Positions 1-64,000 of a stretch of 64,000 bases of DNA are shown here, piece by piece (within the stretch, counting starts at the first letter, position 1; the number at the start of each line of letters is the position of its first letter). This stretch comes from an uncultured Ruminococcus sp. (GTDB lineage Bacteria > Bacillota > Clostridia > Oscillospirales > Acutalibacteraceae), in the NCBI GenBank assembly GCA_902776375.1, contig CACYPV010000001.1, positions 48,600-112,599 on the forward strand, read 5' to 3'. A program made the position numbers and the translations under genes. Below the pieces are notes generated by a model. The model was not told the DNA's origin. It searched no databases and saw only the letters and a list, made by a program, of their open reading frames with translations.

Positions 1-1
1 C

Positions 2-253
2 GATTTGACCGACCCCACCCTTGAGCTTATCATTTCAAGTGATATTTCGGCTAAGCCCGTGTTTGTAAAGACTCAGCCCGGCACCGATTCAACCACAGCC
101 ACAAAATCCGAAGAGCCTAAGAATATCGATTACGGCAACAAGTCGCCGAAGACCGGTTCTTCCGACGGCGCTGTTGTTGCGATCCTTATCGTAGCTGTTC
201 TTGCGCTCGGCGCGGTTGTAATTGTTGCTAAACGTCGTTCCACAGATAAATAA
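2..253 (+). CDS. Surface protein, C-terminal part with sortase-type signal (partial)
   Basis: The reading frame is open from the window edge to the TAA at 251-253, so this is the 3' end of a longer gene. The visible 83 residues contain a Thr/Ser/Lys-rich stretch, then SPKTG, a hydrophobic segment of about 20 residues (AVVAILIVAVLALGAVVIV) and a basic tail (AKRRSTDK). That order (LPXTG-like pentapeptide, membrane segment, positive tail) is the cell-wall sorting signal cleaved by sortases, so the protein is probably anchored to peptidoglycan. The pentapeptide is SPKTG rather than LPXTG; this departure is seen in many clostridial surface proteins. The function of the missing N-terminal part cannot be inferred. 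A strong terminator follows. Confidence 0.75.
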   Translation, partial: DLTDPTLELIISSDISAKPVFVKTQPGTDSTTATKSEEPKNIDYGNKSPKTGSSDGAVVAILIVAVLALGAVVIVAKRRSTDK

Positions 254-268
254 ATTCGATTGTTTTTG

Positions 269-302
269 GGAGAGGGATGGCATATGCTGTCCCTCTCTTT
301 TG
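269..302 (+). terminator. Rho-independent terminator after the surface-protein gene
   Basis: GAGAGGGA pairs with TCCCTCTC around a self-complementary GCATATGC, followed by TTTT. It separates the surface-protein gene from the LCP gene. Confidence 0.8.
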
Positions 303-328
303 TGCGCAAAAAAAGGAGGTGAAGTGAT

Positions 329-1543
329 ATGGCAAATGAATATGATGTTTTGAAAAAAGAGTTGGAAGAAAACAAGGCTCATGACGAGGAGATGAAGAAT
401 CAGGCGGAAAAGAAAGCCGAAGACTCATCTGAGAGCAAGCATCGGCATCATCACCACCATCACCACCATCATCACAGCGGCAAAAAAGGCAAGCGCCGCC
501 GCCATCACCGCCACCACCGCCGTCACCGCAATAAAAAAAGAGCGCGCAGGGTATTGCTGTATATAGGCATCCTGTTTTTGCTCGCGGTCGCGGTTGTTGT
601 AGGATCGTTATTCGCTATGCGCAAGGAAGGCGAGTTTTCTATGGTCGCCAAGGATTACAATATCACGGCGCCCGAGAACCTGAACGTCAACCTGGACGAC
701 AAAGGCGATTACGTTACCTATAACGGCGAGCGGTATAAGTATAATAACGACATAATCAACATCCTGTTCCTTGGTATCGACAAGAAAAACAGCAGCGATC
801 AAAGCAAGCAGATAGGTGAGAACCGACAGTCGGACGTTATCACCCTTTGCTCGATCAACAAAAGCGAGAAGAAGATAGTTATATTCAACGTTCCGCGCGA
901 TATCATAACCGATATAAGCGTTTTCTCGCCGGGCGGAGAATATGTCGGCAGGGAAAAAATGCAGATAGCATTAGCTTACGCTTATGGCGACGGCAAGGCA
1001 AAAAGCTGCCTGAACTCGATCGACGCGGTGTCGAGGCTGTTCTATAACCTGCCGGTCAAGACTTATTTTTCGATGAACCTTGACGGCGTTGCTCCGATCA
1101 ACGACAGCGTAGGCGGTGTTGATGTAAAAAGCCCCGAGACTATCGGCGAATTCGTCGAGGGCGAACAGTATCATCTCATGGGCGCTCAGGCGAGCGACTT
1201 TATTCAGCTAAGAAGCAAAGAGACCGCCGACGCCAACCTTAAGCGTAACGAGCGTCAAAGGGTGTATATGAACGCCTTCCTGACCAGGTTTATGCAAAAG
1301 ACCAAGAGCGATATTTCGGTTCCTATTGACCTTTTCAACGCCAGCAAGCCTTATTCCTGCACTAACCTCAATGCGGACAAAATCACGTATCTGGCTACGG
1401 AATTCATATTTAACCGAAGCATGAAATTCCAGTACGAGACCGTTCCGGTCGACGTTAAGCAGACGGGAGACCGCGCGGAAAACTATGTCAAAGAAAAGGA
1501 ATTCTACGAAAAATTCCTGAGCGCATTTTATACAAAAGTATAA
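329..1543 (+). CDS. LytR-CpsA-Psr (LCP) family cell-wall glycopolymer transferase with His10 run
   Basis: A 404-residue type II membrane protein. The cytoplasmic N-terminus is charged and carries ten consecutive His (residues 40-49), then a Lys/Arg/His-rich stretch, and one membrane segment at about 75-97. The extracellular LCP domain (about 143-330) has the family marks NILFLGID, a RQSDVITL strand, VPRD (Arg190, Asp191), the YFSMNLDGV segment, and the Arg-rich RSKETADANLKRNERQR helix that binds the polyprenyl pyrophosphate. LCP enzymes move wall teichoic acid or polysaccharide from lipid carrier to peptidoglycan. The start is fixed by a strong AAGGAGGTG site 8-9 bases upstream. The His run is native and encoded by mixed CAT/CAC codons. 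The substrate polymer is unknown. Confidence 0.9.
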   Translation: MANEYDVLKKELEENKAHDEEMKNQAEKKAEDSSESKHRHHHHHHHHHHSGKKGKRRRHHRHHRRHRNKKRARRVLLYIGILFLLAVAVVVGSLFAMRKEGEFSMVAKDYNITAPENLNVNLDDKGDYVTYNGERYKYNNDIINILFLGIDKKNSSDQSKQIGENRQSDVITLCSINKSEKKIVIFNVPRDIITDISVFSPGGEYVGREKMQIALAYAYGDGKAKSCLNSIDAVSRLFYNLPVKTYFSMNLDGVAPINDSVGGVDVKSPETIGEFVEGEQYHLMGAQASDFIQLRSKETADANLKRNERQRVYMNAFLTRFMQKTKSDISVPIDLFNASKPYSCTNLNADKITYLATEFIFNRSMKFQYETVPVDVKQTGDRAENYVKEKEFYEKFLSAFYTKV

Positions 1544-1552
1544 TAATATGAT

Positions 1553-1580
1553 AAAAGGGGCGTATTTTGCCCCTTTTTCT
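1553..1580 (+). terminator. Rho-independent terminator after the LCP gene
   Basis: AAAAGGGGC and GCCCCTTTT form a stem with a short loop followed by a T-rich run, about 10 bases after the LCP stop codon. Confidence 0.85.
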
Positions 1581-1590
1581 TTTTTATCGG

Positions 1591-1619
1591 TTGAAATATT
1601 CATTTTAAGGTGATATAAT
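1591..1619 (+). promoter_or_regulatory. Sigma-A-type promoter for ilvD
   Basis: TTGAAA (1591-1596) and TATAAT (1614-1619) are separated by 17 bases, 33 bases before the ilvD start. No leader peptide or T-box is visible in the short leader. Confidence 0.75.
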
Positions 1620-1652
1620 ATATTGGAAAAAAACCGAAAGGATTGGTAATAC

Positions 1653-3311
1653 ATGAAAAGTGATGCAGTAAGAACCCCTGTTAAATGCGCGCCGCAGCGC
1701 TCGCTGTTCCGCGCTCTCGGCATGACCGAGGAAGAGCTTCAAAAGCCGCTTATCGGCATTGTCAGCTCATATAACGAGATCGTGCCCGGACATATGAATA
1801 TCGACAAAATCGTTAACGCTGTTAAAACCGGCGTAGCTATGGCGGGCGGCAACCCGATAGTTTTCCCCGCTATCGCGGTCTGCGACGGTATAGCGATGGG
1901 GCACACCGGCATGAAGTATTCGCTTGTCACCCGCGATCTTATCGCCGATTCCACCGAGGCTATGGCTATAGCGCACGCGTTTGACGCGCTGGTCATGGTG
2001 CCCAACTGCGACAAAAACGTTCCCGGTCTGCTCATGGCGGCGGCTAGGCTCAATATCCCCACCATCTTTGTAAGCGGCGGCCCCATGCTCGCGGGTCGCG
2101 TCGGCGGTGCAAAGACCAGCCTCTCCAGCATGTTTGAGGCTGTTGGCTCCTACAATTCCGGCAAGATCACCCTTGAGGAGCTCGACGAATACGAAAACAA
2201 GACCTGCCCAAGCTGCGGTTCCTGCTCTGGTATGTATACCGCGAATTCCATGAACTGCCTCACCGAGGTGCTCGGCATGGGTCTGCGCGGCAACGGCACT
2301 ATCCCCGCGCCGTACTCCGAGCGCATCCAGCTTGCGAAGCACGCCGGTATGAAGATAATGGAGCTGCTTGAAAAGGACATCAAGCCGCGCGACATCATGA
2401 CCGAGGACGCGTTCCGCAACGCGCTCACCATGGATATGGCTCTCGGCTGCTCCACCAACTCGATGCTCCACCTGCCCGCTATCGCGCACGAGTGCGGCAT
2501 CGACCTCAACCTTGACATAGCCAACGAGATCTCCGCCAAGACTCCCAACCTCTGCCATCTTGCTCCCGCAGGCAGGACTTACATGGAGGATCTCAACGAG
2601 GCTGGCGGTATCTACGCTGTTATGAACGAGATCAACAAGCTCGGCCTGCTCAACACCGACCTCATCACCTGCACCGGCAAGACCATCGCCGAGAATATCG
2701 CGGGTGTTATCAATAAGAACCCCGACGTTATCCGTCCCGCCGAAATGCCTTACAGCCCCACCGGCGGTATCGCCGTGCTGCGCGGCAACCTCGCACCCGA
2801 CAGCGGCGTTGTAAAGCGTTCCGCGGTCGCTCCCGAAATGCTCAAGCACTCGGGTCCCGCTAAGGTGTTCGACTGTGAGGAGGACGCTATGCAGGCAATC
2901 AACGACGGCTTCATTGAGGAAGGCGACGTTGTTGTTATCCGCTACGAGGGTCCCAAGGGCGGCCCCGGAATGCGCGAAATGCTCAATCCGACCTCGGCTA
3001 TCATGGGACGCGGCCTTGGCAACTCCGTCGCGCTTATCACCGACGGACGTTTCTCCGGCGCTACCCGCGGCGCTTGCGTAGGTCATATCAGCCCCGAGGC
3101 GGCTGTAGGCGGCCCCATCGCGCTGGTTGAGGACGGCGATATCATCGAGATCAACATCCCCGAAAACACCATCACCCTCAACGTAAGCGACGAGGAACTG
3201 GCAAAGCGCAGAGCCGCTTGGAAGCCCAGAGAGCCGAAGATCACCACGGGCTACCTCGCTCGTTACGCAAAGCTCGTTTCGTCGGGCGCACAGGGCGCGG
3301 TTTTAAGCTGA
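1653..3311 (+). CDS. ilvD: Dihydroxy-acid dehydratase
   Basis: A 552-residue enzyme, the usual length, that dehydrates 2,3-dihydroxy acids to 2-keto acids in valine, leucine and isoleucine synthesis. Iron-sulfur and metal ligands are visible: Cys77 in CDGIAMGH, Cys119-Asp-Lys121 in PNCDKNVPG (the Lys is carbamylated in studied members), and the cluster [19 protein letters not shown] (Cys185, 188, 191). Near the N-terminus the motif is NEIVPGH rather than a Cys-containing version, as in the E. coli-like [4Fe-4S] class; cluster type is an inference. The gene stands alone between its own promoter and terminator, so branched-chain genes must be elsewhere. A weak AAAGGAT site precedes the ATG. Confidence 0.97.
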
Positions 3312-3332
3312 TATACAATAGATTATAAATTA

Positions 3333-3363
3333 TAGGGCTTGATTTTTTTCAAGCCCTGTTTTT
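3333..3363 (+). terminator. Rho-independent terminator after ilvD
   Basis: AGGGCTTGA and TCAAGCCCT form a 9-bp stem closed by a T-rich loop and followed by TTTTTTG. Confidence 0.85.
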
Positions 3364-3367
3364 TGTA

Positions 3368-3396
3368 TTGATGAAAGCGGAAAAATGGTGTACAAT
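3368..3396 (+). promoter_or_regulatory. Promoter for the ABC exporter operon
   Basis: TTGATG (3368-3373) and TACAAT (3391-3396) with a 17-base spacer, 35 bases before the first exporter gene. Confidence 0.65.
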
Positions 3397-3431
3397 AATC
3401 ATATATAAAACACCTTAAAGGATAAATCAAA

Positions 3432-5165
3432 ATGTGGAAGCTTCGGCGATTTTTAAAGGACTATAAAAAAGAATGTATCATAGGGCCGCTTTGCAAGCTG
3501 TTTGAGGCGATACTGGAGCTGTTCGTACCGCTTGTCATGGCGGATATAATCGACACGGGTATCGCAAACCGCGACGCGGGCTATGTGTGGTCAAGGGGCG
3601 GGCTGCTGGTGCTGCTGGCTGTCCTCGGCTGGTCGAGCGCGATGTTCACGCAGTACTTTGCATCTAAAGCCTCGCAGGGCGCCGGCACAAAGATACGCCG
3701 CGCGCTTTTTGAGCACATCAACACACTTTCGCACGCGGAGCTTGACAGGCTGGGCACGCCCTCGCTCATCACGCGCATAACGAACGACACCAACACAGTG
3801 CAGCAGAATATCGCTATGATGATACGCCTGCTCACCCGCGCGCCGTTCATCATCGTCGGCTCGCTTGTCATGGCGATGACTATCAACCTAAAGCTGTCGC
3901 TCATCTTCTTCGGCGCGGCGCTGCTTATCGCGCTCACGCTGTATTTGGTGATGACAAAAAGCGTGCCGATCTACTCGAGCATGCAGAAAAAGCTCGATAA
4001 AATCGGCTTGATAGCGCGCGAAAACCTGTCGGGCAACCGCGTTATCCGCGCCTTTTCAAAGCAGCGCGCCGAGTGTGAACGCGTGGATGAGGCTACAGAC
4101 GATCTGGCGAGGACTTCCGTGCGCGTCAGCCGTCTTTCAGCGCTGCTCAGCCCCGTGACCTACGCTGTTACGGATGTCGCGATAATCCTTATCGTGTGGT
4201 TCGGCGCGGTTGAGGTGAACGTCGGCGGCATGAAGACGGGCGACATCGTGGCGCTCGTCAGCTACATGACACAGATTCTATTGGCGATGATCGTGGTCGC
4301 GAACCTTGTGAACCTTATGACCCGCGGCTCGGCGTCAGCCAAGCGCATTAACGAGGTGCTCGAAACCGAGCCGAGCGTTACAGAGAAGAATACGGAAGCG
4401 ATAGAGATCGACTTGTCCGCGCCGAAGATCGAATTTGAGCACGTCAGCTTCAATTACACCGACGACGGCGACGAGGAGCTCAGCGACATAAGCTTTTCGG
4501 CGCCGCGCGGCAAGACCGTCGGAATAATCGGCGGAACGGGCAGCGGCAAAAGTACGCTTATCAACCTTATCCCGCGCTTTTACGATGTGGGCAAGGGCTG
4601 CGTGCGAGTTGACGGCAGGGATGTGCGCGACTATCCCTTTGAGCAGTTAAGAAAGCAAATGGGCATCGTGCCGCAGCAGAGCGTGCTGTTCGCGGGCTCG
4701 ATCCGCGATAACATGAAATGGCAGGACAAAAACGCGACCGATGAAGAGATCATCCGCGCGTTGAAGCTTGCGCAGGCTTATGAGTTCGTGCAAAAGCTCC
4801 CCGACGGGCTGGACAGCCGCGTTGAACAGGGCGGAAAGAATTTCAGCGGCGGTCAGCGGCAGAGGCTTTGCATAGCGCGCGCGCTTGTTAAGTCGCCTCA
4901 AATACTTATACTCGACGACAGCTTTTCGGCGCTCGACCTGGCAACTGACGCGGCGCTGCGAAGGGCTCTGGCTGAAAACACAAAGGGCATGACCGTGCTG
5001 ATAGTCACTCAGCGCAGTTCTACGGTCAAAAACGCCGATCTGATACTTGTTATGGGCGACGGCGAGCTCGCGGGCTGCGGCACGCATAAGGAGCTGTTTG
5101 AGCGGTGCGAGGTCTACCGCGACATTTGCCTCTCTCAGCAAAGCGAAACGGAGGCGGCGTCATGA
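3432..5165 (+). CDS. ABC exporter half-transporter, subunit with degenerate ATPase site
   Basis: A 577-residue fused permease-ATPase (type I exporter). Six membrane segments lie in about residues 15-310 and the nucleotide-binding domain in 335-570. Walker A is GGTGSGKST and the signature is SGGQR. The Walker B reads ILILDDS, with Asp where the catalytic Glu should be, and the switch His is replaced by Gln (IVTQRSST). This is the pattern of the non-hydrolysing partner in heterodimeric exporters of the TM287/288 and BmrCD type. The stop overlaps the start of the next gene (ATGA), which suggests coupled translation and equal subunit amounts. Likely exported compounds are drugs, lipids or peptides; the sequence does not say which. 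Confidence 0.93.
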   Translation: MWKLRRFLKDYKKECIIGPLCKLFEAILELFVPLVMADIIDTGIANRDAGYVWSRGGLLVLLAVLGWSSAMFTQYFASKASQGAGTKIRRALFEHINTLSHAELDRLGTPSLITRITNDTNTVQQNIAMMIRLLTRAPFIIVGSLVMAMTINLKLSLIFFGAALLIALTLYLVMTKSVPIYSSMQKKLDKIGLIARENLSGNRVIRAFSKQRAECERVDEATDDLARTSVRVSRLSALLSPVTYAVTDVAIILIVWFGAVEVNVGGMKTGDIVALVSYMTQILLAMIVVANLVNLMTRGSASAKRINEVLETEPSVTEKNTEAIEIDLSAPKIEFEHVSFNYTDDGDEELSDISFSAPRGKTVGIIGGTGSGKSTLINLIPRFYDVGKGCVRVDGRDVRDYPFEQLRKQMGIVPQQSVLFAGSIRDNMKWQDKNATDEEIIRALKLAQAYEFVQKLPDGLDSRVEQGGKNFSGGQRQRLCIARALVKSPQILILDDSFSALDLATDAALRRALAENTKGMTVLIVTQRSSTVKNADLILVMGDGELAGCGTHKELFERCEVYRDICLSQQSETEAAS

Positions 5166-6898
5166 AGCAGCGATCCTCTGTGAAAAAAGTTTTGAAATAT
5201 CTAAAGCCGTATCGCTTTTTGCTGATAATCGCGGTGCTGTTTGCGATAGTCAGCGTGTCGCTCACGCTGTACATCCCCGTGCTTGTGGGCAACGCGATAG
5301 ATCATATCATCGGCAAGGGCAATGTTGGCTTTGAAGACGTTGCAAAAATTTTGATGTATATCGGCATTGCCGTAGTCGGAGTGACGGTCTGCCAATGGCT
5401 GATGACTTACTTCGTTAATTTGGTGAGCTTTCGCACGGTGCGCGACCTTCGCCGCGCGGTGTTCCGCAAGCTCAACACGGTGCCGCTCTCGTATATCGAC
5501 ACGCACGCCCACGGCGATTTGATAAGCCGCGTGATAAACGACGTCGACGCGGTGGGCGACGGATTGACCCAGATGTTTTTGCAGCTTTTCTCGGGCGTAG
5601 TCACGATAGTCGGCACGCTTGTGTTCATGCTGATGATCGACTGGCGCATTGCGCTGGCGGTGTTCTTCCTAACGCCGCTGTCACTGTTCGTGGCGGGCTT
5701 TATCGGCAAGCTGAGCGCAAAGCGCTTTCGCGGACAGCAGATTTTGCAGGGTGAGATCTCCTCGTATGTCGAGGAATATGTAGGCAATCAGCGCGTTGTA
5801 AAGGCGTTTGCCTACGAGCGGCAGGCGTGCGGGGACTTTGATAAATACAACACCGAGCTATATACCGTCGGCTTCAAGGCGCAGTACGCAGGCGCGCTCG
5901 CCAACCCCACGACGCGGCTCGTGAACGCCATAGTGTACGCGGCGGTCGGAATAATCGGAGCGCTGGCGGTGCTTTCAAACACGCTGACCGTAGGCGGGCT
6001 GTCGTGCTTTTTGACCTACGCCAACCAGTACACAAAGCCGTTCAACGAGGTCACGGGCGTGCTTACTCAGCTGCAAACGGGCATTGCCGCCGCAGGGCGC
6101 GTGTTCGAGGTGCTCGAGGCTGAGAATGAGAGCTCCGACGCGGAAAACACCGCCGAGCCTGCGCACAGGGGCGAGGTGCGGCTTGAGGACGTTAGCTTTT
6201 CATATGTCCCCGAAAAACCGCTGATACGGCATTTTTCGCTGAATGTAAAAAGCGGCACTCATGTGGCGATCGTCGGCCCCACGGGCTGCGGCAAGACCAC
6301 GCTGATTAACCTGCTGATGCGGTTTTATGACGTGAACAGCGGCAGGATACTTGTCGACGGCGAGGACATCCGCGACATGAAGCGCGACGAGCTGCGCAGG
6401 CGCTACGGTATGGTGCTACAGGACAGTTGGCTGTTTCACGGCACTATCAGAGAAAACCTGCGCTACGGCAACGAGAACGCCACAGACGAAGAGATAGTCG
6501 CCGCGGCTAAGGCGGCGTATGCGCACAGCTTTATCCGGCGAATGCCGAACGGCTACGACACGGTGATAAGCGAGGGCGGCGGCAACCTGAGCCAAGGGCA
6601 AAAGCAGCTGCTATGCATAGCTCGCGCGATGCTTACGAACCCCGAGATACTGATTTTGGACGAGGCGACGTCTTCTATAGATACGCTGACCGAGATCCGC
6701 GTACAGAAGGCGTTCGCAAAGATGATGAGCGGCAGGACGAGCTTCGTCGTCGCGCACAGGCTTTCCACTATCAAAGAGAGCGACATCATCCTCGTCATGC
6801 GCGACGGTAACATCGTTGAGCAGGGCAGCCATAAGGAGTTGCTGGATAAAAAGGGCTTCTATTACGAGCTGTACCATTCACAATTCAATATAATGTAA
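5162..6898 (+). CDS. ABC exporter half-transporter, catalytic-site subunit
   Basis: A 578-residue fused permease-ATPase that pairs with the upstream subunit. Its Walker A (GPTGCGKTT), Walker B (ILILDEATS) and switch His (VVAHRLST) are intact, but its signature is LSQGQ rather than LSGGQ. In a heterodimer that signature faces the partner's Walker motifs, so the degenerate site would be built from the partner's Asp/Gln and this LSQGQ, while the full site uses this protein's Glu and the partner's SGGQ. An in-frame start 57 bases earlier exists, but the ATG at 5162 overlapping the preceding stop is preferred, and the protein then begins with a typical basic N-terminus. Confidence 0.93.
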   Translation: MKQRSSVKKVLKYLKPYRFLLIIAVLFAIVSVSLTLYIPVLVGNAIDHIIGKGNVGFEDVAKILMYIGIAVVGVTVCQWLMTYFVNLVSFRTVRDLRRAVFRKLNTVPLSYIDTHAHGDLISRVINDVDAVGDGLTQMFLQLFSGVVTIVGTLVFMLMIDWRIALAVFFLTPLSLFVAGFIGKLSAKRFRGQQILQGEISSYVEEYVGNQRVVKAFAYERQACGDFDKYNTELYTVGFKAQYAGALANPTTRLVNAIVYAAVGIIGALAVLSNTLTVGGLSCFLTYANQYTKPFNEVTGVLTQLQTGIAAAGRVFEVLEAENESSDAENTAEPAHRGEVRLEDVSFSYVPEKPLIRHFSLNVKSGTHVAIVGPTGCGKTTLINLLMRFYDVNSGRILVDGEDIRDMKRDELRRRYGMVLQDSWLFHGTIRENLRYGNENATDEEIVAAAKAAYAHSFIRRMPNGYDTVISEGGGNLSQGQKQLLCIARAMLTNPEILILDEATSSIDTLTEIRVQKAFAKMMSGRTSFVVAHRLSTIKESDIILVMRDGNIVEQGSHKELLDKKGFYYELYHSQFNIM

Positions 6899-6899
6899 A

Positions 6900-6940
6900 A
6901 CACAGACCGATGCGGCATTTTGTTCGCTCGGTCTGTTTTT
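6900..6940 (+). terminator. Rho-independent terminator after the ABC exporter
   Basis: ACAGACCGA and TCGGTCTGT pair around a 17-base loop and are followed by TTTTT. Confidence 0.8.
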
Positions 6941-6949
6941 GACTATTGA

Positions 6950-6981
6950 CCACTTGTTCCCGGGAGAATACCGCTTGTTCC
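6950..6981 (+). promoter_or_regulatory. Direct repeats, candidate LytTR operator
   Basis: CCACTTGTTCC (6950-6960) and CCGCTTGTTCC (6971-6981) are direct repeats with one mismatch and a 21-bp period, ending 7 bp before the -35 box. LytTR regulators bind pairs of direct repeats about two helical turns apart just upstream of -35 boxes, and a LytTR gene is the second gene of this operon. Binding is inferred. Confidence 0.6.
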
Positions 6982-6988
6982 AAATCTA

Positions 6989-7017
6989 TTGATTGTTTTT
7001 AATGTTTTCTGTATAAT
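6989..7017 (+). promoter_or_regulatory. Promoter for the LytTR/DUF3021 operon
   Basis: TTGATT (6989-6994) and TATAAT (7012-7017) with 17 bases between. The predicted transcript starts about 25 bases before the ATG at 7050. Confidence 0.75.
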
Positions 7018-7049
7018 CTAAACATATTTTATGAAAGGCAGAGGGAAAA

Positions 7050-7280
7050 ATGGTGCGCGTTGAATACAAAAATGATATCGCGATTATCGGCGGCGACTGC
7101 GCCGATTTTGTCTGCTGCCACTGTTACACCAAATATGGCAGGAAGCACCAGTTTTGGTGCGAGCGCGCCGCGCTTTCGCTGCCATCATGCCGCGACTGTA
7201 AATACTATAAATACAGGGTGGGCTGTCTTCATCCCGCACGAAAAATCGATTGGAGGGATCCGGAAAATGAAGAAGCTTAA
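7050..7280 (+). CDS. Small Cys-rich protein, unknown function
   Basis: A 76-residue ORF and the first in the LytTR transcript. It has seven Cys: single Cys at about 17, 36, 47, 50 and 59 plus CCHC at about 22-25, together with His and many charged residues, so it may bind a metal or form disulfides. An AGAGGG site lies 6-7 bases before the ATG. It overlaps the LytTR start by 14 bases, which would couple their translation. No signal peptide is visible. I do not recognise a family. It could instead be a leader ORF whose translation controls the downstream gene. Support is the position after the promoter, the ribosome site and the charged composition. Confidence 0.5.
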   Translation: MVRVEYKNDIAIIGGDCADFVCCHCYTKYGRKHQFWCERAALSLPSCRDCKYYKYRVGCLHPARKIDWRDPENEEA

Positions 7281-7734
7281 GCTCCGCTTTGAGCAGGACA
7301 AAACGCTTGACAAAATCGAGATAGTTGTCCGCGCGGCGGAAAAGGACGCTCAGGTCACGGCGCTTTTAGAGAGCTTATCGAAGGATGAGCCCGTAAAGCT
7401 TACCGTGCTCGACAGCGGCAACCGTGCAAGCGTTATTGATGAAAAGGATATCGTTTTTGTCGCCGCCGAGGGCAAGCTGGTGCGCGTTGTTACCACGGAA
7501 GGTATATACAAAGCGAAGCAATCGCTGCAAAGCATCGAATCGATTTTGAGCCGCAGTTTTCTGCGCGTGTCACGGTTTGAGATAATCAACCTAAAAAAGG
7601 TGCGTAAATACGACTTTACCCTTGTCGGCACGCTGCGCGTTGAATTTGACAACGGCATGGAGACCTGGGCTTCGCGCAGATACATACCGCTTATTAAGGA
7701 ACGACTTTCCGGAGAGGAGGGGTATCTATGTTAA
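7267..7734 (+). CDS. LytTR-domain DNA-binding regulator
   Basis: A 155-residue protein with an N-terminal alpha/beta part (1-50) and a C-terminal LytTR domain (about 55-152): the VFVAAEGKLVRVVTTEG strands, the SLQSIESILSRSFLRVSRFEIINLKKV segment and the WASRRYIPLIKERL end. There is no receiver domain, so it is a stand-alone LytTR regulator of the type paired with DUF3021 proteins. GGAGG at 7252-7256 lies 10 bases before the ATG, which decides this start over the longer in-frame ORF from 7060. It overlaps the DUF3021 gene (ATGTTAA). In streptococcal LytTR systems the membrane partner restrains the regulator and the operon is autoregulated; the repeats at 6950-6981 fit that model. Confidence 0.85.
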   Translation: MKKLKLRFEQDKTLDKIEIVVRAAEKDAQVTALLESLSKDEPVKLTVLDSGNRASVIDEKDIVFVAAEGKLVRVVTTEGIYKAKQSLQSIESILSRSFLRVSRFEIINLKKVRKYDFTLVGTLRVEFDNGMETWASRRYIPLIKERLSGEEGYLC

Positions 7735-8186
7735 AGAAAACCTTAAAGGCAGCCGGAATCGGATTTTTACTGGGAATCGTCATAGGTAATTTGATCGCGT
7801 TCCTGACCGGTAACAGCGATACCGGAGGTATCACCTTTGCGTCTGCGAAGCTGCTTGAAATGGCGGGCGGAAACGCGGTTATCGCGATGCTGCTGCAAAG
7901 CCTTTTTTCGGGTTTATACGGCGCGGTTTGCTTTGCGGGCATGTCCTTCTACGAGATCGAGCGTATGCCGCTGGCTGTGGCAACGGCGCTGCACTGTGCA
8001 TTGATCGTTCTGCTGTTCATCCCGATAGCGCTTTTGCTTGGCTGGGTCAGTCAAATCGAAACGCAGCTGATGATATCCGGCATCCAGCTTGTATGCTTTT
8101 TTATCATCTGGCTTATCATGTACGCCGGATTTAAAAAACAGGTCAAAGAGCTTAACGAGCTTCAGGAGAAAAACGAGAATAAATAG
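7728..8186 (+). CDS. DUF3021 family membrane protein
   Basis: A 152-residue protein with four predicted membrane segments (about 8-28, 45-68, 82-105, 112-136) and a basic, charged C-terminal tail. It is placed in DUF3021 on its length, topology and tight overlap with a LytTR gene. It probably acts as the membrane partner that holds or releases the regulator in response to an envelope signal, by analogy with the HdrM and BrsM type proteins; that role is inference. Confidence 0.8.
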   Translation: MLKKTLKAAGIGFLLGIVIGNLIAFLTGNSDTGGITFASAKLLEMAGGNAVIAMLLQSLFSGLYGAVCFAGMSFYEIERMPLAVATALHCALIVLLFIPIALLLGWVSQIETQLMISGIQLVCFFIIWLIMYAGFKKQVKELNELQEKNENK

Positions 8187-8226
8187 TGATAATAATAGCT
8201 TAATATATTCAATTCAGGAGGATAAT

Positions 8227-8688
8227 ATGAACAACTTATTACCTAAAACCGCCGCGCTGTTTTGCGCGGTGCTTATGGCGGGATCTCTGGCAGCCTGCGG
8301 CAACAAGTCCGATACAAAAGAAAAATCAGAAGCATCCGCGGCAAAGTCCGCCGTGCAACAGTCTGCGACAGCCTCTGCCGGTACTGCAGAAGCACAGCGA
8401 TCTGATATCACAGCCGAAACCGGAAAAGCGGACACGTCGGACAACAGTCTTGAAGGCTCATGGGAATACGAAAGCGGCGGCTTTACCTACACATTTAACA
8501 GCGATGGTTCCGGCGTTTATGATGTGGCAGGCACTCAGATGAAGTTTACCTATACCGCCGAAAACTCTGTGTTAGCTATCACCTACGAAGGCTCGGACGC
8601 TCCTATGGAGCTTGAATATGAGTTGAACGGCGATATCCTGAATGTCAAGGATTCCGCGGGAAACGACACCATTTATCACCGTAAGTAA
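8227..8688 (+). CDS. Lipoprotein with lipocalin-like C-terminal domain
   Basis: A 153-residue predicted lipoprotein. The signal peptide ends in a lipobox (LAAC) with the lipidated Cys at about residue 21. A Ser/Ala/Thr/Lys-rich linker runs to about residue 75. The C-terminal 75 residues form a beta-rich domain (GSWEYESGGFTYTFNSDGSG, then YTAENSVLAITYEG) like small lipocalin-type DUF domains of clostridial lipoproteins. AGGAGG lies 7 bases before the ATG at 8227, which is preferred over the longer in-frame start at 8089. It lies in the LytTR operon with no terminator before it. Confidence 0.8.
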   Translation: MNNLLPKTAALFCAVLMAGSLAACGNKSDTKEKSEASAAKSAVQQSATASAGTAEAQRSDITAETGKADTSDNSLEGSWEYESGGFTYTFNSDGSGVYDVAGTQMKFTYTAENSVLAITYEGSDAPMELEYELNGDILNVKDSAGNDTIYHRK

Positions 8689-8701
8689 AGGGGGGATTAT
8701 A

Positions 8702-8878
8702 ATGAAGCTAGAATATTTGATTCCGATCATCGCAATCATTTCCGTAGGAATTATGGTCGTGTGGGGAACGATAGCAAACAGCTATCAGTACAGCTGGCTG
8801 GCTGTATTTGTAGGAGGAATAGCAATTGTGATCGTATCATTCCTCACTAAATTCAAAAATGGCAAAGGAGAGGATTAA
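8702..8878 (+). CDS. Small two-helix membrane protein
   Basis: A 58-residue protein with two hydrophobic helices (about 5-23 and 31-49) and a basic, then acidic, end (KFKNGKGED). AAGGGGGGAT lies just before the ATG at 8702. The stop is one base before the next gene's ATG, so the two are surely co-transcribed. I recognise no family. A role next to the lipoprotein and secreted protein in the envelope is plausible but unproven. Confidence 0.65.
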   Translation: MKLEYLIPIIAIISVGIMVVWGTIANSYQYSWLAVFVGGIAIVIVSFLTKFKNGKGED

Positions 8879-8879
8879 C

Positions 8880-11873
8880 ATGAAAAAACGGTTATTGGCG
8901 ATCGTTTTGTCGCTGTGTCTGTGTATGGGCATGATGTCCGCGGGTATAACCTCGGCTTCGGCGGCAGCAGCGGACAGCGATCAGGCAGTAGGTTTTGACC
9001 CGAATAATTACAAGGGAAAAATCACCAAAATATCCGTAAAGGAACCCTACACCAAGGACGGTATCACTTACCTGCCCATGGAGGTGAAATTCCACGTCAA
9101 CGAGGATATCAGCGACTCCAACGCGGTTTACTTCATGGAGGGCTATAACACCGTCTACCTCGCGGACGGCAGAAAGGCGGAGAGCCTGCCCGGCGTCGGA
9201 TTGACCCTGATAGGTCCGATGAAGCCTGACGTGTCGCTGGAATGGAACAACCAGTTGATCTGGACATGGAACGGCGGGGAGAACGGCGGCGAAGGCACCG
9301 TGCGCTATGACGTGCCGATGGCGGCGGAAAACGATCCTCAGGAAATCACACAGAGTCAGGCGACCGGCTTGACCGAGGTCAGCGGCGTCAAGCCCAACGA
9401 TCAGGTCGGCTTCAGGCTCGAGACCGTCATGAATTCTTCCGTCATCCCACAGGAAGCTCTGCCTCCCGGCGGAGTAGTGGTATCGGACGAGGCGAAGATC
9501 ACCATTGAGGACAAGAGTAAATATCCCAAGGAGATCAACATCGTAGCGGATGACAAGACCGTCGCTCCTCCCACTGAGGTCGTGCTGCCCTATACCGGTC
9601 AGCCGCAAAACTGCCCCTATACAAATACCGCGGGCTATACGGTTTCTTTAAACGATCCCCAGACCGACGCGGGTATCTATACCGCTGCTCTGATCCTCAA
9701 TTCCGGCTGGAAATGGACGGACGGCACCACCGAGGCAAAGCCGGCAGTATGGGCTATCAACAAGGCGACGCTCACCTCCGTGACGCTGTCGTCAAACCAA
9801 CTGACCTACAACGGCAATGATCAAACGCCCTCGATCACTTCTGTCAAGGCGGGCAACCTCACCGTCCCCGCGGACGGCTACACCGCGACCTTCCCCGAGC
9901 CTTCAAAGTTTAGCGACAGCTACACCGTGACCGTTAAAGGCAAGGGCAACTTTACCGGCTCCGCGAGCGCGAATTATTCGATCGTTGCGATATACGCCGA
10001 CACCTGCAACCACAGCAATTATGAAAAAGAATATGTGGACAACAAGGACAATGCGACGCACAAGACTTTTTGCACTCATTGCGGCGGCTGTCTTGCCAAC
10101 GCCGAGAAGCATGATCTCAAAAACGAGCCCCAAAACGATCCCGAGACCGGAAAGCCTGCCGGAAAGTATCGCACAGTCTGCACCAAGTGCAGTTATGCGG
10201 TCGACGGCGACTGCGACCACAGCGTACAGCGTGAATATGTGGATAACGGCAACGGCACCCACGATGAACGCTGCAGCCGCTGCCATGTCGTTTTTACAGC
10301 AAATGAAGCGCACGATCTCGTGGCGACTGCTGTCCTGTCCAATGTCAGCGGCTATGAGATCTATAACGGCGAGGTCTCCGTCGACTGCACCAAGTGCAGC
10401 TATCACCAGGATCAGCTTTGTTCCCATGCGGGCACCGGCAGGGACGATTATGTCCCCGCCAAAGGCTCTTATCCCAGCTTTACCCACAGAAGTCACTGCG
10501 CGAGATGCAAGAAGCTGATGTTCGAAGAAGAGGAAGCCTGCACCGCCGGCGAATGGGAGCCGAGAAGTTTGTCGGCTCATGAATCGCATTGTACAAAATG
10601 CGGACAGTTGATGATAGAAGCATGCGACTTCAAGGGAACGCGAAAGATAACCAAGTTTGAAGCGACCCCCTACAAGGGCGGCTTGTTCAATATGTTCACC
10701 CGCTACAACTATCGCTGTTATTACACCGAGACCTGTAAGGACTGCCAAGGTGTGCGGCAAGGTTGGTTTGATTATCCCATTATCGACGTTGAGCGTTGGG
10801 CTGACTACAGAGCTGCCTTTGAGTCCATCGTAAAAATGAACCCCGAGCAACTGCAGAGCTTCAGTGATCAGGATTACTTAGAGGGATATAAATACTACTT
10901 ATTGATCCCTTCAGCGCTTCTCAGCCCCCTCTATGAAGCGACCGGAACGAATGAGATGAACTTTGCCAACCTGCAGTCCGGTTGGCTGACCAAGCTGACG
11001 AACACCGATGAAGCCGGAAGCTGTAAAATGTTTGACAAAAACGGCAAGGAGATCGCGAGCAATAAGCCCAATGGCAAGAAGTCATCCTCTTCCGTCGGCG
11101 CTGACGGCGACGAAGAGGACGAGGGTATTTCTGAGGAAGAGCTCGAGACGTGGCGCATTACCGAGGAAGACGGAGCTGCGGTCGCTCTAAGCACTGATTA
11201 TCTGATGTCGCTTGATGACGGCGAATATACCTATACCGCCTGCTTCTCCAATGAGAACGGAAAAGCAGCTGCCGTCTCGGTGGCGTTTAACATCGTTTCA
11301 GACGAGATCGGCAAGAAAGTGACCAACGTCCAGCCGCTCGGCACGATGGTAAACGCCGACAGCGAAGTTGTCAGCATGAACCTTTCCGAGAATACATTGT
11401 ACTACACAGGCGAGCCGCTCGCTCCGCCGGCGGTCACTTTGACGTCTGAGATGGGCGTTGAGTACGCCGAGGGCGATGACTACACCCTGACCTACTATCA
11501 GGTAGTCGAGGACACGGACGGCGAACCGATAGAGGTCGAGATCGCGCCCGAAAACATAAAGGACGTCGGAAACTATACCGTCGTAGCTATCCCCACACGC
11601 AACGGCGTGCTATCGGGCGAGGCTTGGGCGAGCTTCGAGGTGGTTGAAAGACAGATTATCCGCGGCGACGCTAATTTAGACGGAAAGCTCGATATAAGGG
11701 ATGTTACCGAGATACAGCGCCACGTGGCGAGCTTTATTACCCTTGAGGGCAGCGCGCTGTTGGCGGCTGATATCGACGGCGACGGCGATGTAGACATTCA
11801 GGACGCCACGCTGATCCAGCGCAAGTTAGCTGAATTTGAAGATACATACGGTATCGGAGAGATCCTTGTATAA
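8880..11873 (+). CDS. Large secreted protein: MBG-like repeats, CxxC modules, C-terminal dockerin
   Basis: A 997-residue exported protein. A Sec signal peptide spans about 1-29 (cleavage near ASAAA). Residues 30-220 form a beta-rich N-terminal region. Residues about 235-370 hold bacterial Ig-like (MBG-type) repeats with YTGQ and YNGNDQTP motifs. Residues about 375-625 are a run of CxxC/His modules (CTHCGGC, CSRCH, CTKC, CARCKK, CTKCGQ), each preceded by a CxH pair. A Ser/Glu-rich spacer and another Ig-like stretch follow. Residues about 928-995 are a type I dockerin with two calcium loops (DANLDGKLD and DIDGDGDVD), each followed by a helix with QR. Dockerins attach proteins to cohesin scaffolds. 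No catalytic domain was recognised. AAGGAGAGG fixes the start at 8880, and the gene ends the LytTR operon. Confidence 0.88.
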   Translation: MKKRLLAIVLSLCLCMGMMSAGITSASAAAADSDQAVGFDPNNYKGKITKISVKEPYTKDGITYLPMEVKFHVNEDISDSNAVYFMEGYNTVYLADGRKAESLPGVGLTLIGPMKPDVSLEWNNQLIWTWNGGENGGEGTVRYDVPMAAENDPQEITQSQATGLTEVSGVKPNDQVGFRLETVMNSSVIPQEALPPGGVVVSDEAKITIEDKSKYPKEINIVADDKTVAPPTEVVLPYTGQPQNCPYTNTAGYTVSLNDPQTDAGIYTAALILNSGWKWTDGTTEAKPAVWAINKATLTSVTLSSNQLTYNGNDQTPSITSVKAGNLTVPADGYTATFPEPSKFSDSYTVTVKGKGNFTGSASANYSIVAIYADTCNHSNYEKEYVDNKDNATHKTFCTHCGGCLANAEKHDLKNEPQNDPETGKPAGKYRTVCTKCSYAVDGDCDHSVQREYVDNGNGTHDERCSRCHVVFTANEAHDLVATAVLSNVSGYEIYNGEVSVDCTKCSYHQDQLCSHAGTGRDDYVPAKGSYPSFTHRSHCARCKKLMFEEEEACTAGEWEPRSLSAHESHCTKCGQLMIEACDFKGTRKITKFEATPYKGGLFNMFTRYNYRCYYTETCKDCQGVRQGWFDYPIIDVERWADYRAAFESIVKMNPEQLQSFSDQDYLEGYKYYLLIPSALLSPLYEATGTNEMNFANLQSGWLTKLTNTDEAGSCKMFDKNGKEIASNKPNGKKSSSSVGADGDEEDEGISEEELETWRITEEDGAAVALSTDYLMSLDDGEYTYTACFSNENGKAAAVSVAFNIVSDEIGKKVTNVQPLGTMVNADSEVVSMNLSENTLYYTGEPLAPPAVTLTSEMGVEYAEGDDYTLTYYQVVEDTDGEPIEVEIAPENIKDVGNYTVVAIPTRNGVLSGEAWASFEVVERQIIRGDANLDGKLDIRDVTEIQRHVASFITLEGSALLAADIDGDGDVDIQDATLIQRKLAEFEDTYGIGEILV

Positions 11874-11879
11874 AACAAA

Positions 11880-11911
11880 AAACACCCCGAAGGTTTAACG
11901 CCTTCGGGGTG
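11880..11911 (-). terminator. Terminator of the EF-G-like gene, between convergent genes
   Basis: CACCCCGAAGG and CCTTCGGGGTG form an 11-bp stem with a 7-base loop. The T-tract is on the minus strand, so it serves the EF-G-like gene first; the plus-strand operon also ends here. Confidence 0.8.
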
Positions 11912-11926
11912 AAGTATTATAGTTTA

Positions 11927-13999
11927 TTAATCGTCAGCCTCAGCCTTGGCAGCCTCGATAACCTTCTGAGCAACTGCAGCGGGGCAGTCCTCGTAGCGAA
12001 CGAAGCTGAATTCGTAGGAGCCGCGACCCTGGGTGATCTGGCGGATAAAGGTGGCAAAGTCAGCCATCTCAGCCATGGGTACCTCAGCCTCAACTACCTG
12101 AACGCCGTGACCTGCGGGATTCATGCCCATAACTCTGCCGCGGCGCTTGTTTACCTCGCCCATAACGTCGCCCATGTTGCTGTCGGGCACTGTAGCCTTA
12201 AGCGAGCCGATGGGCTCAAGGAGCGTGGGCATAGCGTTGGGGATACCGTTCTTATAAGCCAGAGAAGCGGCTGTCTTGAAGGACATTTCAGAGGAGTCAA
12301 CGGGGTGGTAGGAACCGTCGTACAGTGTAGCCTTGATACCAACAGTGGGATAGCCCGCGAGCACGCCCTTGTTGATAGCTTCGCGCAGACCCTTTTCAAC
12401 AGCGGGGAAGAAGTTCTTGGGAACCGCGCCGCCGACTACGCGCTCTGCAAACTCGAGGCTGTCGGTATCATACGGTTCAAACTCGATCCAAACGTCGCCG
12501 AACTGGCCGTGACCGCCGGACTGCTTCTTGTAACGACCCTGAGCGCTGACCTTCTTGCGGATGGTCTCGCGGTAAGCGATCTTCGGCTTCTGGAGCTTGG
12601 CGTCGATGTTGTATTTGCTCTTGAGTCTGGAGATAACAACGTCGAGGTGCTGCTCGCCCTGACCGGAGATGATCATTTCGTGGGTCTCGTGGTTGCTTTC
12701 GAACTTGATGGTGGGATCCTCGTCGCTGAGCTTTGCAACAGCCTGAGCGACCTTATCCTCGTCGCCCTTCTTGGCGGGGTAGATGGCCATAGAATAGCTG
12801 GAAACGGGGTAGTCGATACCGTCGAGGACGACCTTTCTGAGCGGTGAGCAGAGGGTGTCGCCGGTCTTGGTGGAAACGAGCTTGGGAATAGCGCCGATGT
12901 CGCCCGCGCCGATGTAATCGGTGTCAGCCTGCTTTTTGCCGGTCATGGTGAGAACCTTTGAGATCCTCTCGGGAGAACCGGTGCGCATGTTGATAATGGG
13001 AACGTCGGGAGCGATCTTGCCGGAAACTACCTTTACATAGGACAGTCTGCCGATGAACGGGTCGGCAACGGTCTTGAATACGATAGCTGCGGCGGCAGCG
13101 TTGATGTTTACGCTTACCTCTACAGGCTCGCCGTCGAGGTCGTGACCGATCTCCTCAGCCTTAACAGCGGCAGAGGGAGCAAGCCATGTAAGTGAGTTTA
13201 GGAACTGATCAATAGCAAAGGTGCTCTGTGCGTCGCCGCAGAATACGGGGCAGATAGAGCCGTCCTTAACGCCCTGCGAAACGCCCATAACGATCTCTTC
13301 GGGGGTGAACTCCTCACCCTCGAGGAACTTGTCGAGCAGCTCTTCGCTGGTCTCGGCAACGGCTTCCTTGATGGCTTCACGCAGACCCTCAAGGCGGTCG
13401 CCCATGTCGGGAAGCGCAGTGGGCTTGGAAACGCCGTTCTTGCCGTATTCATAAGCCTTGTAATCGAAAAGGTTGATGTAGGTGTTGGCGTTGCCGTCAA
13501 CGATATGGGGAACAACAACGGGGCATACGGAAGCTCCGAAGGTGGACTTAAGGCTTTCAAAAACGCGGTAGAAGCGCGCGTCCTCGTCGCACAGACCGTT
13601 TACAAAGAACACCTTTGTAAGACCTGCTCTGTCGGCAGCTTCAACAGCCTTTTCGGTGCCTACGTTTATGCCGTCTTTGCCGGATACCACGATGACCGCG
13701 GTGTCGGCAGCGCGCATACCCTCGGCTACGCCGCCGGCGAAGTCAAACAGACCGGGGGTGTCGATGATATTGATTTTGGTGCCCTTCCACTCTATGGGCG
13801 CTACGGCTGTCATAATAGAAGCCTGGCGCTTGATCTCCTCGCTGTCGAAGTCAAGCACAGTGTTTCCGTCGGCGATCTTGCCCAGTCTGTCGCTCGCCTT
13901 CGCGAGGTAGAGGATAGACTCAGCTACAGAGGTCTTGCCGCAGCCGCTGTGACCCGCAAACGCGATGTTCAGAATTTTTTTCGCATCGTATTGTTTCAA
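11927..13999 (-). CDS. Elongation factor G-like GTPase
   Basis: A 690-residue translational GTPase with the full EF-G domain order. G1 is GHSGCGKTS and G3 is DTPG. Domain II follows residue 290, and domain IV carries SGGHGQFGDVWIEFEP. The base-specificity motif is altered: FVNGLCDE stands where NKxD is expected, so nucleotide preference or GTPase behaviour may differ from canonical EF-G. The protein looks like the EF-G paralogue (FusA2-type) common in Firmicutes rather than the essential fusA of the str operon, since rpsL, rpsG and tuf are not adjacent. GAAGGGAG precedes the ATG. Its precise role in translation is not settled for this subfamily. Confidence 0.88.
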   Translation of the reverse strand: MKQYDAKKILNIAFAGHSGCGKTSVAESILYLAKASDRLGKIADGNTVLDFDSEEIKRQASIMTAVAPIEWKGTKINIIDTPGLFDFAGGVAEGMRAADTAVIVVSGKDGINVGTEKAVEAADRAGLTKVFFVNGLCDEDARFYRVFESLKSTFGASVCPVVVPHIVDGNANTYINLFDYKAYEYGKNGVSKPTALPDMGDRLEGLREAIKEAVAETSEELLDKFLEGEEFTPEEIVMGVSQGVKDGSICPVFCGDAQSTFAIDQFLNSLTWLAPSAAVKAEEIGHDLDGEPVEVSVNINAAAAAIVFKTVADPFIGRLSYVKVVSGKIAPDVPIINMRTGSPERISKVLTMTGKKQADTDYIGAGDIGAIPKLVSTKTGDTLCSPLRKVVLDGIDYPVSSYSMAIYPAKKGDEDKVAQAVAKLSDEDPTIKFESNHETHEMIISGQGEQHLDVVISRLKSKYNIDAKLQKPKIAYRETIRKKVSAQGRYKKQSGGHGQFGDVWIEFEPYDTDSLEFAERVVGGAVPKNFFPAVEKGLREAINKGVLAGYPTVGIKATLYDGSYHPVDSSEMSFKTAASLAYKNGIPNAMPTLLEPIGSLKATVPDSNMGDVMGEVNKRRGRVMGMNPAGHGVQVVEAEVPMAEMADFATFIRQITQGRGSYEFSFVRYEDCPAAVAQKVIEAAKAEADD

Positions 14000-14079
14000 A
14001 AGAAAAAACTCCCTTCAAATGTATTCAAACTTCTAACAGATCTTACATATTTATCAAATATATAAAATCTCACCATACG

Positions 14080-14108
14080 ATTATATCATAATTGTACAGA
14101 ATTAACAA
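14080..14108 (-). promoter_or_regulatory. Promoter of the EF-G-like gene
   Basis: On the minus strand TTGTTA (14103-14108) and TATAAT (14080-14085) are separated by 17 bases, about 80 bases before the ATG. The rest of 14000-14297 holds only this promoter and a minus-strand hairpin. Confidence 0.65.
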
Positions 14109-14111
14109 TGC

Positions 14112-14157
14112 GTTTGAAGAAAAAACAAAAAATCCGCTCTTTGCACAACAAAGGGCA
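14112..14157 (-). terminator. Possible terminator of the papain-like gene
   Basis: On the minus strand GCCCTTTG and CAAAGAGC pair with one G-T, followed by GGATTTTTTG. It lies 140 bases after the stop codon, which is far. Confidence 0.45.
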
Positions 14158-14297
14158 GACTAATTTGTGTATTTTGCTTTTTTTACTTGGATTCCATATT
14201 TTATTGCACAAATAATTCACTGCATTTTTGTGCAATTTATAGCACAGCTTTGGGTAGTACAAGCTGATTGAAGCTTTGGTTTAACTCATCATCTGAA

Positions 14298-14819
14298 TTA
14301 AAACAGGTACCCCGTTATAAAGCGGTCGGCGCGGATATCGTCGGGAGTGATATCCGTTGCGTGATCAACGTCGCTCCAGCGGTTGAGCGCTTTCAGCTTG
14401 CCGCTGTCGTTGATTATCGCGAAAAAATGTATCCCGTCGCGGCGCTTGCTGCACCATGTGCATATTATTGCGGCGCGGCATTTTTCAAGGCTTTCTTTGA
14501 ACTCGGCGCAATCGTCGGTGCGCTTGAATGATATTTCCTTTTTGGAAAAATACCTGCCGAGAGAGCGCGGTTTGGTGCCGAAAAAGCCGAACAGCCACGG
14601 CATGCGCAGCGCTTCCGCGTCGCGTATTATGTCAGGCAACTCAACCGGGCTCCCTAATGATCGCATAACGTTGTATACGGCTACCATTCCGCAGCCGTTG
14701 GTTTTTATCTTTATGCCCGGTTTGCCGTATTTAAGCGAGGCAACGGACGGGTCGCTCTGAAGGAAGATATATTTGTTTGTTGGGATGTATTGTGCTTTAT
14801 TGGAATTATAACGGTTCAT
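14298..14819 (-). CDS. Papain-like (C39-like) cysteine peptidase homologue, cytoplasmic
   Basis: A 173-residue protein. A Cys sits in NGCGMVAVYNVM, in the position of the nucleophile helix of papain-fold and C39-like peptidases, and a downstream HFFAI supplies a candidate His, followed by an NRW segment where a third polar residue usually lies. There is no signal peptide, membrane segment or bacteriocin gene nearby, so it is not an obvious bacteriocin-processing transporter part. The ATG at 14819 is preferred; a GTG at 14849 would add 10 residues but lies in a REP-like palindrome. Substrate unknown. It could also be an inactive relative. Confidence 0.6.
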   Translation of the reverse strand: MNRYNSNKAQYIPTNKYIFLQSDPSVASLKYGKPGIKIKTNGCGMVAVYNVMRSLGSPVELPDIIRDAEALRMPWLFGFFGTKPRSLGRYFSKKEISFKRTDDCAEFKESLEKCRAAIICTWCSKRRDGIHFFAIINDSGKLKALNRWSDVDHATDITPDDIRADRFITGYLF

Positions 14820-14840
14820 ATAAATAATGATCGGGTGTAT

Positions 14841-14866
14841 GGCACACACATGGGTGCGTCCCTACG
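14841..14866. repeat. REP-like palindrome, copy a
   Basis: GGCACACACATGGGTGCG then TCCCTACG: a degenerate member of the intergenic palindrome family that ends in CCCCTACG. Other copies are at 17322, 17373, 19623, 31255 and 31301. Confidence 0.6.
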
Positions 14867-14914
14867 TATATTTATCAACGTGTTCGCTAAAAACAATTAC
14901 GCTAAACAATGTGC

Positions 14915-14949
14915 AACGGGTCGGGAGACAAGCTGCCTTCCGACCCGAA
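14915..14949 (-). terminator. Probable terminator of the glycolytic operon
   Basis: CGGGTCGG and CCGACCCG form an 8-bp stem 18 bases after the gpmI stop. The T-run is poor (TTGCACATTGTTT on the minus strand), so efficiency is uncertain. Confidence 0.55.
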
Positions 14950-14964
14950 GTATACTATAATATA

Positions 14965-16485
14965 TTAAATAATAATGCTCTTTCCGGTCATTTCCTCGGG
15001 TTGGGGAAGACCCATGATCTTGAGCATAGTGGGCGCGATATCAGCCAGCACTCCGCCTTCGCGCAGTTTGCAGTCATAGCCGATAACGCAGAAGGGAACG
15101 GGGTTGGTGGTATGCGCGGTGAAGGGCGAGCCGTCGTCGTCGATCATCTTGTCGGCATTGCCGTGATCGGCGGTGATGATAGCTACGCCGTCCATGTCGC
15201 GTATAGCGGATACGACCTGACCTACGCAGTCGTCAACAGCCTCGACAGCCTTTACAGCCGCCTCAAAAACGCCGGTGTGACCTACCATGTCGCAGTTGGC
15301 GAAGTTGAGGATTATCATGTCATAAACTCCGCTGCGGATGGCGTCGACGAGCTTGTCCTTGACCTCGTATGCGCTCATCTCGGGCTGGAGGTCATAGGTG
15401 GCTACGGCAGGGGATTTGACGAGTATCCTGTCCTCGCCGTCGTATATCTTTTCAACGCCGCCGTTGAAGAAGAAGGTAACATGCGCGTACTTCTCGGTTT
15501 CGGCGATACGAAGCTGCTTCATACCGAGGCTTGAAATGTATTCGCCCATGGTGTTGGTGAGCTTCTGGGGCTTAAAGGCGATGTGTACGTTGGGCATGGT
15601 GGCGTCGTACTGCGTCATGCAGACGTAAAACAGCGGGAAGAAGCCCTTCTTGCGTTCGAATCCGGTGAAGTCGGGGTCGACGAAGGTGCGGGTTATCTCG
15701 CGCGCTCTGTCGGGGCGGAAGTTATAGAAGATAACGCTGTCGCCTTCCTTGACGGTTGCGCCGCCCTTGACGACTATCGGGATGACGAACTCGTCCGTGA
15801 CGCCGTTGGCGTAGCTGTCTTTAACAGCCTGAACGGGATCGTCAGCCTCGACGCCCTCGCCGTAAACGAGAGCCGCGTACGCCTTTTCGACGCGCTCCCA
15901 GCGGTTGTCTCTGTCCATAGCGTAGTATCTGCCCATTACGGTGGCTATTTTGCCTACGCCTATCTTTTCACACTCCGCGACTGCGTCGGCGACATATTCC
16001 GCCGCGCTTGACGGGGGAACGTCTCTGCCGTCGAGGAAAGCGTGGATGTAGACATTTTCAAGCCCCTTCTTCTTGCAGAGCTCGAGTATGCCGTAGAGGT
16101 GGGTGTTGTGGCTGTGAACGCCGCCGGGGGAGAGCAGACCGAAAAGGTGGAGGTCGGTGCCGTTGTTAAGGGCGTTGTCTATAGCCGCGACGATCTCCTC
16201 GTTGTCCTTTAGCTTATCCTCGCGGATGGTCTTGGTGATGCGGGTCAGCTCCTGATAAACTATCCTGCCCGCGCCTATGTTGGTGTGACCGACTTCAGAG
16301 TTGCCCATCTGACCGTCGGGCAGACCTACGTCCATGCCCGAAGCGCCGATCTGCGTGATGGGGTTTTCCGCGAACAGCTTGTCCATGTTGGGCGTTTTCG
16401 CGGCAAGGATGGCGTTAGCCGCTTCCTCGCCCTTTTTGCCGCATCCGAAGCCGTCGAGTATCATTAAAATCAAAGGCTTTTTCAT
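14965..16485 (-). CDS. gpmI: 2,3-bisphosphoglycerate-independent phosphoglycerate mutase
   Basis: A 506-residue cytoplasmic enzyme that interconverts 3- and 2-phosphoglycerate in glycolysis using two Mn ions. It begins with MILDGFG, where the Asp binds metal, followed by PDGQMGNSEVGHTNIGAGR, where the Ser is the phosphorylated nucleophile. The C-terminal metal motifs are NFANCDMVGHTG and ITADHGNAD. Length and order are standard. It is the last gene of pgk-tpiA-gpmI. AAAGGAT precedes the ATG. Confidence 0.97.
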   Translation of the reverse strand: MKKPLILMILDGFGCGKKGEEAANAILAAKTPNMDKLFAENPITQIGASGMDVGLPDGQMGNSEVGHTNIGAGRIVYQELTRITKTIREDKLKDNEEIVAAIDNALNNGTDLHLFGLLSPGGVHSHNTHLYGILELCKKKGLENVYIHAFLDGRDVPPSSAAEYVADAVAECEKIGVGKIATVMGRYYAMDRDNRWERVEKAYAALVYGEGVEADDPVQAVKDSYANGVTDEFVIPIVVKGGATVKEGDSVIFYNFRPDRAREITRTFVDPDFTGFERKKGFFPLFYVCMTQYDATMPNVHIAFKPQKLTNTMGEYISSLGMKQLRIAETEKYAHVTFFFNGGVEKIYDGEDRILVKSPAVATYDLQPEMSAYEVKDKLVDAIRSGVYDMIILNFANCDMVGHTGVFEAAVKAVEAVDDCVGQVVSAIRDMDGVAIITADHGNADKMIDDDGSPFTAHTTNPVPFCVIGYDCKLREGGVLADIAPTMLKIMGLPQPEEMTGKSIII

Positions 16486-16517
16486 GTAAAAATCCTTTCT
16501 ATGAGAGTTGAACTCTA

Positions 16518-17285
16518 TTACTTGCTTGCTGCCTTAACGATAGCCGCGAATTTTTCGGCTACGAGGGAAGCGCCGCCGATAAGACCGCCGTCTACGTTGA
16601 GCTTTGATACCAGCTCGTCGGCATTCTTGTCGTTCATCGAACCGCCGTACTGGATGGTAACGCCGTCTGCGGCCTCCTGGGTGTAGAGCTTAGCGAGCTG
16701 TGCGCGGATAAAAGCGCAAACTTCCTCAGCCTGATCGGCGGTAGCGGTCTTGCCGGTGCCGATAGCCCAAACGGGCTCGTAGGCGATAACTACGTTCTTG
16801 AGCTCTTCCTCGGTAACGTCCCAAAGGTCAAGCTTGATCTGGCGAGCGATGACCTCTTCGGTGATGTTGCACTCGCGCTCCCAGAGCAGCTCGCCGACGC
16901 AAACGATGGGCTTTAAGCCAGCCGCGAGGGCAGCTTTTGTTCTCTTGTTTACAGTCTCGTCGGTCTCGCCAAAGTACTGTCTGCGCTCGCTGTGACCGAG
17001 TACGACGTACTCAACGCCGATCTCTTTGAGCATGCCCGTGGAGATCTCGCCGGTGAAAGCGCCGCTTTCAGCCCAGTGGCAGTTCTCGGCGCCGACCTTG
17101 ATGTTTGTGCCTGCGGTAGCCTCAACGGCTGCGGCAAGGTCAACATAGGGAACGCATGCGATTACTTCGCAGTCTGCGTCCGCTACGAGGGGCTTGATCT
17201 CATTGAGGAGCGCAACGGCTTCCTTGGGAGTCTTGTTCATTTTCCAGTTGCCCGCGATGATGGCGGTTCTTTTTGCTTTATCCAT
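16518..17285 (-). CDS. tpiA: Triosephosphate isomerase
   Basis: A 255-residue TIM barrel that interconverts dihydroxyacetone phosphate and glyceraldehyde-3-phosphate. Visible active-site parts are GNWKMNK (Asn, Lys), VLGHSERR (catalytic His) and AYEPVWAIGTGKTA (catalytic Glu and phosphate loop 6). The ATG at 17285 with AAAGGAACG upstream is chosen; an in-frame extension to 17336 would add a non-conserved hydrophobic leader. Between it and pgk lie two REP-like palindromes, which could stabilise or attenuate the message. Confidence 0.97.
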   Translation of the reverse strand: MDKAKRTAIIAGNWKMNKTPKEAVALLNEIKPLVADADCEVIACVPYVDLAAAVEATAGTNIKVGAENCHWAESGAFTGEISTGMLKEIGVEYVVLGHSERRQYFGETDETVNKRTKAALAAGLKPIVCVGELLWERECNITEEVIARQIKLDLWDVTEEELKNVVIAYEPVWAIGTGKTATADQAEEVCAFIRAQLAKLYTQEAADGVTIQYGGSMNDKNADELVSKLNVDGGLIGGASLVAEKFAAIVKAASK

Positions 17286-17321
17286 AATTATCGTTCCTTT
17301 CAAGAAAAATAGTAAGACAAA

Positions 17322-17350
17322 TAGGGACGACCGCAAGGGTCGCCCCTACG
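17322..17350. repeat. REP-like palindrome, copy b
   Basis: TAGGGACGACC, loop GCAA, GGGTCGCCCCTACG: a strong hairpin in the pgk-tpiA spacer. It is nearly identical to the copy at 31301-31327. Confidence 0.75.
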
Positions 17351-17372
17351 GGGTAATGTGATAGATTGAAAA

Positions 17373-17414
17373 CGTATGTGTGCGCCCGGGCGAACACACG
17401 GGTTTGCCCCTACG
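17373..17414. repeat. REP-like palindrome, copy c
   Basis: A GTGTGCGCCC arm and a GGGCGAACACACGGG segment, ending TTTGCCCCTACG. It is the second palindrome of the pgk-tpiA spacer. Confidence 0.65.
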
Positions 17415-17430
17415 CGCTCAGAAACGTTGC

Positions 17431-18639
17431 TTATTTATCCGCGATAACAGCGATGCCGGGCAGGGTCTTGCCTTCGAGGTACTCGAGGGATGCGCCGCCG
17501 CCGGTGGAGATGTGGCTCATCTTATCGGCAAAGCCGAGCTGGATAACAGCCGCCGCGCTGTCGCCGCCGCCGATGATAGTGGTAGCGTCGGTCTCTGCAA
17601 GAGCCTTTGCAACTGCGATGGTGCCCGCGGCAAGAATGGGATTCTCAAATACGCCCATGGGTCCGTTCCAAACAACGGTCTTGGCGCTCTTGACTGCGTC
17701 GGCAAAGAGAGCCTGAGTCTTTGTGCCGATGTCAAGGCCTTCCATGTCGGCGGGGATAGCGTCTACGTCAACGTTCTGAACCTCGATCTCAGCGTCGATG
17801 GGATCGGGGAAGGAAGCCGCGATGGTGGTGTCTACGGGAAGAAGGAGCTGCTTGCCGAGGCTTTCAGCCTTAGCGATCATGTCCTTGCAGTAATCGATTT
17901 TGGTGTCGTCGACGAGGGACTTGCCGACCTCTTTGCCCTGAGCCTTGAGGAAGGTGTAAGCCATGCCGCCGCCGATGATAAGAGTATCGCACTTCTCGAG
18001 CAGGTTAGAGATAACATTGAGCTTGTCGGCAACCTTTGCGCCGCCGAGAATAGCAACGAAGGGACGAACGGGGTTCTCTACCGCGTTGCCGAGGAAGTTG
18101 ATCTCCTTCTGCATGAGGTAACCGACAGCGGTGTCCTTGATGTGGTCGGTAACGCCCGCGGTGGAGCAGTGAGCGCGGTGAGCGGAGCCGAAAGCGTCCA
18201 TTACGAATACGTCGGCAAGAGAAGCGAGCTCAGAGGAGAAGGGCTCGAGATTCTTGGTCTCTTCTTTTCTGAAACGGGTGTTCTGAAGCAGAACAACGTC
18301 GCCGTCCTTCATTTCGGCAACAGCCTTTTTGGCGTTCTCGCCTACGACCTCGTCGTCATCTGCGAATACTACTTCCTGACCGAGAAGCTCGGCAAGGCGG
18401 GCAGCTGCGGGAGCAAGGCTGAACTTAGCCTCGGGGCCGTTCTTGGGTTTGCCGAGGTGTGAGCAGAGGATGACCTTGCCGCCGTCGGCGATAAGCTTTT
18501 TGATTGTGGGCAGAGCCGCGGTGATCCTGTTATCGTTGGTGATAACTCCGTCCTTGAGCGGCACGTTGAAGTCAACGCGAACAAGCACTTTTTTGCCCTT
18601 TACATTGATGTCGTCAACAGATACTTTGTTTAGCTGCAT
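17431..18639 (-). CDS. pgk: Phosphoglycerate kinase
   Basis: A 402-residue monomeric two-domain kinase that makes ATP from 1,3-bisphosphoglycerate. The N-terminal domain has [18 protein letters not shown] and a basic patch (RFRKEE). The C-terminal nucleotide domain has [24 protein letters not shown] and GGGDSAAA. First gene of the operon pgk-tpiA-gpmI, with its own sigma-A promoter and AAAGGATG ribosome site. The usual operon leader gapA is not adjacent. Confidence 0.97.
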
Positions 18640-18703
18640 AATAAAAACATCCTTTCGTTTATGAAAAATTTGTCAAAATACAACGTATTTTACAGACACT
18701 TAT

Positions 18704-18732
18704 ATTATAGTATAAATTAACAGATTTAGCAA
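18704..18732 (-). promoter_or_regulatory. Promoter of the pgk-tpiA-gpmI operon
   Basis: On the minus strand TTGCTA (18727-18732) and TATAAT (18704-18709) with a 17-base spacer, about 65 bases before the pgk start. Confidence 0.7.
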
Positions 18733-18787
18733 GCCCAATTGATAAGAATTTAACATATTTTTTAGCGTGATTTCGTTAGGGATGCTT

Positions 18788-19306
18788 TTATGAAAGGTTA
18801 TTCAGGTCGTTCCACTTATGCCTGTGCAGTTCGCCTTTGTTTTGCAGCTCGGGGAAGTTCCATTGGCGAAGCACCTCGTAGGCGGCTATGGCAACTGAGT
18901 TTGAAAGGTTAAGGCTGCGCGCTTCGCTTATCATCGGCAGACGCAGGGTCTCGTTCGGATGCTGCATTAGAACATGCTCCGGCAGTCCGCGCGTTTCCTT
19001 GCCGAACAGCAAAAAGCAGTTGTCGGGAAAGCTTACGTCGCTGTAAACGTGCGTTCCTTTGGTCGAGAAGAAGTAGAAGTTCCCGCCCTTGTTGCGCTCG
19101 AAAAAGTCGTCGAGGTTTTCATAGTAGGTTATGTCGAGCAGATACCAGTAGTCAAGTCCCGCGCGCTTTAGCTTGCGGTCGTCAATTGCAAAGCCCATAG
19201 GCTTTACAATGTGCAGCCGCGCTCCGGTGGCGGCGCAGGTGCGGGCGACGTTTCCTGTGTTCTGGGGGATCTCAGGCTCTACCAGCACAAGGTTCAGGGT
19301 AGGCAT
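18788..19306 (-). CDS. trmL: tRNA (cytidine/uridine(34)-2'-O)-methyltransferase TrmL
   Basis: A 172-residue SPOUT (alpha/beta-knot) methyltransferase. It has LVLVEPEIPQNTGNVARTC at the N-terminus, the LLFGKETRGLPE motif and the C-terminal NLSNSVAIAAYEVLRQW knot, all typical for TrmL, which methylates the ribose of the wobble base in certain leucine tRNAs. Length is that of the minimal family. It is a single gene upstream of the pgk promoter. Confidence 0.93.
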   Translation of the reverse strand: MPTLNLVLVEPEIPQNTGNVARTCAATGARLHIVKPMGFAIDDRKLKRAGLDYWYLLDITYYENLDDFFERNKGGNFYFFSTKGTHVYSDVSFPDNCFLLFGKETRGLPEHVLMQHPNETLRLPMISEARSLNLSNSVAIAAYEVLRQWNFPELQNKGELHRHKWNDLNNLS

Positions 19307-19418
19307 ATCATCAGTCCTTTTTGAAAGATTTACATTTTTTACATCGTTATTCTATTTTAAATCGGAAAGAATAATATTGCAAGCTTTTTCTTGCCAATTG
19401 TAAATAGGAGGTAAAAAA

Positions 19419-19601
19419 ATGAGCAAAAGTCCTTTGGTAAATATGGTAAAGGGCGTGGCTGTGGGCATGGTCGCCGGCGCTGTTGTTGGATGCGCGGCGA
19501 AGTCCGCCGCCGATGAGAATCCCAAGATACGCAAGAAGGTGTGCCGCGTCAAGCGCACGATGGGCGACGTGGCGGACACGGCAAAGTATATGTTTAAGTG
19601 A
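19419..19601 (+). CDS. Small Gly/Ala-helix protein, unknown
   Basis: A 60-residue protein with a Gly/Ala/Val-rich hydrophobic segment (about 10-27, resembling the N-terminal helix of YtxH-like proteins), then a basic region with two Cys. A strong TAGGAGGT site lies 8 bases before the ATG and a hairpin terminator follows. No function is assigned. Confidence 0.7.
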   Translation: MSKSPLVNMVKGVAVGMVAGAVVGCAAKSAADENPKIRKKVCRVKRTMGDVADTAKYMFK

Positions 19602-19622
19602 GTGACCGGCGTTAAGTTTTGT

Positions 19623-19644
19623 GGGCGCACCTATGTGTGCGCCC
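19623..19644. repeat. REP-like palindrome, copy d
   Basis: GGGCGCAC, loop, GTGTGCGCCC: a short family member 20 bases after the 60-residue gene. Confidence 0.6.
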
Positions 19645-19671
19645 GCATATAATGCGGCTTGCTTTTTTTAA
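19641..19671 (+). terminator. Terminator after the 60-residue gene
   Basis: CCGCA and TGCGG pair around TATAA, followed by CTTGCTTTTTTT. Confidence 0.6.
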
Positions 19672-19721
19672 TTATTTTCGCAGCGAGCGGTGGGGGAGGC
19701 TTTTTCTTTTATCAGCGTTTT

Positions 19722-19756
19722 AAAATATAAAAAAGCGCCCTCCGAAGAGAGCGCTC
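19722..19756 (-). terminator. Terminator of the M23 peptidase gene
   Basis: On the minus strand AGCGCTCTC and GAGGGCGCT pair around TTCG, a stable tetraloop, followed by TTTTTT. Confidence 0.85.
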
Positions 19757-19773
19757 TAATTAAACTAAGTTGA

Positions 19774-21150
19774 TCATACATAATTCAGCGGGTTTTGATA
19801 TTCGCCGTTGAGACGTACCTCGAAGTGGAGGTGAGGTCCCGTGGAGTTGCCGGTGGAGCCGATAAGACCGATGGTCTCACCCTGGCTCACCTGCTGACCG
19901 ACGGAGCAGCAAAGCTCGCTTGCGTGGCCGTAAACGGTGACGTAGCCGTTGCCGTGGTCGATCATTACGTAGTTGCCGTAGCCGCCGCCGTCGTTGCCGG
20001 CGAAGATAACGGTGCCGCCTGCAGACGCGACAAAGGGCATGCCGTAGTCGCCGCCGCCCGCTATATCGATACCGTTGTGCATTCTGCCCCAGCGGTATTC
20101 CATGTAGCTGGTGATATTGGTCGTGTGGGGAACAGGCCACATAAAGCCGCCTGTGGAGGCGCTGTAACCGGTCGAGCTGCCGGAGGAACCGTAGCTGTAA
20201 TCGCTGTAGCTGTCGCTGCTTTCCTCGTAGCTGTAAGTTTCTTCCTTAGTGCCGACTGTTTTCTTCTCGGTCACGGGGTAGGACAGAACGTTAGAGCCTG
20301 TGATCTCGGTGTCGGTCTTAACGCCGTCGACATATGTCAGACGCACGGAGTATTCGGTAACGCCGTTCTGACCCTCTTGGGTTATCTCTTCGTAGCCGAG
20401 GGGAAGACTGTCGTCCTCGGTGATCTCGGTATCGTAAGCGGTTTCTTCGGTGTATGAGCTGTCGGTTCTGAGCTTTACCGAGCACATCCACTGTGCGGTC
20501 TCCATGAGGGAATCAACGCTCTGTGCTTTAAGCTCGCCTTTGTAGGGGCTGACCTCTACGTCGTTTACGAACTCGGTAGTGGTCTGGTCGTCAAAGCCCG
20601 CCTTGACCTCTGCGAGGAACTGATCGAGCGCTGCCTTAAGAGCCTCGCCGTCCTCAACAACGCCGATGATCTCGCCGTCGACATAAAGCGCGTAAAGGCT
20701 TCTTGCCTTGGCTGCCTTAACGCGGCTGCCCGCTTCGTCGAGCGTAGAGGCGTTGAGCAGGGGGAGAGTAGTGTTCTGAGAGCCGGGGATGTCCGACTCG
20801 GCGATGACCGCTGTAATGGGATCCTTACCACCGTCCAGCGCGCCTGCAACTGTCACGAGCGACAGCATAACGGCGGTAACGCCTGCCGCCACTGAAAGGA
20901 CGACCCTTTTCTTATATACAAAGCGGTTGCGCTCTGCGGGAGCGGTGTGCTTGTGCTCCGGAAGCTTTTTTGAAGCCTTGAGCTTGTCGCTGAATACGCT
21001 GAGGCTTAACTTGCCGCTCTTGCTTTTCTTAGTCTTTGTTGTGTGGGCTACAGGCTGTTTTTTCTCTTCGGGAAAAATACTTTCTATCTCAGAGAAGCCA
21101 TCAAGCCCGATAAATTTCAATTCTTCATCATTTCTTTTCAAATTTTTCAT
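19774..21150 (-). CDS. Membrane-anchored M23 peptidase with G5 domain
   Basis: A 458-residue envelope protein. It has a cytoplasmic basic N-terminus (1-82) and one membrane helix (about 83-105). An extracellular linker follows, then a G5 domain (about 235-305) with TEITEDDSLPLGYEE and VSYPV-like strands, a Ser/Tyr/Gly-rich spacer, and an M23 LytM-type zinc peptidase domain (about 345-458). Zinc ligands are visible: RMHNGIDI (His, Asp) and HLHFEV; the second catalytic His is in VYGHASEL. Such proteins cut peptide cross-links or regulate other hydrolases, and several act in sporulation or division. The long cytoplasmic part is unusual and may bind a partner. Confidence 0.9.
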   Translation of the reverse strand: MKNLKRNDEELKFIGLDGFSEIESIFPEEKKQPVAHTTKTKKSKSGKLSLSVFSDKLKASKKLPEHKHTAPAERNRFVYKKRVVLSVAAGVTAVMLSLVTVAGALDGGKDPITAVIAESDIPGSQNTTLPLLNASTLDEAGSRVKAAKARSLYALYVDGEIIGVVEDGEALKAALDQFLAEVKAGFDDQTTTEFVNDVEVSPYKGELKAQSVDSLMETAQWMCSVKLRTDSSYTEETAYDTEITEDDSLPLGYEEITQEGQNGVTEYSVRLTYVDGVKTDTEITGSNVLSYPVTEKKTVGTKEETYSYEESSDSYSDYSYGSSGSSTGYSASTGGFMWPVPHTTNITSYMEYRWGRMHNGIDIAGGGDYGMPFVASAGGTVIFAGNDGGGYGNYVMIDHGNGYVTVYGHASELCCSVGQQVSQGETIGLIGSTGNSTGPHLHFEVRLNGEYQNPLNYV

Positions 21151-21175
21151 CTTTTATTCTCCTAATAAAATAACC

Positions 21176-21191
21176 GTTACAAAAGTGTAAC
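21176..21191. promoter_or_regulatory. Inverted repeat in the M23 gene leader
   Basis: GTTACA and TGTAAC form a perfect 6-bp inverted repeat with a 4-base spacer, between a -10-like TATAAT (minus strand, near 21211) and the gene. A possible operator. Confidence 0.35.
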
Positions 21192-21245
21192 ATTTCCTTC
21201 CGACATTAATTATACCAAATCCTGCCGAAATTTCAATAGAAGAAA

Positions 21246-21288
21246 ATAAAAACGGAGTTATTCATATAACATATACAAATAACTCCGT
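21246..21288 (-). terminator. Terminator of the GH25 lipoprotein gene
   Basis: On the minus strand ACGGAGTTATT and AATAACTCCGT form an 11-bp stem followed by TTTTTATTTT. It lies about 115 bases after the stop. Confidence 0.8.
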
Positions 21289-21404
21289 ATGCTGTTGTAA
21301 GATATGCACAATATTTCTGCAATAAAATTATACTATAAGTCGAATAATAACGCCAAGTTATACGCAAGGTAATATTTCAGAGAAAAAACTGTCAGAAACT
21401 CACG

Positions 21405-22262
21405 TTATCTAACTATTCTCAGATTCAGATCCACATTGTTTTCCACGCCGTCCACGGTGGCGGTGTTGGAATACTGCCACATGCCAAAGTTGTAGGGGAA
21501 TGTCGGGGCGTCGGAATACTCGCTGAACCACAGTTCGCAGTCGGACAGTTTGTTCAAATCGTACTTTGCCGAGGGCTCCGAGGACTCGGAAAAATAGAGC
21601 ATCGGCTCATAACCGAGGGCTTTTGCTTCATCGCAGAAGGCGCGGGCGCAGTCGGTCGTCTGCTCCACGGTCATTCCGTCCGTGCGCGCGGTGTCGTTTT
21701 CGATGAACTCGAGGTCATATGCGAGGGGATAGTCGAGCCGCAGGTCGCCGAGCAGCTCTTGGCAATACCTGGCTTCCTCCTTCGCCTCGTCGGCGTTCGT
21801 CGCTTGCGAGAAGAAGTAGCCGCCGGTGTGTATGCCCGCCGCCTGAGCGCCGCTTATGTACTCGACCGCCCTGTCGTCGCTGTAAAGCGCGCCCTCGTCG
21901 CCGTAGCCTCTGCCGCCGAGCCGCACCATTACAAAGGTGACGCCGGCGTTCTTCACGCGCTGCCAGTCGATATCGCCGCAGAAGGAGCTGACGTCAATAC
22001 CCGTGACCGAGGCGGGCTGACCGTCCACACGGTAGACCATAAAGCCGTCCTCGTTTGAAAAACCGCTGTTGTCGATTTTTGCGCTCTCGGTGGTCTGAAC
22101 GGCGGTTTCGCTGACCTGAGCGGTCGATGAGCTGTCGGTTACCGTTGTATCTGCTTTGCTATTTTCTTTATTAGAATTATCCGAACCCGCGCATCCGCCT
22201 AGCAGCATTGCCGCAGCGCATACAGCCGCAAGGGTCCCCGTTAAAAATGCCGATGATCTCAT
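21405..22262 (-). CDS. GH25 (Cellosyl-type) lysozyme lipoprotein
   Basis: A 285-residue predicted lipoprotein (lipobox LGGC, Cys24) with a Ser/Thr/Lys linker and a GH25 domain from about residue 85. The active-site strands are visible: GIDVSSFCGDIDW and YDLEFI (DxE pair), with VMVRLGGRGYGDEG and WQYSNTATVDGVENNVDLN at the end. GH25 enzymes cleave the glycan strands of peptidoglycan. The ATG at 22262 has GAGGT upstream; earlier in-frame starts at 22277 and 22313 are less well placed. Divergent from the next gene. Confidence 0.9.
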   Translation of the reverse strand: MRSSAFLTGTLAAVCAAAMLLGGCAGSDNSNKENSKADTTVTDSSSTAQVSETAVQTTESAKIDNSGFSNEDGFMVYRVDGQPASVTGIDVSSFCGDIDWQRVKNAGVTFVMVRLGGRGYGDEGALYSDDRAVEYISGAQAAGIHTGGYFFSQATNADEAKEEARYCQELLGDLRLDYPLAYDLEFIENDTARTDGMTVEQTTDCARAFCDEAKALGYEPMLYFSESSEPSAKYDLNKLSDCELWFSEYSDAPTFPYNFGMWQYSNTATVDGVENNVDLNLRIVR

Positions 22263-22354
22263 AATACATGACCTCATTCCGAGTGTTTTTGAAATACATG
22301 ATGATTTTACCATAAAAATAATTTTATGTAAACAATGATTTTTGAAAATTGCTA

Positions 22355-22383
22355 TTGAAATTGATTTCCAAATTTAGTATAAT
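22355..22383 (+). promoter_or_regulatory. Promoter of the duplicated-module gene
   Basis: TTGAAA (22355-22360) and TATAAT (22378-22383) with a 17-base spacer, 58 bases before the GTG start. Confidence 0.75.
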
Positions 22384-22441
22384 GTATTGGTAAGATTATG
22401 CGTAAAGCTATCTCTTGCAAAAGAAACGGGGAGGTGATTGG

Positions 22442-22930
22442 GTGAATAACGCGTATCTGTCGGGGTATAAAAAGAAGAATATTTCGCAACTGCTGCGTGC
22501 TATCGACGATTGCACGTCCATTAGCCAGCTTTTCGCGCTGGTTCAGCACGAGCAGATCAAGATACAAATGCATGCCCAATCGGGAGCCTCCAACCTTGAG
22601 CCCAGAAAGCTGAGCCTGAACGAGATAAAGGAGCTTCCGCTCGACAGGCTGAAGGCAGAGGTCAAGAAGGCGGTCTGCATGAGCTATGTGCCCCCAAAGG
22701 GCAGCGACGGCGACAGCAGGCTGATAAACGCCATTCGCGAGACCAAGACGTTGAGTGAGCTCTTCGCCCTGATACAGCGTGAGCATATCGTGGTTCAAAT
22801 GCACGCCCAAACCGGAGCGTCGAACCTCACGCCGCGCAAGCTCGAGCCGAAGATCCAGGTCGAGTCTGACGAATCGCCGTTTGAACGCTTCAAGGCTGAG
22901 GTAATCAAAGCCGTTTCGGAGCAGGGTTAG
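22442..22930 (+). CDS. Unknown protein built from a duplicated module
   Basis: A 162-residue soluble protein with two copies of a module of about 45 residues. The first covers about 8-57 and the second about 90-137. Each has a helix with an SxxxLFALxQxE core, then IxxQMHAQxGASNLxPRKL. After each copy comes a similar LDRLKAEVKKAV or FERFKAEVIKAV segment, so the whole unit is duplicated. No signal peptide or membrane segment is present. GGGGAGGTG lies before the GTG at 22442. I do not recognise the family; the repeat suggests a binding protein or a two-fold fold. Confidence 0.75.
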   Translation: MNNAYLSGYKKKNISQLLRAIDDCTSISQLFALVQHEQIKIQMHAQSGASNLEPRKLSLNEIKELPLDRLKAEVKKAVCMSYVPPKGSDGDSRLINAIRETKTLSELFALIQREHIVVQMHAQTGASNLTPRKLEPKIQVESDESPFERFKAEVIKAVSEQG

Positions 22931-23057
22931 ATAATAGGAATCGCAGGGGAGTGCAGCGCGCTTCTGCGGGTCATGAGTGAAACTTATACGACGAGCAAGG
23001 CTCGTCACCGCAACTAACCGTCCACTAAAAACTTTATATAAAGAGAGGGATATGCAC

Positions 23058-24404
23058 ATGAAAAAAACATCAAAACGCTTTCTTGCGGCTCTTCTGGCTG
23101 TTTTGACCGTGTTCTCAATGCTTACGGTCGTTACTGCCTTTGCTGCCGAGACTGCCGAGTCCGCCGTTGCCGATCAGGGCGATCCTGTCGTAGGCAACAT
23201 CACCGGTCTTAAAAAGACCACTACAGAGTCTGACCGTATCCGCGTTGAGTGGAACCCTGTTGATGGCGCCAGCGGCTATGCCGTGGCTATCTGCGACGCC
23301 GACAAGGCTCCCGGCACCTACGCCGACATGGGCGACACCACAAACACCTACATGGGTATCAAGGGTCTCAGACAGGGCATTATGCACATCATAAGGGTCA
23401 ATGCCTTTGTTATGAAGGACGGCAACCGTTACGACGGCGAGCCCGTTTTTCTCACCACCGCGACCCAGCCCAACAAGATCTCGGGTCTGGTAAGGACTCA
23501 GTCTTCCGACACCGTCACTGTTAAGTGGAACGTGAATGCCAACGTTACCGGCTACAAGGTATTCCGCGCAGACGGCACCTCGGGCAACTTTGCTCTCGTT
23601 AAGGAGATCATCGGCAAGACCAACAACAGCTATTCCGACAAGAACGTCAAGCTCGGCAAGATCTATACATACAAAGTCGTGGGCTTCCGTCAGCTTCCCA
23701 ATGGCAACCGCTACCACTCCGCGGGCACTACCATCGCCTGCATGAGCGGTCTGTGCGCGCCCAACTTCAACATCAGCTCACAGCTCTACAGGGTAAATCT
23801 TAGCTGGAAGCGCAACGCTTACGCTACCCGCTACGATATTTACTACTCCGCCGATAAAAACGCGACCGCTTACACCAAGGCGGGCTCAACCACCGGCACT
23901 TCCTTTGTGACCGGCAAGCTTCCCGCCAAAAAGCTTTACTTCCGCGTATACCCCATCTATAAGGGCAACGTCACCGTCACAGGTACCGCTCACACCAAGG
24001 AGATCACTGTTTCCAGCAAGATCAATAATCAGAGCGTAGGCAGCACCTATGTCGAGATCAGCATCTCGCAACAGCGCATGTGGCTGTATAAGGACGGCAA
24101 AGTGATCGTTGATACACCCGTTGTTACCGGCACAAAGGGCTCTATGGACACTCCCAAGGGCTACTTCACCATTTACTCCAAAGCGAAGAACACCACACTT
24201 TACGGCCCCGGTTACGCTTCTCCCGTTGATTACTGGATGGCTTTCAGCGGCGGCTGCGGCATACACGACGCAAGCTGGCGTTCAAGCTTCGGCGGCAGCA
24301 TCTACACCTACAACGGATCTCACGGCTGCGTCAATACGCCTTATAATGCCGTAAGGACGATCTACAACAACACCTCGGTCGGCACCCCCGTTATCGTGTA
24401 CTAA
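23058..24404 (+). CDS. Secreted L,D-transpeptidase with fibronectin III-like domains
   Basis: A 448-residue exported protein with a signal peptide (about 1-33, AFAAE cleavage). Three fibronectin type III-like domains follow in about 50-325 (GLKKTTTESDRIRVEWNPVDGASGY, then related repeats). A YkuD L,D-transpeptidase domain covers about 330-448, with the motif SHGCVNTP; His422 and Cys424 are the catalytic pair. These enzymes form 3-3 peptidoglycan cross-links or attach proteins to the wall. GAGAGGG is properly spaced for the ATG at 23058 rather than 23052. Confidence 0.92.
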   Translation: MKKTSKRFLAALLAVLTVFSMLTVVTAFAAETAESAVADQGDPVVGNITGLKKTTTESDRIRVEWNPVDGASGYAVAICDADKAPGTYADMGDTTNTYMGIKGLRQGIMHIIRVNAFVMKDGNRYDGEPVFLTTATQPNKISGLVRTQSSDTVTVKWNVNANVTGYKVFRADGTSGNFALVKEIIGKTNNSYSDKNVKLGKIYTYKVVGFRQLPNGNRYHSAGTTIACMSGLCAPNFNISSQLYRVNLSWKRNAYATRYDIYYSADKNATAYTKAGSTTGTSFVTGKLPAKKLYFRVYPIYKGNVTVTGTAHTKEITVSSKINNQSVGSTYVEISISQQRMWLYKDGKVIVDTPVVTGTKGSMDTPKGYFTIYSKAKNTTLYGPGYASPVDYWMAFSGGCGIHDASWRSSFGGSIYTYNGSHGCVNTPYNAVRTIYNNTSVGTPVIVY

Positions 24405-24429
24405 ACCTATCACAGCTAAATAACATCAT

Positions 24430-24462
24430 CAAGCGGCAGTCCATAAGGGCTGCTGCTTTTTT
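24430..24462 (+). terminator. Terminator after the L,D-transpeptidase gene
   Basis: AGCGGCAG and CTGCTGCT form an 8-bp stem with one G-T pair, followed by TTTTTTT. Confidence 0.85.
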
Positions 24463-24563
24463 TGATCTAGAGGTCAGAGCGTTAGGTGTAAGGGCTACCG
24501 TATGGTTTAACTAAAAACGTTTTTGCTGACTTAATTACACATTACCTAATTAGTCAAAACCAA

Positions 24564-24592
24564 TTGAAATCATAATAGTGATATGCTATACT
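24564..24592 (+). promoter_or_regulatory. Promoter of the MFS-like gene
   Basis: TTGAAA (24564-24569) and TATACT (24587-24592) with a 17-base spacer, 30 bases before the ATG. Confidence 0.75.
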
Positions 24593-24621
24593 ATATTTAT
24601 AAACTAATTGGAGCGGATCAT

Positions 24622-25671
24622 ATGAAACGGGCAAACACCCTTGGAGGGCTATATTTCCTCATCCACTTTTTGGTGGAGATAACCTCGTTCTATGTGCTGA
24701 CCTGCTACACGCCCAGCCGCTATGTTTGGATCATCATGTTTATCTACGACTTTGCGGCGTTTGTTCCGCAGGGTTTATTCGGCTATTTGCGCGACAAAGG
24801 CATATATGTAAACTTTGCCCTATGCGGCACTGCGCTCACCACCCTCTCACTGCTGCTTATGATATTTCAAAGCAATGTGTTCCTCATTATCACCGTGCTG
24901 TCTATCGGCAACTGCCTTGTGCATGTGCACGGTGCAGAGCTGACCCTGCGCGCCTCACCCGGCAAGATGACTCCGAGCGCGGTGTTCGTGTCGGGAGGCT
25001 CCTTCGGCTTGGTAACAGGCAAGCTGCTGTCATTGCACAATGTTGCCGCTCCGTGGGTGCTCGCGCTCAATGTGCTGACCGTAGCGCCTATACTGATAGC
25101 CGAAAAGCTCAAGGCGGGCGAGGGAAGCGAAAACCTCAGACAATACAACTTCTCGGATACAAAGCTCAACGCCGCCTCAGTGATTGCGCTTGCCACCTTC
25201 GTGGTTGCCGTGCGCGCTTTTATGGGCTACGGTATACCGACCTCCTGGAACAAGACCGAGCTGCAGACCGTAATGCTTTACTGCTTCATGGGTATCGGCA
25301 AGGCTATGGGCGGTGTACTGACCGATGCTATCGGCATACGCAAGACCGCCGTTATAAGCACGCTGGGAGCGCTGCCTTTTCTGCTTTTCGGCTCCGAGGT
25401 CATGACCGTATCGCTGGTGGGCATAGCCTTTTTCAGCATGACCATGGCTATTACGCTGGCTCTCATAGTGTCGCGGCTGCAGAGCTCCCCGGGAGTCGCC
25501 TTCGGCTTTACCACCATAGGGCTGTTCCTCGGCACCGCGCCGATGTTTTTCTTCCGCGTGCGCTCAATGCTAGCAAACTGTATTATCATATCTGTATTGT
25601 CGGTGCTTTGTCTGTTCATCCTGTGCTTTATCTGCGCCAAATCAAAGCCTAAAAAGACTGAATTGAAGTGA
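24622..25671 (+). CDS. MFS-like polytopic membrane protein
   Basis: A 349-residue integral membrane protein with about ten to twelve hydrophobic helices, basic loops such as YLRDKGI and DAIGIRKT, and a basic C-terminus. The two-part helix pattern and GxxxD/IRK loop resemble major facilitator transporters, but it is shorter than the usual 400 residues and no substrate motif stands out. GGAG lies 9-10 bases before the ATG at 24622; the upstream in-frame ATG at 24583 overlaps the promoter and is rejected. Confidence 0.75.
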   Translation: MKRANTLGGLYFLIHFLVEITSFYVLTCYTPSRYVWIIMFIYDFAAFVPQGLFGYLRDKGIYVNFALCGTALTTLSLLLMIFQSNVFLIITVLSIGNCLVHVHGAELTLRASPGKMTPSAVFVSGGSFGLVTGKLLSLHNVAAPWVLALNVLTVAPILIAEKLKAGEGSENLRQYNFSDTKLNAASVIALATFVVAVRAFMGYGIPTSWNKTELQTVMLYCFMGIGKAMGGVLTDAIGIRKTAVISTLGALPFLLFGSEVMTVSLVGIAFFSMTMAITLALIVSRLQSSPGVAFGFTTIGLFLGTAPMFFFRVRSMLANCIIISVLSVLCLFILCFICAKSKPKKTELK

Positions 25672-25744
25672 GCAAAAGCCGCAAGGGCTGTTTATGCAGA
25701 GCTTCGACATAAGCTTTTTTACCTGAGAGAAGAAAGGGGAAAAC

Positions 25745-26005
25745 ATGTTCAACGGTTCTTTTGACTTTTTTACAGCGGACGCCGGAGTTCCGCCTATCGA
25801 CGACTTCCCGAGCTTTGACGGCGGAGAAGCGACCGGTGTGTTTTTGAGCATTCTGCTTTTCGCGGTTCCGCTGATACTCGTTTCCGTTGCGGTGACGGTC
25901 GTTCTGATAATTATGCACAACAAGAAAAAGAAATCGAGCCCGCTGCAGGAGAACGTCATGCAGCAGGCAGACTATACAATGAGGAGTGACTATTATGAGC
26001 GTTAA
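25745..26005 (+). CDS. Small single-pass membrane protein with TADA motif
   Basis: An 86-residue protein with an acidic N-terminus (NGSFDFFTADAGVPPIDDFP), one membrane helix (about 31-56) and a Lys-rich cytoplasmic-type tail. AAAGGGG precedes the ATG. Its N-terminal FxTADAxxPP-D pattern is echoed in the next gene, so the two may be distant paralogues. No known family. Confidence 0.65.
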   Translation: MFNGSFDFFTADAGVPPIDDFPSFDGGEATGVFLSILLFAVPLILVSVAVTVVLIIMHNKKKKSSPLQENVMQQADYTMRSDYYER

Positions 26006-26489
26006 TGTTTTTTCGCCCCTGACTGCCGACGCGGTCATGCCGCCGGACTGGACTACATACGAGGAGCCGGAGCTCCCGAACGACGGGCAAGAGATAGTGA
26101 TCGAGCCGGAAAAGAAACAGGAGTCCAAGCAAGAGTCCAAGCAAGAATCCAAGCAGGAATCCAAGCAGGAATCCAAGCAGGAATCTAAGCAGGAGTCAAA
26201 GCAAGAATCCGAGCAAGCAACTACGGTTGAGCCTACGACCGCGGTTGTTGAGGAATCGACTGTTGTTGAGATGACTACCGCGCCTTCGCCAACCGAGGCC
26301 GGCAAGTCCGGTGACAGCGACAACACGCTGCTTAACGTGCTGTTCGTCATCATCCCGCTGCTGCTTGTAACTCTGTTAGCATTGATAGGCGTGCTTATAA
26401 TTCGAAATAGGAAAAATAAACAACCGCCCACACAGTCGCCCAACGGCGGATATCCCGGTCAGCCGCCGCATAACGGCAGCGGGAACTGA
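25995..26489 (+). CDS. KQES-repeat single-pass membrane protein
   Basis: A 164-residue protein. Its N-terminus (SPLTADAVMPPDWTTYEE) resembles the upstream protein. Eight perfect KQES repeats (residues about 41-72) follow, then a Thr/Val/Glu-rich stretch, one membrane helix (about 113-135) and a Pro/Asn/Gly-rich tail. The ATG at 25995, with GAGG 10 bases upstream, overlaps the preceding gene by 11 bases; a GTG at 25986 is the alternative. The charged repeat would be a stiff, hydrophilic spacer. Function unknown. Confidence 0.7.
   Translation: MSVNVFSPLTADAVMPPDWTTYEEPELPNDGQEIVIEPEKKQESKQESKQESKQESKQESKQESKQESKQESEQATTVEPTTAVVEESTVVEMTTAPSPTEAGKSGDSDNTLLNVLFVIIPLLLVTLLALIGVLIIRNRKNKQPPTQSPNGGYPGQPPHNGSGN
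26115..26210 (+). repeat. 12-bp tandem repeat encoding KQES x8
   Basis: Eight 12-base units (consensus AAGCAGGAATCC) differ only at synonymous third positions, so the peptide repeat is kept while the DNA drifts. Confidence 0.95.
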
Positions 26490-26491
26490 GC

Positions 26492-26854
26492 ATGTGGGCA
26501 ATCGCCGCGGCTATGCTGCAGGGGCTGCTGCTCACGCTATTGGTCGAGCTTTCGCTTGCCGCGCTGCTCAAGGTCAGAGGCTGGGATCTGGTCATAATCG
26601 GGCTGATTAATTGCCTGACAAATCCCATAGTGAATTATATATTCAACTGGGCTTGGGTGTTGTTCAATGGGCAGCCGTTGTTCCCTTACCTTATATTAGC
26701 TGTACTGGAGCTCGCCGTGTTGTTATTTGAGGCGCTGCTGTTCAAAAAGCTTCTTCATTTCCGCAGAATAGGAGCGCTTAAGCTATCGCTGATCCTGAAC
26801 TCCGCGTCCTTTGCTGCGGGGCTCCTGATAACCGTTTTTAGAGTTATAATATAA
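26492..26854 (+). CDS. Small four-helix membrane protein
   Basis: A 120-residue protein with about four hydrophobic helices and a basic loop (KKLLHFRRIGALK). The ATG is two bases after the preceding stop, so it is co-translated with the KQES protein. No family recognised. Confidence 0.65.
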   Translation: MWAIAAAMLQGLLLTLLVELSLAALLKVRGWDLVIIGLINCLTNPIVNYIFNWAWVLFNGQPLFPYLILAVLELAVLLFEALLFKKLLHFRRIGALKLSLILNSASFAAGLLITVFRVII

Positions 26855-26857
26855 GGA

Positions 26858-26890
26858 AAATCGCCTTGTAGTACTGCTACAAGGCGATAG
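26858..26890. terminator. Hairpin between convergent genes
   Basis: ATCGCCTTGTAG and CTACAAGGCGAT form a perfect 12-bp stem. Only the minus strand has a short T-run (TTTTCC). It ends the small membrane cassette and probably the deacetylase message. Confidence 0.65.
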
Positions 26891-27011
26891 AGGAATAATG
26901 TAAAAAACAATTTATTAATTTAATCAATCATAATCTTTTGCTTAATTATATAACATTATTAGCGATATGTCAATATCTTTTGTCGAAATTCCGGTGTTTT
27001 TTTATACATTA

Positions 27012-27782
27012 TCAATTATCAGGTAAATGAAGCTCTCCCTGAACGTCGGTATAGTAATCGCCTTCGGGGATCAAATCTTTTATCAACACGATCTCAAAAC
27101 CCTTGTCTTTAATGCCCTTGATGATATCGGGCAGCGCGGCAGGGGTATTTTTTGCGCCGTTGTGCATCAGGACGATGGAGCCGTCGGTAACTTTATCGAG
27201 CACGGTTTTTGTCATTTGCTCCGGGGTCGGATCCTTCCAGTCGAGCGAATCGACGTCCCACTGAACGCAGTACATGCCCATGCTTTTGACGGTTTCGACC
27301 AAGGTGTTGTTGTAGTCGCCGTAGGGCGGGCGGAACAGGGTAGGGGAATGACCCGTTATCTTTTTGATCTTGTCGTTGCACGCGGATATCTCAGCCTGTT
27401 CCATATCGGCTGACAGCTGCGGCATGTGCGGATGCGTGTTGCTGTGGTTGCCAATGTCGTGACCCTTGTCGGCTATCGTCTTTACGTCGGACGGGAATTT
27501 ATCCACCCAGTCGCCCACGAGGAAAAAGGTCGCCTTCACCTTGTATTTGTCGAGGATATCGAGCAGCAGCGGGGTTTCCTCGTTGCCCCACGCCGCGTCG
27601 AACGAAATGGCGACCTGCTTTTTGCTGCTCTCAACGCGGTAAATCGGGTTCACCTTCGGCTCGGCGGCGGTCTGCACAGCCTTGCCCACCGAGGTGACCG
27701 AAACGCTCAGCGCGGCTATCCCCGCCAAAAGACAGATAGCGCCCGTCAGCAGCGAGCGCCGCGTAAGTATCATAAGCTTCAT
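27012..27782 (-). CDS. Polysaccharide deacetylase (NodB/PdaB-like)
   Basis: A 256-residue protein with an N-terminal membrane helix or uncleaved signal (about 8-30) and a NodB domain. Metal and catalytic motifs are visible: ISFDAAWG (Asp; the usual TFDDG is altered here to FDAAW as in PdaB-like proteins), HSNTHPHM, RPPYGDYN, and LMHNGA near the C-terminus. It likely removes acetyl groups from peptidoglycan or a related sugar polymer; PdaB relatives act in spore formation. Its GGAGGG ribosome site lies in a strong hairpin. Follows cysS in the minus-strand order. Confidence 0.88.
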   Translation of the reverse strand: MKLMILTRRSLLTGAICLLAGIAALSVSVTSVGKAVQTAAEPKVNPIYRVESSKKQVAISFDAAWGNEETPLLLDILDKYKVKATFFLVGDWVDKFPSDVKTIADKGHDIGNHSNTHPHMPQLSADMEQAEISACNDKIKKITGHSPTLFRPPYGDYNNTLVETVKSMGMYCVQWDVDSLDWKDPTPEQMTKTVLDKVTDGSIVLMHNGAKNTPAALPDIIKGIKDKGFEIVLIKDLIPEGDYYTDVQGELHLPDN

Positions 27783-27788
27783 AAAAAT

Positions 27789-27816
27789 CCCTCCGTATAC
27801 TAATGTATATGGAGGG
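27789..27816 (-). promoter_or_regulatory. Hairpin covering the deacetylase ribosome binding site
   Basis: CCCTCC and GGAGGG enclose pairing ATATAC/GTATAC arms, giving about 12 bp with one G-T pair. On the minus strand the GGAGGG arm is the ribosome site, six bases before the ATG, and is followed by ATTTTTATG. The same hairpin could therefore end cysS transcripts or block deacetylase translation. Confidence 0.7.
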
Positions 27817-27882
27817 AATGATTTGTATATTACAAAGTGGTTAATGAGTTAAACAATCAACCAGCCTTTGGGTTCCGGCATC

Positions 27883-29286
27883 TTAATCCGCGTAGTGCCA
27901 GCTAATGCCGTCCTTGGTGTCCACCACAACGACCTTCATGGCGGCCAGCTGATCGCGGATAGCGTCGGCGGTCGCCCAGTCCTTGTTTTTGCGGGCTTCG
28001 GTGCGCTTTGCTATGAGGGCTTCTATCTCGGCGCTCTGCGGGTCGCTTTCCTTAGCGGCTTCTTCTTTCTCAACCAGCAGATTCAGCGACAGCACCTTGT
28101 CGAGCTCGCCAAGCACATAGCGTTTTGTGGCGTCGTTCGTGTCCGCTTTAAGCACGTCGTAAACGACTGTTACGCCGAGCGAGGTGTTGAGGTCGTTGTC
28201 CATGGCTTCTTTGAATTTGCCGATGAGTTCTCCGGCTTTTTCAATGTCGACGTCGCCGTCCTTGCTGAGCGAGGAAATGCGCTTTATAAGCTTGTCATAA
28301 GCCTTTACGCAGTTGTCGAGGCTCTCATAAGAGAAGGTCAGCGGCTTGCGGTAGTGGCTCTGCAGACAGAAAAAGCGGTAGGCGATGGGGTCGTAGCCCT
28401 TGCTTTCGAGCAGCGAGACGGTCAAAAAATCGCCCTTCGACTTGCTCATTTTGCCGCGCGCGTCGTTGAGGTGCAGCACGTGGAACCAGTATTTGCACCA
28501 CTTGTGACCGAGGTACGCTTCGCTCTGCGCGATCTCGTTGGTGTGGTGGGGGAAGGCGTTGTCTATGCCGCCGCAGTGGATGTCGAGATATTCGCCGTTG
28601 TGGCGCTTGCTTATGCAGGAGCACTCGATGTGCCAGCCCGGATAGCCCAAGCCCCACGGAGACTCCCATTTGAGCTCCTGATCTTCGAACTTCGACTTGG
28701 TGAACCAGAGCACGAAGTCGGTCTTGTTGCGCTTGTTCTCGTCCTCTTCAACGCTGTCGCGCACGCCGACCGCGAGGTCTTCCTCGTTCATGTTGCCGAA
28801 CACGTAGTACGCGTCGAGCTTTGAGGTGTCGAAGTAAACGTTGCCGCCCGCCACATAGGCGTAGCCCTTTTCGAGCAGCACGGTTATCATCTCGATGAAA
28901 TCGTCGATGCAGTTTGTCGCGGGCTCTACCACGTCGGGGCGCTTGATGTTGAGCTTTTCGCAGTCGGAGAAAAACGCGTCGGTGTAGAACTTAGCTATCT
29001 CCATAACCGTCTTGTGCTCGCGCTTGGCGCCCTTGAGCATTTTGTCCTCGCCCGTGTCAGCGTCGGAGGAAAGATGACCGACGTCGGTGATATTCATGAC
29101 GCGGTTGACGTCGTAGCCGGCAAAGCGCAGGTACTTTTCAAGCACGTCCTCCATGATGTAGGTGCGCAGGTTGCCGATATGCGCGTAGTGGTAAACGGTG
29201 GGACCGCAGGTGTACATGTTCACCTTGCCCTCGGTGAAGGGAATGAACTCCTGTTTGGTTTGTCCGAGTGAGTTATATAGAATCAT
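27883..29286 (-). CDS. cysS: Cysteinyl-tRNA synthetase
   Basis: A 467-residue class I aminoacyl-tRNA synthetase that charges tRNA-Cys. The N-terminal fold has YTCGPTVY (zinc Cys) and HIGN (HIGH-type motif). ECSCISK and HHTNE in the middle supply further zinc ligands. GKMSKSKGDF is the KMSKS loop. The C-terminal anticodon region is standard. No T-box is visible, as only 21 bases separate it from pgsA. Likely in the unit rimO-pgsA-cysS. AAAGGGG precedes the ATG. Confidence 0.97.
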   Translation of the reverse strand: MILYNSLGQTKQEFIPFTEGKVNMYTCGPTVYHYAHIGNLRTYIMEDVLEKYLRFAGYDVNRVMNITDVGHLSSDADTGEDKMLKGAKREHKTVMEIAKFYTDAFFSDCEKLNIKRPDVVEPATNCIDDFIEMITVLLEKGYAYVAGGNVYFDTSKLDAYYVFGNMNEEDLAVGVRDSVEEDENKRNKTDFVLWFTKSKFEDQELKWESPWGLGYPGWHIECSCISKRHNGEYLDIHCGGIDNAFPHHTNEIAQSEAYLGHKWCKYWFHVLHLNDARGKMSKSKGDFLTVSLLESKGYDPIAYRFFCLQSHYRKPLTFSYESLDNCVKAYDKLIKRISSLSKDGDVDIEKAGELIGKFKEAMDNDLNTSLGVTVVYDVLKADTNDATKRYVLGELDKVLSLNLLVEKEEAAKESDPQSAEIEALIAKRTEARKNKDWATADAIRDQLAAMKVVVVDTKDGISWHYAD

Positions 29287-29307
29287 ATTTATACCCCTTT
29301 AGGAAGA

Positions 29308-29886
29308 TTATTTTTCCGAGATGAAATGCTTGTTCTGCTTTACGTAGATTATGCCCGAAATGACTGTGAATAAGGTAGATACCCAGATAAGACCTTCGCC
29401 TGTCCAATAGAAGATACAGCGCAGACAGCAGGGCAGAGCCACGCCCAGCGCGCCGATATCGAGGATGATCTGCATAACGAGCACGCAGATTATCGCGACC
29501 ATCTGAGTCACGGTCTTGACCTTGCCCCAGATATTCGCCGCGATCACCTTGCCCTTTGAAGCGGCGATCAGGCGTATCGAGGTGACCGTGAACTCGCGGA
29601 ACAGCACTATTATCACTGCCACGCAGTCGCACAGCCCGAGCTGCACGAAGCACAGCAGAGCGGAGATAACGAGTATCTTGTCCGCCAGCGGGTCGGCGAA
29701 TTTGCCGAAGTCGGTGATAAGTCCCTGCTTGCGGGCTATTTTTCCGTCAAGCAGGTCGGTTATTGAAGCCGCTCCGAAAAGAGCCAGCGCGGCGAGATTG
29801 TTAAGCGGAAAGTCTATCAGCAGCACCGCCACGAAGAACGGCACCAGAAGTATCCTTGCCACTGTAAGCTTATTAGGTAAATTCAT
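29308..29886 (-). CDS. pgsA: CDP-diacylglycerol-glycerol-3-phosphate 3-phosphatidyltransferase
   Basis: A 192-residue integral membrane enzyme that makes phosphatidylglycerol phosphate. It carries the CDP-alcohol phosphotransferase motif TDLLDGKIAR, then G(x3)D(x3)D in DFGKFADPLADK, with about five to six membrane helices. It starts three bases after the rimO stop. Adjacent rimO and pgsA genes are common in Firmicutes. Confidence 0.95.
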   Translation of the reverse strand: MNLPNKLTVARILLVPFFVAVLLIDFPLNNLAALALFGAASITDLLDGKIARKQGLITDFGKFADPLADKILVISALLCFVQLGLCDCVAVIIVLFREFTVTSIRLIAASKGKVIAANIWGKVKTVTQMVAIICVLVMQIILDIGALGVALPCCLRCIFYWTGEGLIWVSTLFTVISGIIYVKQNKHFISEK

Positions 29887-29889
29887 AAT

Positions 29890-31218
29890 TCAGACTTTTT
29901 CTCCAAACGGGTCTACGCCCATGTAATCGGTGATCTTCACCTTTATAAAATCGCCGACGGCAGGCTTTTCCTCGGCGGTAAAGAAGACGCAGCCGTCCAC
30001 CTCGGGGGCGTCGGCATAGCTTCTGCCGTACCAACATTCGGCTATGCGGTCAAAGCCCTCTACAAGCACCTCGACCTCGGTATCTATCAGGCTTTCGCAG
30101 TAGTCGGCCATAACGCTCTGTTGGTGTTCCATTATTATGTCGGCGCGCCTTTGCTTTGTTTCTTCGTCAAGCTGACCGGACATTTTAGCCGCGGGCGTGC
30201 CTTCCTCCTGCGAGTAGGCAAAGCAGCCGAGCCTCTGGAAGTTTATCTCCTTGGCAAACTCTGCAAGTTCCTCAAACTGCTCCTCGGTTTCGCCCGGGAA
30301 GCCCGTTATGAAGGTAGAGCGGAAGATAACGTTCGGCATCTTCTCTTTTATTCTACGCAGCAGCGCGGTCAGGCTTTCGCGGTCGCCGCGGCGGTGCATT
30401 CTATGTAAAATCTCGCTGTTGCAGTGCTGCAGCGGCAGGTCGATGTATTTTACTATTTTGTCCTCTTTCGCCATTACGTCGATCAGGCTGTCGGTTATGC
30501 TGTCGGGGTAGCAATAGAGCACCCTTATCCAGTGCAGCCCGTCGATCTTGCACAGCTCGGTGAGCAGCTTATCGAGCGAGGGCTTGCCATAGATGTCCTC
30601 GCCGTAACGCGTGGTGTCCTGCGCTATCACATTCAGCTCGCGCACACCGTTTGCCGCCAGCGTTTTTGCCTCGTCGATAAGGCTCTCTATATTTCTGCTG
30701 CGGAATTTTCCGCGTATCATCGGGATAGCACAGAAGGTGCATTTGTTGTCGCAGCCCTCGGCGATTTTGAGGTATGCGGTGTAAAACGGGGTGGACTGCA
30801 CCCTGCCGCCCTCGAGCGGAAGCAACAGCTTGTCGGGGAATAATTCAATAGTTTCCTCGCCGCTCAAAGCCTTTTCTACTATGTCGGCTATTTGCTCGTT
30901 CGCGCCAATGCCGACGGCGGCGTCGATCTCGTAAAGCTGTTTGGTTATCTCGTCCTGGTACCTCTCGGCGAGGCAGCCGGTGACTATTATCGCCTTTATC
31001 TTGCCCTCACGCTTTAGGCTGCCGAGCTCAATTATTTCGTCGATGCTCTCTTGCTTTGCCGAGTCGATAAAGCCGCAGGTGTTCACTATCACCGCGTCGG
31101 CTTTTTCGGCTTCGTCAACAAGCTTGAAGCCGCGCTCTTTGAGAGTGTAAAGCAGCATTTCCGCGTCGACCTGATTTTTAGCGCAGCCAAGAGATATGAC
31201 GGCTGTTTTGTAGTTCAT
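29890..31218 (-). CDS. rimO: Ribosomal protein S12 methylthiotransferase
   Basis: A 442-residue radical-SAM enzyme that methylthiolates the conserved Asp of ribosomal protein S12. The N-terminal UPF0004 domain has three Cys for the auxiliary cluster (ISLGCAKN, NTCGFID, VTGCLAE). The radical-SAM motif is EGCDNKCTFCAIP. A TRAM domain follows from about residue 375. The ATG at 31218 has AGGGTG 8 bases upstream; a GTG at 31227 would add three residues. Confidence 0.96.
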   Translation of the reverse strand: MNYKTAVISLGCAKNQVDAEMLLYTLKERGFKLVDEAEKADAVIVNTCGFIDSAKQESIDEIIELGSLKREGKIKAIIVTGCLAERYQDEITKQLYEIDAAVGIGANEQIADIVEKALSGEETIELFPDKLLLPLEGGRVQSTPFYTAYLKIAEGCDNKCTFCAIPMIRGKFRSRNIESLIDEAKTLAANGVRELNVIAQDTTRYGEDIYGKPSLDKLLTELCKIDGLHWIRVLYCYPDSITDSLIDVMAKEDKIVKYIDLPLQHCNSEILHRMHRRGDRESLTALLRRIKEKMPNVIFRSTFITGFPGETEEQFEELAEFAKEINFQRLGCFAYSQEEGTPAAKMSGQLDEETKQRRADIIMEHQQSVMADYCESLIDTEVEVLVEGFDRIAECWYGRSYADAPEVDGCVFFTAEEKPAVGDFIKVKITDYMGVDPFGEKV

Positions 31219-31254
31219 GTTTTTCACCCTATTTAGTGGTTAGTGGTTAGTGGT

Positions 31255-31286
31255 GTAGGGGCAACCCTTGCGGTTGCCCTAAAACG
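31255..31286. repeat. REP-like palindrome, copy e
   Basis: GTAGGGGCAACCC, loop TTG, CGGTTGCCCT: the family in inverted direction, starting with the CTACCCC-type end. Confidence 0.7.
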
Positions 31287-31300
31287 TTGTGCTTGTTTTT

Positions 31301-31327
31301 GGTCGACCGCAAGGGTCGCCCCTACGG
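31301..31327. repeat. REP-like palindrome, copy f
   Basis: GGTCGACCGCAAGGGTCG then CCCCTACGG: near-identical to copy b in the pgk-tpiA spacer about 14 kb away. Confidence 0.75.
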
Positions 31328-31384
31328 CTAAACCGCCAACGTTTCCGCCAATTTAATTACGCATAACGCATTACGAATTACGCA

Positions 31385-31987
31385 TTAATCTTCCTCATAC
31401 TCGCTCAGCACCGCTCTGATATCGTCCCAGCCGTAGCCCAGCCGTTGCAGGGCGGCGACGGCGCGGCGCTTTATCTTTTCGTCGCCGATATCGCGGTACT
31501 TCTTTTCTATTATATAGCGGATGTTCTCGCGGTAATCCACGTCGACCTCATCGAGCGCGGCTTCCGCGGTCTCTTTGTCGATGCCCTTGCGGCTCATTTC
31601 GAGCATAGCCGCGCGGCGCGCCATCTTCTTTTGCAGCAGGAGCTTACGCGCGAATTGCCTCGCGTATTCCTCGTCGTTGACAAGCCCCAGCTCCTCCATG
31701 CGCTCCACCGCTTTTTCGGCGGAGGAGTCGTCGCAGGTGCGGCGTATCTTGTCTTTCAGCTCCTTTTTAGAGTGGCTTCGATATGAAATGAGCCACAGGG
31801 CTTTTTCCTTAGCCCTGCGCTCATTACTTAGTTCGATCATTTCTTTTAAGTCCTCGTCGCTTATATCTCTGCCCACGTCAAAGCGGTTTTCAAGCAGAGC
31901 CTGAGTGTCGAGGTTCATTGCGAATTCGCCGTCGATAAACAGGGCGCTAAGCCCCTTGCGACGCGGCTCGATGGCTGTTATCAGCAT
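31385..31987 (-). CDS. recX: Regulatory protein RecX
   Basis: A 200-residue helical protein with three-helix repeats (WLISYRSHSKKELKDKIRR, then RMEELGLVNDEEYARQFARK) typical for RecX, which binds and limits RecA filaments. It overlaps recA by one base (TGATG), so translation is coupled. The stop codon lies inside the flanking heptad repeat. Confidence 0.93.
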   Translation of the reverse strand: MLITAIEPRRKGLSALFIDGEFAMNLDTQALLENRFDVGRDISDEDLKEMIELSNERRAKEKALWLISYRSHSKKELKDKIRRTCDDSSAEKAVERMEELGLVNDEEYARQFARKLLLQKKMARRAAMLEMSRKGIDKETAEAALDEVDVDYRENIRYIIEKKYRDIGDEKIKRRAVAALQRLGYGWDDIRAVLSEYEED

Positions 31988-33096
31988 CAGTCTTCAACCA
32001 GCACGTCGATTTTAGCCGATTCCTTTTTGCCTGCTGCGGGTGCTTCCGCAACGGGCGCCGCTTCGGTGACGGTCGCCTTCGCCTTTGCTGAGGGGCGCTT
32101 GCGGTCGTACAGCTTGTCAATATTTGCCCACAGATTCTTTTCGATATCCGCGGCGAGCTCCTTGTCAGTCCTAAGCAGCTCCTTGACCTTGTCGCGTCCC
32201 TGCCCGAGGCGCTGACCGTTGTAGCTGAACCACGCGCCCGCTTTCTGGACGATCTCTGCCTTTACGGCAAGGTCGAGCAGCTCACCCTCACGCGAGATAC
32301 CCTCGCCGTACATGATATCGAATTCCGCCTCGCGGAACGGGGGAGCGATCTTGTTTTTTACTACCTTGCAGCGGGTGTGTGAGCCAACCATTTCGCCGTT
32401 GACCTTCAGGGTCTCGACGCGGCGGATGTCTATTCTTACCGAGCTGTAGAACTTGAGCGCTCTGCCGCCCGTGGTGACCTCGGGGTTGCCGTAAACTACG
32501 CCGACCTTCTCGCGCAGCTGGTTGATGAATATAGCTACGCAGTTGCTCTTGTTGATAGCGCCCGCGAGCTTTCTTAACGCCTGCGACATAAGTCTGGCGT
32601 GCAGACCCACATGGCTGTCGCCCATTTCGCCCTCGATCTCAGCCTTGGGAACGAGCGCCGCGACCGAGTCGATTACGATAACGTCGATAGCGCCGCTGCG
32701 GATAAGCGCCTCAGCGATTTCAAGCGCGTCCTCACCGGTGTCGGGCTGGGCTACCAGAAGCGAGTCAACGTCCACGCCGAGCGCCGCAGCGTAGGTGGGG
32801 TCGAGCGCGTGCTCAACGTCGATGAACGCAACGTTGCCGCCGTTCTTCTGACCCTCGGCTATGCAGTGGAGGGACAGCGTGGTTTTACCCGAGGACTCGG
32901 GTCCGTAGATCTCTATGATCCTGCCGCGGGGAAGTCCGCCGATGCCGAGCGCGATGTCAAGCGACAGCGAGCCGGTGGAAATGTGGTCGACCGTCATGTG
33001 CTGATTCTCGCCCAGACGCATGACCGCGCCCTTGCCGAATTGCTTTTCAATTTGAGAAATGGCGGTTTCAAGCGCCTTGTTCTTATCTACTGCCAT
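31987..33096 (-). CDS. recA: Recombinase A
   Basis: A 369-residue RecA, which pairs homologous DNA and activates LexA self-cleavage. Walker A is GPESSGKTT, Walker B is [10 protein letters not shown], loop L2 is around [13 protein letters not shown], and INQLREKVG is intact. The C-terminal tail is Ala/Lys/Glu-rich and longer than needed for the core. GGAGGT precedes the ATG. A sigma-A promoter lies at 33157-33185. Confidence 0.98.
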
Positions 33097-33156
33097 GATG
33101 TACCTCCGTTGTTCTTTTCATATTTTCCGTTTGCTGCCCGTTATCGGGCTACATTG

Positions 33157-33185
33157 ATTATATATCAAATCAAGTTAAATTACAA
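33157..33185 (-). promoter_or_regulatory. Promoter of recA-recX
   Basis: On the minus strand TTGTAA (33180-33185) and TATAAT (33157-33162) with a 17-base spacer. The leader holds a GCCCG/CGGGC hairpin at 33136-33149. A LexA-like GAAA(N4)GTTC match near 33210 departs from the Firmicute box and is weak. Confidence 0.65.
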
Positions 33186-33248
33186 TATTATTGAGCAAAA
33201 ATTATCGAACAAATTTTCTAAAAGCTGAGCATTGTCCCGTTTATGACA

Positions 33249-34088
33249 CTATGCTTTTGTTCCGATGATGGCTCTTTCGCAGTTTCCGAAATCTTTTTCG
33301 GTGCGTATCTCGGCAAAGCCCGCCGCTTTCATCATCTCGGCAACGTTCTCTGCCTGACCTTCTCCCAGCTCGAATACAAGGGCGCCGCCGCGCTTTAACT
33401 TGCTGCTCCAGTCGCGGATCATCGCTTCGTAAAAGTCAAAGCCGCTTTCGCCGCCGTCAAGCGCCATGTTCGGCTCAAACCGTACTTCGGTCTGCAAGCT
33501 GTCAAGCTCGCCGCGCTTGATGTACGGGGGATTGGATACTATCAGGTCAAGACTGCTGTCCTCATATTCATTGTGGCAGGTGAGTACGTCGCCGTGCACC
33601 GCGTTGATACGGCAATTGTTTTTTGCAATATTCTTTTTAAGAAAATTAAAAGCAGCGTCGCTGAGCTCGATCGCGGTAACGTCCGCCTTGCCGAGCTTTT
33701 CAAGCGCTATCGCTATAGCGCCGCTTCCCGAGCAAAGATCTACCGCTTTTGCGCCCGGCTTGTTTTTCAGATAGCTTAGGCACAGCCCGACGCAGACCTC
33801 GGTGTCGTCGCGCGGGATAAGCACGCCCTCGCCGACCTCGAGCTCAAAGCCCATGAAGCTCCATTCGCCCAAGATGTACTGCAGGGGATAGCGGGTCAAT
33901 CTCTTTTTTGTATAAGTATCGATTATTTGTTTTTGAGCTTCGCTTACGGGAGAGTCGCCGCGCGCTATCAATGCCGTGCGGTCAAAGCCCGTTGCGTGCT
34001 CAATAATGCAGAGCGCCTCGAAATCGGCGTTCCCGATGCCGCCGTCCATAAGCTTTTGGCGGCAGTCGCGGTATACGTCCCTCAGCAT
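33249..34088 (-). CDS. prmC: Release factor glutamine methyltransferase
   Basis: A 279-residue SAM-dependent methyltransferase that modifies the GGQ glutamine of RF1 and RF2. The N-terminal helical domain is followed by VDLCSGSGAIAI (SAM-binding) and the diagnostic VSNPPYI. It overlaps the DUF1385 gene by seven bases. prfA, often next to prmC, is not here. Confidence 0.95.
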   Translation of the reverse strand: MLRDVYRDCRQKLMDGGIGNADFEALCIIEHATGFDRTALIARGDSPVSEAQKQIIDTYTKKRLTRYPLQYILGEWSFMGFELEVGEGVLIPRDDTEVCVGLCLSYLKNKPGAKAVDLCSGSGAIAIALEKLGKADVTAIELSDAAFNFLKKNIAKNNCRINAVHGDVLTCHNEYEDSSLDLIVSNPPYIKRGELDSLQTEVRFEPNMALDGGESGFDFYEAMIRDWSSKLKRGGALVFELGEGQAENVAEMMKAAGFAEIRTEKDFGNCERAIIGTKA

Positions 34089-35062
34089 CCGCAGTTCTTT
34101 ACGATGTCGCTGCCGTCCTCGGGGATGACCGCCTTGATAGCCTCAATGGCTACCTCTATCATGTCGTCGTCGGGTTCCTTGGTGGTGATGCGCTGCGCCC
34201 AAAGACCGGGAGCTGCGATTATGCGGGTTAATTTGTTGTCGTGTCTGCCGCAGAGCTTGATGAGCTCGTAGCCTATACCGCAGGTCACGGGGATAAGCGC
34301 GATTTTGATGATCGGGCGCCAGAAGCCGAGGAAGGTGGGCACGAACAGACCTATTACTATGCCGAGTATCAGCATGATAACCATGAAGCTGGTGCCGCAG
34401 CGCGGGTGGAAGCGGATCTGCTTTTTGACGTTCTCGACTGTGAGCTCCTCTTCGTTTTCGTAGCAGAATATGGTTTTGTGCTCGGCGCCGTGATACATGA
34501 AAACGCGCTTCATGTCGCGGGTCTGCGATACGATGACGATATAAAGCAGGAAGAGCGCTATTTTCATCACGCCCTCGAACACCGACTGCCAGAGGGTGAC
34601 CATCTCGCCGTCGCCCTGAAGCGCGGGAACGGCAAGCCTGAGCAGCTGAAACAGTCCCCACGGTAGGAAGAAGAACAAGCCGATAGCAAGCGCCACGCCG
34701 AATATGGTGGAGATGACCATGAGTATCTTCATCAGCTTGTCGCCGAATTTATCATCGAGCCATTTTTCAAATTTTGAGGGTTCCTCCTCAATTTCCGCCG
34801 ACTCAATAGCCTTGTCCGCCGAGAGCATGAGCGCCTTGTAGCTAAGACGCATGGAGTCGATAAGACCCGCGATGCCTCTGAAAAACGGCACTTTGAAAAG
34901 CTTTACCTTTTCGGGGATGGTGGTGATGCTTATGTCCTCGTTATATATCTCATCCTTGCCCGTGCGCACGCAGACGTTGCACCTTTTGGGACCTCTCATC
35001 ATTATGCCCTCGATAAGCGCGCTGCCGCCGATCGAGGTTATTTTCTTTGTTTTTTTAGACAT
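34082..35062 (-). CDS. DUF1385 family membrane protein
   Basis: A 326-residue protein of the DUF1385 (YqhQ) family: GGSALIEGIMMRGP at the start, FFRGIAGLIDSM, YHGAEHKTIFCYE, and HPRCGTSFM in the middle, with about four to five membrane helices (about 112-137, 162-188, 225-250, 253-275). The conserved His, Cys and Glu suggest metal binding, but the biochemical role is unknown. Family members usually sit with prmC, as here. Confidence 0.9.
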   Translation of the reverse strand: MSKKTKKITSIGGSALIEGIMMRGPKRCNVCVRTGKDEIYNEDISITTIPEKVKLFKVPFFRGIAGLIDSMRLSYKALMLSADKAIESAEIEEEPSKFEKWLDDKFGDKLMKILMVISTIFGVALAIGLFFFLPWGLFQLLRLAVPALQGDGEMVTLWQSVFEGVMKIALFLLYIVIVSQTRDMKRVFMYHGAEHKTIFCYENEEELTVENVKKQIRFHPRCGTSFMVIMLILGIVIGLFVPTFLGFWRPIIKIALIPVTCGIGYELIKLCGRHDNKLTRIIAAPGLWAQRITTKEPDDDMIEVAIEAIKAVIPEDGSDIVKNCGC

Positions 35063-35081
35063 ATTTCATATTCCTTCACAT

Positions 35082-36548
35082 TTATAGTTTTACCGTTTCG
35101 GGTTCGGCTTTTTCATCGCCCTCTTTGTATACGGGGAAGGTCAGGGTCACGGTCGTGCCTACGCCCTCGCCGCTCTCAATGTCGAGCCTGCCGTTGTGCA
35201 GATTCATTATTTCATCCGCGACTGCCAAGCCTATGCCGGAGCCGCCAACGGTTTGATTTGCCTTGTAGAATTTCTCCTTTACGCGGGGCAGATCATCGGC
35301 GGGTATGCCGCAGCCCGAGTCGGTCACTACTATCTTGATAACATCGGGCTCCGCCTTGGTATAAAGCACCTGAGCCGCTACGACGCCTCCCTTGGGCGTG
35401 TATTTCAAAGCGTTGTCCAGAATGTTGATAAACACCTGCTTAAGCCGGTTTCGGTCGCCGTAAACGGGAGGCAGCACCACGTCGGTGTCGTCGTACAGCA
35501 GGTGGATGCCGTCTTCGACGGCGCGTTCCTTCAGCATATATACGGTTTCGTCAAATTCGGCGAGGATGTCGATCTTCTCCTTCATCAGTACCATCCTGCC
35601 GCTTTGCAGTCTGCCGAAGTCGAGCAGCTCCTCAACTATGCCCGTAAGGCGGCTGCTCTCTTTTATTATAACGCCCATGCCGCGGTCAAAGGTCTTGCGG
35701 TCAAGGGTACCGCGTTCGCTCAGCTGCATGGTTTCCGCCCAGCCTTTGATAGCGGTCAGCGGTGTGCGCAGCTCGTGTGAAACGCGCGAGATAAAGTCGT
35801 TTTTCATTTGCTCGGTGGTTTGCAGGTCTTTAGCCATGTCGCTTACGGCGTCGCAGAGGTCACCGATCTCGTCATTGTATTTGTGCTCGATTTTTTCCGA
35901 GGCGGAGAAGTCGCCCTGCGCTATCTGCGCGGCGGCGTCGCTCAGCCTGCGTATGGGCTTTACGATGGAGCGTATGAACGCCAGACCCGAAAGCACGACC
36001 ATAGCGATAACCGCCAGCCCTACGGCGATTATGATGAAGCTGAAAAACAAAAGGCGGCTGTGCGCGGGCTCCATCGAAACTATGTAGCGCAGCGCGCCGA
36101 TGACGTTGTTGTTTTCGTCGCGGATAATGCGGGTCTCGCTCATGGCGCGCTCGCCAGAGAGCAGCTTGCCGTTCCAGAAGGCGTAGCCGTTCGGTGAATT
36201 TTTGGCGCCCTCAAAGTCGGTCAGTTTTTCGTCCTCAGAGGGTATGAAGCCCGTAGAAGTCAGCACGACGCGCCCCGAGGTATTGAGTACCATGACGCCC
36301 ATCTGCTCTTTTTTGTCAAAGTTTTCCACGTAATCGCGCGCCGAAGTAGTAAAGTCGGTCGGGTCGTCCGCCTTGAAGCCCGAGAAAACTGTTGTGAGCT
36401 CGTTTGAGGCGGTGTGCAGATCCTGTTCGACCTGCGACTTCAAAAGGGAGGAAACCGAAAAAATAAGGATAACTACTATCAAAATGATAATGGAAAGGAT
36501 AACGCTGAGCGTGTTGATCATCCAGCGCTTGGTTATGCCTTTTATCAT
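35082..36548 (-). CDS. Sensor histidine kinase
   Basis: A 488-residue membrane kinase. It has two membrane helices (about 12-35 and 165-190) flanking an extracytoplasmic sensor domain of about 130 residues, then HAMP, HisKA with SHELRTPLTAIKGW (phosphorylated His), and a HATPase domain with N-box DNALKYTP, G1 DSGCGIP and GGSGIGLAVA. It is separated from its response regulator by a heptad-flanked element of about 200 bases. GGGGGGTG is a strong ribosome site. The signal is unknown; the upstream lipoprotein may feed it. Confidence 0.93.
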   Translation of the reverse strand: MIKGITKRWMINTLSVILSIIILIVVILIFSVSSLLKSQVEQDLHTASNELTTVFSGFKADDPTDFTTSARDYVENFDKKEQMGVMVLNTSGRVVLTSTGFIPSEDEKLTDFEGAKNSPNGYAFWNGKLLSGERAMSETRIIRDENNNVIGALRYIVSMEPAHSRLLFFSFIIIAVGLAVIAMVVLSGLAFIRSIVKPIRRLSDAAAQIAQGDFSASEKIEHKYNDEIGDLCDAVSDMAKDLQTTEQMKNDFISRVSHELRTPLTAIKGWAETMQLSERGTLDRKTFDRGMGVIIKESSRLTGIVEELLDFGRLQSGRMVLMKEKIDILAEFDETVYMLKERAVEDGIHLLYDDTDVVLPPVYGDRNRLKQVFINILDNALKYTPKGGVVAAQVLYTKAEPDVIKIVVTDSGCGIPADDLPRVKEKFYKANQTVGGSGIGLAVADEIMNLHNGRLDIESGEGVGTTVTLTFPVYKEGDEKAEPETVKL

Positions 36549-36567
36549 GCAGTCACCCCCCGGTTGT

Positions 36568-36738
36568 TAATGAATAGAGAATAATGAATAATGAATAATG
36601 AAGGGTCGCTTCGCTCCGATTATAATTGTTGCGGATGCAAGTGAAAAAATGAGCTTTCCCAACACAACACAGCATAATTATTCGGGTGCGGGCAGAGCCC
36701 GCCATTCACTGTTAATTGTTAATCGTTAATTGTTAATT
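36568..36738. repeat. Heptad-flanked intergenic element between regulator and kinase
   Basis: The left arm is five heptads (TAATGAA, with one TAGAGAA; 36568-36602). The core of about 105 bases includes a GCGGGC/GCCCGC hairpin (36688-36702). The right arm is four heptads (GTTAATT, one GTTAATC; 36711-36738). Left UAAUGAA can pair with right UUAAUUG at six of seven positions. Confidence 0.7.
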
Positions 36739-36756
36739 CGAATAACGTCTATGACG

Positions 36757-37464
36757 TTATTCGCCCGCGTCCCACTTGTAGCCGAGACCCCATACGGTGA
36801 TGATGTGTTTGGGGTTGGAGGGCTCGGTCTCGACTTTCATTCTGAGGCGGCGGATATTAACGTCGACTATCTTGTCCTCTCCGACATAGGCGTCGCCCCA
36901 AACGTGGTTGAGGATATCGATCCTGTCGAGCGCCACGCCGGGATTCGAGAAGAAGTATTCCATGATCTGGAACTCGACCTGAGTTAGCTCGATCATCTTG
37001 CCGCCCTTCATGAGAGCGCGGTTCCTCAGATTGAGGGTGAAGTCGCCCGATTTGAGCTCTTCCTTAAAGTTGTTTTCGGCGTGAGCCTGGGCAAGCGCCA
37101 CACGGCGGTAGAGCGAGTCGACGCGCGCGAGCAGCTCGCTGGGGGAGAAGGGCTTTGCGACATAGTCGTCGGCGCCGAGCATAAGACCGGTCACCTTGTC
37201 CATCTCCTGAGTTTTTGCCGAAAGCATGATGATGCCGATGCCGCCGTTGCGGTTTCTGAGCTCTTTGCAGACCTGGAAGCCGTCGATGCCGGGCATCATT
37301 ACGTCAAGGATAGCAATATCAAAGTCGCCGTCGTTGTCGTCGTATTTTTTCAGCGCCGTTTCGCCGCAGTCGGCTTCAACAACGTCGTAGCCCGCGCGGG
37401 TAAGATTGATGACCACAAAATCGCGGATAGCGGATTCGTCTTCACAAACAAGTATTTTTTTCAT
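36757..37464 (-). CDS. OmpR/PhoB-type response regulator
   Basis: A 235-residue regulator with a receiver domain (acidic pair in CEDES, phospho-Asp in AILDVMMPG, Lys in YVAKPFS) and a winged-helix DNA-binding domain (LTQVEFQIMEYF, VDVNIRRLRMKVE, HIITVWGLGYKW). It partners the kinase downstream. CGGAGG precedes the ATG. Confidence 0.94.
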   Translation of the reverse strand: MKKILVCEDESAIRDFVVINLTRAGYDVVEADCGETALKKYDDNDGDFDIAILDVMMPGIDGFQVCKELRNRNGGIGIIMLSAKTQEMDKVTGLMLGADDYVAKPFSPSELLARVDSLYRRVALAQAHAENNFKEELKSGDFTLNLRNRALMKGGKMIELTQVEFQIMEYFFSNPGVALDRIDILNHVWGDAYVGEDKIVDVNIRRLRMKVETEPSNPKHIITVWGLGYKWDAGE

Positions 37465-37511
37465 TACAAAACCTCCGTTTGATGTTTTTCGTTTTCGATA
37501 TGTAAGATGTA

Positions 37512-38867
37512 TTATTTGCCTGTGTTGGTAGTGCTTTTGCCCAGAAGTGAAAACGCGGTCTTTATTTCGTCGTTTTCCAAAGTCAGCTCGCTGTTGTCGG
37601 GAGCGTAATTCACAAAAGCATAAGCGCAGCGGTTATCCTTGTAAATCAGGGTGTATTTGTCGCTGCCTACGCCCTTGTCCCAGTCGGTGACCTTGAACAC
37701 GTTTATCTCAAACAGGTTATCGCCGACAGACGATTTGTCCCATTCGCAGAAACGCATGTTGTCGCCGCCTTCGTTCAGCAGCGCGGTAAAGCTGCCGGCA
37801 GACCAGGCTTCGGGAAGCTTTATCACGTAGCCGTAGCTGTAATTCACCACAGTGCGCTGTACGGGCACAAGCTCCTCCAGCTCTACGCTGAAGCTGTTCC
37901 ATACCACCAGATCTGAGGCGGTGAACGCTCCGCTTTCTTTAACGTAGGGCAGAGTGGATACCGTGGGGATCTCGAGCTTCATGTCGTTGTCGATGTCGGT
38001 GGATATAAGCGAACGCGCGCGCTGCGTGGGGTTGGGCATTTTCTCCTGACACAGGGGATTTTTGAGCTTGCGCTGCTCCTTGCTGAAGTAGATGACCTGC
38101 GTGTTCATCTCGCTGCTCGAGAGCTCGCCGTCTACAACAACCCCTTTGACCCCGTTGCCCAGCTCGGAAAGCGCTACGCTGCGGTAGCTGACTACGTTTG
38201 AATCCATAGGCACCGCCGCCTTTGTGACAAGCGCTCCGCGGCTTTGGTTATATACGAGCATCGACGCCTTCGCCTCGTTCTCGTTGCCGAAAAGCGACAG
38301 CGTGACAACGCTGTTTTTGCCGCTTGAATCAAGGTTTCCGCAGCAAAACGCCGAGTAGTTCTGACCCGAGTCTATGGCTGTGGTAGTGCCTTTTTCAAAG
38401 GAGTATACGGACAGGAAGTTGACGTTTGAGGTGTAGGTGGCGTAGCCGACCAAGATCTCAAGCGAGTCGTCCTCGCAGATGTCGGCAAAGTCCACACAGT
38501 CGACGTCGGTGGTCTCGGTCACAAAGTCGTCCGATATTTTCCATTCGCCGTCCTCCTCGTACATCACGAGCATGTGGATGCCCGCGGCGCTGTCCTTTTC
38601 GCGGAAAAAGGCGATAGCCTCGTCAACGTCGTCGCCGTTGAGGTCGTGCATGACGATGGCGCTGCGGTAGCTTCCGCTCTTGGGATATTTCAGGGTGTAG
38701 CCGTTGGAGGCGGTTTTTGAGATCAGCGCCTCTATCTCTGCCTCGTCGCCCATTGTTTTTGGAGGGCGAAGCAGATCTTCTTTGCCTAAGTCGGTGATGC
38801 TGCAGCCGCAGGTGCCGCAAAGCAGCGCGGCGCCGAGTATAGCGGCGGCGACCGGTTTCAGTTTCAT
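37512..38867 (-). CDS. Lipoprotein with FG-GAP/VCBS-like repeats, linked to a two-component system
   Basis: A 451-residue predicted lipoprotein (lipobox LCGTCGC, lipid Cys at about 20-22). It has several repeats of the type HDLNGDDVDEAIAFF, CVDFADICEDDSLEILVGY and STDIDNDMKLEIPTV, which resemble Ca-loop FG-GAP/VCBS blades of a beta-propeller. A C-terminal beta-rich part follows (about 330-445). It sits directly upstream of the response regulator and kinase, likely in one operon, so it may be the extracellular sensor or a target. No enzymatic motif is visible. Confidence 0.8.
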   Translation of the reverse strand: MKLKPVAAAILGAALLCGTCGCSITDLGKEDLLRPPKTMGDEAEIEALISKTASNGYTLKYPKSGSYRSAIVMHDLNGDDVDEAIAFFREKDSAAGIHMLVMYEEDGEWKISDDFVTETTDVDCVDFADICEDDSLEILVGYATYTSNVNFLSVYSFEKGTTTAIDSGQNYSAFCCGNLDSSGKNSVVTLSLFGNENEAKASMLVYNQSRGALVTKAAVPMDSNVVSYRSVALSELGNGVKGVVVDGELSSSEMNTQVIYFSKEQRKLKNPLCQEKMPNPTQRARSLISTDIDNDMKLEIPTVSTLPYVKESGAFTASDLVVWNSFSVELEELVPVQRTVVNYSYGYVIKLPEAWSAGSFTALLNEGGDNMRFCEWDKSSVGDNLFEINVFKVTDWDKGVGSDKYTLIYKDNRCAYAFVNYAPDNSELTLENDEIKTAFSLLGKSTTNTGK

Positions 38868-38888
38868 CTGCTGTCCCTCCTTTATTAT

Positions 38889-39560
38889 TTACTGAATTCG
38901 TTGTTTTGCAATCAAAAACTTTATTTTTTTACCTTCCTCGGTGAACATCCTCTCATGTTCGGTGACGATGTTCTCTGAGAATCCGCTTGCGTGAAGATCG
39001 CGCGTGAGGTAGGTTATCTCGTAGCCGCTCTGCTCAAAGTACTCAACGCTCTCCTCAAACAGCTCGTCGTCGTCGGTCTTGAAGCGGATCTCCGCGTCGG
39101 GCTGCAAGAAGCTCTTGTACATCTCGAGCTTTCTGGGGTAGGTCAGGCGGCGTTTTTTGTGTTTGAGGCGCGGCCACGGGTTGCAGAAGTTGATAAAAAG
39201 CCGCTCTATCCTGTCCTCGGGCTTGATTATCCTGTCAAGCTGTTCCACGTTGTAGTTGACGAGCAGGATGTTGTCGATCTCGTCGTCGGACTTGCCGGCT
39301 TCCTCAAACAGCTTAACGATGGTGCGTCTGCCGACGCCGAGCATGTCGATCTTGATATCGAGCGCTATTATATTGATCTCGGGGTTCAGCAGCGCGAATT
39401 GCCCCGCGAAGCCGCCCTTGCCGCAGCCTATTTCAAGTACAAGCGGCTGTTCTTTTTTAAAAGCCCTGCGCCAATTCCCCGCGTGTTCCTCGGGGTTCTT
39501 TACAAAGAAGTCGCAGACGCTGAGCTCGGGCTCTGCCCATTTCTTTTTTCTTATTCTCAT
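38889..39560 (-). CDS. trmB: tRNA (guanine-N7)-methyltransferase
   Basis: A 223-residue SAM-dependent enzyme that methylates G46 of tRNA. It has EIGCGKGGFAGQ (SAM site), NFCNPWPRLKHKKRRL (family motif, usually NFPDPWPK; the Pro-Asp is Cys-Asn here), and FKTDDDELFE near the end. The changed NFCNPW may affect tRNA binding, but the fold is intact. Confidence 0.92.
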   Translation of the reverse strand: MRIRKKKWAEPELSVCDFFVKNPEEHAGNWRRAFKKEQPLVLEIGCGKGGFAGQFALLNPEINIIALDIKIDMLGVGRRTIVKLFEEAGKSDDEIDNILLVNYNVEQLDRIIKPEDRIERLFINFCNPWPRLKHKKRRLTYPRKLEMYKSFLQPDAEIRFKTDDDELFEESVEYFEQSGYEITYLTRDLHASGFSENIVTEHERMFTEEGKKIKFLIAKQRIQ

Positions 39561-39574
39561 AGTTTAGATATTAA

Positions 39575-39595
39575 TGTTAGGTTTTAGGTGTTAGT
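39575..39595. repeat. Short heptad run upstream of trmB
   Basis: TGTTAGG, TTTTAGG and TGTTAGT: three 7-bp units with changes, in the spacer between NIF3 and trmB. Confidence 0.45.
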
Positions 39596-39690
39596 GATCG
39601 GCGCGAAGCTTCAACATGTCATATGATATCCGGCTTCTAAAACGCCTCATTTCATTATACCAAAAGGTTACAATTTATGCAACAAAATTC

Positions 39691-40449
39691 TTAAAGATAT
39701 TTCATTTTATCGCCGTATTTTTGCGTTTTTGTAAAGGTTATTTCGGGAAATGCCCTGCCAAGCCTTTCAAGCAGCGGCAAAATTACGATATCTTCACTTT
39801 TAAAGTGGCCAGCGTCGATGATATTTACGCCCAGCGCGTTGGCGGCGTTTATCTCGTGATGCTTTATCTCGCCGGTCACCAGCACGTCCGCGCCCTCTTT
39901 TGCGGCGGCGAATATCTCGCTTCCGCCCGAGCCGGAGGAAACGGCGACAGTCTTGACCGCGCCCCTTACGTCAGTATAGCGCAGTCCCTCGCAGCCGAGC
40001 GCCTTTTTGGCGTGTTCGGCAAAGGCTCTGATGCCGAGCTCACTTTCAAGCGTGCCTATGAAAAGACATTCGCCCAAATCGGACTTGCGCAGCTCCTTCA
40101 CTCCGAGAGCCTCGGCAAGGCAGGTGTTCACGCCGAATGATTCCGAGAGGTCGAGATTCGTGTGCATGCAAATGGCGGCTATGCCGTGCTTCGCAAGCAG
40201 GTACGCGGGGCCTTTCGGGTCAAGCCTTTTGAGCGGACTGAAAATAACGGGGTGGTGGCTGATTATCAGCTCGCAGCCGTTTTGCGCGGCCTCCTCAACG
40301 ACCTCAGCGGTGATGTCGAGCGAGAGCAGAGCCTTTGTGACAACAGCGTCTTTACCGCCTGCAAGCAGCCCTACGTTGTCAAAATCCATAGCGGATGATA
40401 CGGGCGCGAAGCCCTCGAAAAACTCCAAAATGTCCTTAACGGTCGCCAC
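39691..40449 (-). CDS. NIF3 (DUF34) family metal-binding protein
   Basis: A 252-residue protein of the NIF3 family, formerly called GTP cyclohydrolase I type 2. It has metal-site motifs SHHPVIF, MHTNLD and the C-terminal TGEIKHHE and AGHFKSE. The role is unclear; it has been linked to metal handling. The GTG start at 40449 overlaps trmK by 14 bases. The trmK-NIF3 pair is conserved in Firmicutes. Confidence 0.92.
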   Translation of the reverse strand: MATVKDILEFFEGFAPVSSAMDFDNVGLLAGGKDAVVTKALLSLDITAEVVEEAAQNGCELIISHHPVIFSPLKRLDPKGPAYLLAKHGIAAICMHTNLDLSESFGVNTCLAEALGVKELRKSDLGECLFIGTLESELGIRAFAEHAKKALGCEGLRYTDVRGAVKTVAVSSGSGGSEIFAAAKEGADVLVTGEIKHHEINAANALGVNIIDAGHFKSEDIVILPLLERLGRAFPEITFTKTQKYGDKMKYL

Positions 40450-41101
40450 AGTATTCCTCCAGTCTGTCCGCAAGCGCAGCAAAGCGCGCGTCCCCTCTCG
40501 ACTGCTTTCGCAGGCGCCCGATGTGGGCGCGGATGAAGCGGAGATGCGTTTCGTTCTCGCGCGGGCGCAAAATGCCCGTGTAGCGGTATATTTCGTCTGC
40601 CGGCGCAGGCGCTCCCGTGTACCTGACGGATAGCACGGTGTAGCATTTGCCGCCTGCTTCACAGCAGTCCTGATCTTTGATCTCAAAGCCGTTTTCGCAA
40701 AGCCAAGATATCAAAACCTCGCTCCTGGTCATCGGCTGCAAAATAAAGTGTTTATCGGGCGATTTAGCGTAATCGCAGTCGCCGATTATCTTCGCGATAA
40801 GCTCGCCGCCCATGCCCGCGATAACTATGTCGTCGGCTTCGTTTGAGCCTATGCTTTTCAGCCCGTCGCTGAGCCGGGTTTCTATTTTGCCCGACAGTCC
40901 CGCGTTTTCAACCGTAAGTCTGCCTCGGTTTAGGGGCTCGGGGTTTATATCGGCTGCTATCGCATGGGGGCAAACGCCGTTTCGGCACAGCCACACGGGA
41001 AGATAAGCGTGGTCTGTGCCGATGTCTGCAAGCCGCGCGCCGGGGCGGACGAACTCCGCGCACAGGCGCAAACGGTTATCAAGATGGGTTTCGCTGCTCA
41101 T
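40436..41101 (-). CDS. trmK: tRNA (adenine(22)-N1)-methyltransferase
   Basis: A 221-residue SAM-dependent enzyme that methylates A22 in the tRNA D-stem. Motifs are LADIGTDHAYLP (SAM), AADINPEP, and IAGMGGELI, followed by LQPMTRSE. It overlaps the DUF1858 stop by ATGA and the NIF3 start by 14 bases, so three genes are translationally coupled. Confidence 0.93.
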   Translation of the reverse strand: MSSETHLDNRLRLCAEFVRPGARLADIGTDHAYLPVWLCRNGVCPHAIAADINPEPLNRGRLTVENAGLSGKIETRLSDGLKSIGSNEADDIVIAGMGGELIAKIIGDCDYAKSPDKHFILQPMTRSEVLISWLCENGFEIKDQDCCEAGGKCYTVLSVRYTGAPAPADEIYRYTGILRPRENETHLRFIRAHIGRLRKQSRGDARFAALADRLEEYCGDR

Positions 41102-41292
41102 TTAACAGCCGCGTTAAGGGCTTCGATGAGCTTGTCGGCGTCCGCGCCGTGAACATAGCAGGCTTCCTCGATGGTCTCGCCGCGTGAAGCGGGGCAGCCT
41201 AAGCAATGCATGCCGATGCTGAGGAAAAGCTGAGCGGTCTCGGGGTGACGGTCCAGCACGTCGCCGATGATGTCGTTTTTGGAAATAGCCAT
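41098..41292 (-). CDS. DUF1858 domain protein (redox-disulfide type)
   Basis: A 64-residue protein, the size of a single DUF1858 domain. It contains MHCLGCPAS, the CxxC that gives the family its redox-disulfide name (hybrid-cluster-protein-associated). It likely binds a metal or acts in thiol redox chemistry. ATGGAGGT precedes the ATG; it is the first gene in the trmK unit. Confidence 0.88.
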   Translation of the reverse strand: MAISKNDIIGDVLDRHPETAQLFLSIGMHCLGCPASRGETIEEACYVHGADADKLIEALNAAVK

Positions 41293-41515
41293 GATTTACC
41301 TCCATGTGTATATTTTGTATATGCAAAGAGTATTATACCATATATTTTGTGCTTGCGCAAGAGGTTTTTGAGCTGAAAGTTGAGGATTAGCTGTTATTCT
41401 GAGCGGTCAGTTTTGCGGAATTTGCGAAGGAAAACGCCTGCGCCGTTTTTTCTCCGGCACCGCTCCGGCACCGCTTGGAATGACACCTGATACAAAACGG
41501 CTAAAAACTCTGTTT

Positions 41516-43045
41516 TCAGCTTTCCCAATACTTCCTGTCCAGGCTTCTGTATTGTATCGCCTCAAGCACGTGGTGGGACTGAATGATCTCCTCGCCGTCC
41601 AGATCGGCTATGGTGCGGGCGACCTTTAGCACGCGGTCGTAGGCTCGTGCGGTGAAGCCGAGCTTTTCAAAGGCGTTTTTCAGCTCTTTCTCCGCTTCCT
41701 TGTCGATAACGCAAAAGCGTTCAAACTGCGAGGCGTTTATTTTGGCGTTGCAGGTCGTGCTGCTCCCCTCAAATCTGCGCTGCTGGATCTCGCGCGCCTT
41801 GTTTACTCGCTTTTTGATATCGGCGGAGCACTCGGAAGATTCCTTTGCGCGCAGCTCCTCAAACTCAACTGCCGGCACCTCTACATGTATGTCAAAGCGG
41901 TCGAGCAGGGGACCCGAGACGCGGTTGAGGTATCGCCTTATCTTTTGTTCCGAACAGGTACAGCGGCGCTTAGGATCGCCGAAAAAGCCGCAGGGGCAGG
42001 GGTTCATGGCGGCGATGACCATTATGGTGCAGGGGTAGGTGCACTTTTGACCGGCTCGTGAAATGGTAATCGAGCTGTCCTCTATCGGCTGCCTGAGCAC
42101 TTCCAGAGCCGCGCGGGAGAATTCGGGAAGCTCGTCGAGGAAAAGCACGCCGTTGTGCGCCAGCGACACCTCGCCCGGGCGAATGTTTCCCGAGCCGCCG
42201 CCGCCAAGTCCTACAGGCGTTACCGTGTGATGAGGCGAGCGGAACGGGCGTTCGGTTATCAGCCCGTCGCTGTGCAGAGCGCCGGATATCGAATGTATTT
42301 TGGTGGTTTCGATCATTTCGTCAAAGGTCATGTCTGGCAGTATGGACGGCACGCGCTTGGCAAGCATGCTCTTGCCCGAGCCGGGAGGGCCTATCAGCAG
42401 TATGTTGTGACCGCCCGCGGCGGCTATTTCCATAGCGCGCTTGACCTCGAACTGACCCTTTACCTGAGAAAAATCGGGCTTGAACTTGTCTGATGAAATG
42501 TTGCAATCTTTTGCGGGCTTCGCGGGAGCCATCTCGATCTCGCCGTTCAAGACCGCCTTTAGCTGCCTGATATCCTTTATCGGATACACCTCGATGCCCT
42601 CTACCACCGACGCCTCTCGGCAGTTCTGTTCGGGGATGAACATTCTTTTTACGCCGCATTCGCGCGCGGTGATGACCATCGGCAGCACGCCGTTTATCCC
42701 GCGCAGATCTCCGTTCAGGCCGAGCTCTCCGATGAACGCGCAGTCGTCAAGATTTTTCCTGACATAGCCCGAAAGCCGCATAAGATTGACAGTTATCGGA
42801 AGGTCGTAGATAGGGCCTTCCTTTTTTATGTCGGCGGGCGCAAGGTTAAAAATAAAATGCGCCGAGGGCAGGTGAAAGCCGCAGTAATACATCGCTGAGC
42901 GCACCCTGTCGCGGCTCTCTTTTACCGCCGCGTCGGGCAGACCCACCAGATCCATAGCGGGCAATCCCTGACGCGAGGACGCCTCGACCGTGACCTTGTA
43001 GCCGTCGATACCGTTAATTCCGAAGCTTGTACATGAAACAACCAT
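41516..43045 (-). CDS. comM: ComM/YifB family AAA+ Mg-chelatase-like ATPase
   Basis: A 509-residue protein. The N-terminal lon-like domain ([26 protein letters not shown]) is followed by an AAA+ Mg-chelatase domain: Walker [10 protein letters not shown], Walker [15 protein letters not shown]-type zinc motif ([17 protein letters not shown]), and the C-terminal lid. ComM relatives help branch migration during natural transformation. The ATG at 43045 gives the family length; the extension to 43105 is rejected. Confidence 0.94.
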
Positions 43046-43197
43046 AATAACGCTCTCCCAATATATTGCTGACACAATCATACCATAAATTTTACCAAAA
43101 TACAATACTGTTATTACTAAATGTCAATAGGCTATTAGGAAAAATATACAAAAACTTTTTGCAGAAGTATGCATGTATACAGAAATCTCCGTAACGC

Positions 43198-43226
43198 TTG
43201 ACATTTGCCGAAAAATATGATAAAAT
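43198..43226 (+). promoter_or_regulatory. Strong promoter of the sigma-factor gene
   Basis: TTGACA (43198-43203) is consensus and TAAAAT (43221-43226) is one base off, spacer 17. It lies 33 bases before the ATG. Confidence 0.8.
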
Positions 43227-43259
43227 CTTGTTACAGAAAATCATATGCGGGGGTAAACA

Positions 43260-43847
43260 ATGTCTGAAAACAAAGTGCATTATGATTCCCTTTCAGATGA
43301 AGTTCTGGCCGAGTTTTCAAAAAACGGCGACGACAATGCCTTTAACGAGCTGGTTATCAGGTATCTGAACAAAATCAGATTTATCGCGCGCAAATACTCA
43401 GCTCAAGGCTATGAGCAGAACGACTTCGTTCAGGAGGGGCTAATGTCTCTTCTGTACGCCTGCAAAACATTCGACGCGCACGGGGGTAGTTCGTTTGGGA
43501 GATATGTTTCACTGATAGTGGAACGCAGGTATATATCGATCATTAGAAGCTCGCAGTCCAAAAAAGCGGTGCCCGACGCCATGCTGATCCATATCGACGG
43601 CTATGATGGGGAGTTGACCGATTATCTCGGCGACCCCGAGGAACAGCTTGAGTATAAGGAACAGCTGGATCAGGTTATGAAAAGGCTAAACGCTTTATTG
43701 TCGGCAAGGGAATACGAGGTGCTCATGCTCTTTGCCTCGGGACTCAGCTACAGCAAAATTTCACATAAGCTAAACATTTCCGAAAAGTCCGTTGACAACG
43801 CGCTCCAAAGGGCGCGGCGAAAGATCGGCACGAGTGAAATGTCCTGA
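43260..43847 (+). CDS. SigH-like RNA polymerase sigma factor
   Basis: A 195-residue sigma-70 family protein. Region 2 (about 25-95) has FNELVIRYLNKIRFIARKY and DFVQEGLMSLLYACKTFD, which recognises -10 and core. Region 4 (about 140-190) has LSAREYEVLMLFASGLSYSKISHKLNISEKSVDNALQRARRK. It is most like the stationary-phase/sporulation sigma-H group by length and region 2, but the usual neighbour rlmB is absent. No anti-sigma gene is adjacent. Confidence 0.85.
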   Translation: MSENKVHYDSLSDEVLAEFSKNGDDNAFNELVIRYLNKIRFIARKYSAQGYEQNDFVQEGLMSLLYACKTFDAHGGSSFGRYVSLIVERRYISIIRSSQSKKAVPDAMLIHIDGYDGELTDYLGDPEEQLEYKEQLDQVMKRLNALLSAREYEVLMLFASGLSYSKISHKLNISEKSVDNALQRARRKIGTSEMS

Positions 43848-43907
43848 ACAGAATGCTGCGCAGTTTTATGAGGGACAAATATTATACCAAAGTGAGGTAG
43901 ATGTCCA

Positions 43908-44192
43908 ATGTATGAAGACAAAACATTAGTGTGCAAAGACTGTGGCAACGAGTTTGTTTTCACTGCCGGCGAGCAGGAATTTTACGCTGAAAAGGGATTC
44001 GAGAACGAGCCCCAGCGCTGCAAGGAATGCAGACAGGCGCGTAAGAACGCTGTAAAAGCAAGCAGAGAATACTACGACACCACATGCGCCGAATGCGGCG
44101 GTCCTGCAAGGATCCCCTTCAAGCCTATGGAAGGCAAGACCTATTATTGCAGCGAATGCTTTGCGAAGAGAAAAGAAGCCGAAGCTCAGTAA
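43908..44192 (+). CDS. Zinc-ribbon protein
   Basis: A 94-residue protein with two zinc-ribbon-like parts. The first is CKDCGNEFVFTAGEQEFYAEKGFENEPQRCKECR, a known small zinc-ribbon domain type. The second is CAECGGPARIPFKPMEGKTYYCSECF, a CxDC-like ribbon. It could bind nucleic acid or protein. It follows the sigma factor by 60 bases without a terminator, so it may be co-expressed. Confidence 0.85.
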   Translation: MYEDKTLVCKDCGNEFVFTAGEQEFYAEKGFENEPQRCKECRQARKNAVKASREYYDTTCAECGGPARIPFKPMEGKTYYCSECFAKRKEAEAQ

Positions 44193-44225
44193 GCTTCTCG
44201 CAAATCATATAAAATGATTACACTG

Positions 44226-44254
44226 ACGGCAGGGTGAAAGCCCTGCCGTTTTTG
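44226..44254 (+). terminator. Terminator after the zinc-ribbon gene
   Basis: ACGGCAGGG and CCCTGCCGT form a 9-bp stem, followed by TTTTTG. Confidence 0.9.
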
Positions 44255-44334
44255 TGCGCTTAGCAGCCAAAGTTCATAAATATATCCATAGCTCCTGCTT
44301 TTAAAATAAAGGTTACAGTTTTGTCATCAAACGC

Positions 44335-44363
44335 TTGTCAAACCATTTGATTAGTGATACAAT
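44335..44363 (+). promoter_or_regulatory. Promoter of the yicC-remA-gmk cluster
   Basis: TTGTCA (44335-44340) and TACAAT (44358-44363) with 17 bases between, 40 bases before yicC. Confidence 0.65.
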
Positions 44364-44403
44364 AGCTTAATAAATAAGTATGCATACCGAAAGGAAGTTT
44401 TCC

Positions 44404-45288
44404 ATGATAAAATCAATGACAGGCTTCGGGCGGTGCGAGACGGAGATCCACGGCAGAGCGATCACTGTTGAGATAAAAAGCGTCAACCACCGCTATTTTG
44501 AGTTTTCATGCCGGGTCACTCGCGGCTACAGCTTTTTGGAGGATAAGCTGAAGGCTTTTGTGAACTCCCGAGTGGCTCGCGGCAAGATCGACATGTTCGT
44601 GTCCGTGGGCGCGGCCGACGACGTTCCCTGCGAGGTCGCCGTAAATCACAGCCTCGTGTCCGGCTATCTCGCCGCTATGAAGGAGATAAGCGATACCTAC
44701 GGCGTTGAGAACGACGCTACGGTAGTGTCGCTCACGCGTTTTCCCGACGTTCTCACGGTCAACAAGGCTCCCGTCGACGAGGAGGAGCTCACCGCCGACG
44801 TGCTTACAGCCGCGGGCGTCGCGCTCGATTCATTCGTCGCCATGCGCGAGGCGGAGGGCGCCAAAATGAAGGCTGACATCCTCGGCAGGGCGCAGACTAT
44901 TCTGGATATCGTGTCCGAGATCGAGGCGCGTTCTCCCGTTACCGTCGAGGAGTACGAAACCAGGTTGCTCGACCGCATCCGCCAGACGCTTGAGAATTTG
45001 AGCGTCGAGGTAGACGAGCAGAGGATACTGACCGAGGTCGCGGTGTTTGCCGATAAGGTAGCCGTGGCGGAGGAGACCGTCCGTCTGCGCAGCCACTTTG
45101 ACCAGCTCAGCGCCTTTATGGAGCATTCCGAGCCCGTCGGCAGAAAGCTCGACTTCATCATTCAGGAGATGAACCGCGAGGCGAACACCATAGGCTCAAA
45201 GGTACAGGACGCTGTGCTCGCGCACAAGGTAGTCGACATAAAGAGCGAGATCGAGAAGATCAGAGAACAAGTGCAGAATATAGAGTGA
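44404..45288 (+). CDS. yicC: YicC/YloC family endoribonuclease
   Basis: A 294-residue protein with the family start MIKSMTGFGR, EIKSVNHRYFE, and a C-terminal DUF1732 region (PVGRKLDFIIQEMNREANTIGSK). The YicC family includes endoribonucleases that act on RNA. GAAAGGAAG precedes the ATG at 44404; an in-frame ATG at 44380 is less well placed. It opens the housekeeping cluster. Confidence 0.94.
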   Translation: MIKSMTGFGRCETEIHGRAITVEIKSVNHRYFEFSCRVTRGYSFLEDKLKAFVNSRVARGKIDMFVSVGAADDVPCEVAVNHSLVSGYLAAMKEISDTYGVENDATVVSLTRFPDVLTVNKAPVDEEELTADVLTAAGVALDSFVAMREAEGAKMKADILGRAQTILDIVSEIEARSPVTVEEYETRLLDRIRQTLENLSVEVDEQRILTEVAVFADKVAVAEETVRLRSHFDQLSAFMEHSEPVGRKLDFIIQEMNREANTIGSKVQDAVLAHKVVDIKSEIEKIREQVQNIE

Positions 45289-45291
45289 TCA

Positions 45292-45394
45292 GAGGCTAGA
45301 AGCTAGAGGCTGGAAGCTAGAAGCTGGAAGCCGGAAGACAGGGAAATGTTTGTTAAAGAACATCTAGCATCTAGTAACTAGCCTCTAGCATCTA
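45292..45394. repeat. GCTAGA heptad element, copy 1 (yicC-remA)
   Basis: The left arm has six units of GGCTAGA/AGCTAGA/AGCTGGA type (45294-45335). A 25-base middle follows, then a right arm of five units of CATCTAG/TAACTAG/CCTCTAG type (45361-45394). Left GCTAGA and right TCTAGC are complementary, so transcripts can fold into a long heptad-paired stem. It ends 15 bases before the remA start. Confidence 0.85.
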
Positions 45395-45408
45395 AAAGAG
45401 GTACAAAC

Positions 45409-45660
45409 ATGAAACTTATAAATATCGGCTTTGGAAATCTTGTCAGCAGCGACAAGCTGATCGCCGTCGTGGCTCCCGATTCGGCGCCCGTAAAGCGAAT
45501 AGTTCAGGAGGCTAAGGCGAACGGGTTGCTTATCGACGCCACCTGCGGCAGAAAGTGCAAGTCGGTGCTTATCACCGACAGCAACCATGTTGTGCTTTCG
45601 GCGATATCCTGCGAGGCTATCCAAAACCGTTCTGAGGAAAGGGATGACAAGGATGAGTGA
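45409..45660 (+). CDS. remA: RemA-like DUF370 regulator
   Basis: An 83-residue protein of the RemA/DUF370 family (KLINIGFGNLVSSDKLIAVVAPDSAPVKR). In Bacillus it is a DNA-binding regulator of biofilm matrix genes. An RGG-like basic patch and a Cys-containing ATCGRKCKSVL are seen. It lies between yicC and gmk, as in Bacillus, and overlaps gmk by eight bases. Confidence 0.9.
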   Translation: MKLINIGFGNLVSSDKLIAVVAPDSAPVKRIVQEAKANGLLIDATCGRKCKSVLITDSNHVVLSAISCEAIQNRSEERDDKDE

Positions 45661-46225
45661 AAAGGGCAAGCTTGTGCTCTACACCGGCTGTTCCGGAGTA
45701 GGCAAGGGCACCATAATGAAGGAGCTTTTGAAGCGCGACCCTTCTATCCGTCTTTCGGTTTCAAACACCACGCGCAAGCCGCGTGAGGGCGAGATCGACG
45801 GCGTTCATTACAACTTTGTTTCGCGCGAGGATTTCATCAGGCTCGCCGACGCCGACGGCTATATCGAATACGCCGAGTACTGCAAAAACCTTTACGGCAC
45901 GCCGAAAAAGCAGGTGGAGGATATGCTGGCTCAGGGCTGCAACGTCTTTCTCGAGATCGAGGTCAAGGGCGGCTTGCAGGTCATGGAAAAGTTTCCCGAC
46001 GTGCTGAGCATATTTATCCTTCCGCCATCTGTCGCGGAGCTTGAGCGCCGTCTGCGCGAGCGCGGCACCGAGACCGAGGAGGTCATAAAGGAGCGGCTAA
46101 GTGAGGCTGAAAATGAGCTTAAGGTCGCTTCGCAGTATAAATATCAGGTCATCAACGACGACCTCGACCACGCGGTTGAGGAAGTCTTGTCAATATTACA
46201 TCAGCATACAAACAACATTATTTAA
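45653..46225 (+). CDS. gmk: Guanylate kinase
   Basis: A 190-residue P-loop enzyme that phosphorylates GMP to GDP. It has GCSGVGKGT (Walker A), NTTRKPREGE, HYNFVSREDF and FLEIEVKGG. The ATG at 45653 is chosen because AAAGGG is about 9 bases upstream; an in-frame ATG at 45644 lies too near it. Overlaps remA. Confidence 0.95.
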   Translation: MSEKGKLVLYTGCSGVGKGTIMKELLKRDPSIRLSVSNTTRKPREGEIDGVHYNFVSREDFIRLADADGYIEYAEYCKNLYGTPKKQVEDMLAQGCNVFLEIEVKGGLQVMEKFPDVLSIFILPPSVAELERRLRERGTETEEVIKERLSEAENELKVASQYKYQVINDDLDHAVEEVLSILHQHTNNII

Positions 46226-46237
46226 GGAGAGCATATT

Positions 46238-46444
46238 ATGCATAAGGTTAATGTAGACGAATTGTTTCAGGGCAAGCAGAGCAAATACGCGCTGGTAGTC
46301 GGCGTTTCAAAGCGCGCCAGACAGATCACCCAGACCTTCGAGGAGGAGGGCACCGTGACCGAGGATAAGCCCGTGCTTCTCGCCATCGACGAGATCAAAA
46401 ACCACAAAATCTCCATTTACGAGCCCGACGAGGATGAGCTCTAA
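46238..46444 (+). CDS. rpoZ: RNA polymerase omega subunit
   Basis: A 68-residue omega subunit (KYALVVGVSKRARQIT, KPVLLAIDEI), which helps assemble RNA polymerase. AAGGAG lies 8-9 bases before the ATG. It overlaps priA by 11 bases. coaBC, which follows rpoZ in Bacillus, is missing. Confidence 0.92.
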   Translation: MHKVNVDELFQGKQSKYALVVGVSKRARQITQTFEEEGTVTEDKPVLLAIDEIKNHKISIYEPDEDEL

Positions 46445-48872
46445 GCTGATCGCAAGGGTCGCCGTTGAAAAGGCGGCTTATTCCTTCGATAAAGAGTTCA
46501 GCTATCTTGTTCCCGACGCTTTTGCCGCTTGCTGCGCCGTCGGCAAGCGAGTGCTCGTGCCGTTCGGCAGGGGCAACAGCCGCCGACAGGGCATAGTGAC
46601 GGGGCTTGCAAAATCGGAAAATACCGAAGGCTTTAAAGAGCTCCTTTCAGTGCTCGACGATGAGCCCGTAATGTCCGAAAAAATGCTGGGCGTTGCGCGC
46701 TTCATGAAGGAACACTACTTCTGCACGCTGTACGACGCGGTAAAGACCATGCTCCCCGCGGGCATCAATTACAGGGTCACCACGGTTTACGGCGCGGCAA
46801 AAGCGGAGGACGTTGAGCCGGAGGACGATGAACAAAGGCGTATCTACGGCTATCTGCTCAAAAAGCGCGGCGCTGTCAAGCTTGAAAAAATACTTGACGA
46901 CTTCGCGCTTTCGGACAGCACCGTCCTCGACGAAATGGTGCGCGACGGCTTGCTTTACAAGTCCGATCAGGCGTTCCGCAAGGTGAACGACGCAGTCATG
47001 AAAATGGCGGCTTTGTCGCCGCAGACCGATCTTTCCGAGGTCAAGCTCACCCCTAAGCAGCGAGAGATCGCCGAGCTTTTGGAGCTTTCGGGCGCGGCTT
47101 CCGTAAAGGAGCTGCGCTACTTTACGGGCGTTTCCGCTTCGGTCATCGATTCGCTGTTCAAAAAAGGAATTATCTACTTTTTTGACGAAGAGGTCTTTCG
47201 CACCGAGGAGCTTCGCGCCGATGAAACAGCGGGGGAGATAGAGCTGTCAAGCGAGCAGCAGGCAGCCTGCGACGATCTTTTCCGCGAGTATTCTGAGGAA
47301 AAAGCGCATGTCAGCCTGCTTTACGGCGTTACCGGCTCAGGCAAAACAAGCGTGTTTTTGAAGCTTATCGAGCGCGCCGTACCCGACGGCAAAGGCATTA
47401 TAGTCATGGTGCCCGAAATTTCGCTTACGCCGCAGTTCGTGGCGCAGTTCGCCGGCCGCTTCGGCGAAAAGATAGCCGTTTTTCACAGCGCCCTTTCGCT
47501 GGGGGAAAGGCTCGACGCTTACAAGCGCGTCAAAAAGGGACTTGCGCAGATAGTAATCGGCACGCGCAGCGCGGTTTTTGCGCCATTTGAAGATTTGGGG
47601 CTCATAATCATGGACGAGGAGCAGGAGTACAGCTACAAGTCCGAGAGCGCGCCTAGATACCATGCGCGTGAGATAGCCATGTTCCGCTGCTCGCAGAACA
47701 ATGGCTTGCTCGTGCTCAGCTCAGCCACGCCCAGCGTCGAGACCTACTACTACGCAAAAAGCGGCAGGTACTCGCTGAACACGCTCACTAAGCGCTACGG
47801 CGCCGCCGTTCTGCCCGACGTTATTACGGCGGACATGAACAACGAGATACAAAGCGGCAACGCTTCGGGCTTTTCCGACGTGCTGCTGCAAAATATAGAA
47901 TACAATTTGGAGCACGGCAGGCAGTCCATCCTGTTGCTCAACAGGCGAGGTCACAACCCTTTCGTCACCTGTACGCAGTGCGGCGAGGCGGTCACCTGTC
48001 CCAACTGCTCCATTTCGCTGACCTACCACAGCCGCAACAACCGCCTTATGTGCCACTACTGCGGCTACTCGCTGCCATACAGGAACGAGTGCCCCACTTG
48101 TCACGCAAAGTCGCTCAGGATGGGCGGCTCGGGCACGCAGAAGGCGGAGGAGGATATCGCGAAGATATTCCCGGACGCGCGTATCTTGCGCATGGACACC
48201 GACGCTACGTCCTCAAAATCGAGCTACGAAAAGATGATCTCGGCGTTCTCGCGCGGAGATTACGACATCCTTGTCGGCACGCAGATGGTGGCAAAGGGGC
48301 TTGACTTCCCGAACGTCACCCTTGTGGGCGTGCTCAACGCAGACCAAATGCTTTACGCCGACGATTACCGCAGCTACGAGCGGACGTTCTCGCTGCTGAC
48401 CCAGGTAGTGGGCAGAAGCGGCAGGGGAAAGGACAAAGGGCTCGCGGTCATCCAGACCTACACGCCCGATAATCTGATAATCGCAATGGCGGCAAAGCAG
48501 GACTACGACGCGTTTTTCAACACCGAGATCACCGTCCGTCAGGCTATGCTCTACCCGCCGTTCGCGGACATTTGCCTCGTAGGCTTCGTGGGTGAGAACC
48601 AAGCGCTCACGCTCAGGGCGGCAAACGCCTTTTTGGGTGAGTTTTCAGGCTTGGCAAGCAGGGAATATCCCTCTTTGCCGATAAGGGTATTGGGACCCTC
48701 GCCCGCGACGGTCGTAAAGGTCAGCAATAAATTCCGCTATAAGATAATGATAAAATGCAGAAACAACAAGGCGTTCAGGCAGTTGCTTTCATCGGCGCTG
48801 ATAAGCTTCGGCGACAAGAGCGAGTTCTCAAAGGTGACCGCATACGCGGATATGAACGCTTTGAAAAATTGA
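46434..48872 (+). CDS. priA: Primosomal replication helicase PriA
   Basis: An 812-residue 3'-5' helicase that restarts stalled forks. The N-terminal DNA-binding region covers 1-110. The helicase core starts at about 280, with GVTGSGKTSVFL (Walker A) and IIMDEEQEYSYK (DEAH-like). Zinc-binding Cys pairs follow (CTQC, CPNC, CHYC, CPTC), then VGTQMVAKGLDFPNV and the C-terminal helicase motifs. All key parts are present. Confidence 0.96.
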   Translation: MSSKLIARVAVEKAAYSFDKEFSYLVPDAFAACCAVGKRVLVPFGRGNSRRQGIVTGLAKSENTEGFKELLSVLDDEPVMSEKMLGVARFMKEHYFCTLYDAVKTMLPAGINYRVTTVYGAAKAEDVEPEDDEQRRIYGYLLKKRGAVKLEKILDDFALSDSTVLDEMVRDGLLYKSDQAFRKVNDAVMKMAALSPQTDLSEVKLTPKQREIAELLELSGAASVKELRYFTGVSASVIDSLFKKGIIYFFDEEVFRTEELRADETAGEIELSSEQQAACDDLFREYSEEKAHVSLLYGVTGSGKTSVFLKLIERAVPDGKGIIVMVPEISLTPQFVAQFAGRFGEKIAVFHSALSLGERLDAYKRVKKGLAQIVIGTRSAVFAPFEDLGLIIMDEEQEYSYKSESAPRYHAREIAMFRCSQNNGLLVLSSATPSVETYYYAKSGRYSLNTLTKRYGAAVLPDVITADMNNEIQSGNASGFSDVLLQNIEYNLEHGRQSILLLNRRGHNPFVTCTQCGEAVTCPNCSISLTYHSRNNRLMCHYCGYSLPYRNECPTCHAKSLRMGGSGTQKAEEDIAKIFPDARILRMDTDATSSKSSYEKMISAFSRGDYDILVGTQMVAKGLDFPNVTLVGVLNADQMLYADDYRSYERTFSLLTQVVGRSGRGKDKGLAVIQTYTPDNLIIAMAAKQDYDAFFNTEITVRQAMLYPPFADICLVGFVGENQALTLRAANAFLGEFSGLASREYPSLPIRVLGPSPATVVKVSNKFRYKIMIKCRNNKAFRQLLSSALISFGDKSEFSKVTAYADMNALKN

Positions 48873-48873
48873 G

Positions 48874-48894
48874 AGTTGAAAGTTAAAAGTTGAA
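48874..48894. repeat. Short heptad run after priA
   Basis: AGTTGAA, AGTTAAA, AGTTGAA: three 7-bp units two bases after the priA stop codon. Confidence 0.5.
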
Positions 48895-48931
48895 TGACGA
48901 ACAAACGGCATCTAATAAGGAGAATAAAACA

Positions 48932-49420
48932 ATGGCTTTGAGAAATATTATTGAAGACGGCGACGAGGTCTTGACCAAAAAATGCAGACCCGTCACCAAA
49001 TTTGACCGCAGGCTCCATATCCTGCTCGACGACATGGCAGAAACCATGCACCACGCCAACGGCGTTGGTCTGGCGGCTCCGCAGGTGGGCATACTGCGCC
49101 GCGTCGCGGTCATCGATGTTAGTCCTGAGCAGAACAAGGTTATCGAGCTTGTCAACCCGCAGATAATCGCCTACAGCGGCAAGCAGGTCGGCAACGAGGG
49201 CTGCCTGTCCTTCCCCGGACAGTGGGGCATTGTGAAGCGCCCTAATTACGTTAAGGTAAGGGCGCAGGATCGCCACGGCGAAGAATTTGAGATCGAGGGC
49301 AAGGAGCTGCTAGCGCGCGCCTTCTGCCACGAGATAGACCACCTCAACGGCGTTGTGTTCAAGGACGTCTGCGACCGGATGCTGACCAAGAAAGAAATAG
49401 AGGAAATGAATAAAAGCTAG
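48932..49420 (+). CDS. def: Peptide deformylase
   Basis: A 162-residue metalloenzyme that removes the N-formyl group from new proteins. The three motifs are GVGLAAPQVG, EGCLSFPG and HEIDHLNG (Cys and two His bind the metal; Glu is catalytic). AAGGAG is upstream of the ATG at 48932. The TAG stop codon is part of the first heptad of the following repeat. Paired with fmt, as in many bacteria. Confidence 0.97.
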   Translation: MALRNIIEDGDEVLTKKCRPVTKFDRRLHILLDDMAETMHHANGVGLAAPQVGILRRVAVIDVSPEQNKVIELVNPQIIAYSGKQVGNEGCLSFPGQWGIVKRPNYVKVRAQDRHGEEFEIEGKELLARAFCHEIDHLNGVVFKDVCDRMLTKKEIEEMNKS

Positions 49421-49545
49421 AAGCTGGAAGCTAGAGGCTAGAAGCTAAAGGCTAGAAGCTAGAGGCCGGAAGCTAGAAGCTGGAAGCCGAGATAGACTGT
49501 TAGATAATGAACATCTAGCATCCAGCGTCTAGCATCTAGCATCTA
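49415..49545. repeat. GCTAGA heptad element, copy 2 (def-fmt)
   Basis: The left arm has eleven units (49415-49491), mainly AGCTAGA and GGCTAGA with AGCTGGA variants. The middle is about 20 bases. The right arm has five units (49512-49545), mainly CATCTAG. The left arm contains the def stop codon and the right arm ends 16 bases before the fmt start. Confidence 0.88.
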
Positions 49546-49561
49546 TTCCTCCGGAGGTACT

Positions 49562-50476
49562 ATGAAACTTGTATATATGGGCACGCCTGATTTTGCCGTG
49601 CCCGCGCTTGAAAAGCTGGCGGCTGTCCACGAGGTCGCTGCGGTGTTCACGCAGCCCGACAAGCCCGTCGGCAGAAAACAAATACTGACGCCGCCCGACG
49701 TAAAGGTTTGCGCCGAGCGGTTGGGGATACCGGTTTGTCAGCCCGCCTCTATGAAAACTCCCGAGGCATTCGAGCTGCTCAAAAGCTTTGCGCCCGAGGT
49801 CATCGTCGTGGCGGCTTACGGGCAGATACTCCCTAAGGCGGTGCTCGATCTGCCTGCCTACGGCTGCGTGAATATCCACGGCTCGCTGCTGCCCAAGTAC
49901 CGCGGCGCGGCGCCTATTCAGCAGGCGGTGCTCAACGGTGACGCGGTAACGGGCGTTACCACAATGCTGATGGACGTGGGGCTCGACACGGGCGACATCC
50001 TTTTGACAAAGGAAACCCCCATCGGCGAGAACGAGACCTCCGCCGAGCTTTTCGACCGCCTGTCGCTTTTGGGCGGCGAGCTGATCTTGGAAACGCTCGA
50101 CGCACTGGCTCAGGGCAGCGTAACGCCTAAAAAGCAGGACGAAGCCCTTGCGACCCACACTTCAAAAATCGACAAAAGCCTTTGCCCGATAGACTTTACA
50201 GCTACGGCTCAGGCTGTCCACAACCTTATCAGAGGCTTGTATTCGTGGCCTGTCGCCACCGCTCAGATCGGCGGCAAGCGCGTCAAGATACACAAGGCGC
50301 GCATCGCGAAGGGCAGCGGCTCGGCAGGTGTTATCCTCAGCGTCAAGCCCTTTGTCATCGCCTGCGGCGAGGGCGCTGTAGAGATACTTGAATTGCAGCC
50401 CGAGGGCAAAAAGAAGATGTCCGCCGAGGCATACGCTGCCGGACATGATCTTAAAATCGGCGATAAATTGATTTAA
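49562..50476 (+). CDS. fmt: Methionyl-tRNA formyltransferase
   Basis: A 304-residue enzyme that formylates Met-tRNA-fMet. The formyltransferase domain has YMGTPDFAVP, AAYGQILP, and HGSLLPKYRGAAPI (catalytic Asn-His-Asp region), and the C-terminal domain starts at about 205. The ribosome site is part of a perfect palindrome CCTCCGGAGG, in which the Shine-Dalgarno faces its own complement. Confidence 0.97.
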   Translation: MKLVYMGTPDFAVPALEKLAAVHEVAAVFTQPDKPVGRKQILTPPDVKVCAERLGIPVCQPASMKTPEAFELLKSFAPEVIVVAAYGQILPKAVLDLPAYGCVNIHGSLLPKYRGAAPIQQAVLNGDAVTGVTTMLMDVGLDTGDILLTKETPIGENETSAELFDRLSLLGGELILETLDALAQGSVTPKKQDEALATHTSKIDKSLCPIDFTATAQAVHNLIRGLYSWPVATAQIGGKRVKIHKARIAKGSGSAGVILSVKPFVIACGEGAVEILELQPEGKKKMSAEAYAAGHDLKIGDKLI

Positions 50477-50493
50477 TTCTTTTGGAGAATATT

Positions 50494-51204
50494 ATGTTCT
50501 ACTTTGATTACACCTATATCATTTTCATGATACCCTGCATAATCATCACCCTGATTTGCCAGGTCCGCGTCAAGACCGCGTTTTCCAAGTACGGCAAGGT
50601 GCCAAACTCGCGCGGAATGACCGGCGCTCAGGCGGCTGAGTATGTGCTGCGCCAAAACGGCGTTACGAATGTGCGCATCGAGCACGTTCAGGGCAGCCTT
50701 ACCGACCATTACGATCCGCGCACCAACGTTATCCGCCTGTCCGATACGGTTTATAACGTAAATTCCGTGGCGGCTGTGGGCGTTGCGGCTCACGAGGCAG
50801 GTCATGCGGTGCAGACCGCAAAGAATTATCTTCCCAACAAGCTCCGCGGCGCTATCCTGCCCGTGGCGCGTATCGGTTCGAGCATAAGCTGGATCCTTAT
50901 TATTCTCGGCTTCATGTTCGCCTACCGCTCGTCGACGCCGAATTCCGTCGGCTTATATCTGCTTTACGCCGGTATAATCCTGTTTTCCGCGTCCGTGCTG
51001 TTTACCGTGATAACCCTGCCTGTTGAGTTCGACGCGTCGCGCCGCGCTTTAAAGTGCATACGGGAGAACAACCTTCTGCGCGAGGACGAGTACAAGGGCG
51101 CTAAAAGCGTGCTGACCGCCGCCGCGATGACCTACGTCGCCTCGGCGCTTGTAGCGATAATGCAGCTTTTAAGACTGCTGCTTCTCGCAAGAAGAAGAAA
51201 CTGA
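50494..51204 (+). CDS. YugP-like membrane zinc metallopeptidase
   Basis: A 236-residue membrane protein with an N-terminal helix (about 2-22), HEAGHAVQ zinc motif (about 95-102), three further helices, and a basic end. The sequence GLPVEFDASRRA-type segment (here LPVEFDASRRALK) is typical of the YugP family, whose substrates are unknown. It lies between fmt and rsmB, a place used by this gene in some Clostridia. GGAG lies 7-8 bases before the ATG at 50494. Confidence 0.9.
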   Translation: MFYFDYTYIIFMIPCIIITLICQVRVKTAFSKYGKVPNSRGMTGAQAAEYVLRQNGVTNVRIEHVQGSLTDHYDPRTNVIRLSDTVYNVNSVAAVGVAAHEAGHAVQTAKNYLPNKLRGAILPVARIGSSISWILIILGFMFAYRSSTPNSVGLYLLYAGIILFSASVLFTVITLPVEFDASRRALKCIRENNLLREDEYKGAKSVLTAAAMTYVASALVAIMQLLRLLLLARRRN

Positions 51205-51211
51205 ATTTAGA

Positions 51212-51320
51212 AGCTAGAGGCTAGAAGCTAGAGGCTAGAGGCTGGAAGCTAGAAGCCGGATTAGAAAACGGACGTATGATTATAACTATCTAGCATCTAG
51301 CATCTAGCGTCTAGCATCTA
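51212..51320. repeat. GCTAGA heptad element, copy 3 (metallopeptidase-rsmB)
   Basis: The left arm has seven units (51212-51260), AGCTAGA and GGCTAGA alternating. The middle is 26 bases. The right arm has five units (51287-51320), TATCTAG, CATCTAG and CGTCTAG. It starts eight bases after a stop codon and ends 16 bases before the next ATG, the same placing as copies 1 and 2. Confidence 0.88.
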
Positions 51321-51336
51321 AAAAGGGGTGAACCAA

Positions 51337-52674
51337 ATGCCGAGCGCGCGACAGATCGCATTTAACGTTTTGCTTAAAATTGAACAGGACGGGGCTTATT
51401 CAAATCTCGCGCTCAACAACGCCATTCGCGAAAGCAAGCTTGGCGGCGTGGACAGCTCCTTCGTTTCGGCGCTGGTTTACGGCGTGCTGGAGCGGCAGAT
51501 CACCCTTGACTACATCATAAAGCAGTATTCTAAAATTCCTTTAAGGAAAATTGAAATCAAAACAAAAATCATTCTTCGCATGGGGCTCTATCAGCTTTTG
51601 TTCATGGACAAGGTGCCGGACAGCGCCGCCGTGAACGAGAGCGTTATCCTCGCCAAAAAGCAAAAGCTGCAAAAATCGGCGGGTTTTATCAACGGCATCC
51701 TGCGCAGCGTGACCCGGACAGACCCGCCGTACACCCTGCCCGACGAAAAGGACAAGGTCATTTATTACAGCGTTAAATATTCGGCGCCGCAGGAGCTTAT
51801 AAGGCTGTGGCTTGATTCTTACGGCGAACCGAACACCGTGAAGCTCTGCGAAAGCCTGAGCGGAAGACCCAAGCTTTTTATCCGCGTAAACACGCTTAAA
51901 ACCGATAAAAACGCTCTAAAGGAGCAGTTTTTGAAAGAGGGCGTTGAGTGTAAGGACGTGCCTGTTCTCGACAACGCGCTCAGCCTGTCGCGCACAGGCA
52001 GCATCGAGCGGCTCGACTCATATAAAAACGGGCTGTTCCATGTTCAGGACTTGTCCTCACAGCTTTGTGTGCACTTCCTGTCTCCGCAGCCGCGCGAGCT
52101 CATGCACGACGTCTGCTCGGCTCCGGGCGGCAAGGCGTTCACTGCCGCGCAGTATATGCAGAACCGCGGAAAGCTCTGCTGCTATGACCTGTTCGATCAC
52201 AAGGTAAAGCTGATCTCCGACGGCGCAAGGCGGTTGGGGATAACTATCATATCCGCCGCAAAGCGCGACGCCGCCGAAGGCGCCGTACTTCCGCTTGCTG
52301 ACAAGATACTCTGCGACGTGCCTTGCAGCGGTTTGGGCATACTTTCGCGCAAGCCCGAGATCAGGGCAAAAAGCGACCTTATATCAAAGGAGCTGCCTGA
52401 GCTTCAATACAAGATATTGTGCCGCAGCGCCAAGTCGCTGGCTGTCGGCGGCAGGCTGGTTTACTCCACCTGCACATTAAATCCCGCCGAAAACGGCGAA
52501 AATGTGCGCCGCTTCCTTTCGAAGCACCCCGATTTTGCGGGCGTGCCGCTAGAGCTTCCCGAGGGGGTAAGCCGGGCGTTTGAGGAGCAGCCTTACGAGA
52601 TAACCCTCATGCCGCACTGTTCAGGCACCGACGGCTTTTACATAGCTCTGCTTGAAAGAAGGTCGGCAACATGA
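51337..52674 (+). CDS. rsmB: 16S rRNA (cytosine(967)-C5)-methyltransferase
   Basis: A 445-residue enzyme with an N-terminal NusB-like RNA-binding domain (about 5-130) and a C-terminal SAM methyltransferase domain. Motifs: DVCSAPGGKAFT (SAM), DVPCSG (first catalytic Cys) and VYSTCTLNP (second Cys). AAAGGGG lies 8 bases before the ATG at 51337; a GTG at 51328 would add three residues. It overlaps rlmN (ATGA). Confidence 0.95.
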   Translation: MPSARQIAFNVLLKIEQDGAYSNLALNNAIRESKLGGVDSSFVSALVYGVLERQITLDYIIKQYSKIPLRKIEIKTKIILRMGLYQLLFMDKVPDSAAVNESVILAKKQKLQKSAGFINGILRSVTRTDPPYTLPDEKDKVIYYSVKYSAPQELIRLWLDSYGEPNTVKLCESLSGRPKLFIRVNTLKTDKNALKEQFLKEGVECKDVPVLDNALSLSRTGSIERLDSYKNGLFHVQDLSSQLCVHFLSPQPRELMHDVCSAPGGKAFTAAQYMQNRGKLCCYDLFDHKVKLISDGARRLGITIISAAKRDAAEGAVLPLADKILCDVPCSGLGILSRKPEIRAKSDLISKELPELQYKILCRSAKSLAVGGRLVYSTCTLNPAENGENVRRFLSKHPDFAGVPLELPEGVSRAFEEQPYEITLMPHCSGTDGFYIALLERRSAT

Positions 52675-53696
52675 TCGACATAAAATCAATGACCCGTGAC
52701 GAGCTGCAAAGCTTTATTACCGAACAGGGTTTTCCGAGGTTCCGCGCCGACCAGATCGGCGGCTGGCTGAACAAGGGCGTGACGGATTTTGACGAAATGC
52801 GGAACATTCCCGCCGAGCTCAGAAAAAAATTGAAATCAATTTGTTACATTTCTGTTGCAATTATTGAAAAAAAACAAGTTTCAAGGTATGATAAAACAGT
52901 AAAATACCTTTTTTCGTTCAACGACGGCGAATGTGTAGAGGCTGTGCTGATGGATTATCATCACGGCATGTCGATTTGCATCTCCACGCAGGTGGGCTGC
53001 CGAATGGGCTGCACCTTCTGCGCAACGGGAAAAAGCGGTTTTTCACGCGATCTTACCGCGTCTGAAATGCTAGCTCAAATAGAAGCCGCTCAGCGCGACG
53101 CGGGAGTGAGGATCTCCAACGTAGTGCTGATGGGAATGGGCGAACCGCTTGATAATTTTGACAACGTAGTGCGGTTCCTCGAGCTCGTCGGGTGCGAGCA
53201 GGGGCTGAATATCGGCATGAGGCACATCACGCTTTCGACCTGCGGGCTCGTACCAAAGATCTACGAGCTTGCAAAGCTCAAATTGCAGATAAACCTCGCG
53301 GTGTCGCTTCACGCGCCGAACGATGAAATACGCGCGCGCACTATGCCGGTCGCAAAGGCGTATCCAATGGAACAGCTTTTGAAAGCCTGCCGCGACTATT
53401 TTGACGCCACGGGCAGACGCGTGACCTTTGAGTACGCGCTGATCAGCGGCGTGAACGACGGCGACGCATGCGCCGAAGAGCTGGGAAAAAAGCTGCGCGG
53501 CATGAACTGCCACGTAAACCTTATCCCCGTCAACAGCGTTGAGGGGACGGGATATCTGAAAAGCAATTTACAAAGACAGCAGTCTTTTGCAAATATCCTC
53601 GCCGCTTATGGAGTAACGGCGACTGTAAGGCGGACGCTGGGCAGCGACATCGACGCTTCCTGCGGTCAGCTAAGAAGAAAGTACATAAAGAATTAG
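52671..53696 (+). CDS. rlmN: 23S rRNA (adenine(2503)-C2)-methyltransferase
   Basis: A 341-residue radical-SAM enzyme that methylates A2503 of 23S rRNA and A37 of some tRNAs. The cluster motif is CRMGCTFCATGKSGF. VLMGMGEPLDN and SLHAPND follow, and the C-terminal Cys (SCGQL) forms the methyl-carrier pair. Overlaps rsmB by four bases. Confidence 0.96.
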   Translation: MIDIKSMTRDELQSFITEQGFPRFRADQIGGWLNKGVTDFDEMRNIPAELRKKLKSICYISVAIIEKKQVSRYDKTVKYLFSFNDGECVEAVLMDYHHGMSICISTQVGCRMGCTFCATGKSGFSRDLTASEMLAQIEAAQRDAGVRISNVVLMGMGEPLDNFDNVVRFLELVGCEQGLNIGMRHITLSTCGLVPKIYELAKLKLQINLAVSLHAPNDEIRARTMPVAKAYPMEQLLKACRDYFDATGRRVTFEYALISGVNDGDACAEELGKKLRGMNCHVNLIPVNSVEGTGYLKSNLQRQQSFANILAAYGVTATVRRTLGSDIDASCGQLRRKYIKN

Positions 53697-53709
53697 GGAG
53701 GACAGTAGC

Positions 53710-54435
53710 TTGGAAGTTTTCAGTAAGAGCGATGTGGGACTGGTTAGATCTCAAAACCAGGACGACTTCCGCTTCGGAGTTATTTCTCCAAGCAGTGTTT
53801 GGGCTGTCGTGTGCGACGGCATGGGAGGCGCTAACGGCGGAAACATAGCCAGCGCCACCGCTGTAGATTACATCAGCAGCAAGATAACAACTCTATATAA
53901 AAGCGATATGACCAAGGAGCAGATCGGAGAGCTGATGGCGGAGATCGTCATGCAGGCAAATTCAAAGCTCTTTGAGCTTGCGTCAAAGGATTCCGACCTT
54001 GCGGGCATGGGCACTACTTGCGAATTCGTGTTCGTTAAGGACACCACCGTACATGTGGTGCATGTGGGCGACAGCCGCACCTACGCAATACGCGGCGGCA
54101 AGATAAAGCAGCTCACCGAGGATCATTCCGTAGTTCAGGAAATGGTTAGGCGCGGCGAGCTGACATATGAGGAAGCCCAGCACCATCCAAACAAGAATTT
54201 TATTACCCGCGCGCTGGGTATCAAAACCTCTGTGCGGCTTGATTATATCGAGGCGAATTTCATCTACGGCGACGTGCTGCTTATTTGCAGCGACGGACTT
54301 TCAAACCACGTAACAACGGGCGATATGGTGAAGATTTGTCACGAGAACCGCGGCGAAGACCTTATCAACAAGCTTATCGACTGTGCAAAAGAGGGCGGAG
54401 GATACGACAATATCACCGCTACGGTTATCTATTAA
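53710..54435 (+). CDS. prpC: PP2C-type Ser/Thr protein phosphatase
   Basis: A 241-residue PPM phosphatase, partner of PrkC. Motifs: SDVGLVRSQNQDDF (metal Asp), VCDGMGGANGG, HVGDSRTYAI, LTEDHS, and the end GGGYDNITATVI. It begins with TTG at 53710 with GGGAGG upstream. Directly before prkC, as in Bacillus. Confidence 0.95.
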   Translation: MEVFSKSDVGLVRSQNQDDFRFGVISPSSVWAVVCDGMGGANGGNIASATAVDYISSKITTLYKSDMTKEQIGELMAEIVMQANSKLFELASKDSDLAGMGTTCEFVFVKDTTVHVVHVGDSRTYAIRGGKIKQLTEDHSVVQEMVRRGELTYEEAQHHPNKNFITRALGIKTSVRLDYIEANFIYGDVLLICSDGLSNHVTTGDMVKICHENRGEDLINKLIDCAKEGGGYDNITATVIY

Positions 54436-54447
54436 TGGGAGGCTTTT

Positions 54448-56880
54448 ATGGATAAATATCTGGGAAAAAGGCTGGATGGCCGATACGAGATCCACGAGCT
54501 AATAGGCATCGGCGGCATGGCGAATGTTTATCGCTGCACCGACACCGTTGACGACCGCGAGGTCGCTATCAAAATCTTAAAGGATGAGTTTCTCAATAAC
54601 GAGGAGTTCATCCGACGCTTCAAAAACGAATCAAAGGCTATCGCCATGCTTTCGCATCCGAATATCGTAAAGGTATACGACGTAAGCTTCGGCGACATGA
54701 TCCAATATATCGTAATGGAGTACATAGACGGTATCACTCTTAAGGAGTATATCGAACGCCAGGGCATCATAGAGTGGAAGGACGTGCTCCATCTTGTCAC
54801 TCAGGTGCTTCGCGCTTTGCAGCACGCTCACGAGAGCGGCATCGTTCACCGCGATATCAAGCCGCAGAACATCATGCTGCTTCAGGACGGCACCATAAAG
54901 GTGACCGACTTCGGTATTGCGCGCTTCTCCGACAAAGCAACGCGCACCATGACCGATCAGGCTATCGGCTCGGTGCATTACATCGCGCCCGAGCAGGCGC
55001 GCGGCGATATCACCGACGGCAAGACAGACATCTATTCCGTGGGCGTAATGCTCTATGAAATGCTTACGGGCAAGCTTCCGTTTGAGGGCGACAGCGCCGT
55101 GACTGTAGCGCTAATGCAGCTTCAGTCAACTCCCAAGATGCCGCGCGAGGTCAATCCCTCTATCCCCGTAGGTCTTGAGCAGATCACAATGCGCGCAATG
55201 GCTAAAAAGCCCGAGCAGCGCTACACCTCCGCAGCGGAGATGCTCAGCGATATCGAGCGTTTCAGGCTCAATCCCTCGATCGTGTTCGAGTATGCGAATC
55301 CCTTTGAGGACGATCAGCCCACGCGCTATGTGAATACCAAAAAGAAGGCGGACGCCGAAAAGAAAAAGGCTCAGAAGGCAGCGCTCAAAGCGCAAAAGGC
55401 GCAAAAGTCCGTTAAAGCCGTAAAGGCGGCAAAGCCCGATAAGGCTGTTAAAGCGGTGGTCGCCAATAAGGCAATTAATGCCGCAAAACAGGAAAAGCCC
55501 GCAAATGAGGCGGATCCCGCGAAGCCTGCGAATGATGCAAAGCCAGCTAAGACCGCAAATGATGCAAAGCAGGGGAATCCTGTAAAGGCAGCAAAGCCCA
55601 AGAAGGCTGTAAAGGCGGCAAATCCGCAAAAGGCTAAAAAAGCGCAAAAGCCGACTAAGACTCAAAAGCCGGCAAAGGCTCAAAAGGCGCCGAAGCCCGA
55701 AAAGGAAAAGAAGCCCAAAAAGGCTCGCCGTGACGACGAGGAGGGCTACAAGGAGCAGAGCGGCGTGTTCCACGCGATCAAGGGCGTTATCATAGCCGCT
55801 GTAGCGGTAGGCCTTGTGTTCTTCGTTATTTTCCTGATAAAGGGCATCAACTCAGCTCAGGTCAAGGACGTTAATGTTCCCAACTATGTCGGCAGATCGC
55901 TTGCCGAGGCTAAGAGCAACAATCCCGACGATTTCCAGTTTGAATTAAAAAACCGTTTTGATCAGACCCAGGCGCTGGGCACGGTTCTGGCTCAGGAACC
56001 TGCTGTCGGAATGACCGTTAAGGCGGGTTCGACCGTAATACTTACCGTAAACAGCAACGGCGACGAGATCGCTATTCCGTTCTTCAATTCCTCGACGACC
56101 AATCAGGAAGCAGCCGAAAGCAAGCTTCGAGAGCTTAGTCTTATTCCCGAGGTCGTTCTGGTAGAGGGCGCTCAGGCTGATAAGGATACCGTTATCGGAA
56201 CCTTCCCGACAGCGGGAGCTAAGGCGCCGATAGGCTCAACCGTGTATGTATATGTTTCAAAGGGCGATCGCGCCAAGACCATTTCCATTCCGCCGGTGCT
56301 CCGCATGTCGTTATACGAAGCTCAGCAGGAGCTCGATAATCTTGGACTGACCGTTGAAACAATTTATGACGACGACAGCGGCGAAAAGAAAGACACCGTA
56401 ATAGGCACCTCTCCTCTGCCTTACGGCAAGGTGGAAAAGGGCACAGTGGTGACCCTTACCGTAAGCTCCGGCGTTGGCGATAAGAGCAAGAAGAAGATCC
56501 ATTTTGACTTGCCCACCGGAATCGATAAGGATATTGAAATGACCGTTTTGATCGACGGCGTTGAAAACAGCGAACTGTCAAAGACCGTCAATCCTTACGT
56601 AGAGCCGAAGGTGACGCTTGAGCTTGAGGGCTCCGGCAAGAAGGAAGTCGAGGTCAGACTTGACGGACAGCCGTACCGCGAATTCACCATCGACATGTCT
56701 ACGGGCGAGATAACCGATACCCAGATCTACGAGTATGTCGTTCCCACCGAGGAGCCCACCGAATATATCGAGCCCACGGATTACTACGACGATACTCCCA
56801 CGGATTATTACGATCCCGACGCAGATCCCGACATTTATTATGATGACACTCAATACTACCAGAATCCTTACGAGCCCTAA
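54448..56880 (+). CDS. prkC: PASTA-domain Ser/Thr protein kinase
   Basis: An 810-residue membrane kinase. The kinase domain covers about 10-270 (GIGGMANVY, Lys42 in AIKIL, HRDIKPQN with Asp136, Asp154 in DFGIA), all intact. A highly Lys/Ala-rich linker follows (about 290-430), then one membrane helix (about 445-467), and three PASTA domains (about 470-680), which bind muropeptides. The C-terminal tail is rich in Asp, Tyr and Thr (YYDDTPTDYYDPDADP). It controls wall growth, division or dormancy exit. The linker is much longer than in Bacillus PrkC. Confidence 0.95.
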   Translation: MDKYLGKRLDGRYEIHELIGIGGMANVYRCTDTVDDREVAIKILKDEFLNNEEFIRRFKNESKAIAMLSHPNIVKVYDVSFGDMIQYIVMEYIDGITLKEYIERQGIIEWKDVLHLVTQVLRALQHAHESGIVHRDIKPQNIMLLQDGTIKVTDFGIARFSDKATRTMTDQAIGSVHYIAPEQARGDITDGKTDIYSVGVMLYEMLTGKLPFEGDSAVTVALMQLQSTPKMPREVNPSIPVGLEQITMRAMAKKPEQRYTSAAEMLSDIERFRLNPSIVFEYANPFEDDQPTRYVNTKKKADAEKKKAQKAALKAQKAQKSVKAVKAAKPDKAVKAVVANKAINAAKQEKPANEADPAKPANDAKPAKTANDAKQGNPVKAAKPKKAVKAANPQKAKKAQKPTKTQKPAKAQKAPKPEKEKKPKKARRDDEEGYKEQSGVFHAIKGVIIAAVAVGLVFFVIFLIKGINSAQVKDVNVPNYVGRSLAEAKSNNPDDFQFELKNRFDQTQALGTVLAQEPAVGMTVKAGSTVILTVNSNGDEIAIPFFNSSTTNQEAAESKLRELSLIPEVVLVEGAQADKDTVIGTFPTAGAKAPIGSTVYVYVSKGDRAKTISIPPVLRMSLYEAQQELDNLGLTVETIYDDDSGEKKDTVIGTSPLPYGKVEKGTVVTLTVSSGVGDKSKKKIHFDLPTGIDKDIEMTVLIDGVENSELSKTVNPYVEPKVTLELEGSGKKEVEVRLDGQPYREFTIDMSTGEITDTQIYEYVVPTEEPTEYIEPTDYYDDTPTDYYDPDADPDIYYDDTQYYQNPYEP

Positions 56881-56889
56881 TTGATCGAT

Positions 56890-57777
56890 ATGGAACAGAA
56901 AACAGGGCTTCTGATGAAGTCCATCGGCGGATTTTATTACGTCCGCTGCGGTACAACCGAATACGAATGTAAAGCAAGGGGGAGCTTCCGAAAAAAAGGA
57001 AGTTCTCCCATTGTGGGTGACAGGGTAAAAATCACCGTGCCCGACGACGGCGGTTTTTGCGCAATAGAGGAGATCCTTCCGCGCAAAAACAAGCTCAAGC
57101 GTCCCGCGCTTGTCAACATCGACGCGCTGGTCATCGTCGTTTCGACCGTTGACCCGCTGCCGAATTTTATGGTCATTGACAAAATGACCGCGGCGGCGGT
57201 GAACAACAGCATGGAGCCGGTTATCGTGGTGTCGAAAAACGATATCAAGAACGGCGACGAGGTCGCGCGTATCTACCGCAACTCCGGGCTAGAGACCTTT
57301 CAGTGCTCGCCGGACGATACGGCAGAAACCAAGCGCCTGCTCGAATTTTTGCGCGGCAAGGTGACGGCGTTCATCGGCAACAGCGGCGTCGGCAAATCGA
57401 CTCTGCTCAACATGCTTTTCCCTGAGCTCAGCCTGCAAACAGGGCAGATCAGCGAGAAGCTCGGCAGAGGACGTCACACCACAAGGGTCGTGGAGCTGTT
57501 CGAGCTCAACGGCTGTTACGTCGCCGATACCCCGGGCTTTTCCACCGTTGATTTACAGCGGTATGAAATGATAGACAAGGAACAGCTTCAATACTGCTTC
57601 CCCGAATTTGAACGCTTCCTCGGTCAGTGCCAATTCACCTCCTGCGCGCACACCTGCGAAAAGGGCTGCCGCATTTTGCAGGCGCTTTCCGACGGCGAGA
57701 TAGAAAAGACCCGCCACCAAAGCTATGTGGCGATGTACAACGAAGTAAAGGATATAAAGCATTGGCAGCTAAAATAA
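56890..57777 (+). CDS. rsgA: Ribosome small-subunit GTPase RsgA
   Basis: A 295-residue circularly permuted GTPase for late 30S maturation. The N-terminal OB domain (MKSIGGFYYVRC) is followed by G4 (VSKND), G1 GNSGVGKST, G3 DTPG, and a zinc motif CQFTSCAHTCEKGC near the end. The ATG at 56890 and a TTG at 56881 are both possible; the ribosome site is weak and may rely on coupling to prkC. rpe, next in Bacillus, is absent. Confidence 0.92.
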   Translation: MEQKTGLLMKSIGGFYYVRCGTTEYECKARGSFRKKGSSPIVGDRVKITVPDDGGFCAIEEILPRKNKLKRPALVNIDALVIVVSTVDPLPNFMVIDKMTAAAVNNSMEPVIVVSKNDIKNGDEVARIYRNSGLETFQCSPDDTAETKRLLEFLRGKVTAFIGNSGVGKSTLLNMLFPELSLQTGQISEKLGRGRHTTRVVELFELNGCYVADTPGFSTVDLQRYEMIDKEQLQYCFPEFERFLGQCQFTSCAHTCEKGCRILQALSDGEIEKTRHQSYVAMYNEVKDIKHWQLK

Positions 57778-58406
57778 ACGATGAGCGGCGCTGCGTTATC
57801 ATAGCGGGCGCTCCGGACGCAGACATAAAAACGGTAAAGGCGGCGGTACGCCCCTATGATTACGTCATCTGCGCCGATATGGGCTACAAAACCGCAATGG
57901 CGGCGGGCATAAAGCCCGACCTTATTGTCGGCGATTTCGATTCATACACCGGCAGCTTGCCCGAGGGCAGCGAGGTTATCCGTCTGCTTCCCGAAAAGGA
58001 CGATACCGATACCATGCACTGCGTTAAGACCGCACTCGGCAGGGGATATCGCGAGTTCCTTTTGTTGGCGGCAATCGGCGGAAGGCTCGATCACACGCTC
58101 GGCAACCTGACGGTACTCGAATATTTGGCAGAGAATAACGCACATGGTATAATTCTTTCAAAGAATGAAATGATCGAAGTACTTACAAAGGGGCGTTTCG
58201 CTTTCGACGGGCGAAAGGGGCATACTTTTTCGGCGCTCCCTTTCGGTTGTCAAAGCGCCGTGCTTTCTTATAAGGGAACCAAATACCCCCTTGACAAGGG
58301 GGCGCTGCTCCATAGCGAGGCGATGGGCGTGTCAAACGTTTTTACCGAGGACAAAGCGGAGATCACAGTGGATGACGGGCAAATCGTCTTGATTATCAAC
58401 TTTTAA
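57762..58406 (+). CDS. thiN: Thiamine pyrophosphokinase
   Basis: A 214-residue enzyme that makes thiamine diphosphate. It has ICADMGYKTAMAAGIKPDLIVGDFDS, EKDDTDTMHC, and GGRLDHTLGN, all family marks. The TTG at 57762, with AAAGGAT upstream, overlaps rsgA by 16 bases. It closes the cluster, as in Bacillus. Confidence 0.93.
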   Translation: MAAKINDERRCVIIAGAPDADIKTVKAAVRPYDYVICADMGYKTAMAAGIKPDLIVGDFDSYTGSLPEGSEVIRLLPEKDDTDTMHCVKTALGRGYREFLLLAAIGGRLDHTLGNLTVLEYLAENNAHGIILSKNEMIEVLTKGRFAFDGRKGHTFSALPFGCQSAVLSYKGTKYPLDKGALLHSEAMGVSNVFTEDKAEITVDDGQIVLIINF

Positions 58407-58496
58407 AAATTTTATAAATCTGCAAAATAACTTTCTATGCAACCTAACGCCGCGGCTATGGCGTATTATTATAAAAAAGTTAAACAGGAGAATGTT

Positions 58497-60044
58497 ATGA
58501 AGCACTTTAAACTATTAAAAAGAACGACATCTATTTTGGTATGCATTGCCGTAATGCTTGCCTGTGTTACCGTTTCGGGCTTTACCGCTTTTGCCGAAGG
58601 CGAAAACGAGTACAACACCGAAAGCGCTTGGGAGATGCAGGTTCCGCAGGTGTTTGTTTACACAGCCAACGGCAACGGCACGACCCTTCAAAAGGAGGAC
58701 GGATATCAGCAGGCGCAGATATTCATCAAGGACACCGACGGCTCAATGCTCTCGGACGCGTGCAGCATAAAGGTAAGGGGCAATACGACCGCGCTGAGCT
58801 GGGTCACCAAAAAATCCTTTACCTTCAAGTTTGAAAAGAAAAAGGACGTGCTCGGCATGGGCAAGGGCAAAAAGTGGGCGCTTGTTGCAAACGTCTTTGA
58901 CCCTACGCTTTTGCGCAACATGACCATTTTCACGCTTGCCAAGGAGCTCGGGCTCGACTACACCTCAAATTTCAAGGCGGTCGAGGTGTGGATAGACGGT
59001 TCCTTCCGCGGCTGTTACGTTCTTTTCGAGCCCGTTCAGGAGGGCAAGGAGAGAGTTGATATCGACATCGAAAGCAACGACGGCAAAAAGGATTTTCTCA
59101 TAGAGTACGAGGCGAGTCGCGATGAAGAGGGCAATACATACTTCACGACCCATGATCTGCGCTTTCTTGTAAGCGAGCCCGAAGAGCCCGACGATGAACA
59201 GCTCGCATATATTACAAACACCATGGACGATATCATCACCACTATACGCTCGCTTGACCGCGAAGCTATCGCGGAGAAGATCGACATCGGATCCTTCGCA
59301 AAATTCTATTTGCTCAACGAATACGCCAAGACCTTCGATTTCACCGTGAGCTCTGTTTTCTTTTACTACAAGGATGGCAAGCTTTACGCGGGACCTCCAT
59401 GGGACTACGACCTCTCGCTGGGCAACACCTACCCGCCGTACGGTACCCGCGCAACGCTGGGCTCGCAGACCTACGGCTGGTACTGTAACCGAGGCTATAT
59501 TTATCATAATAATCTTTATAGATACATCTGCCAAAACGATTGGTTTTTAGGCGAGGTTAAAAAGGTATACAGTCAGCATTACCGCGCCTTTGAAAACATT
59601 TCCGCCTACGGCGGCTTGCTCGATACCATGCGCGACGCCTACAGCGACGTGTTTGACCGCAACTACTCCACTGCGGGCTGGAGGGTCAGCAAATCCTGGA
59701 TAAACATCATGCGCCAGCCCGACGCCACCTACGCGGGAAACTACAGCTACCTCAAAAATTGGTGCGAACAGCGCAACGCATGGATCGCTAACGAGTTTGA
59801 CGTCGCGTTCCTGCGCGGCGACACGGACGCGAACATGGACGTCTCGGTCGATGATGTTACCGAATCTCAGCGCTGCCTTGCCGAGTTTAGCGACGTCGAC
59901 CCCGAAAGAGTATTCCTGCGCGGCGACGTTGACGGCGACGGCAAGCTGACTATAAATGACGTAACGGCGGTTCAGCGCTTCCTTGCGGATGCAGGGAATG
60001 TTTACGGCATAGGCGAGAAGGTCGTTGCGGCAGCCGAAAGCTGA
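58497..60044 (+). CDS. Secreted CotH-kinase family protein with dockerin
   Basis: A 515-residue exported protein with a signal peptide (about 1-31). A CotH domain covers about 55-420: IKVRGNTTALSWVTKKSFTFKF, YLLNEYAKTFDFT, and GPPWDYDLSLGN, the conserved ATP/metal-site motif. CotH kinases phosphorylate coat or surface proteins. A type I dockerin covers about 440-510, with two Ca loops (DTDANMDVSVDD, DVDGDGKLTINDV). AGGAG lies 7-8 bases before the ATG at 58497. The dockerin implies attachment to a cohesin scaffold. Confidence 0.92.
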   Translation: MKHFKLLKRTTSILVCIAVMLACVTVSGFTAFAEGENEYNTESAWEMQVPQVFVYTANGNGTTLQKEDGYQQAQIFIKDTDGSMLSDACSIKVRGNTTALSWVTKKSFTFKFEKKKDVLGMGKGKKWALVANVFDPTLLRNMTIFTLAKELGLDYTSNFKAVEVWIDGSFRGCYVLFEPVQEGKERVDIDIESNDGKKDFLIEYEASRDEEGNTYFTTHDLRFLVSEPEEPDDEQLAYITNTMDDIITTIRSLDREAIAEKIDIGSFAKFYLLNEYAKTFDFTVSSVFFYYKDGKLYAGPPWDYDLSLGNTYPPYGTRATLGSQTYGWYCNRGYIYHNNLYRYICQNDWFLGEVKKVYSQHYRAFENISAYGGLLDTMRDAYSDVFDRNYSTAGWRVSKSWINIMRQPDATYAGNYSYLKNWCEQRNAWIANEFDVAFLRGDTDANMDVSVDDVTESQRCLAEFSDVDPERVFLRGDVDGDGKLTINDVTAVQRFLADAGNVYGIGEKVVAAAES

Positions 60045-60049
60045 ATAAA

Positions 60050-60091
60050 AATAAGAGCGGGTTTCTCAAAAGCCCGCTTTATTTTTGTTTT
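60050..60091 (+). terminator. Terminator after the CotH-dockerin gene
   Basis: AGCGGG and CCCGCT pair around an 11-base loop, followed by TTATTTTTGTTTTT. Confidence 0.8.
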
Positions 60092-60141
60092 TATAATAAA
60101 CTGTTTTTTATTTAAACACGCAAAAAATACGCAAAAAAGTA

Positions 60142-60170
60142 TAGACATCTATTCTGAAAAGTGCTATAAT
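60142..60170 (+). promoter_or_regulatory. Upstream promoter of the pseudokinase gene
   Basis: TAGACA (60142-60147) and TATAAT (60165-60170), 17-base spacer. A second candidate lies about 95 bases downstream. Confidence 0.6.
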
Positions 60171-60237
60171 AAAAAAGTTAATATTATAGATAAGTCTATC
60201 TATAACAAAACTGTAATTAAAATGACATCTAATAATC

Positions 60238-60267
60238 TTGAAAAGAAATATATTGCTGTGGTATAAT
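60238..60267 (+). promoter_or_regulatory. Downstream promoter of the pseudokinase gene
   Basis: TTGAAA (60238-60243) and TATAAT (60262-60267), 18-base spacer, 56 bases before the ATG. Confidence 0.6.
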
Positions 60268-60323
60268 TCTTTTTAGAAAATTTGAAGATTTGGAATAAAC
60301 GTTTATTATTTGGAGTGAACATA

Positions 60324-61973
60324 ATGTCATTGTGTATGGGTTGCATGCAGGAAATCGGCGACGAAAAAGTTTGCCCTAACTGCGGATTTGACAACAGCGA
60401 AAAGCAGCAGGCTCCGTTCTTGCCTTATGGCACGGTGCTTGCCAACAGGTACATCGTCGGCACGGGTATAGACACCAACGGTGAAAGCACGCGTTATCTC
60501 GGCTTTGACCAGCAGACCGGCGACGTTATCATTATCTGCGAGTTTCTTCCTATCGGCTTATTCATCCGCCGCGAGGATGAGATCGAGGTAAGGGTCAATT
60601 ACGAGAACCGCAATACCTTCAATAAGCTCAAGGACGACTTCATCAACTATTATCGCGTTTTGTCCGAGCTGCGCGAGCTTTCGGCGCTCATGAATGTGCA
60701 TAATATGTTCGAGGAGAACAACACCGCCTACGTTATTGAGGAAAACGAGGATCTCATCCCGTTTGAGGAGTATGTAGAGCGCAGCAACGGCAGTTTGGAA
60801 TGGGATATCGCCCGTCCGCTGTTTATGCCCGTTATCTCCGCGCTGGAGGCTATGCATAAGCGCGGCGTCGGTCACTACGCGATCTCCCCAAAGAATATGT
60901 ATATCACCGCGCAGGGCAAAATAAAGATTTCGGGCTTTGCCACCGAAAGCGAGCGCAAGCGCGGCACTCCGCTCAAGTCACAGCTCTTCTCGGGCGCGGC
61001 TGCTCCCGAGCAGTATGAAGAAAACTTCCCGCTTGACGATATCACCGATATCTACGGCTTCTGCGCCACTCTGTTCTATTCGCTGACAGGCCGTCTGCCT
61101 AAGAGCGCTCCCGAGCGCCTCAAGGACAGCCGCCTTCTTATGAGCACCAACACCGTAAAGCGTCTGCCGCCTCATGTCGTTTCGGCTCTTGCCAACGGTT
61201 TGCAGGTCGAGCGTGAAAATCGTATCACCGATTTTGACGAGCTGCGTGCACAGCTTTCAGTTGCCCATACCGCGAAGGCTATCCAGGACGAGATCTCCCG
61301 CACAGCCAGCATGAATATCCCGCGCGAGGCTAAGGAGAAAAACGAAAGACGCGGCTTGCCGCCGATCTCTATAACGATCATCGCCGCGGCGGTCACCGCT
61401 GTCATCCTTGTGGTTGTCGGTCTTTTGATTTATCCGCATATCGACTTCTCAGGCGGTTCGTCAAAACAATCCTCCAGCCAGCCTGCCACCGAGGTCACCG
61501 AGTGGACGGGAGCTACCGTTCCGAATTATCTCGGTAAAACCTACGAGGACGCTCTTAAAGAGGTTCAAAACGACGCTTCAATAACGCTTCTCAGAAATTA
61601 CACCGACGAGTTCAGCAACGACTACAAAGAGGGCACTATCATGACCCAGAACCCGCCTGCGGGCTCGCATGTAACGCCCGAGGACGCTGCTTCAGGAATC
61701 ACCATCAGCCTTACCGTGAGCAAGGGCGCGCAGATGCGCGAGCTTCCTGCCGTAGAGGGCATGGCGCTGGAAAAAGCTTCTGAGGATATCGCAAAGCAGG
61801 GCTTGCTGGGCACAGCCGAGTACGCTTACGACAGCAAGTACGCCGAGGGCATAGTTGTCGGCTACAAGGACAAGAACGCCGGCGAGACCGTTGAGTACGG
61901 CACGAATGTTGTTCTTATCGTAAGCAAGGGCAAGGAGCCCGTGGCTACCGAGTCTTATGATTACTACGATTAA
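60324..61973 (+). CDS. Zinc-ribbon/pseudokinase/PASTA membrane protein
   Basis: A 549-residue protein. A zinc ribbon covers 4-20 (Cys4, 7, 17, 20), a kinase-fold domain about 30-300, a membrane helix about 347-372, and two PASTA-like domains about 395-535. Catalytic residues are lost: the VAIK Lys is Cys72 (VIIICEFLP), HRD is His184-Tyr-Ala (HYAISPKN), and the DFG Asp is Gly204 (ISGFA). It is thus a pseudokinase. It ends in YDYYD, like the acidic Tyr tail of PrkC 3.4 kb upstream. GGAGTGA precedes the ATG. It might bind muropeptides and modulate PrkC. Confidence 0.88.
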   Translation: MSLCMGCMQEIGDEKVCPNCGFDNSEKQQAPFLPYGTVLANRYIVGTGIDTNGESTRYLGFDQQTGDVIIICEFLPIGLFIRREDEIEVRVNYENRNTFNKLKDDFINYYRVLSELRELSALMNVHNMFEENNTAYVIEENEDLIPFEEYVERSNGSLEWDIARPLFMPVISALEAMHKRGVGHYAISPKNMYITAQGKIKISGFATESERKRGTPLKSQLFSGAAAPEQYEENFPLDDITDIYGFCATLFYSLTGRLPKSAPERLKDSRLLMSTNTVKRLPPHVVSALANGLQVERENRITDFDELRAQLSVAHTAKAIQDEISRTASMNIPREAKEKNERRGLPPISITIIAAAVTAVILVVVGLLIYPHIDFSGGSSKQSSSQPATEVTEWTGATVPNYLGKTYEDALKEVQNDASITLLRNYTDEFSNDYKEGTIMTQNPPAGSHVTPEDAASGITISLTVSKGAQMRELPAVEGMALEKASEDIAKQGLLGTAEYAYDSKYAEGIVVGYKDKNAGETVEYGTNVVLIVSKGKEPVATESYDYYD

Positions 61974-61998
61974 GGCTGCACAATAAAAATGAAACATG

Positions 61999-62040
61999 GG
62001 GCTGTCGCAAATCGAAAGATTTGGCGGCAGCCTTTTGTCT
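61999..62040 (+). terminator. Terminator formed by the left end of the IS
   Basis: GGCTGTCGCAAATC and GATTTGGCGGCAGCC form a 14-bp stem with one bulged G and a GAAA loop, followed by TTTTGTCTT. It likely ends pseudokinase transcripts and shields the IS from read-through. Confidence 0.75.
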
Positions 62041-62140
62041 TGAATGGATTATTGAAAATAAAGATTGCAACAGCGCACAACAAATTAGAGGGTGGAGTTT
62101 TCCACTCTCTTTTTGCTTGATGTTGAAAGATTTAGCGGAT

Positions 62141-63685
62141 TTACGCAGCCTCCTTTTCAAACAATTCTAAACCTAAACGTTTGTCAAAAGTTCGGTTCCA
62201 AAGTTTCTTGATGTTAAATGCGAACGCAAGCAGGAAAATTTGTGTTTCAGTCTTTACCTTGCTGCGCACGAAAAAGCGTCTGAAATCGCGGTCTTGCTTC
62301 AATACTCCGAAAGCACCTTCAACCTGAATGGAACGGTTCACACGCAGCAGTATTCCTTCTTCGGTAGTGATACGTTTAGTCGCTTTCGCCTTTTGCTGCG
62401 CCATTGTTTTGGAGAATTCGACCTTGCGGTTTTCGTACTTTCCCTTGTAACATTTTTTGCGATGGCTGCAGCCTTCGCAGCTTTCGCATATGTAATGGCT
62501 TTTCACTAACTCATATCCGTTTTGCGTTTTTCGTTTGCTGTCGTAGGCGTGATTTAGTTTCTTCCCGTTGGGACAGGTGAAAAAGTCGCCGATTTCATCA
62601 TAGCTGAGGTTTTCAACGCGGTAAATGTTCTGCTTGTATTTGCGTGTTTTGCGGATTTCATAGTCGGCTGGCTTGATGTATGCGTTTTGCCTGTTCTTCT
62701 CCAAATATGTATAGTTTTCTTCGCTGGCGTAACCCGCGTCCGCGATGACGTTGTCGTACTTTCTTCCGGTGTTTTTTCTCAATCTTTCCAGAAACGGTAT
62801 CAGCGTGGTAGTGTCTGTCGGATTTGGAAACAAACTCACACCGACAATGTACTCGCTCTCAACGCCTATTTGAACGTTGTATGCCGGCTTGAGCTGACCG
62901 TTCCGCATGTGATCTTCTTTCATCCGCATAAAGGTCGCGTCAAGGTCGGTTTTGGAATAGCTGTTTCGATCGCCGAGTATCGCTAAGTTTTCGTGGTATC
63001 GGTTGATCCTCTCGAGATACTCATAAATGCGGTCATAATCTCTCTGCAAATCCGATTTCCGCTTGCCTTTACCGTAGACAAATTCGATTCCGAGCAGATT
63101 TCTTGTTGTCAACAAAAACTCCACAACATCTGTTATTGAAGCCGTTTCGGACAGTCCGTATTTTCGGCAAAGCTCGGGCAGTTCGAAGTTGATTTTTGCA
63201 TTGAGCTTGTGCAAATTCTTTTCCACCGATTTTGCCCAGACAAAAGTGTAGCGATTGGCGTTTGCCTCGATTTTCGTGCCGTCGATGAAGATGTTGCGGA
63301 ATTGAATCTCACCAAGCTCGTGCAGCTTTTCGATGAGCTGAAAGAATAAATCCTCGATGACGCCGGTAAGCCTTTCGTTTTGAAAACGTGCAAATGTTGA
63401 ATGGTCGGGCGCAGGCTGACCTTGCAGCAGCCACATGAATCGGATATCGGTTTTGCAGGCGTGTTCGATCGCTCGGCTGGAGTAAATGCCGTTCATATAT
63501 GCAAATACAAGAATCTCAAAAAGGACAACAGGATCAATCATTCGCCAATGCCTGAGATATGCGTCGTACAAACGTGTGTAATCCAATGTGTCACAGATTT
63601 CTGCCATTTTCCATACCGGATCGTTCTCATCGATTAAAATTTCAAAATTTAACGGCAAAACCAGTTGATTTCTTAAAACTTTCAT
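62141..63685 (-). CDS. IS1182-family DDE transposase
   Basis: A 514-residue transposase. An N-terminal helical region (Tnp DUF772-like, PDHSTFARFQNERL) is followed by the catalytic DDE parts: IFIDGTKIEAN (first Asp), VIADAGYASEENY (second Asp), and VEGAFGVLKQDRDF (Glu). A zinc-like Cys cluster lies near residue 405 (CESCEGCSHRKKCY). The ATG at 63685 is chosen; an in-frame start 39 bases earlier overlaps the promoter. No frameshift or stop interrupts it. Confidence 0.93.
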   Translation of the reverse strand: MKVLRNQLVLPLNFEILIDENDPVWKMAEICDTLDYTRLYDAYLRHWRMIDPVVLFEILVFAYMNGIYSSRAIEHACKTDIRFMWLLQGQPAPDHSTFARFQNERLTGVIEDLFFQLIEKLHELGEIQFRNIFIDGTKIEANANRYTFVWAKSVEKNLHKLNAKINFELPELCRKYGLSETASITDVVEFLLTTRNLLGIEFVYGKGKRKSDLQRDYDRIYEYLERINRYHENLAILGDRNSYSKTDLDATFMRMKEDHMRNGQLKPAYNVQIGVESEYIVGVSLFPNPTDTTTLIPFLERLRKNTGRKYDNVIADAGYASEENYTYLEKNRQNAYIKPADYEIRKTRKYKQNIYRVENLSYDEIGDFFTCPNGKKLNHAYDSKRKTQNGYELVKSHYICESCEGCSHRKKCYKGKYENRKVEFSKTMAQQKAKATKRITTEEGILLRVNRSIQVEGAFGVLKQDRDFRRFFVRSKVKTETQIFLLAFAFNIKKLWNRTFDKRLGLELFEKEAA

Positions 63686-63728
63686 TGTATAATTAACCTG
63701 CTTTCTGTGTGGTTTTCTTAGCACTTAA

Positions 63729-63757
63729 ATTATACTATGAAAGCACTGACCGGGCAA
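63729..63757 (-). promoter_or_regulatory. Transposase promoter
   Basis: On the minus strand TTGCCC (63752-63757) and TATAAT (63729-63734), 17-base spacer. The -35 box lies inside an inverted repeat (ACCGGG/CCCGGT, about 63748-63777). Confidence 0.65.
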
Positions 63758-63790
63758 CCCTTTCGGGCTACCCGGTCTTTTGCTTTTTTT
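63748..63790 (+). terminator. Inverted repeat with plus-strand T-tract near the right IS end
   Basis: GACCGGG and CCCGGTC pair, with further CCC/GGG pairing, followed by TTTTGCTTTTTTT on the plus strand. It may end transcripts leaving the IS. Confidence 0.6.
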
Positions 63791-63885
63791 GCGGAGCTTA
63801 ATGCGACAGCCCCTTTTTATTTGACCGATATTACGGATAATTATTGTAAGGTAATAAGTAACCGCTTAATAACCACCCCCCTGAC

Positions 63886-63918
63886 ATAAACAAACCCTCC
63901 ACAGTAAGCAGAGGGTTT
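63886..63918 (-). terminator. Terminator of the last minus-strand ORF
   Basis: AAACCCTC and GAGGGTTT form an 8-bp stem. The minus strand continues with GTTTGTTTATG, about 20 bases after the ORF's stop. Confidence 0.6.
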
Positions 63919-63935
63919 GCGTACATATATTGTAA

Positions 63936-64000
63936 TTATTCATCAGACGATGACGTCGGTTTTGTGCGCCGGACGATGGACTGCTTCATCTCTTCGCTCC
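63936..64000 (-). CDS. 3' end of an unknown gene (partial)
   Basis: An open minus-strand frame enters from the window edge and ends at TAA (63936-63938). The visible residues are SEEMKQSIVRRTKPTSSSDE. The downstream terminator supports a real gene end. Too short to identify. Confidence 0.4.
   Translation of the reverse strand, partial: SEEMKQSIVRRTKPTSSSDE

Follow-up and report, generated by a model that had tools for sequence, protein, structure and literature searches.

The window, as we term the whole stretch of 64,000 nucleotides analyzed here from an uncultured Ruminococcus sp., includes a housekeeping operon whose gene names were confirmed with Pfam (YicC, RemA-like, PriA, deformylase, formyltransferase, Zn_peptidase_2, and RsmB). 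By direct reading, three intergenic gaps of this operon each contain a GCTAGA array and a facing TCTAGC array (Table 1), so that the three paired elements of the original prediction are present as claimed. Copy 1 is flanked by the yicC stop codon (TGA, 45286-45288) and the remA ATG (45409), copy 2 by the def stop codon and the fmt ATG (49562), and copy 3 by a TGA stop codon (51202-51204) and the rsmB ATG (51337), with approximate left-arm borders for copies 1 and 2. The def stop codon was indeed seen to form part of the first unit of copy 2. Tandem Repeats Finder returned period-7 rows for the left arms of all three copies and for the right arms of copies 2 and 3. All copies are without an ORF and lie between protein genes, outside 23S rRNA. 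An Rfam search of window positions 43000-53000 gave one chance match (E = 0.87), far under its gathering score.

Table 1. Heptad arrays and other capped intergenic regions in the window
Feature	Position	Strand	Basis
Copy 1 left (F) arm, RGCTAGA units, 3' of yicC stop	45292..45337	+	Direct reading, Tandem Repeats Finder, array list
Copy 1 spacer, contains GGAAATGTTTG (by eye), near-match to inner motif part GGAAACGTTTG	45338..45360	+	Direct reading
Copy 1 right (R) arm, terminates ATCTA, remA start 14 nt on	45361..45394	+	Direct reading
Copy 2 left (F) arm, includes def stop TAG 49418-49420	49414..49487	+	Direct reading, Tandem Repeats Finder
Copy 2 right (R) arm, terminates ATCTA, fmt start 16 nt on	49512..49545	+	Direct reading, Tandem Repeats Finder
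Copy 3 left (F) arm, first bases TAGA	51208..51259	+	Direct reading, Tandem Repeats Finder
Copy 3 right (R) arm, terminates TCTA, rsmB start 16 nt on	51288..51320	+	Direct reading, Tandem Repeats Finder
Array of another family, stop-locked at priA end (TGA, then GAGTTGAAAGTTAAAAGTTGA)	48870..48894	+	Stop-lag and boundary tests
Other capped region: WKCGTAA array locked to TAA stop; CACTAAC-type array 5' of next start	31219..31384	-	
Other capped region: TTAACAA-type array, body, CATTATT-type array 5' of next start	36549..36756	-	Tandem Repeats Finder in part

The three copies belong to a repeat whose facing caps occur genome-wide. The three-unit pattern GCTAGANGCTAGANGCTAGA had at least 219 matches in the genome (109 + 110) against 0 for the pattern reversed, indicating that the window copies are not due to chance. 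The genome search for arm patterns proposed with the original prediction thus found the repeat across the genome and not at three spots alone, and the supposed confinement to one housekeeping cluster was wrong. A constant pairing of arms was likewise not borne out, as many of the 58 GCTAGA arrays found in about a quarter of the genome are without a partner arm in their own gap. Our sample of 679 kb, in which genes were called with a purpose-written script, combined 443 kb chosen regardless of arrays (including the window) with about 236 kb chosen for arrays. When the period count was redone on the 443 array-blind kb alone, the intergenic tandem arrays were near-exclusively of 7-base period: 33 had period 7 and 5 had period 14, against 0 to 1 at any other period in the range 4-13. 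Period-7 intergenic arrays numbered 90 in the full sample and 21 in a second genome of the genus (G155). Being tandem, 7 nt in unit length, intergenic, and in excess over other unit lengths, they are heptanucleotide arrays.

All 30 GCTAGA arrays located 3' of stop codons run in the F direction; the stop codon is TAG at 21 of them, compared with 80 of 590 genes, and lies in the register of the array in 20. A boundary test on stop-locked arrays of any family placed the start of the repeat 0 to 2 nt from the stop codon in 24 of 28. Of 14 start-side arrays, 8 likewise have their outer end at TAG. Paired GCTAGA arrays were arranged F then R in all 11 pairs. An F-before-R order held throughout 28 of the 29 regions containing at least two arrays, a figure partly built in because the F direction of each family was fixed after the regions had been viewed. 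The G/C count of first versus last arrays is independent of family naming, and by this measure G exceeded C in the first array of 26/29 regions and C exceeded G in the last array of 27/29. In addition, first and last arrays with common 6-mers in these regions shared them inverted in five cases and directly in none.

An inner motif recurs beside arrays of different families. It adjoined an array at 13/13 places in the sample from which the motif itself had been chosen and at 7 of 12 held-out places; 2 more held-out places were near-misses (11 of 14), and at the remaining 3 of 12 the motif adjoined another module instead of an array, which counts against a mobile-element reading.

Comparison with relatives revealed turnover between species. 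The def-fmt element was missing from that site in 15/15 measured relatives, and the same gap contained different arrays in species sharing 93% identity across the fmt locus. At one site (site B), an apparently homologous array comprised about 11 units in one species against 1 to 2 in a close species of the same genus (G155 and G090), showing a change in unit number between related genomes for a unit family and site other than those of the window copies. The original view of one element type that had expanded, contracted, and perhaps moved is supported in its change of unit number and its many places, while its movement is only inferred. Neither excision nor insertion was observed, and no locus supplied an exact empty site; a close search for one at the window copies was limited by a nearest relative, among 161 genus genomes, with only about 79% identity across the fmt locus. 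Outer ends often begin with TAG, but the regions listed offered no exact empty site, and visual inspection of them did not establish a TA target duplication.

Genes for S23p (PF05635, the 23S rRNA intervening-sequence protein) are bracketed by caps in this genus. Period-7 arrays were present on both flanks of 22 of 33 S23p loci (29 new loci from the best-scoring 30 listed plus 4 from the genome itself, with near copies such as L326 and L328 included and 2 of the 33 dropped from the profile for an in-frame stop). At periods 5, 6, and 8-11, none of the 33 loci had arrays on both flanks, and the period-7 controls scored 10 among 542 genes and 0 among 41 fmt flanks. Inverted sharing between the flanks exceeded direct sharing at 29 of these loci and fell below it at 2. 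At one related locus (L319), an S23p ORF lies inside GCTAGA/TCTAGC caps identical in type to those of the ORF-less window copies. S23p is itself related to Avd, an accessory protein of DGRs, according to PMC10053308. S23p genes are far fewer than arrays: this genome has only 4, whereas a quarter of it already yields 58 GCTAGA arrays; among the matches listed, 60 of 161 genus genomes had none, and an S23p-like ORF was found in only 2 of 115 array-selected loci elsewhere.

Outside the genus, S23p genes on cyanobacterial plasmids and IMG/VR contigs were flanked by similar arrays in a weaker pattern. These sets comprised 16 plasmid loci fetched of 27 matches (L359, L360, and L364 being near copies), two loci of a first IMG/VR set from contigs that recur in the later set, and 24 of 29 later IMG/VR loci counted after removal of loci with identical upstream 60 bases, among which near copies remain. 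A search of phage records for S23p gave no match. The direction rule fails outside the genus, where naive ORFs yielded 39 F and 19 R arrays at stop codons and 13 F and 9 R at start codons, and three Acidobacteriaceae loci have their arms reversed, R then F. The excess of stop codons at lag 7 outside the genus (30/668) is partly built in, since a naive ORF that enters a heptad array must end inside it, and the array-to-stop boundary test is the stronger evidence.

These arrays could in principle have arisen by plain replication slippage with a favored slip length of 7 bases, growing in tolerated gaps until halted by purifying selection at the stop codon and ribosome binding site, with no mobile element involved. 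In most genomes examined, heptanucleotide arrays outnumber other long simple repeats, and they have been connected with slippage of the polymerase (Mrazek 2007, cited by PMC4679880 and PMC4692102); the variable unit number also speaks for this explanation. However, slippage alone fails to explain the occurrence of one unit at many places, the F-then-R order of every GCTAGA pair, an inner motif shared by arrays of different families, the preferred outer phase, or S23p genes between arms, and we consider it a rather unlikely account.

The original prediction also suggested that expression of remA, fmt, and rsmB may be set by a stem just 5' of the ribosome binding site, or that the elements act in RNA processing. 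The position between stop codon and ribosome binding site would suit such selected elements, and the proposed folding of the three transcripts did reveal strong plus-strand folding in copies 1 and 3 (z = -5.8 and -6.1), but folding was weak in copy 2 (z = -1.75) and the minus strands of the three copies fold too (z = -3.4, -4.2, and -5.7). Furthermore, cognate arms had no pairing advantage over arms exchanged between loci (P = 0.46 by permutation). Together with the lack of site conservation in relatives, these findings leave operon control unsupported; many arrays also have no partner arm. This explanation is improbable, and if remA, fmt, or rsmB are affected at all, this is probably a side effect. 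Least probable of all is that the arrays are kept as three-frame stops behind genes (7 = 1 mod 3) as a back-up against read-through. Three-frame stops have been noted for TAACTGA repeats (PMC4679880), and stop codons recur at +7 and +14 in 29 of 590 genes, against 0, 3, 1, 4, and 1 at lags 5, 6, 8, 9, and 10, but identical units, again with TAG at the outer end, are found antisense 5' of start codons, where stops are useless.

We favor, at somewhat better than even chances, a model that assigns the ORF-less window copies to an interspersed inverted-repeat element akin to S23p/IVS (intervening sequence) elements. In this model, each element end would be an array of 7-base units, with the two ends facing one another and the outer end often beginning with TAG (TAA or TGA in other families). 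Elements would lie 3' of a stop codon and 5' of the ribosome binding site that follows, a position in which the element end often doubles as the stop codon of the gene. A coding version would carry the S23p gene, by which the group would resemble the 23S rRNA IVS in build, and transcripts of the arms might form a stem open to cutting by RNase III. That similar arrays bracket S23p genes both in the genus and in cyanobacteria suggests mobile-like DNA rather than operon switches, and we infer that the elements move or are copied and that S23p may have a role in this. The caps, whose sequence varies between loci unlike that of classical terminal repeats, count against a mobile element. So do the lack of any observed excision, insertion, or exact empty site, the scarcity of S23p genes relative to arrays, the missing Y1 and DDE_3 matches described below, the breakdown of the direction rule outside the genus, and the reported stability of Xanthomonas repeats.

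A broader and distinctly doubtful extension, less likely even than slippage, is that facing heptad arrays and S23p constitute an undescribed mobile-element class in more than one phylum. S23p would then serve copying, possibly together with a trans-acting reverse transcriptase, and element ends would be written in 7-base steps from stop-like triplets; the window copies would be non-autonomous derivatives, and 23S rRNA IVSs would be copies that had inserted into rRNA. This extension is weakened by named array-bearing S23p loci being restricted to the genus and cyanobacteria and by the different arm direction in Acidobacteriaceae. Should S23p elements indeed end in facing heptad arrays, the preference for 7-base repeats and the role of S23p/four-helix-bundle genes become one question. 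Part of the fast-changing intergenic DNA in the genus would also be explained, and caution would be due before such arrays are taken as operon regulators.

Among potential partner enzymes, neither a Y1 (Y1_Tnp) match, as expected for REP/RAYT, nor a DDE_3 transposase match, as for an IS630/Tc1-type MITE, was found in the genome (a draft, 98.9% complete). A search for reverse transcriptase (PF00078) returned two fragments at contig ends, which we presume to resemble the group II intron type, and no link to the arrays was seen. MITE, REP, and BIME elements are short and interspersed, with inverted ends, composite bodies, and no gene of their own. The present elements share all of these features and differ in caps that vary in sequence and unit number, as well as in the absence of Y1_Tnp and DDE_3 matches from the genome.

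A literature search by unit sequence, judged by titles and abstracts, found nothing on bacterial repeats, yet the initial statement that no element with this layout has been described was too strong, since repeats in Xanthomonas and Beggiatoaceae come near. According to the passages on GGGAATC heptamers in PMC4692102, Xanthomonas repeats form convergent inverted pairs (70 and 75 cases), mostly remain between the same genes with nearby loci called more stable, and showed no tie to mobile elements. Like the present arrays, they are intergenic 7-base repeats near gene ends, with variable number and inverted pairs, and their length and sequence differ between related species (PMC4692102). Many unit families per genome, stop-locked arrays, a recurrent inner motif, and site turnover distinguish our elements from the repeats described in those passages, which do not mention S23p. 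In Beggiatoaceae, the passages on TAACTGA heptamers in PMC4679880 describe arrays between genes, with 13 sets overlapping the upstream stop codon and providing stops in three frames; unlike our often paired, facing arms, these are mostly direct, in one orientation and just 5' of start codons, with one inverted case. Finally, the 23S rRNA IVS of Coxiella, as described in the relevant part of PMC4990558, has stem-forming ends around an S23p ORF and two or three strain-variable GACAGAT heptamers 5' of the ORF, and excision of its transcript by RNase III has been reported. Potentially stem-forming ends and heptamers are common to the S23p-containing IVS and to the present copies, which differ in being ORF-less and located in protein operons.

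Paired arrays of 7-base units are real in all three gaps of the window, as shown by direct reading of the sequence and by the period of the arms detected by Tandem Repeats Finder. On the coding strand, RGCTAGA units make up each left arm, which lies at or immediately past a stop codon; each right arm is built of TCTAGCN-type units and ends 14 to 16 bases ahead of the following start. Genes bordering the gaps are yicC, remA, def, fmt, a zinc peptidase gene, and rsmB. The copies matched no known Rfam family, the single match being one expected by chance (E = 0.87). On the best reading, all three copies belong, as members that lack an ORF, to an inverted-repeat element found genome-wide, whose ends are capped by facing arrays of 7-base units.

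Repeat features of the window, with folding z scores of the paired arrays on each strand
Feature	Position	Setting	z, + strand	z, - strand
Copy 1	45292-45394	yicC/remA gap	-5.8	-3.4
Copy 2	49414-49545	def/fmt gap	-1.75	-4.2
Copy 3	51208-51320	gap before rsmB	-6.1	-5.7
18- to 27-base tandem repeats	55395-55689	within long ORF 54448-56880		
12-base tandem repeats, TCCAAGCAAGAA	26118-26217			

A search of the 2.6-Mb host genome with a three-unit pattern gave 219 matches versus 0 for the reversed pattern, bearing out the expectation of copies elsewhere. The pattern was found in 2 of 100 genus genomes searched, the host counted, and at least 115 stretches with the GCTAGA unit were located, with arrays spread over many phyla. 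Within 443 kb of the host genome chosen without regard to arrays, intergenic arrays had period 7 (33 arrays), 14 (5), or 8 (1), with none at other periods from 4 to 13; arrays inside genes had period 9 (4) or 12 (2). A 679-kb sample, partly picked for arrays, held 90 period-7 arrays, whose units divide into many families. Another genome of the genus (G155) contained 21 intergenic period-7 arrays versus 0 to 1 for every other period, and a further genome (G126) had a small period-7 excess (4 versus 0 to 1).

All 30 GCTAGA arrays lying no more than 25 bases past a stop codon ran in the GCTAGA direction (F), and those within 60 bases ahead of a start comprised 12 in the TCTAGC direction (R) and 2 F; F preceded R in 11/11 GCTAGA pairs sharing one gap. 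Among 29 gaps with at least two arrays of any family, G exceeded C in the first array in 26 and C exceeded G in the last in 27. Common 6-mers were inverted in five of these pairs and direct in none, and 24 pairs had none in common because the two caps often come from different families. A 7-periodic array bordered the motif TTAGCRGAARCGTT on the outer side in 13/13 places and on the inner side in 0/13, counted in the same sample from which the motif was chosen; 57 of 822 random intergenic points had such an array. At 12 held-out places, seven passed, two narrowly missed, and three were without an array. Among the matches listed, the motif occurred 22 times in the host genome versus 0 to 6 times in each other genus genome, and the window copies hold at most a trace of it (copy 1, by eye). 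Bodies of capped regions also carry recurring modules of the GTCATCCTGAGCG...GTCGAAGGATCCCC, GTAGGGGCGCACCC, and GAAGGGTCGCTTCGCTCC types, located in intergenic regions of loci L155, L156, L166, and L213 and also in L405, L408, and L409.

The stop codon upstream of GCTAGA arrays was TAG in 21/30 cases versus 80/590 genes and lay in register with the array in 20/30. Across all families, 29 of 590 genes had stop codons at +7 and +14; five other lags gave 0, 3, 1, 4, and 1. The unit family tends to fit the stop (TAG with RGCTAGA, TAA with WKCGTAA, TGA with AGTTGAG), and among 28 stop-locked arrays the repeat extended no base upstream of the stop in 15 and no more than two bases in 24. The outer end also fell at TAG in 8/14 start-side arrays, where no stop is needed, and in 13/26 others. 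The TAG end thus appears to be part of the element, with the gene's stop codon shared.

The proposal that the copies set remA, fmt, and rsmB expression fared less well. Each copy folds, on both strands, and the duplex energies of ten cognate arm pairs (sum, -500.8) matched the mean after permutation of partners (-500.2; P = 0.46), giving no sign of arm co-adaptation and speaking against a tuned RNA switch. The copies are unlikely to constitute a set of operon switches.

The capped element turns over between relatives. The def-fmt spacer spanned 10 to 390 bases in 15 relatives, none with a GCTAGA element there and three with arrays of other families (by eye); it spanned -4 to 68 bases in more distant genus members. 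At the same gaps, two species with 93% identity across the fmt locus carried unlike arrays. In an array of another unit family, at another site and apparently homologous between the two, the unit number was about 11 in one species and 1 to 2 in the other, a change of the kind originally suggested.

Within the genus, inverted heptad arrays, with many different sequences among them, often stood on both sides of genes for S23p (PF05635, the 23S rRNA intervening-sequence [IVS] protein family; L319-L322, L323-L351). PF05635 matched 101/161 genus genomes and none of 14 control genomes. All four host genes (L319-L322), one with an in-frame stop, lie between facing arrays of four different families (by eye), two scoring at least 8 on both flanks; one gap with GCTAGA caps encloses an S23p ORF. 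Among 33 genus S23p loci, period-7 scores reached at least 10 on the left flank in 24 and on the right in 24, and at least 8 on both in 22; controls with both flanks numbered 10/542 genes of the host sample and 0/41 fmt flanks. Periods 5, 6, 8, 10, and 11 gave no counts and period 9 one right flank. Inverted 6-mer sharing exceeded direct sharing in 29 loci and fell below it in two, including the host locus L321.

The link weakens beyond the genus. Among 18 S23p loci (16 plasmid, 2 IMG/VR), period-7 arrays lay on a flank in 12 and on both in 5; period 8 or 11 appeared on a flank in one locus apiece, and both flanks had period 8 in two. The 11 plasmid loci with arrays were all cyanobacterial; the Azospirillum locus fell below threshold, and the Gemmatirosa locus had no period-7 array. 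Inverted sharing exceeded direct in 13 and fell below it in 5, and the two arrays in L366 clearly share one direction. Some cyanobacterial plasmid S23p ORFs lie between cas6/cas4, cas10/cmr3, or the two ribonucleotide reductase genes (L354, L356, L366, L369). In 24 IMG/VR loci, period-7 arrays lay on a flank in 15 and on both in 7 (other periods, 0 to 1), versus 63/600 and 3/600, respectively, for random window pairs from array-selected loci; inverted sharing was higher in 17 and lower in 6. Several results count against our reading. GCTAGAR arrays outside the genus were 39 F/19 R near stops and 13 F/9 R near starts, and the arms of three Acidobacteriaceae loci (L041, L088, L093) face each other as R then F, the reverse of this genus. 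Only 2/115 array-selected loci had an S23p-like ORF, and neither Y1 nor DDE_3 transposases were found in the host genome. Contig ends also carry two reverse transcriptase fragments (L317, L318), presumably group II intron-like. We infer that the element moves and that S23p takes part in its behavior.

Heptanucleotide over-representation, inverted pairs, and stop-codon overlap are already published for other units (PMC4692102, PMC4679880). In the excerpts of PMC4692102, repeats mostly remain between the same genes, nearby loci are more stable, and no mobile elements are linked to the heptamers. Among the titles and abstracts listed, mostly from journals other than subscription ones, no paper joined S23p genes with facing heptad arrays generally. 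PF05635 is described as similar to the DGR accessory protein Avd (PMC10053308), and the Coxiella IVS reportedly carries a variable number of GACAGAT heptamers ahead of its S23p ORF and is excised by RNase III (PMC4990558). The window element and S23p/IVS elements are similar in build.
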